Source: Neolecta irregularis DAH-3
Taxonomy: Eukaryota > Ascomycota > Neolectomycetes > Neolectales > Neolectaceae
Direction of reading: 5' to 3'
DNA: 41,744 nucleotides
Assembly: GCA_001929475.1 (NCBI GenBank)
Contig: LXFE01000417.1
Coordinates: forward strand, 1-41,744
The position numbers and the translations under genes were made by a program. Of this stretch, positions 1 through 41,744 are shown piece by piece. The number at the start of each line of letters is the position of its first letter. Position 1 is the first letter of the stretch. The notes below the pieces were generated by a model, which saw nothing but the letters and a program-made list of their open reading frames with translations, was not told the origin of the DNA and did no database searches.

Positions 1-1
1 C

Positions 2-1096
2 TCATTTCTGAGTGGAACTATTGCCGGAACAGTATCGATCTTGTATCTTCATGCAGCGCGACCCGGCAAGAGTACCACTGATCTAACTCTATTTACCTTG
101 GTCAGAGCAATCGACGTCTTGTTTCATCTCAACGACACCCTGGTATTTGTATTCGCTTGTAGCATTATTATGTATGCATACTTCTATTCGCCAGAGAAAC
201 TTCCTCCGTCATACAATTCGTGGATTAACAAAATGAGTACTGTTGATCCAAGAATCAAAGTCATGTTCAAGAAGCTTCATGATAAGAAGATACAATTTGG
301 TCAACCGTCAAGCGACCGGTCGCTTGAAGACGTCTCTTTTGATTTGGGTCTTGATCCAAAGATGGGGAGCATTGAAGAAAATGACGCCTTGCCGTGTCAA
401 GTTTTCCACTCTAATATTTCCGGTTCTTGCAAAGTACATATTGCTTATCGGTGGCTAAAAGGATTCAAATCCTCCATAGCGGTATCCTTGATCCTACCCT
501 TTTCTTTACCTGACACGTAGATTTATGTTCCCCTTTCCCTTATGCTTGCCCTACGGGATCCAACTACGAAAAGCTTTAAGCGAGCATTGACGTCCGCCAT
601 ACGATCTTCTGCCTTTCTTGCCACTTTTATCTCAAATCTGTGGTATAGGATCCTCTTATGTCTTTATACCAATAAAATCTTAGGTTGGGTGTTTGTGCAA
701 CACGCTCAATAATCGGTCCCAAACTATTTCCTAATGTCAACCAAAATACGTATGATGGAATGATTGGTAATCCACTGCTAGGAAATCAGTCCACTTATTA
801 ATAGGTCCAACGATTGGGTCTTTTTTATCTGGATGGAGCATATTAATAGAAACCCCCAAAAGAAGAGGTGAACTTGCTTTGTTCGGTATTCCTTTACATT
901 CTACTGCCATTAACGTCAAGTCGTACCGAAAGCCTTAACGGTAGTATTGCCCAAATCAATCCAGCAACATCGTATCATCGAAACAGTCATATTCGGATTA
1001 AGCTCCGGTGTGATCATTCGATCGTTAATAGACGGAAAAGGTCGAAAAGTAAGGGGCATTTTCGGTAAAACGTTACACTGGATAATGAATGCCTAA
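2..1096 (+). CDS. TMEM135-family multi-pass membrane protein, 3' part
   Basis: 5'-truncated gene that runs off the left edge. Exons are 2-481, 521-642, 684-766, 805-885 and 921-1096; introns are 39, 41, 38 and 35 nt, all GT-AG, and the spliced frame is continuous to TAA. The C-terminal ~310 residues show the family's hallmarks: a Cys-containing LPCQVFH...SCKVHIAYRW segment, a hydrophobic stretch with FLATFISNLW, the SGWSILIETPKRRGELALF block, and a C-terminal KVRGIFGKTLHW. TMEM135 relatives are integral membrane proteins linked to peroxisomal and mitochondrial membrane dynamics and to lipid handling. The fungal members are poorly studied, so the exact role here is inferred. The start codon lies outside the window. 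Confidence 0.8.
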
Positions 1097-1703
1097 AAGA
1101 CAAAAATGTAGATTTCAACTATGCATAAGATACTACATTCAATCTTGTTTCTTCATATTGCATTCAAGACAGTTGTAAAAGTCCATAATGATCACGACAA
1201 TGAGAGCCTGAGTTGTTACCTTTGCCAAACAAGAGTAAATATTACAGAATATTGGAGATATCCCAATACTTTCTCGGTATGAACTTCTTTTGGAACAATC
1301 CAAATATTGCACTGATAAATATACATATTATACTCCAAAGGAAATGTAATCGAGGGATGAAATTGCAGCCAAACGATCGATGGAGCAGTCTAACTTTTCC
1401 GAGTAGAAGGAATACGATCGTCTCGATCTCATATAATTTGGAAACCCATTCATTTGAGGTGTTTCCATCGCAGATCTAAATGAAGATATGGCGATACGAC
1501 GTATAGGTGAGTACTAAACTGCGGACTGTCTCTTTGCAGATTCCCGTGACTTTTTTTCCAAAGGTTACCGACCGACCAGAACCTCCTACTTTCCATTTTC
1601 CATTCACACAATCCCCCACTTTAGAAAAAGTCCCCTAGCACAACGCACACACATTCCCCCTAAATCTTCTAGTCTTAATAGACACATTACTCAAAAAGTT
1701 CCC
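1097..1703. other. Intergenic region upstream of the KH-domain gene
   Basis: About 600 bases between the TMEM135-like stop and the KH-gene ATG. A short reading frame near 1213-1479 has no recognisable domain and no supporting splice pattern. The last ~100 bases are C- and A-rich with few G residues, which fits a fungal promoter and 5' leader. Nothing else was identified. Confidence 0.5.
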
Positions 1704-2885
1704 ATGTCTGAAGCTACAGCGTCGAAGCGACCCGCCAATGACGACCTTCAAAATGACGCCAAACGGCAAAACTTTGAAGGAGATGAATCCTCCTGGGTCA
1801 GCCTTCGTGCAATTCTCTCTGGACGAGAAGCCTCTGTCGTGATTGGGACCGGCGGTGATAACGTCGCAAGGATTCGCCAGTTGGCTGCAGCCCGGATTTC
1901 GGTGTCGGATAACCTCAAAGGCGCCATTGATCGAGTATTAACATGCAGCGGAACACCAGAGAATGTTGCAAAGGTGTCCATAATATAGATTAATGGCAAA
2001 TATTTACAAGCTAGGCGTTCGGATTGATGGTTCGAACACTGAATGACGAATCTCTGGAAGCAAGTTCCAACGAGACAAGTAAGTCATTTACCCTGCGTCT
2101 GGCGGTTTCAGATTACTACATGGGAAGCGTGATAGGTAAAGCGGGTTCTCGTATCAAAGAACTCCAAGAAGTGTCGGGCGCCCGAATCACGGCTTCAGAT
2201 GGGTGTCTGCCATTGAGCACTGAAAGAACTGTTGTTATCGCAGGTGTAGCAGATGCTATCCACATCGCCGTATTTCATCTTGGAAAGACAGTTCGCGATT
2301 TTGCGGAAAAGTTCACCGTTGCGCTGACTGTTCCCTATAATCCACTGCCTACTTGGGGTATATACGGCCATTGGGACACATACGGCAAAAATCGGGCTAT
2401 GCAGGCTAATATCATGAGTCCCGCAAACCCATACGGTATTCCAATGGGTACGAATATGGGGCAAATGGCTGCATATGGCCAATTAGATCCGAGTATCGCT
2501 ATCGCGCAACAGCAGTTTCAGCAGCCGCAGACTCAAGGACAAGTGCAGGCTCGACCCGGCCCGGCAGCTCAACCCGGTCAACCAATCACGCAACAAATTT
2601 ATATCCCTAATGATATGGTTGGTGCTATCATCGGAAAAGGCGGCGCCAAGATCAACGAAATCCGACAGGAATGCTCTACTTTTGAGACGAATGCTAACCA
2701 ACAGATGTCTGGTTCTCATATAAAAATTAATGAGCCTTCTGAACAAGGAAATGAACGGCTTGTTACTATTACAGGAACCCAAGAATGCAACCAAATGGCT
2801 TTGTAAGAGAATCTATTGGTTAAAACAACTGACTCTCAGATATATGCTCTACTCACGTTTGGAAAGCGAGAAACACCGTATGTGA
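1704..2885 (+). CDS. rnc1: Triple KH-domain RNA-binding protein (Rnc1/PBP2/PCBP-like)
   Basis: Three KH domains. KH1 has a degenerate loop (VVIGTGGDNVARIR). KH2 has SVIGKAGSRIKELQ and KH3 has AIIGKGGAKINEIRQ. A Gln/Pro-rich linker lies between KH2 and KH3, and the C-terminus reads ALYMLYSRLESEK as in poly(C)-binding proteins. Exons are 1704-1973, 2015-2802 and 2840-2885, separated by 41- and 37-nt GT-AG introns; about 367 residues if read straight through. Relatives bind C/U-rich mRNA and control transcript stability. Fission yeast Rnc1 stabilises a MAPK phosphatase mRNA. Oddity: 36 in-frame bases at 2669-2704 insert 12 residues exactly between NEIRQ and MSGSHIKI, which are adjacent in the family. 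The insert looks like an intron with a GA donor (see findings). Confidence 0.87.
2669..2704 (+). other. Intron-like 36-nt in-frame insert with GA...AG ends
   Basis: It starts GAATGC and ends with a branch-site-like GCTAAC followed by CAACAG. Its length matches neighbouring introns, it contains no stop codon, and it interrupts the KH3 helix-turn core at a position where homologues have none. Either it is spliced through a GA-AG or error-altered GT donor, or it is translated. Confidence 0.6.
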
Positions 2886-2963
2886 GAGCTCGATACCCGC
2901 TTGATTTCGACCGTCTTTTGTAACGAGTTCTCTGTTAGTTAGATGGAAACGTATGCCCAATAG

Positions 2964-3570
2964 ATTATCACGTTAAACCGTCCATTGATTGACAACGTCA
3001 CATCAGCTATTTGTCCTTGTTTTGGATGTCATCCGGATAGTCTGCTCTTTAGCACTGGATCTAATTTAGAAAACCTCGTATCAAATATCTCAAGTCTTCA
3101 TTCCCCTCTCAATGGGCATACCCTTCAGTCTTTATCGGAAGCCTGGCCCTTCAAGACCTTCAGCGGCACCGTTAAACGATCACTAAAGTCCAGCTCAAGC
3201 ATGGAAATTCTTTCTTCCTTGAAACGATACTTTTCAATCGAAAATCAACAGAAACTTTCAGGATCATCTAGTTCTCAAAAGCTATTTCCGATATCACTAG
3301 GAGACTTTTGCAGGCAGAAAAGATCCTTGTTTATCTAGAAACATTCATAAATTCAAGTATCGAACGGCGTCGAAAAGATGATCGGTTTGATAAGGCGTTG
3401 TAAAGATAAGCGTCGAGTGGAGTATATAAAGCACTGGATGAAACGTATCGAAAAGCTCTTTGACGAGATACGAAAGGAACGCACATATAAGTTGCTACGG
3501 GACACTCGCCATCTGTTATCTTTTGTTTTAAAAACAGAGGTACGTATATTAGTGTTATTTGAGCTAAATA
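2964..3570 (+). CDS. Unrecognised coding-like exons upstream of the Argonaute fragment
   Basis: Several open segments on the plus strand look coding but match no family I recognise. One covers about 2964-3338 and is Ser-rich. A second frame covers about 3275-3400 and includes AEKILVYLETFINSSIERRR. A third covers about 3430-3540 and includes KLFDEIRKERTYKLLRD. Between them lie plausible short introns, for example the one beginning GTACGT at 3541 and ending AACAG at 3575. I could not join them into one consistent frame with each other or with the Argonaute exons. This could be a separate helical protein, a diverged N-terminal extension, or decayed sequence. Boundaries are approximate. Confidence 0.3.
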
Positions 3571-3575
3571 ACAGC

Positions 3576-4184
3576 TTCTTGGCGACGTCCTATGTTCAGA
3601 CTGCCCTTGGAGAAAACAAGGTCATCTTTGATGGTATGTCTCTGCCATCCCCCGACTCTAAATTTTCGAGGCCGGCACATTGCGTGGTGCAGCAAAAAGT
3701 TACCTTTTGGCACTGAAATTGCCTTTGAAACCACCATCAGTGGTTCTGATCCGAAAACCGCTACTGAAAGGGACCGGCTGACGGTGAAAATTGCCTACTC
3801 CTCACAAGTAAACCTTGAATTCATCCACCAATTCCTCCTCAAGCGATATCGAAAGGATGGACAAGTTCCTCAAGGTAATATTCTGATCAACTGCTGGCCA
3901 ATACCAACTACCCAGGGCTTATGGCACTCAACAACCTTTTGCCTCAAACCCCCACCCTCAAATTTTTCACCATGGGTAGTTCTAAGAATTTTTACAAAGA
4001 GCACAATGCAGTGCCTCTCACTGGAGCTCTCCAAGCCTGGAGAGGCATTTTTCAATCACTTCGACCTTCACAAGGCAACATAATCTTTTTGTTCTCTGAT
4101 ACTTATTTGATAGGTTTCCTCACTGTAAACGTTGATGTCGCCACTACTGTCGCCTGGCAGGGTGACCTATCTCTTGTTGATATG
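3576..4184 (+). pseudogene. Argonaute fragment: N-domain end and linker L1, no PAZ/MID/PIWI
   Basis: The spliced product shows VIFDGRHIAWCSKKLPFGTE, TVKIAYSSQVNLEFIHQFL, ALNNLLPQTPTL, LQAWRGIFQSLRPSQGF and NVDVATTVAW in order. These match the Argonaute N domain and L1 (DUF1785) and resemble fission yeast Ago1 (YDGR...WSKG, QSIRPNQGF). Introns are 3634-3670 (37 nt), 3875-3915 (41 nt) and a GC-AG intron at 4075-4113 (39 nt). After SLVDM at 4184 the similarity stops. No PAZ, MID or PIWI (slicer) domain follows before the DOP1 stop at 4486, and the first N-domain strands are not visible upstream. Full Argonautes are ~830+ residues; here about 170-190 are recognisable. Such a fragment cannot guide RNA cleavage, so I call it a relic. 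A short expressed protein cannot be excluded. Confidence 0.75.
4075..4113 (+). other. GC-AG intron in the Argonaute fragment
   Basis: Donor CAAG|GCAACA, branch-like CTGATAC, acceptor TGATAG; 39 nt. Removal joins RPSQG to FLTVNVDV, reproducing the ungapped Argonaute L1 motif. If retained it would insert 13 residues there. Confidence 0.75.
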
Positions 4185-4485
4185 GTATGTAAGCATTCAA
4201 ATATAACTGTTCTATACAATATTGGCAATTCTGCAAGGCAACGATCAGGCAAAGAAGTTTCTGTTGATTTCTTTCTTTGCCTTTACTCCTTTCAAAATAC
4301 GGAACTGTATAATAGAATCAAGGGATCTTGTGATATAGACCTTGAAGTTGCGTACCAAGTTGCTCCGACAAGATAAGAAGTTCATCCATGCAATTGTTTC
4401 AAACTAACCAAGGCATGAAGCCTTGTAACATATCATTTTCCTATCATAACTGTTCAAAACTTTATAAAAACCACCCCGCTTTCAC

Positions 4486-7400
4486 CTAAACTTGATTCCG
4501 TGCAAACAAATCCTGATAAAGCCCTTCTTCACAAGCATCTATATCTGGCAATTGCATTGCATAAGTTGCCTCGTATGCAAGAATACTGAGACGATTGAGA
4601 TATGGCTTCAGTTGTTCAAGTTCTGTGATATTCTTACCAACTAGCAACGGTTTTCTTCTAGCCGTCGTTACTTGCGATGAAGCTGAATTTGACTAGAGTT
4701 GGACTAGTATACTAAAAGGTCACACGTACCTCAGTACTGGGAAGAAGATAATTCGTCGTATTTGAAACTCCCAATCTATAAGAAAGTCTATCAATCCAGG
4801 CATTTGGTTCGGACGTTGGCATTCTAAATATTGCGTCCATTGTATCTGTTATGAAGATCCATTCGTGCCTGGTAATGAGCAAGTAAGGCCAAAAAAACCC
4901 TACATCTGAAAGTCTTCCGGAGAAAGAACTAAAATCAGATCCAGAAGCTTACACGCTTCGAAGAGACTCTTGCTATGGTCTCTTTCCTGTATCGCAGCTT
5001 CTTCGACCATATACGAAAGCATCATCTGGAGATCGGTAAAGATGATTGGCCAAAACGACTGTAAATGGACTGAGGAAAATCGGAGAAGTATTGTTTGGAA
5101 TAATAAATAGATTTCACCTCGAATACTGTCTGATGGGGTACTGCGCACCACTTCGTTAACCTTTTCTTTAATTGTTGGAAGGTATATGAGAAACTCATCG
5201 GTCTCACAACAGAGCAATGCAAACTCGAGACGTCGGAAATTAAGTTGTCGTTGGAGGGTTTCTTGTTCTGCAGTCCCGAATAGCCCAGCTTGGTTGCTTG
5301 CGCCGAGACGGGCAACAAGTTCTACAACACGCTCCTTCTCGGCGGTATACAACTGCTTTCCAAAAGGTAGCCATAAACGAGCGCCTTGGGGTGTCATGGT
5401 AAAGAAGGCCCGTTCGTTGATCAAGTCGAAAACTTCTTTCCGCCACACTTTGTAGGTTCCCGGTATACATGTTACTAATCGGAAGATCTCGACTATGCGC
5501 GGATCTACGTTTGTTGGACTTGCATTAGTACAAGCAGAAAAAGGACAATGCAAGTTTCTGCTACGCAGCATCGGAGAAACAAGAAGATTGAGAATCTGGG
5601 TACATATGTACTGTATACGATCCGGCTCGCCAACAACACTGTGAATATTCTCAATGACAACTTCGATAAGTTGTTGCAAGACATCATCGCCTGGGGGTGC
5701 CGGTGATTTCGATGGTGGAGTTGCAAGACCGAACTCGAGGACAGCTCGTGCTTCGAACTGTCAAAAGACGGATAAAACACGAGACAAACCTGTTCTCTTT
5801 GACAGAGAATCACGTCTTGATTTTTCAGAATTCGCAGCAGTATATGCTATAGGAAGAGAAAATAGTACTATACGGTTATATAAATCCTAAAGTTTAGCTC
5901 AGTGACAGTATTATAGCAAATACTGTGAATTCCTTTCTGACTTTCTTTTGTTCTTGCAATGGCGACATCACCAATATTCTCCCGGAAACAGTCACTAACC
6001 GTAGAAGACTTGCAATGGAAGAACGATACACAGGCAATGCATTACCAACATCTCTTAAGAATTTTGTCACTTCGTTCCAATATATAACGATAGCACTTTC
6101 ATCGAGAGTCCGCATAAACTCGGTCATGAAGTCAATAACGAGAGGTTCAGAGCTAGAAGTTGGTTACAGAAATAAACTGGAACGTACAGCTCAACGGCCG
6201 GCGACTTCCTGCTGTTTAATAAGTCGATGGCCGTCCGATTATTTGACCGACTCGTGATGCAGCTGAGAAGCGTCAGTATCGGTTGCTTTGGATCGAAATC
6301 CGAAATATTCTGGATACAACTAAAGATACGAGGGTAGATTACTGCCTGACCATGTTAATTAATAACACTTTCCAAGCCCTACGTTTATTCCAATTCGAGA
6401 CCAGATTTCAATGAAAATTTCCAAGGTCCAAGTTGATTCGATCAAATACATTTGCGTCAGTAGTCTTTTACTTCGACTTGACAGCCGTGAAATGATAGTA
6501 GCTAGAGAACTCGAGGTAGCAGGTTTCATCTTAATCCTTATTTGTTCTGTCCATGCCCAGATATCAAAGCCTAATTTCTGAATATCTTGGTGACATAGGG
6601 AAATAGTGAACCGATTCTTTCAATTAGATCATATTGTGATAAGAGATACTTACATTGGGTCCCGCTCCTGAAGTTGCTATAGGTTCTGATGAAAAAACAC
6701 CAGAAAGAACATTCCCGAAAAAAGATCCGCTTTCTTGAACCTTCCGTTCCTCCAACAGCTTCTCCTCTATCTGCAATGCTTCATGGCCTTTTGGAATCAG
6801 GCGTTCCAAACCATCCATGAACAGGACAATATCAGGTATCGTGGCGGATAATACTGAATGGACATCATCATCTGTCGGCCGGGACGAAAGTTCTTGGAAC
6901 GCTATTCGAATCTCCTGGCAAATACAGGCGATCAAAATGAACGAAACCTGGAAGACATTCATGTCGAAGATATGGAAACAACTTGACATAAATCCAATCC
7001 ATTCCGCTAGGTAGGGACGGCTATCCTTGGAAGAAAATCCGACCGTAAAACACCGGAGAATGAGAGCTGCAAGCTCTGACATAGGTTTTGTGTCCTGCTC
7101 AGTAGCTGAATATGAATCGCTGAGGCTGGGCGAAGCAGAATTCAAACTCAGTTGCTTTTTAAGTAGACCGTGAGCAGATTGAAGGATATATGGCTGCAAA
7201 GATGGTGAGGTTCCGGTAGCACTTTGCAAAAGCTTCTGCATCAGGACATTTAGTAATTCAGTATCTGTAACAGAATTGTCTTCGGTAGCAGAAATAAGAC
7301 GATTGAGGTTGTTTAAGCATGCCAGCTGGAGGGGAACTAGTGTTTGTATTCTGTTTAGGTCATCAGGGTCTGATATCTGACATTGTACAATCCTAATATT

Positions 7401-10383
7401 TAGCAAAGGTGTCGAGGCGAGGAGTTATCTTGATAACACTGCAAGGAGCAGTTGGGAATAGGTCAATCCGCTTGTCTTGAAGTCACCTTGAGCTTAATTT
7501 ATGGAACCACGGAAATCATACGCAATAAAAGAAGCTCGACACGGTCATCGGTGAAAGAAAACATTTCTGCGGCCAGATAACTTAATAATTTTGTTTGTCC
7601 AACTTCCAGAATAGCTTCAAGCGCTTGAATTAGGGTCAGGAGATTACTGATATCATCGTCCCGATCAATAATAGAGGCCATAACTTGTATATCCTCAACA
7701 GTAGTTAATGATGGCGACTTCAAGATAGAGGACTGCAAGATTCTCATTAAAATGATGTCCATAAGTCTCCGGGTTAGAGTCTGTCGACAAGTGCAAGTAC
7801 AATACCTGCTCGTTGAAGCACCGAGAGCTTTGAGCCAACGCTTTGCACAAAGTCGAGCTGTCGGATGATTTGATTTGAATGTCTCCAAGACTTCATATAC
7901 TGGCCCGGCAAGAACATCCGAAAACCTTTTTTCGTTCACTTGCTGTCAGAAGGCAAAAGGAATGAGTTTTATTATTTACCACTCAGATTCCACAATACAG
8001 AAAATGATTGAATTGCTAGAGTCTTCATATTATCGTCAGTGTTTGAGAGGAAATATGATATCCGCGACCGACATATTTCGACACCGAGAATATCGACAAT
8101 TTTCCAGAAGAATGTTGTGCCTTCCAAGTGATATCGTGGATTCCGCGGTTCAAGAAGGGCCCAAGTCTAGATTTAATCCGTAATCAAACAGTGAAGAATG
8201 GTACCTTGTCAACAATCAGGTTTTGGTTATCCTTGCGTAAGTCCGATGCTGCGAAAGCTTGCATAGAGCGAAACCTCATGATTGTAGTGATTGTTGTAGA
8301 TATCATGGCAAAACTTTCCATTTTTTGGTCCCGCAGGACATCCAATAGACTCTGCACGATAGATCGAGCACTCTGAAGCTCAATGCGTGTATAAGAACCC
8401 AAAACATCTGCCAGGAATTTCAAGATATGCTCCACTGATTCTAGTTCCTTTTTCAAGATGGTTATTGTCGTCACAACTAAAATATCTCTGACCTGCGAGT
8501 TAGGAAGAGGCATGACAAGAGTCTTTGATGTATAGGCGCTCTGTTCTTGCCCAGCTTTGAAATATCGTGCAATATACTCTGCGAGCTGCCTGGTATCAGT
8601 GAATGTAACATCTGGTGATTCCAAAGTAAAGACTCGTGCAGGTATAAGCTGTAGCAAAGATACTGAAAGTTGAAAACTTTTGATTCCAATCTCTGAGGCA
8701 GCTTTTGTTCGGGAATGTGTCACTAACAGATCGAGAAGTGTCATCGGTATCAAAGATGTGACCATCTCCTCTTCTGCAATATCAAAAGTCGAAATGATAA
8801 GACTGATCAAATCGAAATTATTAATTTGCCCTTCGAATGCTTTATGAATAAGGGTAGAGATGCATCCCCATATTAAAGGCGCTTCGATCCCATTAAACAT
8901 CATCTTTGCGCTTCGTTGTACTTCTTCATATTGATCAAACAATTGCTTTCCCTCGAGATTCACTCGCACTGTTTGAAGATATTGAATGCAGGGCAAGAAC
9001 ATAATCGAGATAACTTTCCCGCCTACTTCCCAGTAATCCAACAAGGCAAGACAAATTCGAAAAGGCCTAACCAGATCTCGTGTATTTGAAAGCTCAGGGT
9101 CGAGTATTTCGTTCAGTCCGCTTAGTAAATATTGCAATCCGAACTTTTGAAAGTGTTCAGGATCGACATGTTCCTCTTCCGGTCCCAAAAACCATCTCCA
9201 TAGTCTCCGATTGAGAGAAAGATCACGGCGAAGAACAACCAATGTAGCGCTTAAAACTAAACGTTGGAGGTCATTTTTTGGGATGGTTCTTCAACATCAA
9301 TATTTCATATTATAAAGCCATTACTCTTGAAGAAGCGGAGATGCAAGCGGTACATTCGTCACCAACAGATCTAAAAATCCTCGTTGAACCAAGAGCTCCG
9401 AATCAGATAAGCCAGCACAAAATGCCCGAGTCATGAGCGTTGGATCGGGTTTGATAACTGAAGACTCTGCATCTACAAATTCAGCGGGATATAAAGTGAA
9501 ACCGGAACCATCAACTGTGGTTGAAAGTTTTGGCATCTTTCTGGACAAGTATACTAAAGCACCTTGTCTTCGACCACTCGCACTGATAATAGTAAGCCAA
9601 ATATTTTGCCAAAAGTATGCATCATCGTCCAGTGCTGTTCTAATGCCATCAACACAGGCGAACGTTCTTTCGAAAAATTCTCCTGTTTCTTCCTCAATAG
9701 CTGGAAGAAGTGCCAGTAACAAAGACTTAGCACATGGTCGCAGGTATGTTCCGAGAGCGATGTAATGTTGTTCAAAGAGAGTAAGCAGATGAGGCTATTC
9801 GTGAGTTTTTTGAGGAGAAATTAGATACGAAACCCTGACGCTGATAGAAGCATATGTAAATAAAGGAACCAGACCGGGTGTCCAGATATGCAATTCGCGT
9901 CCTAGGTAATCCCTCTATAAGACATTAGATTTGTTTCCATGATAAATTTACTCCCAGCTGTCTGGATATGAAATCATATACTTCTAAAGTCCTCTGGTGA
10001 ACTCCCGACGGTAACGATGGATCCAGGCATTGAGCAAGTCTTCCAGCGACTTGAACTTTATACGGAATATGTCGAAATGCCGAGCCGAGATGTAATGCCT
10101 AGTGCCTTAAATATGATTGACCCGCCCTGGATACCTTGAGAAGTCTCGAGAGGAAAGATATGTAATCTGCCCATTCCTGAGTAACCTCAAAGGTAGACAA
10201 ACTTCTATTTATCGCTAGAGAGAACTTTTTGTATTTTGCATCTTTATTCGGATCTGAACGCTCTGTAACAATCACTAATGGTCTCGTGGAGAGGGTACCT
10301 CTTGTTGGCGATATTGATCTAGAATCTGCGGGAAACAGAGCTGACAAAGTCAACGGCGAGTCAAGGTTTAGTTTCTCTGCCAT
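4486..10383 (-). CDS. DOP1: DOP1/Dopey family endosome-to-Golgi trafficking protein
   Basis: A very large gene, about 1,700-1,800 residues, split by many 34-45 nt introns. It starts at the ATG complementary to 10381-10383. The N-terminal Dopey domain reads WADYISFLSRLLK (exon 1, down to 10135), followed by LDPSLPSGVHQRTLEVYDF and ELHIWTPGLVPLFTYAS. Middle exons near 9722-8184 and 7939-7499 carry the helical-repeat body, including VVLRRDLSLNRRLWRWFLGP. The C-terminus has FEACKLLDLILVLSPEDFQM followed by HEWIFITDTMDAIFR and ends at TAG 4488-4486. Dopey proteins work with the Arf-GEF-like protein MON2 and a P4-ATPase flippase at Golgi/endosome membranes, and yeast DOP1 is essential. Intron examples: 10099-10134 (36 nt) and the one starting GTAATGG just downstream of 9321. 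Not every exon edge was fixed. Confidence 0.9.
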
Positions 10384-11029
10384 ACATCAGAATTGTCGGC
10401 TGATTCTAGATATTATTTTGGGGAAAGACAATTGATGGTTGTATAAAGCGCGGTTATTCTAATTTGGAGGATAAACGCAATCCCACATCAGATGGGCATT
10501 AAAGTGCAGTATGAACAAGATCTTTGACGCATCTTGAACTAAATATTATAATTCAGATATTCTTGCCATAGTACCAGAGAATCTACATGACGCGCTGTGA
10601 TAATAGTCATTTATTCCTTTTGCGCTATTAAACTCCTAATTCAATTGCATGACCAGTACCTGTTTCGAGCAGCGGAGAACATAGATTCTTCCGTATGCCA
10701 AGAGACATCCAGTTGAGGATAAATTATGAAAATAATAGTGAGAATTCGATGATTTCATCAGACTGAATGGCGTTGAAATGGTAAACTTACAGTTGTGCTT
10801 CTCAAAATACAAAAAATCTAAAATCATGACTGCAAATTGGGATTAGAGTCACATCATTGTTTTCTAAAGCATATTTTATTCATTTGGATTATTATCATTC
10901 TTTGGGTGATAGGATCGAATTGGAGATTGGTGTAGGTGGCTCTTGCCTGATTGAGTTAATTACTGTAAATCAGCAATGTTCCGCCCATAAATCCCAAATT
11001 TCAAGATTGCTTGTAGTTCTCTTCGTAGA
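10384..11029. other. Divergent promoter region between DOP1 and MON1
   Basis: About 650 bases of AT-rich sequence separate two divergently transcribed genes. A minus-strand open segment at 10636-10827 contains a good-looking donor (GTAAGT near 10795), so a small spliced gene is possible, but I could not assemble a recognisable product. No known regulatory motif stands out. Confidence 0.4.
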
Positions 11030-13131
11030 ATGCAGCAGAGAAAGGATGACGATGTACAAGGATCCGATTCAGAAATTCAGATCTCGAATGTTGCTACCAA
11101 AAGCGATAAAGTCAATATTTTGAATCAGTCAAAACCCAGAATCACACCTGGCCTTGGAGGATTTTGCATCCAACGATCAAGATCAGAAGTTTCACAGTCA
11201 AGACCAACCACAATAACTATATCTAACCGAGGCAAATCATTACTGGATATACCAGCAGCATTCGCTTTGGGAAACCAGGGTGGTCCTGAAGATTCAAGTT
11301 TGCCGTTTCAATACCCAAGACCAACTACAGCCTTCATTACCCAAAATGATTTTGCAACTGGAGATTCTTTGCAAGATATAGATGATGCAAGTGTCAGGAG
11401 TTTTGCTCCCACGGTTCGTACGGTAACCGGCGCTGAATCCATGCTTGGGAATATTCTCGATCATGATCTAGATAAACACTTAACTCCAATGACTCTTGAC
11501 CGAAGAAACTCGTTCCGAAGTTTACGGAGTACAAAGAGTATGAGGAGTTTGAGAAGTCTCGCTATACATGATACATCGGATACTTTTTCAATAACATCAG
11601 AGGATTCACTCGCCATTTCCGAAGACTTGGGGGACGGTACAATTATTTTTTGCCTGCGTTTCTAATTATTTAGAGGAGAGGATACAAATGTGGTTTAAAC
11701 GGAAAAAGCACTTTCTTATTCTTTCGAGCGCCGGAAAGCCAATTTACAGTCGATTTGGCGACGAATCCTTATCGATGGCTTATATGGGTGTATTACAAAC
11801 CATAATCAGCTTTTTCCTAGAAGATAGAGATCCTCTAAAGTATCATCAAAATTATCTCAGGCCCGTGATAACCATCAAAGGAGTTTTGTGGCTGGCGATA
11901 CACGATTCTTCGTCTCGCTTGAAGGACCATTATACTTTGTTGCAATATCTTCACTTGGTGAGACAGATTATCAGGTCCCTTATCTCGTTAGTATAAGCTA
12001 AACTTTAGCTACAAGTACAACTCGACATTCTTCACAATCAAATTTTAAGTACTCTGACCCTTGCACAACTTTCACGTGCATTCGAAAACCGGGACAATTT
12101 TGACTTGAGAATGTTGCTTGGTGGCACCGAAGTCTTCCTTGATGGCCTTTCAGATGCCATGATTCGGGGCGATTTTCCAGTCATGCTAAGCGCGATTGAA
12201 TGTTTAAAGATAAGGAGAAGAGAGCGTCTAAGAATTGATTCTGCGCTACTGGAAGCAAAACATCCTGTAGCCTGCGATATTAGATGTCATACTAATGCTT
12301 AGAACTTATTATACGGCCTGCTTGTTGTAGACGGACGGCTGGTCAGTGTTATTCGACCCCGAAAGCACTCTTTGCATCCTTTAGATTTACAACTTATATT
12401 TTCTATGCTTTTTAATTCGACTACTTTCAACGAAGGAGGTGAATATTGGATACCTATCTGCCTTCCCAAATTCGATTCGACAGGATTCCTGCATATGTAT
12501 GTCTCATTTATCGCCAATAAAGTCGGCCTTGTCTTGCTATCTGCGGGCAAGGAAGAGTTCTTTTCAATGAGAGAGGTTAAGGAGAACATTGTTGATGTAC
12601 CTCAACCAAGTCATTTTCTTGTTCATGTTCTAGCAACTGCAACGTAAAGGTCTACTTCATATTCTAAAGAATACAATTGAAAAAGGGCGGTATAGCACAT
12701 GTACAATCATCTGACTTGATTGATCTAAAAGTCTAGTTGATATACAGATACCTCGGTTACAGCATTTTCTGTACAAATCAAAAGATCTTGTGCAGTTCAC
12801 AATGCCGAGCCTTCCTGCTGCATTGGAGGAACCGAGAAATCGTAGACGGCTAATGACTTTATACTCGAAAATTCATGGATTAGTGCACACGAAAAGCGCA
12901 CTGACTAAAATTCATTGTCTTCGAACGCCATTTGCAGTAACAGTCGCCTGGGTTTTTTGTCGAAATTGTCTGTGATGCTTATCTGGATAGGTTACGCCAT
13001 TATTTGAAATGTATTGCGTCGCAAATCCTCAAATTTCTACAAACTCTCTTGTTAAAAGCGCGAATCATGTTGTTAAATGGATCGGTAAAGAAGAAGGAAG
13101 ATTGTTTATCCACGGCGGTGCGGTGTTTTGA
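11030..13131 (+). CDS. MON1: Vacuolar fusion protein MON1 (Mon1-Ccz1 Rab7 GEF subunit)
   Basis: Exons are 11030-11636, 11674-11957, 12009-12266, 12303-12596, 12634-12700, 12737-12951 and 12991-13131; introns are 36-51 nt GT-AG and the frame is intact to TGA, giving about 621 residues. The N-terminal ~190 residues are Ser/Thr-rich and disordered, with an Arg-Ser run (FRSLRSTKSMRSLRSL). Longin domains follow: KRKKHFLILSSAGKPIYSR, FDLRMLLGGTEVFLDGL, GLLVVDGRLVSVIRPRKHSL, FLYKSKDLVQFTMPS and the terminal WIGKEEGRLFIHGGAVF. MON1 with CCZ1 activates the Rab7 homologue on late endosomes and autophagosomes for fusion with the vacuole. MON1 is not MON2, the DOP1 partner, so the neighbourhood is not evidence of one complex. 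Its 3' end is 67 bases from the converging valyl-tRNA synthetase gene. Confidence 0.94.
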
Positions 13132-13198
13132 AATGTTGTTTTACTACGGAAGATTTCCAGATATCTTTTGATGTGCGCGACTTTTTTGGCCCCATATT

Positions 13199-16100
13199 TT
13201 AGCGCAGGTTTGGGGAAAATAGTCGCTCGAGAGTTTCTAGACGCTTTCTGTCTTTTTCTCGGACCTCGGCGGGTGCTTTTTCGATATATTTAGGTAGCTG
13301 CAGACGTGCTTTCAACAAATTGAGCTCTTTTTGCAGATATTCTATTTGATCATGATTCAGGTCTTTCGTTTTTGTGTCCTCTTTGGTATAAAGTAAGTGG
13401 ACCGCCAGATCCGACGAGATAACATTGCCAACCAACCCGCGTGTGCTTTCATCCTGGCATATTTAGTAGAGGTCAAGAAAACACCATACTGAAAATACAA
13501 GTTGTATCTTCCCTATTCCTGTCTGTCTTGCAATCTCGTCCTTGTATTCATCAAAGCTAGCAACAGCAAGTCCATCTTCTTTCATGTAACCAGTGATTTG
13601 AACGAATCCAGTAGAATCATTAGCTTTAGGAATTTGAAGCTTTTCGCGTAGAGCTCGGAATGATGCAATCACATCCACAACATTTTTCATCACCCTGCAT
13701 ATCCACTGGGGCATTTCTTGAGGAAATGCATCAATCTGTGGATAAGGCGAAAGCATTATTGATGGACGATTCGGCTCAGTTTCCATCATTTGCCATATTT
13801 CCTGGAGTTAATAAGCTCGTGTCGATGGGAAACTGGAAATATACCTCTGTTACAAACGGCATCAAAGGGTGTAATAATTTCAGGCACGTTGCCATGCACA
13901 TATACAACGTTTTGAGAGACTTTCCTGACTGTAATTTGACGCTCGAATCGGAATTCTCTTTCAAATCCCACATCCCTCTTTTACTGAACTCGAGGTAAAT
14001 ACCACAAAGATCGTCGATAATGAAGGATCGCAGTTTTATTGTTGCTTCGTACAAGGCCTTGCTCTCAAACGCCTCCACAGATGCTTTAGTAGCCTCGGAT
14101 AATTTTGCCATAATGTATATATCATGCAAAAGAGGTTGTGGGAGATGTTCAAAATGATGTTCGTTAAGACCAGAGGCAATAGCTTTATCACGATACACTT
14201 GAAAAAACTGGAATGCATTCCACAGTTTAGAGATTAAAGCTCGCGCTGACTTGACATTATTTTCATCCATACATATCTTTCTGGACTGTAAGTTAGACTG
14301 GAAGGAGAAAGGGAAGTACTTGAATAGTAGAGTCGACCAAAGCGAATCTGAGAGCATCTGTTCCGAGCGCTGGGATGCCCTTAGGAAACTTTTGCTTGAT
14401 ATTTTCCAGACTACGCTCAACTTCATTTTGGGAGAGGTTGCCATTGTGGATTTCCGTCTCCAAGAGCTCCTTCGAGACTCCGTTGATAATGTGCAAAGGA
14501 TCAATCACATTTCCCAGTGATTTCGACATTTTCCGGCCATGGGAATCGCATACCATAGGGTGTAGCCATACCTCCTTAAACGGAGCTTGTCCAGTAAGGT
14601 GTGTTCCGAGTAAGGCCATTCTTGCAAGCCAAAAGAACAAGATGTCTGAACCACTTTCCACAATATCGAGTGGGTAGTTAGACTATAATTTAGCAATGTC
14701 TTGCAAACCAAACTGAACGGGTACTGCTTTCCCATCCCATCCAAAAGCCGACAACGGGAGTAGCGCAGACGAGAACCAAGTGTCTAAAACATCCTCGTCT
14801 TGGACAATTGGCATTCCGCCAGCCTTTTTACTGGCTTCTCCTTCAGTTTGGGCGGCAACCCACTGTTCAGTTCCTTTGATGTTCCATGCTGGAATACGAT
14901 GACCCCACCAGAGTTGCCTGGAAATGCACCAATCTTGAACGTTTCCAAGCCATTGTTCCCAAATCTTGGAAGAGCAAGATGGTGTAAAACGAGGTACCTG
15001 TCTCTTGAGATCATCAAGAACACGCTCAGCAAGTGGTGTGGTCATTATGAACCTGCTCAGTTAGCCCCGCTTGGTTCGATTTTTATACCATTGAGGTCGA
15101 AGCATTGGTTCAATAATGTCTCCAGATCGGGAACATCGGGCCAGGTGCATTGTGTGATTCTTCTTTCCAGAGTACAGTCCCTTTTTATTGAGCAAATCGC
15201 ATGTTTTCGCTCTAACAGCAAGTCTATCCAGACCCTGTCAAATTAATAAAGGCCGAGCTTGAGAGTACTTCGAGTTCTTGCATACCGCAGCTCTTCGTCA
15301 TCTTTCCATTGCCATCAAAGATAGCTACAGTTTCAATTTTGTGTCGTTTTGAGAATTCATAGTCTTCCAAATCATGTGCGGGTGTAATCTTGAGGGCTCC
15401 GGTTCCGAGTTCAGGATCGACAAAGTCTCTATCCGCAATGATCGGCAATTCAAGGCCAGGTATCAATGGATGTCGGACTTTGTTTTGAACAAGTTCCTGA
15501 TGATAAGGTTGGCTATATAATCAGGAGGTACCTTTGCTCTTGGAATGTCTGGGTGAATAGCTATAGCTCGATCTCCAAATATAGTTTCAGGTCGCGTAGT
15601 TGCGACAGTAATTTTGTCTAGTCCAGGGAGAGCATGAACGAGGGGGTAATCAATAAAATGAAGGACGCCGACCTCAATACTGTACAATTAATTGACCTGG
15701 GCCATTATGATACATACCTGTTCGCACCTCCTTCTATTGACAATATCTTGCTCTCTGTAACTTTCTCGTAGTTGACTTCGATATCCGAGATCGCTGTACC
15801 GAGTTTGCAAGACCAATTGACCATTCTGTTCCCACGATAAATTAAGCCTTGGTCGAATAAAACTATGAAAGCAGTATTAACCGCGGATGATCTCGGTTCA
15901 TCGAGTGTAAAGAATTCGTTCTCCCAGTCTAATGAAGCTCCAAGCTTTTTCTGCCGAATATCAACATGATAGAGATGGACGGACATACAATTTGATTGGT
16001 AATAACACTGCTATATTCCGTTTTCCACTTCCAGACTTGTTCTGTAAACTTTTCCCGGCCCAATTCGTCTCTGCCAATCTCTCAATGCTTAATATTCTGA

Positions 16101-16597
16101 TTTGAGGTGAAAGGAGCGCACCCCTCTGGATTTTCGCAATGCTTTCTCAACGATATTTTGAGTTGCAATTCCGGCATGATCAATACCAGGTCTCCAAGAA
16201 ACTTGATATCCGCTCATTCTGTACCATCTCGCAAGTGCATCCTTTATTAAATCAGACACAATGATGATTCTTAATCTCACTTGTATACTCAACGTTAAAG
16301 CATGCCCAATGTGTAGCTTTCCGGTAACATTCGGAGGAGGAAGAAGCATGCTGATCTTTCCTAATGGCTGGGATCTTGAAGATGCTTGAAAGCACCCCTG
16401 TGATTCCCACCAATCGTACCATCCTTGTTCTACCCTTGCCTGGGATACAAGTGAGTAGGAATACAAAAATGGAGATGTACCGGATCGTACGCTTTCTCTA
16501 GTTTCCTCACAGATTTTGTGGTAACATATTGAATATTTTTGAATATTCTAGTATAATTCGACGGCCGGACACTAAAACGAGCGACAATAGTGTTCAT
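13199..16597 (-). CDS. VAS1: Valyl-tRNA synthetase, mitochondrial-type presequence
   Basis: Class I aminoacyl-tRNA synthetase that charges tRNA-Val. Near the N-terminus are [27 protein letters not shown] (HIGH motif) and [13 protein letters not shown]. The editing domain spans about 15690-14680. [12 protein letters not shown] lies near 14520, followed by [14 protein letters not shown]. The protein ends with a Lys/Glu-rich coiled coil, including [13 protein letters not shown], as in valyl enzymes. Exon 1 (16597-16481) joins exon 2 across a 41-nt intron (16440-16480), turning KAYDP into ARVEQGW. The chosen ATG gives [19 protein letters not shown], rich in Arg, Ser and hydrophobics and free of acid, hence a mitochondrial targeting signal. 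The Lys-rich extension of cytosolic fungal enzymes is absent. It may be the mitochondrial isoform or a dual-targeted enzyme. About ten further short introns were not all fixed. Confidence 0.92.
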
Positions 16598-16808
16598 TCA
16601 ATAATCCGAGGGCCTCCAATTATCTGGGCGAAAATAATTCAAGTCAAATGTTCATCCGGGGTTCGCCGAGAATCGGACACGAGCTACCAGATGCAGGTCA
16701 TAAATAATACGAGGAATCTGTAGTAATACATGTAACTTGAACTCACATTGGTGATTACCAGAAGACTAGATAATATCAATTGGAATCCAACCATTACAAA
16801 AAAGTTAA

Positions 16809-17880
16809 TTACTCGCCTATTTCTTTGTAAAACGGAGCCATTTTGATTTGATTAGTGTTTTTGGGGTTCAAAACAGCGATACCAGCTCTCACCAATAAAC
16901 GAACAACACTCGAATCACCGCCCACTGAAATCCACTCATCACCCTCAACCACAACTGAATTCAATAAATTCTATGGGGGTGATCAGACGGTATAAAAGAA
17001 ACGCATTCACCTCTAATATTTCCTTGAATTCATCTCCGAGTGAGGAATTAACTGTAGATTCACCGACTCCAAGATATTTATCTAGTGTTTCTTGTTTTTT
17101 GCGGTTTGTTGGTATATCAAGATATCCAATCTGCGACCCCTGATTTTCAGCATCCAGTAATTGCACGATGGTGGTATCGATAAACGTTCTCAATGTTCCC
17201 ATTATATAAATATCATCCTTTTCAATTTCTTTTATTTTTTCTTCATGTTGGCTAGACATTTAGTCGTGGAAATTGGAGTAATGTACCTTATTATATCGTG
17301 GAGCGAGTCGCCCGAAGATTGCTCAATATTTTCCAATCGCCGCTGCAATCCATCGTGAATCTCGCTTATTTCTCGTAAATATTCCTTGCGCCTTGATTCA
17401 GCATCTGGAGACAAACAAGTATACCGTGAAAGAAGACTTGTCGTTTCGTGAATTGAAGCGATGACCGTACTACTCAATTCACCTGCTTCACGTACAGTTG
17501 TGTGTAAATTCTTCTTGTTGAGGATGCTTGGAATCAAACTATCTTTGTCGGGAATAAAAGTTGTCGTGATGGCAGATTTATATGCATTGATTATTGAGCT
17601 TGTAGATTCTTCATTTGAGATTATCTGCCATTAGATGTGAATATTCGGACTAATCTACCGTGTCTTGTAAAGATTGCTGTGTTTTAATATGGTTGATTGC
17701 ATCCTTGTGTTCGTTTATTTTTTCGTTCAGTAGTGCGATCGTGGCGTCTAATTGCGAATCGTCGCGTTGATTGATACAAGAGGTTCTAGGCACCGAGCCT
17801 GTATTTTTGTAGGCAAGAATTTTGAGACGGACACATTTTCTTACAAAGTCTTGTGTTTGTGGAGATAACTCGTGTGTCAT
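16809..17880 (-). CDS. CENP-K/Sim4-like inner kinetochore protein
   Basis: Exons are 17880-17659, 17624-17287, 17251-17011 and 16970-16809 on the minus strand, with introns of 34, 35 and 40 nt and an intact frame; 320 residues. The N-terminal two-thirds is predicted coiled coil (DATIALLNEKINEHKDAI and KEYLREISEIHDGLQRRL). The C-terminus has the pattern VVRLLVRAGIAVLNPKN followed by IKM and F. This resembles the end of human CENP-K (a VELLLRNGIALRHPED-type motif), which in the CCAN complex helps anchor microtubules at centromeres; yeast Mcm22 and fission yeast Sim4 are its counterparts. The match is short, so the family call is moderate. The ATG at 17880 is preferred over one 14 codons upstream, because those residues look like leader sequence. 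Confidence 0.55.
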
Positions 17881-17994
17881 GTTGTGGAAGGGCGGAACAG
17901 AGTGAGGGTAAATAAAACACAAATATGATATTCAATACATAGGCACCAGGCACCATCCAGATCCTTTCAACCTGACCATTATGAGGTCTCTGAA

Positions 17995-19749
17995 TTATAC
18001 AACAGTTTCTCCATCTTTAATACTCAGCTGTTCTTCTATCTGTACGGCACGATTCAGTCTACGAGTTTTGCGAATTTCAAGCCTCCTCGATTGATAATTC
18101 AGTCTCAGTCTTTCTCTCTGGTTGCTGGTACACCGCATCTCTCTCAGCGCAACTCGAGTAAACATCGTCATCGCATACTTGTACTTTCTCGAAAACTTCA
18201 CAACAGTCATCACCCGATTGTACCTCTTTTTCGCAATAACCCCAATCATAACCATACTCCTTCTCGAAATCCACATCCTCGCCACAGAGAGCGCCCATTT
18301 CCATCGCTCGGTACTAATTCGTTCTCCCCTCAATACGGCAATTTTTAAAATGGCCCCCGCAGTGATTTTACTGCCAAAGTAGTTTAATCGCTTAAATTCG
18401 CAAAGAATACGCATAATTAGATGTGTCGCGTTGGTAGTTCCCAAGCCCTTTGCCCGTGCAAAATTTACAGCCATGTGATTCAAGAGTGCTTTTGAAGGCT
18501 TGATGCGTCTTTTCACCATGATTTTGTATATGGAAAAAGTATACTTTGGACATAAAAGGGAAGAAGACTGAATAAAGGTTCTGTAGATTCGAGGGGATAT
18601 GCAGAAATTGTTTGATTTGGTGATTACGTCGTATGCCAAATCGAAGCGACTTCGAAGGATTGTTAGGCCATGGACTATGATGTACATTTCTGGTTCGGTT
18701 AGAGCGACGTCGGCTGATGTTAGACAAAATAGAAATTCAAACATGGGTTCAAGATGAATTTCGTGTAAAAATGAACGAATTGTTTTGGAAAGGATGGGAC
18801 GAGTGTCGGTGTCGAATTTGGTCGAGCCTGGAGTACTGGCTATTGTTTGGGTATCGGGATATATAACCGGACGGTGAATCAAGATTAAAATTGCTTGGGC
18901 AAAGAATTGAGGTGGGGAGACTTGTTTGTTTAGCATCGTTTCTGGATTTTCTGTCGACATTACTTGACTTTTAGAAAAGTGAAAACGACGGAGACGGAGG
19001 TGGTGATTTATTGTGCCGATGATCACTTCATTTCTGAAGCAGGACATATTTAGGAATTTGATGAGGAGGGATGTGTCGTTGTTTAGGAATTGACCAATGA
19101 TGAGGGCTTGGACGTCTAGATCAATGACTGTTTGGTTGAAATATCTAATTGTTTTGATTAATACATGAGAGTGATCGATGTTCCAGGCGTTATGACGGCG
19201 CTTTGTCTGGATTCGAGCGATGAGGATTCTTAGAGCATCGTTTAATCTTTGCGGATCGAGGGCCATGAATATTGATCTGAGAGGTTTTGAAGGGTGGATG
19301 TCGTTTGTTTTTGATTTGTGTTGGAAACACAACAAGAATTCAAAGGCGGATGCGAGGAGAGCGGCTGGTGGATGAGGAGTGGATTCGATGATGCGTTTGA
19401 CGAGGGAGACATGTCGTAGTTTTATTGCTCGGCCCAAGATGAGGTGGTTGATAGTATCGACGAAGGGTATTTTTGCACAAATGATGAGATTGAATATGCA
19501 TTCAAGGGGTTTTGGCGAGTTGCAGCTCTGGATGATGGGCGGGAGGATGCGCGGATGTATAGGCAGGATATTGAGGAGGATGCGATTGAATTCGGGGTAT
19601 TTGTTGTGTTTGAGGTGGGAAAGGAGGAGTGAGTGAATATCAGGATGAGTATCAGGATGAATATTAGAACGAGAATTAGGATTAGAACGAAGATTGGAAT
19701 GGAAATGATGGTGAAAATAAGAGCATGTTGCTAGTCGCCGCTGTAGCAT
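17995..19749 (-). CDS. Basic, probably mitochondrial 584-residue protein (possible PPR-like helical repeat protein)
   Basis: A single uninterrupted frame of 584 codons, unusual among the intron-rich neighbours. The N-terminus (MLQRRLATCSYFHHHFHSN) is rich in Arg, Ser and His and lacks acid, which fits mitochondrial import. A short HPD/HP repeat follows at about residues 30-40. The body is a run of amphipathic helices without a clear catalytic motif, for example LVKRIIESTPHPPAALLASA and FVDTINHLILGRAIKLRHVS. The last ~60 residues are very Arg-rich, consistent with RNA or ribosome binding. The overall look resembles fungal mitochondrial PPR-type expression factors, but I could not count clear 35-residue repeats. 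Function is unassigned. It is transcribed divergently from VPS71, 144 bases away. Confidence 0.7.
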   Translation of the reverse strand: MLQRRLATCSYFHHHFHSNLRSNPNSRSNIHPDTHPDIHSLLLSHLKHNKYPEFNRILLNILPIHPRILPPIIQSCNSPKPLECIFNLIICAKIPFVDTINHLILGRAIKLRHVSLVKRIIESTPHPPAALLASAFEFLLCFQHKSKTNDIHPSKPLRSIFMALDPQRLNDALRILIARIQTKRRHNAWNIDHSHVLIKTIRYFNQTVIDLDVQALIIGQFLNNDTSLLIKFLNMSCFRNEVIIGTINHHLRLRRFHFSKSQVMSTENPETMLNKQVSPPQFFAQAILILIHRPVIYPDTQTIASTPGSTKFDTDTRPILSKTIRSFLHEIHLEPMFEFLFCLTSADVALTEPEMYIIVHGLTILRSRFDLAYDVITKSNNFCISPRIYRTFIQSSSLLCPKYTFSIYKIMVKRRIKPSKALLNHMAVNFARAKGLGTTNATHLIMRILCEFKRLNYFGSKITAGAILKIAVLRGERISTERWKWALSVARMWISRRSMVMIGVIAKKRYNRVMTVVKFSRKYKYAMTMFTRVALREMRCTSNQRERLRLNYQSRRLEIRKTRRLNRAVQIEEQLSIKDGETVV

Positions 19750-19893
19750 CGAGTAGTGGGCATCCAGTGGTGGTTGATATGTATTTTTTATTTTGTATTC
19801 ACATTTGGCTCTATTCCTTACACCGCTATCTCAACTCTGCTATATTACATTCAGCTCTATATACTCAACTATATTCAACATCAATCCCATTGA

Positions 19894-20310
19894 ATGTCAT
19901 ACCTCCGTCATGTAGCACGCCATCTCGCAGATCTCGACAAGGACAATTACACAGACACAAAGATCGACCTGCCCAAACACCGAAGTACTCTCCGTCTTCT
20001 ATAGCCGCTTATTCAGATCCTCCAAAGAAAAAACACTCACCCGCGGTTAAGAAACTGCTTGCCTCAAAAAAGACATTTGCAAACCTCCTCGACGAAGCTG
20101 TACTTGCAGTTCCCGCTCGCCGCTCATATACAGGGCTCAAACTGTTCCTATGTAAAGGCAGCTGCTCCTCCATCTGTCTACCCACCTCGACACCTCTGCG
20201 GCGTTTGTAGTTACTGGGGCCGCTATCTCTGTGTGCGGTGCCATTCGCACTACTGCTCTACCCCCTGCCGCGACATTCACCTAGAAACACGATGCATGAA
20301 GTTTTTATAA
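19894..20310 (+). CDS. VPS71: HIT-type zinc-finger subunit of SWR1 complex (Vps71/Swc6)
   Basis: Exons are 19894-19984, 20017-20099 and 20134-20310, with introns of only 32 and 34 nt; 351 coding bases, 116 residues. The N-terminus, RHLADLDKDNYTDTKIDLP, continues into a Lys-rich segment and KKLLASKKTFANLLDEA. YPPRHLCGVC then leads into a zf-HIT domain whose Cys/His ligands follow C-x2-C, C-x2-C, H-C-x3-C, H and C, ending RCMKFL. Vps71 (ZNHIT1 in animals) belongs to the SWR1 remodeller that deposits histone H2A.Z. The frame changes twice, so an uninterrupted reading of this locus would miss the gene. Its stop is 46 bases from the converging helicase gene. Confidence 0.9.
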
Positions 20311-20356
20311 CTCAAACTTGATCTACATCGACGTTCTATGTATATCGACGATGCGG

Positions 20357-23023
20357 TTATGACTGTCTAAGATAATGACCAATGACCTGCTGCAGCCACT
20401 GCGCTTGGATTCCAGACACATTGCGCACATACGCCCTGGTCGTATACACGGATTCGCTGAATACGATTGCCTCCACTTTTTTCCCAAACATCGTACTCCC
20501 CGGATGGATATGAATAATCTGCAGTCAGCTTTACTTTAACACCAATTTACCTGGCCCTGTACAGTCTTGTAGCTCCCGTCCGCCTGTAACAGCGCCGTGT
20601 TGCTGCTGAACCCGCTCAAAAAACACCTTAAAATTTTTTCGCTATCGTCTGCCGCCCCCGAGTCTATCCCAAACCTCTGGCAGTACTCTTGCAGCTGTTT
20701 CCGCACATCCTATGATATCAGTCAGGCTAAACACCAGTCTGCACTGTCACCGTCTTCATCCCGCGGCCGCTGATAAAATTCCTCTCGCACCATACCCTGC
20801 GCTCTCCTTTGCTCCCTAGCTCCAGGTACTGCCGCACCACATTGAGTAATGTAAGATGATCTCCCGTCGAACTCATTACTCGAGCCCTAATTTCACCCAC
20901 TTCGTCCCTTTTACCCTGCGGCGTCACAAAAATAGCTTCTGAAGAAAGACACGCGACAATATCAATCACTTGCGATACGCAATTCGCTTCGCGGGCTGCA
21001 AGAAGAGTCCGCGATAGAGCAGGCGCAAGCGGAAGCACGGACATTTCTTTTCCAAGTGTTGTTATTTCCCCTGCCTGATCTAATGCACCCAACGCAAACA
21101 ACAACTCGTGTGCTCGAATCACTATTCTTAGCCCCGCAAATCAACAAAAGAAAAATTCATACGTGATTCACGACTAGGCATATCCATAAACTCAAACTCC
21201 ATGATATTCTTCTCGCCGCGTGCTTTCAACATCAGCACTGCCATTCCCAAATCACATCTCAAAATCTCGGGTCTCGTTGCCTCCTCCATTTTGTCAAACG
21301 CTGATTCCGTATATAATCGAAAACACCGGCCGGGGCCTTCTCGACCTGCCCGTCCAGTCCGTTGTTTAGCGGAACTCTTGCTAATACCTTGCACTGTCAA
21401 CGTTTCCAGCCCCGATTTCTCTGAATACGACTTGATTTTCACGAGTCCCGTGTCAATCACATAAGTCACTCCAGGAACAGTAACTGAGGTTTCCGCAATA
21501 TTGGTTGACAGAATCACTTTACGTGTATTTGCGGGAGCAGGTTGGAATACTTGCATTTGTTTGCTCTGGGATAGAGACGCGAATAATGGCAGTGGTAATA
21601 TCTACGGTTAGTAACATCTTCATCAAAATATTACCTTTATACAATCATCAGACAACTGTTGCCCATACTCCACTATCAACCCTTCTAAATTCTCAATCTC
21701 GTCTTGTCCTATAAATGTCAACTTTTGAAACACAAACTACTTACCCGTCAGGAAAACAAGAATATCTCCAGGTGGCATATTAACATGAATCTGAAACACC
21801 GTCCTCAAAAGCGCATCGCAATAATCTTTTTCCGGAGACACAGAATGGTAAACATCAACTGGAAACTGTCTGCCCTCCACAAAACAAACCTCCGCCTCAT
21901 CAAAAAATTTGGAATATCTCTCACCTTGAATAGTCGCACTCATCACAACCACCCGAAACTCTTTCCTTCTTTTCATTAAATTTTTGAGAAATCCAAGAAG
22001 TAGATCAGTTAACAATGTCCGTTCATGCGCTTCATCAAGTATAATACTATTATACCCTTTTAAATCGTTCGAAACAATTAATTCTCGTAGAAGCATTCCA
22101 TCAGTAAGATATTTAATTCGAGTTTTAAAACATGTTTTGTCGTCAAAGCGGATTGAGTAACCTACTTTATCGCCTAATTTAGTTGCTTGTTCTTGAGAAA
22201 CGCGTTTTGCAAGGGTGATAGCGGCGACTCGACGGGGTTGAGTTATTCCAATTACACCCTTTTGAGCAAACGATGCTTTTAATAAAAATTGAGGAATTTC
22301 TAGAGTTGGTGTTTTTTATTTTTTGAAGAGGGTACGTGTTGATTTTCCGGAACCAGTTTCGCCTAGGATTATTATTACTTGAGATGATTCGAGTTTTTCA
22401 ATGAGAGATGCCTGAGCTTTTGAATATTAGTTTTTGTGGTATATGGAATAGATACCTGACCATATTGGAAGTTTCTCTCGTTCTTGTTTAAGTTTCTTGG
22501 CTGTTTCTTTTAAACTCCGCCATTCTGTGTCGTTTGGAACGGGTGGTTGGTATTTCTTGGTGAATGTTGTTGCAGATTTATCTGATATAAACTTTGACCC
22601 CCAATCAAAAGTATTCACAATCCCATCCTTATTGCGGTTGTCTGATACTCTGTTCAAAATCTGCTCGTTTGGTTGTTTTACAAGTTTGAAGGTGGTAGAA
22701 TTGGTTGAATAGTTATCGCAGACACTTGTCTTCATTTTTTCGAGATCCGTGCGAGGTATAAACGGGCCCTTTCTCTCATCCTCGTTCCTCAATATCTTTT
22801 TAAACCCATCAACCCTCTCTTTCTTGTCATCGTCATCTTCATCTCCAAAGAAATTAACGACTCTTTTCCGAGGTTTCTCGCCTTCATTTTTACGGACTTT
22901 CTCTTCGGACGAACGGTTTCCCATTTCAGCAATCGTAGCAGTCGTTGTATCTCGTTTCTTTAAATGGAATGGATTCCTGTTCGAACTTGATAATAACGTT
23001 GACGAAAAATGGATTTCCCGCAT
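20357..23023 (-). CDS. DEAH-box RNA helicase (Dhr2/Prh1-like)
   Basis: SF2 helicase with GETGSGKST (motif I, near 22355), TQPRRVAA (Ia), DEAH (II, near 22040), SAT (III), LVFLTG (IV), [14 protein letters not shown] (V) and QRTGRAGR (VI, near 21350). The HA2/OB region runs to the end ([20 protein letters not shown]). The C-terminus is [12 protein letters not shown]...HYLRQS. Exon 1 (23023-22456) encodes an acidic/basic N-terminal region with [14 protein letters not shown], then LPIWS. Introns at 22417-22455 (39 nt) and 22301-22335 (35 nt) were verified by frame; the latter splits motif I after GKST. The family acts in nucleolar 18S rRNA maturation (yeast Dhr2). Assignment to Dhr2/Prh1 rather than another DEAH protein is by general resemblance. 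The ATG at 23023 is the first in the frame. Confidence 0.85.
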
Positions 23024-23344
23024 TTTCCAATTGTGAAGTTGAACAAGACCCCTTTCGTCTACTGCCAAAAAAACTTTATTCAGATTCACGTGTTTTCGCG
23101 AATTCTAGTGCGTCGACACGTCAATACCTAAAATCGCAAATGTAAAATATCAAAGATTATCTTGAATATGTTGACTTGGAGATCTACATTTTCTATCAAG
23201 ACGAAAATATCAGTGTCAAGGAATGAGTAGATAAAACGCGTGACGAGTACTAGAGTCCAGTTTGGATCAGGTCAACACCAAAATTCAATTGCTATTGTAC
23301 GACGCGGATATTCAATATCATTATATGTCTACATATTCTAATTG
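23024..23344. promoter_or_regulatory. Divergent promoter between DEAH helicase and RecQ genes
   Basis: A 321-base region between two divergent ATGs. It contains one perfect MCB-type ACGCGT (23236-23241) and a second near-match ACGCGG (23302-23307), both upstream of the RecQ start. Nothing else recognisable. Confidence 0.5.
23236..23241. promoter_or_regulatory. MCB-like element ACGCGT upstream of RecQ
   Basis: Perfect palindromic MluI cell-cycle box about 104 bases before the RecQ ATG. In yeasts this box binds MBF and drives G1/S transcription of DNA replication and repair genes. Binding here is inferred. Confidence 0.45.
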
Positions 23345-26300
23345 ATGTCCGCGGCAATTGGTTTGCCCAAAAACAATCTGCAGTTGCAGATCTCCTGGTT
23401 TACGCAAGAGAAACTACATCATCCGCCTCAATTCGAGCACAAGCCCGATCAAAAGCTGCTTAACCCAGTTGTACAATCGACTAATGCAATTAGAAAGTTT
23501 GTGTTTCCCTCGATAGACAACGTTGTTGGAGGTCTTATGTCTTCCAGTGGTATGGCTGAACAAATTGCGACTCACGGTAATAATGGTACTTTTACGCGTA
23601 TGTCTGATAGTAACCCGATATTTCAGTATCCCGTATCGATCCCAAAATACTTGTATCAGCACGGAAAATAAATCTTCTCGACAGCCACGACTTCGACGAT
23701 TACCTAGGCGTGGAAATATCTCCCAATATCACGAAACGGAAACCCACCTCACCTCGGAAGAATCTCGAGAAACGAAGAAAGAGTTCGCCTGTAGTTGGGA
23801 ATATACCGGATATCCCAAAGCGAATTGTGAAAGATTCGGAAGGCGAGTCTGATTTGGAACCAGAAGTTTTAGATACACCAGGATTTGTTGGTTCGCCCAC
23901 GAAAGATATCTTCTGTGAGACTATGGAAAGACCTGTTAGTCCTACCCCTCTTCGTGATTCCGGTTCCGATGAACTGGTCAGGAAAACATGTATCATTCCC
24001 CGAGATAAAATTCGTCCATCCATTTCAAACTCATTGCGGCCAAGAGAAAATAGCTCAAGACTAAGTATGAGCAATGATCGCGACGCTCCGCACCTATCGG
24101 AAGAAGTTCATCGTCGACCTCTCCAAGTCTCGCCTTTCGGTTTAGATTCTCCCACGAGATCCAATTCATCACATCAAGACTCTACAAAAGCGTCGGAGCG
24201 TCTAGGTTCATCGACTTCACACACTTCAAGCATTTATACAAACGTGCTTTGAATCTTCAACCCGAATCTAACAGCAAGATACCCGAGTCAGGATTGATTC
24301 CTCTGGTCTCCTTTTGGGAAAAACAACTTGTTAGCGCCAAAGATGCAATTGTCAATTTGGTTATGATACAGGAGACTATGCCCTTTGAAATTTGGCAGAT
24401 GCATATGAATGAAGCCAAGGAAATAAAGTATAGTGTTTAATTCGATCTTTGTTACTGATACTTTTCAGGCGAAACGCAGAAGAAAAATCTAACGCGGTCA
24501 GGGAAGCCTTGAATATTGCCCGAGGTCAAGCATCAACCCCTGTTCCATGTAAACCCTATGTGCGTTCTTTTTTTTACATCTCGGTTTTCCTGATCCTCTA
24601 GTCTTCTCCAAAAACTACATGTAGTCAAACCCACATCGCCACCCCTCCAAAATCATCAGTTGTCAAACGGACACCTGGAAGAAGTGCTCGAACAGTCATG
24701 AATCAACTCTTCTCACCATCTCCTCGAAGTAAAATTAGAGAGCTGCGACGTGAATTGCCGTCCATGAATTCGTTACCGCCAAATCCAAACATCTCTTCAT
24801 CATCCAAAACACCACGTGAAGTGATCAGCCTTGATTCTGATGATGATCTTCCACCCTTGCCCGTTTTTCACGACGTCGATATACCCGATGATCTACTTGA
24901 AGACGAGTACACTGGCTCACCAGCCCCGCGGAATCAATTTACCTTTGAAGATGATGGTATAGAAGTCATTGCAAATTCACGGTCTCGCCAGCCTCTGAGC
25001 GATACGACATATGTTACAAACTCGCCACCACAGAGGCTTGCTACAAAACGACTGATTCGAAAGCCTGCTGAACTCAACCTGGCGGGAAATGAATCTTCTG
25101 GGTCAACATCAGCCGCAGTAGATTCGATGACGGTCAATATGCCGCTTATGAGTAATCCCGAGATGCAAAATCCTTGGTCAAGAGATGTGGCTGGTGCTTT
25201 GAAGCAAGTCTTTCATCTTCAGGGATTCCGCCAAAATCAGCTCGATGCAATCAATACCACTCTTTCTGGGGAAGATTTATTTGTTCTCATGCCTACTGGA
25301 GGCGGTAAAAGTTTGTGTTACCAATTACCCTCAATCATCGACTCTGGGAGAACCAGAGGCGTCACTATCGTTATTTCTCCGTTGATATCATTAATGCAGG
25401 ATCAGGTGGAACATCTTCTTGATCTCAATATACCCGCTCTTGTCATCAACGGTGATTTGTCGGCAGAACAAAGAAGAGGTGCCTACGATTCTCTGAAACA
25501 ATCAGATGTGAAGATTAAGCTGTTGTATGTTACGCCGGAAATGCTTAGTAAAAGCAATCAAATGCAAAATCTAATGGATAATTTTAATCGTCGCGGACTG
25601 TTGGCTAGAATAGTCATCGATGAAGCACACTGTGTCTCACAGTGGGGCCATGATTTTCGACCGGATTACAAAATCCTTGGAAATCTCAAGGAGAAGTTCC
25701 CAAGGGTTCCGTTCATTGCACTTACGGCTACCGCAAATGAACACGTCAAGAAAGACGTTAAGCTTCAACTCCGAATACCCAATTGTCGCTTCCTCACACA
25801 GTCGTTCAATCGCCCGAATTTGATGTATATCGTTCGTCCAATGGTCAAAGATACCATCTCGCAAATCGGAAAAATGATTTCTGATCAATATTCAGGTCAG
25901 TCAGGAATTATCTATTGTCTTTCGCGTAATCAGTGCGAAACCACTGCTCAGAAGCTCAAGGAGTTCCACATAAAAGCAAATCATTATCATGCAGGAATGG
26001 AGAGGAATGAACGGGCGGCCGTCCAACGTGATTGGCAAAAGGGGAAATATCCAGTCATTGTTGCTACAATCGCTTTCGGGATGGGGATCGATAAAGGCGA
26101 TGTTCGCTTCGTTATCCATTACTCGCTCCCAAAATCTCTGGAAGGCTACTACCAAGAAACTGGTAGAGCTGGTCGAGACGGGAAAGCTAGTGTTTGCACA
26201 TTATTTTATTCATGGGGGGATAAATCCAAATTGGAACGAATGATTGATCAAGGAGACGGCGACTGGAATCAAAAGGAATTACAAAGATTGCAACTTCGAC

Positions 26301-27894
26301 AAGTTGTTGCATTTTGTGAGAATAAAATCGATTGTCGAAGGAAACAAGTCCTCGAATATTTCGGCGAGACTTTCAGCCCAGCGAAATGTCGAAAAACTTG
26401 CGATAATTGTTCGTCAAACACTGCATGGATAGCCAAAAATGTTACCGATTTAGCGGTTGCAGCGATAAAACTGGTTCAAGTGATCAATAGGAAGACTACA
26501 TTATTGTATTGTGTTGACGTCTTTCGCGGGAGTAAAGCGAGTAAGATTACCAATGCTGGGCATAATCTGCTAGAACAGCATGGTTTTGGGCAAGACGCCA
26601 GTAAAACTGATATCGAGAGATTGTTCAAGCGATTGGTTAGTGAAGAAGCATTGAAGGAAGTGTGCGAAACAAACAAGATGGGATTCGTTAATACCTATGT
26701 TGCGGTATAGATTTGTTAATACTGAGACTGATTTTCAGATTGGCAAGAAAGCCAACGAGTTCCTTCGAGGTAACAAACAGCTACAGATGGACTTTGCCGA
26801 AGGAGCCGGTGGTAAAAAGAAATCAAAAACTATGACACCTGCTGTTTCAAATCATCGAAGGTTTAATAGCCTTCAAATTTCACGTCCCGATGATGATTTT
26901 GACGATTTTGAAGTAACATCGCGTCCAAGGTCCTTGAAGCGTAAAGAGGAAAGATGTTTTCTTGGAGAGCCGGTCCGTCCAAACCAGCAATATTCACATC
27001 TCACAGAATACGAGATCGACGTATCCAATCGGTGTTATGATCATGTAGTGGTTAGGCGAGATGCGGTATGTTATTTCACAAAAAGTATCACTAATTACTG
27101 CAGATCTGCAAAGAACAAGACGTTCGGCCATCCACTGTGCTTTCAAATACTGCGCTTCAGAGTATTTCAGTGCAGCTACCGACTAGTAAGTCATCTTGCT
27201 TCTTCTCTGTTGATATAACAAGCAAAACAACAATGGCTTAAGTGTCAAGATGTCTCCGAAAGACAATACGATCTATATCACGAAAAATTTGACCTGGTAC
27301 TGGATAATTTCATAACCGAGAAACGCGAAAATCTGAGGTATCGTTTTTGATTTCTTCCATAAACTAATTTTAAGTGATGCTCAGATGCCCCCACAAAAGC
27401 AAAATAACATACGTCAAGTGGATTACGAGTCTGCAGCTCCCGGTGGTGATGAAAGCGATTATGAGGATAATCTCGATGACGTCGAGTACGAAACTGTCGC
27501 TGCTCCAAATGGAACGACATCTCACCATTTTGCTCGATATAGCGCTCCATCTCAAAATAAATCCGTCTGCGATTTACGTAAAGATTAATCCGGTATCAAA
27601 CTTGCTGACCCCAAAGTTCGAAGGCAATTTTTACATAATGCGGAAAGGTCTGGTAGTTCTCAAAGCGAAGGTCCATTATCCTCTCGCCGTGGAGGAGTAT
27701 CGCAAGGTCGGTCTAGTCGCGGCAGTCGGAAGAAGTCTACCAAACGTTCTTTCTCGAGCAGCGGTGAACCAAAACCGGGATATCGGAAATCCAGTGGTGG
27801 AGTCAGAAAATCATCCCGGGGAGGATCTTCCTCTCGTGGAAGAACCACTGGAGGTTCGAGTAGTACGACAAATTCCATAATTCGACCAATGTGA
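23345..27894 (+). CDS. RecQ-family DNA helicase (Sgs1/Rqh1/BLM-like)
   Basis: Ten exons: 23345-23652, 23685-24126, 24159-24427, 24469-24559, 24602-26704, 26739-27065, 27104-27185, 27223-27337, 27375-27577 and 27617-27894; introns 32-42 nt, 1,405 residues in frame. The long disordered N-terminus is followed by the helicase core: FRQNQLDAI (motif 0), GGGKS (~600), DEAH (~709), QWGHDFRPDY, ALTATA and QETGRAGRDG. The RQC zinc cysteines are CRRKQVLEYFGE...CRKTCDNC. The HRDC domain includes YDHVVVRRDAICKEQDVRPS and QYDLYHEKF. The tail is Arg/Ser/Gly-rich. All BLM/Sgs1/Rqh1 hallmarks are present, so it should unwind recombination and stalled-fork intermediates with topoisomerase III. The intron at 24127-24158 was chosen because it restores frame; its ends are less certain than the others. 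Confidence 0.95.
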
Positions 27895-28245
27895 TCTGTT
27901 GGAACCTTCTCACTCGATACGCTATGGCTCCTGGCGCGTTTTGTTGATATTCATTGGATATTTCATTCATTTTTCTTCTTGGGGGCGTTTGTAACATTGA
28001 GATTTTATCGCGTCGGTAGTATATCTAATCATGATCTGCATGGACTCGTCCGCATAACTTTCCGGTGTATTTCTGAAAGTTCAATCTTTGCGTATTTCAT
28101 CATTGTAACCCTCCGAATGCTCTCACTTGTTTTTTTTCAGGTGGGCAGTACAGACTGAAGTAGCCATATTTCAATCTCACCTCCCGGTCATTCAGCTGAA
28201 TCAAAACCCAGAAGCCTGCTGATATATTCGGCATAATCACGGCGA
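27895..28245. other. Intergenic region between RecQ and GUP1
   Basis: About 350 bases. It includes a pyrimidine tract ending in TTTTTTTTCAG near 28140, which could be a 3' splice site for a GUP1 leader exon. No coding potential was recognised. Confidence 0.35.
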
Positions 28246-30237
28246 ATGATTTCTCCTTTTTCATACAGTGTTCTAGAAGCATCGGATCCGCCGAATGCTC
28301 GAATAAACTATCAAGTTATTTCACCATCCAGCCTCACTTCATCCCCTGTTCCTCCAGAAGATAGACCATCCCCCCCAAGATGGAATACCTACGAATTCTA
28401 CTTTTATTTTATTATTTTCTTGATATGTGTTCCGTTGATGCTAAAGGCGGGATATAATCTTTCAACAGGTAAAATGCTGCTTGTTTAATTTTCGAACGCT
28501 CAAGGATTTAGAAAGTCATCCAAATTACCATCTGTTCGAGCCTTTTCTTCAACCTGGATGGATGTTTGGACGCAAAGTGGTATGTTGAAACATGGACGAA
28601 AGCTAAGTCTTTGTCAGGATAATAGCGATATACAATATCGATCATTCCGAGAACAAATTCCCATGCTCTTTGGGGTAGTGATTCTTCACACATTTCTTCG
28701 CCATGGATTTAACAAGCTTACAGTCCCATCATCGACCTCTGATCAAGTAAAATATCGGGTACTCTTCGACGTCTTTTTCTCCATGATATTTCTGTTCGTT
28801 CTGCACGGTTTTAGTTTGCTGAAAATTGTGGGAATAATTGGAACCAATTTCCTTATTGCAAAGAGTTGTGGAGGGCATGTTTCGGGTCCTGTGCTGACCT
28901 GGATTATTGATATCGGTTTCTTATTTCTAGCGGAATGGTATGATGGTTTTCTGTTTAAAAGTGTAGGATTACCTATACTGGTATACACATTATCTGGGTT
29001 GGATATTGATAGTCCTGCAGGATTCATTCAGTGGAATGTCGTTTCGCTGGCAAATCTATTTCAATATCACCATGCTTCGCTTAATCTCTTTCAACATGGA
29101 TTACTTTTGGTCCCAAAGAGATGCCACTACCTTGGAGGCATACTTTATTTAAACCAACTTATTTGTCCTGATGGTCTAGAAGAACCTTCTCGATCAAGAA
29201 CAGATTTCTGAGAGAACTCGAATCGCTAGTTCGTGCTTACCATCTGAATATACTTTCTTGAATTTCCTTGCATATGCCACTTATACGCCGTTATACGTCG
29301 CTGGACCGATCATGACATTTAATAATTGGATTTCTCAGGCATTTTTTGAGATAAAAGAAAGCTTCTCTAACATGGCCAGTTGAAATATCCCTCCTCAACC
29401 TTGACAATCCAACGAACAGTTCTCTACAGCATTCGTCTTGGTACTAGTCTCCTATGTATGGAGACCCTGTTGCATTTTTACTATGTCGTCGCTATATCAA
29501 AAGCACAAGCCTGGAGTAATGACTCCCCTTTCGAAATTAGTATGATTGGCTACTACAACTTGGTGATCATATGGCTCAAGGTACAAACCTCTAGACGAAA
29601 AATTTACATGATAACAAAGCTCTTAATTCCTTGGCGTTTCTTTCGGCTATGGGCAATGATTGACAAAATCGAAGCACCAGAGAATATGCTGCGTTGTATG
29701 AGCAATAGTTACTCTGCCAGTGGTTTCTGGAGATCGTGGCACCGAAGTTTTAACCGGTGGATACTTCGGTATCTTTTAGGTTATTCTTTGAGAAATTGAC
29801 TTTCAAGATATATCTATATACCACTAGGAGGTTCAAAGCGGTCCATCCCAAATACGTTCATTGTCTTCACCTTTGTAGCATTATGGCACGATTTGTCATT
29901 CAAACTACTAACATGGGGATGGCTAATCGCTCTGTTCATTATTCCTGAGCTCGTTGCGACCGCTCTATTTCCCGCTAAAATATGGGCAGAAATTCCGTGG
30001 TACCGTCATCTCTGCGCGGTAGGAGCAGTATTAAACCTGGTCATAATGATGGTGGCAAATCTCATTGGATTTTGTCTCGGAGTTGATGGTATGAAAAGCA
30101 TGCTGAAGGAAATATTATCTAGTTGGAGAGGAATAGGATTTTTCGTAAGTGCTCTTGGCGCACTTTTTGTTGGGGTTCAGGTAATGTTTGAATATCGAGA
30201 AGAGGAGAAGCGGAAAGGGATATATTTGAAGTGTTGA
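28246..30237 (+). CDS. GUP1: MBOAT-family O-acyltransferase GUP1
   Basis: Exons are 28246-28468, 28512-28579, 28618-28960, 29013-29137, 29180-29338, 29380-29580, 29620-29768 and 29808-30237; 565 residues with frame intact. Two introns (29138-29179 and 29339-29379) use GC donors. Motifs: [55 protein letters not shown], then the MBOAT active-site region with [20 protein letters not shown] and the catalytic-type His in [17 protein letters not shown]. Multiple membrane segments. Fungal GUP1 remodels GPI anchors in the ER by adding a long fatty acid; it was first described as a glycerol-uptake factor. The N-terminus is plausible but a leader exon upstream is possible. Confidence 0.94.
29138..29179 (+). 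other. GC-AG intron in GUP1 (first)
   Basis: Donor GAG|GCATAC, acceptor GTCTAG, 42 nt. It contains an in-frame TAA. Removal joins RDATTLE to [12 protein letters not shown] as in GUP1 homologues. No GT donor nearby gives the right frame. Confidence 0.85.
29339..29379 (+). other. GC-AG intron in GUP1 (second)
   Basis: Donor CAG|GCATTT, branch-like TCTAAC, acceptor GGCCAG, 41 nt. Reading through hits TGA; removal joins NNWISQ to [12 protein letters not shown] in frame. Confidence 0.88.
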
Positions 30238-30449
30238 TCAAAACTTTGTATAAATAATTAAGTTGTGATGTGATTGAACGGAGCTTGTCACGATACAATT
30301 GCGCTTGAAGAGTTTCAAAGATATATGTTTGAACCTAGAATTCGACGTGGATCTCCTTCGGATTCATAACATGTTATGATGCTCAGATCAATCTCAACCA
30401 CCGGAAACTCGAGATAAGATTATCTAGGAGTTTCGCAGTACGACCAGCT

Positions 30450-33049
30450 ATGAGCCCTATTCCGGATAGACAGTCTGTGTTTGATCAGATATTCAAGAGA
30501 CCGAAAGCTGGAGTAACACTAAACGCAGAAGAAAACAACATTTGCTGGATGAGTCTTACTAGATGGTTGACTAATTCGCTTTCTAATCATTCTCGGTGTA
30601 CTTTAGAGACCGATGTTGAAATTAGAGAGAAGTTATCATCAATCAGGGAAGCTGGTCTGGAAAGTCGCCTGAGTGCTTGGTATATTGGTAATTCGAAGAA
30701 CACAACTTAGCTGGTTGATCTTTTATAGACCAAGTGCGACGCGATTTTATAAAGGAGCATTCCTCGAGACTTCTAAATAGGGCGGTATGGATGTTTGATT
30801 GGGCTCTAGTTTATAAGATAGGTCCTATCAGACGATTTACAGTGCTTTATCATGGACCTTGCCTCAATTTATGAGAGTTACGAGCGCCCATTGGTACTAC
30901 TTGATACTGGGTAACTTTTATGCCCGAAGAGTCCTGAAATTACAGGGAAAAGAACATCGAGAAACTTCAATTATCGTTGCATGCACTATTCCAATATCAT
31001 ATTGATATTCCACGCCTGGCGCAAAGGATAAAATTATGGGTGTCGACTACAGTGACAGAATGGTCCGAAGAATCTATTACCGATGACACATTCCTAGAAA
31101 GCAGCCGTACTCTGGGGAAAGTTGGATTGGGTCGCCTCTTTCAAGGCATCGTTGCCGAGGTTATAGCTTCGAGTATGAAGGATTATATTTCAGAAAACTT
31201 TGCAAATGAATGGGAGGCCAGTGTGCTGCCACAAATGACGGATTGGATTTCTCAGAAAGTTTTCACATTCGTGCACCAAGTTTGCCAAAATCAGGATGAC
31301 AATCTTCGAGAAATTCTAGAAGGACTTGCGAAAAGGTCATTAGTAGATCTTAGGTATCGTCAGTTCCCAGATTGCTTCGCTGAGGTATAGGACATCTGAA
31401 TTATTCGATATTATAAAGGACTTTCCTTATTCAGAAAGCGCTATCGATGATTTGAAAGTGCCTAAGTAGCTCAACTCTTCACTGATAATCAAGCGATGCG
31501 TGAGTAATACACCACAAAGGACTCAGATAGTCCAGACCTTCCAGGAAGCGTATGCTGCTCAACAGGCTCTGCCTAATTGTCATAGCTGTCGCAAGAGAAT
31601 GCTTCATCCTGGTGCCCACACATCAGATATCATCTCTCAATATATCTCAACGATGAAAGCCTTTCGGATCCTTGAGCCACATGGAGTACTTCTAGATAAG
31701 GTTGCGCGACCGATACGCCGATACCTAAGGCTAGTGCTTTTCCTGATGTTTATCTGATATGTAGAGAGCGAGAGGACACCATTCGATGCATAATGACGGG
31801 CCTTGTCGGCGAAGATTCTGATTTAGCAGACGAGCTCATGCAAGAAACCGCTGAAGTTGATATCGACGACTTTGATGATATGAACTGGATTCCAGATCCT
31901 GTTGATGCTGGTCCTGATTATAGAAAAGACAATGGAGATGTGATTGCCGCTTTGGTATCAATTTACGAAAATACAGAAGTATTTGTGAAAGAATTACAAA
32001 TTCTGCTGGCAGATCGACTATTGGCCTTGGTAGATTACGATATGGATAGAGAGGTATATTTATCTAAATAGACGACAACTGAAAGCATAGATTCGTAACA
32101 TAGAATTGCTCAAACTACGTTTCGGTGAAGCGAATCTTCAGATGTGCGATATTATGTTGAAAGATATTGCAGATTCGAAGCGTCTGGATGATCAGATTCA
32201 CGGAACTAAGTTTGAAGAGATAAAAGCCTCTTTTTCTCCGAATTTTGCTAACTGGTAGTCCATTGCCCAAGGGTTTATCTTATCAAGGCTGTTCTGGCCC
32301 GCGTTTCGAACTGAAAATATAATTCTGCCGTCTGAATTAAATTTGTATGTTTCTCAAGAAGTGCTCTTCTGATCGAAAGGGAACTGCGAAAGTATGCTAG
32401 AGCCTTTGAAGAATTAAAGCCATCCCGAAAACTCGAAGTTCTTCCTCATCTTGGATGGGTGGACATTGAACTCGATTTGGAAGATCGGCACTTGGCACTT
32501 TCGGTTACACCTGCTCAAGCTACTGTTATTTATCAATTTCTTGAAACCGATACAAATACACTAGACTCTCTTCTTGAATTGTTTAACAACGATCGTGCAT
32601 CCACTCTCCGGGCTATATTGTATTGGGTAAGAATTGGGGTTTTGAAAGAAACATCAAAAGATCAATATTTTCTCCTGGAGAAGGCCGAGTCTTTCGCACC
32701 AGGTACCCTGAAACCGGATAGAGCTCATGGTTAGGTGCTGCATCAGTTGTTGAACAGCCGGTTTCTGCAATTCAATCAGCTGTCGATATTTCTGCCTCTG
32801 AGATGCAAATGTACTGGTATATACGTATCTATTCAGGATGTTGACTAACCTGGCAGGTCTTATATTACGAATATGCTGAAGAACATGGGTGCACAACCAG
32901 CAGAACGTATACAGTCAATTCTTACAATGCTCGTTCCGCCGCCGAATCTCTATTCAAAAAGTTTGAATGAGCTTCAAGCATTCTTGGAAGAGATGGTCAA
33001 TGAGGAGAAATTGGAGTTCGTTACCGGAAATTATAAGCTAAAAAAGTGA
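30450..33049 (+). CDS. APC2: Anaphase-promoting complex subunit 2 (APC2, cullin-like)
   Basis: About ten short exons. N-terminal exon 30450-~30690 starts MSPIPDRQSVFDQIFK. Following exons carry helical cullin repeats, including LGRLFQGIVAEVIASSMKDY. The central block reads LEPHGVLLDKVARPIRRYL, then RDDTIRCIMTGLVGE. The cullin-homology segment includes LLADRLLALVDYDMDRE, then IELLKLRFGEANLQMCDIML and LEVLPHLGWVDIELDLEDR. It ends with the APC2-type winged helix (ITNMLKNMGAQPAERIQSIL ... EEKLEFVTGNYKLKK). APC2 is the scaffold that holds the RING subunit APC11 in the APC/C ubiquitin ligase, which triggers anaphase. Early exon edges were not all fixed; the intron with donor GTATATACG near 32817 was read through by frame. 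Confidence 0.93.
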
Positions 33050-33490
33050 GGTCTGACTTATCCTCTACACGAGCTTTTTATGCGTGCTTTTTCCATATCC
33101 ACCAAGGAAATCCAAGCGTTTTGGCCTTATGTTAAAGGAATAACGTGATAACCAGTTCCGCCCAAGTCAAAATATTCAATCGATTAGAGTTGATCTCTGC
33201 CCTTGAGCTCTTTTATCTCGTATGTTCCCAAGGAATCAGTGTCGTGGAATATAAACAGTTGCATGGTGTATTTTTGTGCGATTAATATTATATCTTGTCA
33301 GTCAGGTACTAGATCGAATCTCAATTGATAAATTTTGTGAGCCTGTTTCAAACGACTGTATTTAAAACAACAATGTAACTTAGGCAAATCACTGTAAATT
33401 ATCTTTCCCATGGGTTGATGGTGGAGGATCAAGTTCGGACTCCACCAAGTCGTATCACGTCCACGCAATCCCAATTATCACTCCTACATA
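33050..33490. other. APC2-PUP1 intergenic region with a 7-bp inverted repeat
   Basis: About 440 bases. An open stretch at about 33150-33290 has no recognised product. At 33420-33446, GGTGGAG and CTCCACC form a perfect 7-bp stem around a 13-base loop, about 45 bases before the PUP1 ATG. The yeast proteasome box GGTGGCAAA is not present exactly. Confidence 0.4.
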
Positions 33491-34518
33491 ATGGTTAGCG
33501 CGCGGTTAAACGTTCCAAATCCAGGATTTGATTTCGATAATTACCAGAGAAACGCTCTGCTAGCTGTAAAAGGACAGAAACCGCCAAAAACCACTTCGAC
33601 TGGAACGACCATCGTAGGATGCTTGTACAAAGCCGATGACGGGTATATGTTCTTCGAATCTCCTGTTTATGAGATAGTTCAACTGGGGTATGTATTGGAG
33701 CAGATACAAGGGCTACATCTGGACCAATAGTGGCTGATCCTAATTGTGAGAAAATTCATAAAATTTCTGCGAACATTTGGTCCATAACCGCTTGCAATAT
33801 TACTGTTTCTTATGCTTTGTAGGTGTTGCGGAGCCGGAACTGCCGCGGACACAGAATTTACGACAAATTTGATCAACTCGCAGCTAGAGTTACATAGTTT
33901 ATGGACTGGTCGGCGTCCGAGAGTAGTCACAGCATTAACTATGCTGAAACAGCATTTATTCAAACACCAGGGACACATTGGAGCATATTTGGTACTTGGC
34001 GGTATCGTTTGTTTAGAGTAGAGTGAAATAACTTACACGATAGGTGTCGATCCTACCGGAGCACATCTGTTCACTGTCCATGCACATGGATCAACGGACA
34101 AACTGCCATTTGTATGGCCATGCTCACTTCCTTTCTAAATCTGTAGGTTACAATGGGATCTGGCTCCCTAGCGGCGATCTCTGTATTCGAAACCAGATGG
34201 GTTAAAGATTTGTCTCGAATTGATGCTATGGAACTGGTCAAAGATGCAATTGAAGCGGGTATCTTCAACGATCTCGGTTCAGGGAGCAACTGTGATGTCT
34301 GTGTGATTGAAAAGGACAAGGTATGGTGCAGCTTTTTGCAGCTTCTTCACATTCTCTAGACTCAGATGTACAGACATTACAGTGAACCGAATGAGCGCCA
34401 ACCGAAACAACAAAGTTATAAATTTCCTCATGGGACAACAGCCATTCTAAAGAGCGATATCTCCAAGTTTGTTACAATTGAAGATGTCGCAGGAGAAGAT
34501 ATGGAGGTCGATACTTAG
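33491..34518 (+). CDS. PUP1: 20S proteasome subunit beta-2 (trypsin-like activity)
   Basis: Exons are 33491-33642, 33678-33779, 33823-34001, 34044-34111, 34147-34320 and 34366-34518; introns 35-45 nt GT-AG; 275 residues. The propeptide ends at TSTG and catalytic Thr1 is residue 39 (GTTIVG). Then [14 protein letters not shown] with the active-site Asp, NCEKIH with the Lys position, [31 protein letters not shown] and [15 protein letters not shown]. Beta-2 is one of three active subunits of the core particle and cleaves after basic residues. The propeptide is removed autocatalytically during assembly. A short tail (EDMEVDT) follows the fold. Two introns fall in strongly conserved blocks (ISANIW/CCGAG and LGG/VDPTG), which makes those joins certain. 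Confidence 0.96.
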
Positions 34519-34969
34519 GCATTTTAATCAATATGAAAGGGTGTATGCACATAGGATCTTGTGTTTTGTTCTCCCAAGCTTAACAAAGTATATCCTGGGC
34601 AGTGATGTATAGAATCCATATTGATTCATAATGGATTCATGAATTTGAATCAGTGTTGCTGATGGACCAAAAGACCATGGACTTTTTGCAAAGTCTGGCC
34701 CATCGACTTTTCTGAGGGTCAGGCCCACTGATGAACCATAAAACATTACTTTTGCAAGTAGTCTCAATCTCAAACTATCAATCTCTAGTAGAGAAATGGT
34801 ATTAAAGTGTGACTAAACAAAAGTCTGACACACGTGTTGTCTTCCCATATGGTAAATGTTGGTGGGTATTATGTGCCTGCTCCTAAATCTCCAACCCACG
34901 TCATTTTGTCTTCCCTATTTCTGCTTTCAGCTCCCATCCATAAATTAGTCTGCCCCTTTTTTATTCGCT
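34519..34969. other. PUP1-ARL8 intergenic region
   Basis: About 450 bases. It contains GGCCCA-type words near 34695 and 34727 and several ATTCAT words near 34630-34650, all short and imperfect. The frame at 34834-35037 overlaps ARL8 exon 1 in another phase and is a shadow. No other feature seen. Confidence 0.35.
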
Positions 34970-35799
34970 ATGGCCGTTTTCAAGAAGTTCTGGCAATGGC
35001 TGCTCTCGTGGTTTTGGCAGGCAAGCAAATCTTATAGCATGACTCTGACTTTCAAAGACTGAAATGGAGGTATAGCAAACCTGACTATGAGATTTCTTTG
35101 TACAGAAGCTGATGCAACTCGATTTTAGATCACCATCATTGGTCTTCAGAACAGCGGGAAGACCACCTTGCTTAATCTTTTGTCGGATGGTGACTTTATT
35201 AGCGATACTATTCGTATTTTCATAATGAAGGCTGTTTGCTGATAACTTTAGCGTACTTGCTGCTTCTGTGGCCGTGTTTTACTATCTAGCACCGTTGGCT
35301 TTAATTTTCGCAAGGTAATACGTGGTAATGTGACTCTAAAATGGTGCTGTTGTCTATATCTTCCAGAGAAACTGATTCATCAGTTGGGATCTTGGAGGAC
35401 AAGCGCGATTTCGAAGCATGTGGGATCGATATTGTCGAGGGATAAATGCTATAGTGTAAGCAGTCCTAATTTTTCGTATCCGTGATAACATGCAGCTTTG
35501 TGATCGATTCTTCTGACCACGATAAGCTGGCTACCTCTGCTGCAGAGCTCCACAATCTTCTCTCAAAGCCCGCGCTTGATCTCATTCCGCTTCTCGTTTT
35601 AGCGAATAAAAGGGATATGCCTAAAGCCCTAACCGTTGATGAAGTCATTGAGCAGATGTACCTCAATTATCTTGAAAGTGGAGCTAAACGGCATAGTCGT
35701 CTTGATTCGATTAAGGGTCGCGAGGTCAGTTGTTACTCAATTTCAGCTAAGGATAACTTAAATATCGAGCCCATCATAAGTTGGCTTGTTGCTCGGTAG
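34970..35799 (+). CDS. ARL8: ARF-like small GTPase ARL8
   Basis: Exons are 34970-35020, 35058-35069, 35129-35213, 35252 (one base), 35290-35343, 35384-35455, 35496-35657 and 35697-35799; exactly 540 coding bases, 179 residues (animal ARL8 is 186). The N-terminal amphipathic helix ([17 protein letters not shown]) replaces lipidation. G1 is GLQNSGKTT, switch I is [11 protein letters not shown]3 is [13 protein letters not shown], then [17 protein letters not shown]4 NKRD and CYSISAKDN (G5). ARL8 links lysosomes to kinesin and tethers in animals and acts on endo-vacuolar membranes in fungi; budding yeast lacks it. The gene is splicing-odd: intron 1 (35021-35057) is GC-AG, exon 2 is only 12 nt, and switch I needs a 1-nt exon. 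Intron 35658-35696 is 39 nt, so retention would not shift frame; alignment to ARL8 says it is removed. Confidence 0.92.
35021..35057 (+). other. GC-AG intron 1 of ARL8
   Basis: Donor CAG|GCAAGC, acceptor CAAAG, 37 nt. Splicing joins SWFWQ to [17 protein letters not shown], matching the ARL8 pattern FWKEEMELTLVGLQ. Reading through reaches TGA. Confidence 0.85.
35214..35289 (+). other. Two adjacent introns flanking a 1-nt exon at 35252
   Basis: Intron A is 35214-35251 (38 nt, GTATTT...CTGATAACTTTAG) and intron B is 35253-35289 (37 nt, GTACTT...TATCTAG). The single base C at 35252 lies between them. The codon CCC is assembled from 35213, 35252 and 35290 and yields the conserved Pro before TVGFN. 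A single 76-nt intron would shift the frame. Confidence 0.75.
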
Positions 35800-36084
35800 A
35801 TTTCATGTTCTTCAGACTTCTCACATCCAGGGCTAAGCGGTGAACGGGTGTTCATATTGATACCTTATTCACTTTTATCTTGGCGTTTATCCATATGGCA
35901 TGTGTTGTTTTGGTATCTTTGATTTGGTATGAGATGAAGGACTAACTGTTTGCATCTGTTTTCGTTTTCGTTCGTTTTTTAAGTCGAGAGAGGAGTTTTC
36001 ACACATGAAATTAAAAATTCAAGGATTAGATAGGATTCTGATGTAGATTCGTCAGCCAAGATTGCTCAATTCAACCTTTTTTCA

Positions 36085-36825
36085 TCAGATTTGATGATCT
36101 ATCTTCAACTTATTTTGGGTAAAATCAGACAACATCCATGCAATCAATCCCCCCAAAAAATATCCAATATATGCTCCTGTAATGATTGTAACAGGCCATT
36201 TCTTTGAATAAGCGATATATGTCAGAGGATAAGAAAATACCTGCCACTCTCTATTCCAATCCAGGGGTATAGGGAATGCACCCAACCAGGCTCCCGTCAT
36301 GACACAAATGCTCTGTGTGAATACTCTGGCATTTCCGTGATACATCAACGCATATACCTTTTGCCATTCTCCGTTGTCCAGCTGGATTATACACGCAAGT
36401 GGAAATACAGCAAGAAAGGCGATATTTAATGACAGCATTGTTGTTTCGGAAAATACTTGAAAGGCAGGCACACCAAACAGAACCATTAAAAGGTGTATCA
36501 CGAAGGAGCCGGCGAGTGTAACAAATGTTGCAAATGTTATGGGCTTCATGTGAGATAGAACAAGCAGAAAAACGCATACCATGGCGTTATTACTGATTGA
36601 ATACTTGAGTTTTACTTTGCCGGTCGATCTTTTGCTCAAAGGAAGACATAAAATTGCATATGTTGTTTGTAGACAGTATACCGATGGTAAAAGCGGACTC
36701 AGTAGAGTTGATGAAGGCGACAAAAGCAGTTTTTTCCACGCGGCGACCAGAAATACAAGAGGAAACACAGCATTGGTTAGATGGATAAATCTATCTGTGA
36801 ATGCGGAGAATGGTGTGGTTTTCAT
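36085..36825 (-). CDS. GPI11: GPI-anchor biosynthesis protein PIG-F / Gpi11
   Basis: An intronless frame of 246 residues with ATG complementary to 36823-36825. About six hydrophobic membrane segments, for example FPLVFLVAAW, FATFVTLAGSFVIHLLMVLF and IITGAYIGYFLGGLIAWML. The PIG-F signature GAWLGAFPIPLDWNREWQ is followed by W-P-x-T-x-x-x-GAYIGY. PIG-F/Gpi11 is an ER membrane partner of GPI ethanolamine-phosphate transferases and is needed to complete the anchor before transfer to protein. It is divergent from MIC26/27, with 122 bases between the ATGs. GUP1, in the same window, acts later on GPI anchors; the proximity may be chance. Confidence 0.9.
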   Translation of the reverse strand: MKTTPFSAFTDRFIHLTNAVFPLVFLVAAWKKLLLSPSSTLLSPLLPSVYCLQTTYAILCLPLSKRSTGKVKLKYSISNNAMVCVFLLVLSHMKPITFATFVTLAGSFVIHLLMVLFGVPAFQVFSETTMLSLNIAFLAVFPLACIIQLDNGEWQKVYALMYHGNARVFTQSICVMTGAWLGAFPIPLDWNREWQVFSYPLTYIAYSKKWPVTIITGAYIGYFLGGLIAWMLSDFTQNKLKIDHQI

Positions 36826-36947
36826 GGCATCAAATTTGACATCAACTCCTCATTTTTGTCATTTTTGTTCCACCGAGATGGTCACTTCTTTGCGTTGGGT
36901 ATCTTGCATATTAACGAATAATTTACTAATATTAGATAATCAAAAGA

Positions 36948-37666
36948 ATGTTACCTTTTACTGGAGTATTTCCTAGGACTGCACTAATTGCTGTTTCACA
37001 AAAAGACGAAAACCCATCGCCAAATTTGACCCACATATTTACCAAATCTTCAAAATTATCAATCTACGATCCACCCGAGCCGACCTTGGTTCTTGAAGAA
37101 CTTCCTCCGATGTTGCTGCAAACTCACTTTCGAATTGGGCGAGAATGGGTCAACAAAAAGTACCGTCATACTCGTTGTGGAATCGACAATCTAGTCGATC
37201 GTTGGATTTCGCTGGAAGGGAAAATTGAAAAGACAGCCAACGAAGTCAAGCCGATGAATGGAGAAAAAGTCATGCCTGGTGGTATGTATGTTGTGATCTC
37301 AGGGATGGCGGGGTCTATATTATCACGGAATCGTACGTTCAGTTTATTTCTTAGAGCTACTGAATACTAGGGTTATTTCCGGTTCGGTTAGCTATGCCAA
37401 TTCTCACTTCAATTGGCGCGGCGATATACTTTTTGCCGCAAACTTCTCGAAACATTGGAGCTCTCCTCTTGAAAATCGAACGCAAGATACCGAAATTGGA
37501 GAAAGTGCACAATCAAATTCATAATCAACTTCTAGAAGCAGTAGAGTATGCTGAACGGACGAAAGAGCAGGGACAAAGAACTATTGAGGAGAGTGTGTAT
37601 AGAAGCCGAAAGTTTGTCGAGGCTAGCACTGGATTGCCTGTTGCTCAGGATAGAACTGAGGTATGA
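36948..37666 (+). CDS. MICOS subunit of the apolipoprotein O family (MIC26/MIC27)
   Basis: Exons are 36948-37332 and 37371-37666, with a 38-nt GT-AG intron; 226 residues in frame. KLSIYDPPEPTLVLEE is followed by a helical region, then the family core GGMYVVISGMAGSILSRNR and LTSIGAAIYFLPQTSRNIGA with two membrane-like segments. A coiled C-terminus follows (VHNQIHNQLLEAVEYAERTK). Mic26/Mic27 sit in the mitochondrial inner membrane and stabilise Mic10 oligomers at crista junctions. The start is the first ATG in frame; the N-terminus (MLPFTGVFPRTALIAVSQK) could serve as an import signal. Confidence 0.85.
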
Positions 37667-38214
37667 TTTACTTTCAATTGGTTACTGAACCCAAGTAAAT
37701 AGTTACTGATAAAGTAATTGGCTACTGAATCTAATGTAACACCCTTTCATAATAAATTTGATCTGTCGAGTCTGTCATATAGCTTTGTAGTAAAAGGCGT
37801 ATGACTGGTCGACATGATCAGTAACTAGACATTGGACCGCCTTTCTCTTGAGCTGCTACTTCAAATATCATATAGTGTGGCAACCTACTGTTCTAATTGA
37901 CAATTTAAGAAAACTTTTGTGGAAATCTGTTGACACGAGAGATTCCATTTTGAAAGCCTCTTCATTATGTCAGTTGACTAATCTCTTTCATAGAATTATG
38001 TGCATTACTATCTCTATCTATTGGTCTATAGATCTCTGGATATTCTAATTCTATTCAAGATGAAAATTGAATTCATTTCAATGTTTTCGGTTTTGTGGGG
38101 AGGCCACTTGATAGTTTTACTTTGTCACCGCCATCCTCCAAAGAGTTATAGGCATCAACAGAACCCTTTGGATTTCCAACTGTCTTTCAGGTAAAAAGAT
38201 TTCCTTTTACTCAT
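37667..38214. other. MIC26/27-KAR9 intergenic region with small repeats
   Basis: About 550 AT-rich bases. Three imperfect copies of a GGTTACTGA-type word lie at about 37680, 37705 and 37722, and a related inverted copy (TCAGTAAC) is near 37820. No gene recognised. Confidence 0.4.
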
Positions 38215-40133
38215 ATGGAGTTGTCACTCGGTCGCTTGACGCGATCTTCCTCCTTGATGTCTGTTACTTCCCTGGCCAGACAGTCATTTTCCACCCAGTT
38301 GTCCCGGTTGACTTCGCTATCTCTCCCATCAACTGAATATCTGCGTTCCAAGATATCTTCGCTGCAAACTCCGGAAGCGATCGTCTCACTTCGGGCATCC
38401 GGGCAGGATATTTTGAAATGGATAACCGTGGCTCAGGCTGTGCTCTCCGGATTGGACGCCGAAGACGATGTTGAATGGGCTGCAAGCGGAAAGGATTCAC
38501 TGGGAAAAGTAGAACTTGCAGTGACAAATTTTGGAGAGATAATCAAGACTTTTATTGAATTATCCGATGAGGTCAGCAGTCGTGATGATCCCAACCCTAC
38601 GAGCCTCGCTGAGCTGGTCCGAGGAATTGATTCAATTACCGATGCATGGGCAAAAGTCAAATCGACTTTGGATAATGTGAAAGAACAGGTTGAAATTTCC
38701 TTAGAATGGGTGGAAAGCATGCAGATCATTAATGATATCACAACCGAACTCGACGAGTGCCAAACCATCGCCTTTGAAATCGAGGAAGAACGACATAAAG
38801 CGCCAAAAGTGCTCGGCGAAGAAGGAGTTTGTCAAGAAAAGCCTTCTTTACCCAACTGGGGTCACCGAAGATCGAACACTTTCGACGAATCAAATATGTC
38901 TATGGTGAAATTAGATGGACGGATGCAACCACTACGCGCGAGTCTCGACTTTCTAAAACCTCGACTAGTCAGCTTTGCAAAAAGAGCTGATCTCGCGTTT
39001 CCTAGCGCAATATTAGAGTTGAACGAAAAGAGAAACCATCTGGAGAATCAGTGGAACAAATTGAAGAGCAATTATACGAGTTTGAAAAAGGAATTGGAAG
39101 ATGATCATTGGGTAGCTAGTTTTAAAAGTACTGCTGCACAAGTATATTCAAAGCTCTTTTACAAAGGTTGATTTTCCAGGCTAATCATATGATGGATTCG
39201 ATAGAACGATCATTACGAAGGGTGCAATCATATCTCTTGACTGGAGCCTCTAAAGATGCGGAGAAATGTGTCAAGACATACTATGCTAAACGTTCAGGAT
39301 ACGGTATAGACAAAACCCATGTATATTGTCTGACTGACAAAGGACCCCCAATTGAACGTGTCTTGACGATGTTTGAAAGCCATCTTCAGTCTCGTGGCAC
39401 ACTCAACGGCGTCATTCTTCGTACGAAATCCGTAATACAGAATCGTTGGGCGGAATTATCGAAAGAAATGGATCTTCTTGAACACCAGGTGGACTCTACC
39501 TTTTCGGACGGTATTAGTAGTATTAGTCTAAACGATATATCGGATTCAGGAAGCACCGCTCCAAGTGAACCATCTCGAGCGATTACCCCCAAAAGAATGT
39601 CGAATGCTTTACCGCCAAGCGTATTACCCCAAATGAAAAGTCCGACTCGAATTCCGTTGTCGACAAAACGGATAAGTTTGGCTCCTCAACATGCTCTTAA
39701 TACTCCAGCAAGGAACAATCGAGCTGTATCTCCAATTCCACCAAGAACCCTTCGTCGTCTGACTTCGTTTTCTTCGATGGGGAAGATTACGCCTCCTAAA
39801 CCATTGTGGAATTCATCCATCAAAGCAGACGATGTTTTTACAACTTTCTTGCCGAGCCCCGTTCACTCGCCTTCTTCGCAGACATTTCATGCTCGAATTT
39901 CATCAAATCCACCTTGCACAAACCATTTCAATGGTTCTGCAAAATCTTCAGATGGACTTAAGAGTATCGACGAAGTTATCAATCGCCGAGCAAGTTCAAT
40001 TCCCCGACCTCTTTCAGATATTCTTAGAGTGTCAAGACCACGGAGAGAGAGCGCAATGCATATACCAGCCTGCATTAAAAGCCCATTAAGCGAGAGCGGA
40101 GCGAATGGTAGGCCTAAACCAGCATGGAGATAA
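38215..40133 (+). CDS. KAR9: KAR9-family microtubule-guidance protein
   Basis: Exons are 38215-39141 and 39180-40133 with one 38-nt GT-AG intron; 626 residues. The first ~310 residues form the KAR9 helical domain: SLGKVELAVTNFGEIIKTFI, AWAKVKSTLDNVKEQVEISL and FEIEEERHKAP. After the intron comes ANHMMDSIERSLRRVQSYLL. The C-terminal ~200 residues are disordered, Ser/Pro/Arg-rich and carry SxIP-like EB1-binding candidates (SRIP-type words such as TRIPLS and SSIPRP). Kar9 links EB1 (Bim1) on microtubule plus ends to type V myosin to orient the spindle. Without the intron the frame stops at 39169, so splicing of 39142-39179 is required. Confidence 0.85.
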
Positions 40134-40407
40134 TCTCGGATCATTTTTCTTCGTTGTGCGGAATAATCATTATTACGGGTGGGATTCATTTATTTTTACA
40201 TTTTTTGGTGGTTGCTGTCTCATTATCACTGTTTATCTGTGGTCCATTGTTCATTACATTTATTAGTAGAATTTTTCTGTCTCCTCGAGGTTTAGTTTAA
40301 AAAACACCACTTAATAGTGGCTTATCATCTCATGCTACCCTGGTCTTCAACTGACATACACCTTGGTTTTACCCTATCTACTAAAATAAATGTCATCAAA
40401 GTTACTA

Positions 40408-40574
40408 CAGTCGAACCTGCTTATGACGCATGTGGCGTTCAGGGTATTCGCTGAAGGCGGATTCATTCTATCTTGATAGAAAAATCCCTAATACTGAATA
40501 ATTTTGAAAATCAGTCGAGTTCGTTATAAGGGGGAATTTGTTATGCAGAGGTTCCCTATAGCCAGGTTAGACTG
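40408..40574. mobile_element. 167-bp MITE with pogo/Fot1-like inverted ends and TA duplication
   Basis: The left end reads CAGTCGAACCTGCTTATGAC; the right end, in reverse complement, reads CAGTCTAACCTGGCTATAG. TA lies immediately outside both ends (40406-40407 and 40575-40576), the target-site duplication of Tc1/mariner/pogo-type elements. The interior has no coding frame. It also contains GTTATAAGGGGG, a word often seen near such ends. Confidence 0.75.
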
Positions 40575-40612
40575 TAGTACAAATAACAACTTGGGTCTTG
40601 GGAGACTTCAGG

Positions 40613-41340
40613 TTAGTGGGGAGGAGATGGCAAGGGAAACCATTGGAAATGGACATATTTGAGAAGCCAGAGCAAGGCATGGTCGCTGCCCCAGTGGAGG
40701 GAACCATCTTCTGTAAAAGGATCAAAGAGTGCAGTTTTTGCGGGGTACTCGTTGTCGTTGAGGAAGAGGGCAAGATGGGAGATGCCTGAGGGATCTCGAA
40801 AGACAAGACTGCTGTGCCAGGATGCTGTGGAGGGTGCTGAGGGGCAGGGAGAAGGTGTAGGCACCGGAGAGGGGCAGGGCGCGGGCGAGTCGCGATTGTG
40901 GTCGAGACCTAGGTCATAGGCTGCATAGCGATATAAATTGTAGTCTGCGGTGCAGAGTAGGCGGGCATCAGTGATCCGAGAAAGTAGGCCATCGGCTGCG
41001 GGATGAGAGTGGGCCATAGTGAGAATGCCAGGGGTGTTGTCATAGGTGCGGGGCTTGGAGTGGACATATACCTGGAGTGGGTGTGACCAGAAAGGGCAGC
41101 ACCTTTGGCTTTACATAGAGCAGGCGGGCAGGTGTAGTGGGAGACCCCAGTCGGTGGGGTGCAGTCTCGGCAAGTGGCGAGGAGTATGAGTGGAGGTCTG
41201 GAGGGACTTGGAGGTAAGCAAGGGTGAGGAGGGTGTGGTGGAGCGGCGACCACTTCTCGGAGGTGGCACAGATCCAGCACGATGCAGCCGGCGATCTCGT
41301 CGAGGCATGAGAACGCCTGCAGCGGCACGTCGAGTAGATG
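40613..41340 (-). CDS. Unrecognised GC-rich reading frames
   Basis: A block of clearly higher GC than the rest of the window. The minus strand carries a frame (41017-40613) with codons mostly ending in C, containing LVFRDPSGISHLALFLND and HALLWLLKYVHFQWFPL. It is preceded by another frame with AYLQVPPDLHSYSSPL and ARLLYVKPKVLPFLVTP. The two seem to continue one protein, but the join near 41050 needs a +1 shift and no convincing intron was found. I recognise no family. It may be a diverged or decayed gene, or cargo of the adjacent transposon. Confidence 0.3.
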
Positions 41341-41465
41341 TAGTTTGGCTAGTCTGGCGGTAGTCTATAGAGGAGTACAGGCTATAGTTTGATTAATATC
41401 TGAAGACATTGTTCACCACAGCACAAGCTGATCTTTGCGCAGAGGGATATCTGGGCGGGGACGGA

Positions 41466-41700
41466 GGAGTTGAGGAGGAGATGGTTGCCAAGGCGAAGGA
41501 GGCGTCGATTTCCTACTCTTGCAATGATGGCTATTGATATACTTTCTGCACCAGCAATGGAGGCTTTAGCTGAGAGGCTGATTTCATCAGCAATATTAGA
41601 TTTTACAAATTGGCGGAATCTGCTACTGGCAGGCACTGGGGAGATGTTGCAATGTATAAAATCATGGGATAACTGCTCTAAGCTCAACACCGACTTAAGC
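41466..41700 (+). mobile_element. hAT transposase C-terminal dimerisation region (remnant)
   Basis: The translation reads FPTLAMMAIDILSAPAMEAL, then AERLISSA, TNWRNLL and MLQCIKSWDNC. This matches the conserved end of hobo/Ac/Tam3 (hAT) transposases (FPxLxxMAxDILSIPAMSxxxER...). No DDE core or BED zinc finger is seen on the plus strand in the preceding kilobase, so the copy appears truncated or rearranged. The family's usual Ser-x-x-x-Glu-Arg-x-Phe-Ser block is altered (LAERLIS). AC-rich sequence with ACTTAAGCGACAC follows at 41690-41720 and could hold an element end. Confidence 0.7.
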
Positions 41701-41744
41701 GACACCCCCCTTTACGCGACACCTCGCCCAAAAAAAACGTAAAT

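Follow-up and report, generated by a model that had tools for sequence, protein, structure and literature searches.

A probable one-nucleotide exon between two short introns in the ARL8 gene of Neolecta irregularis

Nuclear exons of a single nucleotide have been described in plants and in a filamentous fungus. In plants, APC11 carries one that is reported as constitutive in Arabidopsis (PMC4674806; also PMC8831610), and VPS55 carries another that is described as alternatively spliced in some lineages (PMC8831610). In Fusarium, the one-base exon of CYP621A was documented by the comparison of 20 orthologues and by SRA reads from two species, and its authors present it as the second one known and the first from a fungus (PMC12940212). 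According to their origin model, a base of the exon was lost and a cryptic base within the intron compensates for it (PMC12940212). As for the splicing of such exons, the authors of the Arabidopsis work favour intron definition combined with recursive removal (PMC4674806), and the introns that flank plant microexons are said to be likely removed consecutively (PMC8831610). ARL8 is named in none of the 15 papers listed, out of 121 literature matches.

Here, we examine a locus of the fungus Neolecta irregularis DAH-3 at which the ARL8 gene very probably holds a one-nucleotide exon, C35252, between two complete and ordinary-looking introns of 38 and 37 nt. An earlier note on this DNA had called one-base exons almost unknown. 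They are rare indeed, and the wording is somewhat strong in view of the RNA-supported cases in APC11, VPS55 and Fusarium CYP621A. We will refer to the whole stretch of DNA that was analysed, 41,744 nucleotides long, as the window.

The ARL8 gene and its exons

The coding gene occupies positions 34970-35843 of the forward strand and specifies an ARL8-type small GTPase. Its translation contains a complete Arf domain (Pfam PF00025, E 5.7e-46), and its best relative of solved structure is ARL8A (4ile_A, E 6.3e-68), against E values near 1e-34 for the best non-ARL8 structures, those of Arf1 and the other Arf families. Two of the ARL8-like structure rows bear the depositors' names ARL10B and ARL10C. 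All five strings of the GTPase motifs are present in the translation. On the strength of its Arf-family domain and of its closest solved relatives being ARL8, the predicted protein is a member of the ARL8 GTPases; its nearest named relatives among the matches listed come from Saitoella and Protomyces. Saitoella is also the best match of RecQ, and on both counts the fungus is Taphrinomycotina-like.

The accepted gene model comprises nine exons, of 51, 12, 85, 1, 54, 72, 162, 99 and 13 nt in order, and eight introns, of 37, 59, 38, 37, 40, 40, 39 and 35 nt. The coding sequence amounts to 549 bases including the stop and encodes 182 amino acids in an intact frame. The sum of 540 bases given in the earlier note has to be corrected: the TAG at 35797-35799 is not the end of the gene, and the eighth intron had been missed. 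This apparent stop sits within that last intron, near its first bases.

Much of the model can be read against P0001, a protein of 163 amino acids (source JGI; two contigs, the longest of 1532 bases) that is 96% identical to ARL8 over 89% of the query. It reads MEITIIG...DTIPTVGFN...LVARAKR, so that the predicted residues are unbroken at the site of the one-base exon, and it crosses six ARL8 intron sites, with A/B taken as one site: that of intron 2, the A/B site and those of the four introns downstream. When genes are called on metagenome contigs, this is usually done without splicing. Given this and the uninterrupted reading of P0001, its contig is probably a transcript (cDNA) of a close relative, which could itself have one intron at the A/B site. 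P0001 begins at the methionine of exon 2, which fits equally well an unspliced intron 1 or a cut contig.

The features, all on the plus strand, are as follows. Exon 1 (34970-35020) is supported by the alignment of the protein to 4ile_A from residue 2. Intron 1 (35021-35057, 37 nt, GC-AG) joins FWQ to TEMEIT upstream of the start of P0001, and its score lies at percentile 46 in the full splice model and 44 in the held-out one, both of which are detailed below. The 12-nt exon 2 (35058-35069, TEME) is matched by a further protein, P0002, which has FWTTEMELT where ARL8 has FWQTEMEIT. Intron 2 (35070-35128, 59 nt) is required for ME-ITIIG, the reading of P0001; it has a poor branch-point match and falls at percentile 1.9 in the full model and 0.6 in the held-out model. 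It is the lowest-scoring accepted ARL8 intron and the weak spot of the gene model. Exon 3 (35129-35213) ends on the first C of the Pro50 codon. It is followed by intron A (35214-35251, 38 nt, GTATTT...TGCTGAT...TTTAG), the one-nucleotide exon (35252-35252, C, the second base of the codon) and intron B (35253-35289, 37 nt, GTACTT...TTTTAC...TCTAG), both introns being placed by splice score. Exon 5 (35290-35343) opens with the last C of the Pro50 codon and continues with TVGFN.

The next two introns (35344-35383 and 35456-35495, 40 nt each) are placed by splice score and crossed by P0001, and the exons that follow them, exon 6 (35384-35455, WDLGGQ...) and exon 7 (35496-35657, FVIDSS...VIEQ), by translation. 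The intron at 35658-35696 has a length, 39 nt, that is a multiple of three, and it is recognized from the fact that P0001 does not have the 13 extra residues; exon 8 (35697-35795) then follows from translation. Removal of the last intron (35796-35830, 35 nt) brings ...LVAR in front of AKR-stop, in exact agreement with the LVARAKR C-terminus of P0001, and the intron scores at percentile 76 in the full model and 88 in the held-out model. Exon 9 (35831-35843), given by P0001 and by translation, holds the end of the R codon, AKR and the stop. ARL8 thus has two very small internal exons, one of 12 nt after a GC-AG intron and one of 1 nt. GC-AG introns may be frequent in this genome: they make up 16 of the 263 introns of the self-trained model, some of which are probably false, and several have good scores and lengths that are not divisible by three.

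The base that probably completes Pro50

Between SDTI, which ends at 35213, and TVGFN, which starts at 35290, there are 76 bases, as the earlier note had it. Its reading that a single GT-AG intron 35214-35289 would put the frame off by one is borne out by the translation: when the interval is removed whole, the sequence becomes ATT CCA CCG..., with a shifted frame and a premature stop. Splitting the interval at AG-C-GT does yield the proposed introns of 38 and 37 nt, both GT..AG, with a 1-nt exon at 35252. When C35252 is retained, the sequence reads ATT CCC ACC GTT GGC (I-P-T-V-G), and the proline codon is assembled from three exons, C(35213), C(35252) and C(35290), giving I-P-T-V-G-F-N just as the note had described. 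The kept base takes the second position of the codon, where only C gives proline. The alignment column of Pro50 is proline in all 120 homologues listed (of 1354 found), and threonine comes next in every one of them.

We searched for a single intron that would restore the frame, and none was found among all GT-AG or GC-AG introns of at least 25 nt with a donor at 35200-35259 and an acceptor up to 35299. The predicted 1-nt exon is the sole canonical-intron reading found that keeps both the frame and the proline codon. The site thus has what is expected of a single-nucleotide exon, in that skipping the C breaks the frame, its inclusion restores a conserved proline, and on each side there is a canonical intron with GT..AG ends, a branch-like motif and a normal length. 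In the ARF-like paralogue at L004, an intron seems to lie before TTIPTVGFN and switch I to be uninterrupted, so the ARL8 intron position is not shared there.

Splice signals, chance and rival readings

The splice signals were scored with a full gene model that was self-trained from generic seeds and not from RNA. Training covered the window and 20 further stretches (214,914 non-N bases), with the intron cost kept fixed and a flank rule of 75 nt. The 263 training introns of this model are flanked on each side by an exon of 75 nt or more, and no ARL8 intron is among them. Their median length is 37 nt, with 237 of the 263 at 31-43 nt, none at 63-88 nt and 11 above 88 nt, so that the earlier claim that introns of 38 and 37 nt are of normal size agrees with these model-derived introns. 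A branch-like motif, C/T-T-N-A-Y, has its A 6-11 nt ahead of the last base of the intron in 249 of 260 cases. In this model, intron A scores 10.84 (percentile 69), intron B 8.14 (percentile 25), and the single 76-nt intron -0.76 (percentile 0). A held-out model, trained on the 20 other stretches without the contig of the window (174 training introns), gives 11.33 (percentile 78), 8.49 (percentile 31) and 0.28 (percentile 0), respectively. The single 76-nt intron falls below all 174 held-out training introns, none of which is 63-88 nt long; introns A and B both score within the range of the training introns in either model. Their donors (TTC/GTATTT and AGC/GTACTT) are below average, at percentiles 21 and 27, and the preferred G before GT is absent in both.

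The gene paths of the full and held-out models both include exon 35252-35252. The full-model path has its flaws: ARL8 is fused with upstream genes (30450-35843), intron 2 is misplaced, and an 11-nt exon (35203-35213) stands ahead of intron A. The held-out path starts at 35187 without the 5' exons, reads exons 35187-35213, 35252 and 35290-35314 around the site, and agrees with the accepted gene only at introns A and B, 35658-35696 and 35796-35830. Its introns 35315-35366, 35416-35526 and 35725-35769 were not accepted, and the last of these, found in both paths, is contradicted by P0001.

Chance was assessed for 1-nt exons only, among the lengths that would restore the frame, with two sets of controls: dinucleotide shuffles of the 76-mer in which the first and last six bases were fixed, and real 76-mers with GT..AG ends, drawn from the collected genomic sequence and scored together with the flanks of ARL8. 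An AG-C-GT suitably placed, i.e., with about 20 nt or more on either side, is not rare by itself (1211 of 20,000 shuffles; 46 of 1377 real 76-mers). A split in which the weaker intron scores at least as high as intron B was obtained in 1 of 20,000 shuffles and in none of the 1377 real 76-mers. If a weaker-intron score of 5 or more is enough, 22 of 20,000 shuffles and 1 of 1377 real 76-mers qualify, and so do 61 of 20,000 shuffles if any base is allowed as the 1-nt exon.

Across the 214,914 non-N bases, the full model predicts three 1-nt exons among 389 internal exons, including that of ARL8. We disbelieve the other two: at 34540 a neighbouring intron measures 133 nt, and at L035 (minus-strand coordinate 3652) a neighbouring intron scores 1.52. 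No hidden exon of a multiple-of-three length between introns scoring above 6 was found in the 26 of 263 introns of at least 44 nt, a test that is blind to 1-nt exons because the introns concerned are already in frame. A 6-nt exon is also predicted at L029:3232-3237 (+), with flanking introns that score 11.56 and 9.98, between exons of 210 and 123 nt. The G+C content is 50-53% at L007, L012, L013 and L021 vs 42% in the window. The assembly may be uneven in composition, or it may be a mixed bin.

One rival is a single 76-nt intron accompanied by a one-base assembly error, or by a flanking exon that truly differs by one base. One-base errors do occur in assemblies and the single-intron reading is out by just one base, but this explanation needs an intron of a size that neither training set contains. 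It also requires two well-scoring introns around just the base needed to have arisen by chance, as happened in a single shuffle, while the remainder of the 549-base frame is intact; we therefore consider it very improbable. That the frame is lost in the single-intron reading might also be taken as the mark of a frameshifted and decaying ARL8 copy. The intact 182-residue frame of the eight-intron gene and its full Arf domain (PF00025, E 5.7e-46) speak against decay, and a second ARL8 copy was not found in the assembly (8.96 Mb in 363 contigs, in which copy counts are lower bounds), so this reading is hardly credible.

A nested pair of introns (stwintron), or another removal in two steps without a separate exon, has in its favour that stwintrons have been reported in several Ascomycota. 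However, nothing is missing from intron A or from intron B, while the internal intron of a stwintron breaks up a splice signal, and removal of the full interval leaves the frame off by one. With junctions shifted slightly from these edges, the frame is kept only by a C-G-C codon and an intron with GT..TA or TA..AG ends, and the resulting arginine clashes with the proline of all 120 homologues listed; we regard this possibility as extremely improbable. The earlier note had offered sequential or stwintron-like removal as an alternative to the one-base exon. Sequential removal is indeed likely, as a route to the 1-nt exon and not as an alternative to it, and it is the nested form that fails on the arginine.

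Splicing of the pair and comparison with known one-base exons

Coming back to the one-nucleotide exon, introns A and B would be recognized separately, through intron definition by length, because the introns of this genome are nearly all 31-43 nt long and the 76-nt composite is outside this range. Work in S. pombe has reportedly dealt with intron definition and a microexon. Only one base separates the acceptor of intron A from the donor of intron B, so two spliceosomes could not sit together on these sites, and the introns would have to be taken out in turn. Either order would be possible since each intron keeps complete sites once the other is gone; the score of the intron B donor goes from 2.96 to 2.29 when intron A is removed. 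The skip product, with 35213 joined to 35290, would likely be a target of nonsense decay and not a source of protein, because its frame shift brings an early stop.

This locus likely extends the range of one-base exons to another lineage and to a conserved GTPase gene, and its intron pair meeting at AG-C-GT would offer a clean test case for intron definition. It also bears on annotation: a gene finder or read aligner that imposes a lower limit on exon or anchor length would take ARL8 for a broken gene, and such exons are missed in this way.

How does it compare with the cases described so far? APC11 and VPS55 likewise have, as described, a one-base internal exon needed for the frame between complete introns, for which consecutive removal is proposed; they differ in being unrelated plant genes with RNA support. 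Fusarium CYP621A is closer, as a nuclear gene of a fungus in which the exon was first inferred from a phase mismatch. In both, the kept base is the middle one of a codon, that of the Gly of PKG in CYP621A and that of the Pro of switch I in ARL8, with G in AGGGT for the former and C in AGCGT for the latter. The Fusarium exon is backed by SRA reads and 20 orthologues; that of ARL8 is predicted from a single locus. The origin model proposed for CYP621A would fit ARL8 too. Stwintrons, as described in Ascomycota, resemble the ARL8 pair in that two introns leave one short interval in succession, but the external intron of a stwintron has a splice signal that is split by the internal one, whereas the ARL8 pair consists of two complete introns with one retained base between them. 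One-base exons between two introns are also described in placozoan cox1 (PMC5436844) and in Ophiostoma rnl (PMC12308204). Both genes are mitochondrial and do not involve the nuclear spliceosome; the introns of the Ophiostoma case belong to group II.

The one-base exon of ARL8 thus appears rare and not unprecedented: a Taphrinomycotina-like fungus provides one more case, and a compact one. Its interval measures 76 nt; that of CYP621A is 139 nt in F. graminearum and that of APC11 is 422 nt in Arabidopsis, a comparison that takes in two of the three nuclear genes described earlier. Tentatively, and with more doubt than confidence, one could see in the ARL8 interval the most compact nuclear one-base-exon cassette described to date, which would be spliced reliably by intron length alone in a lineage of near-fixed 31-43-nt introns, and whose skip product would feed nonsense decay as a control of the ARL8 level.
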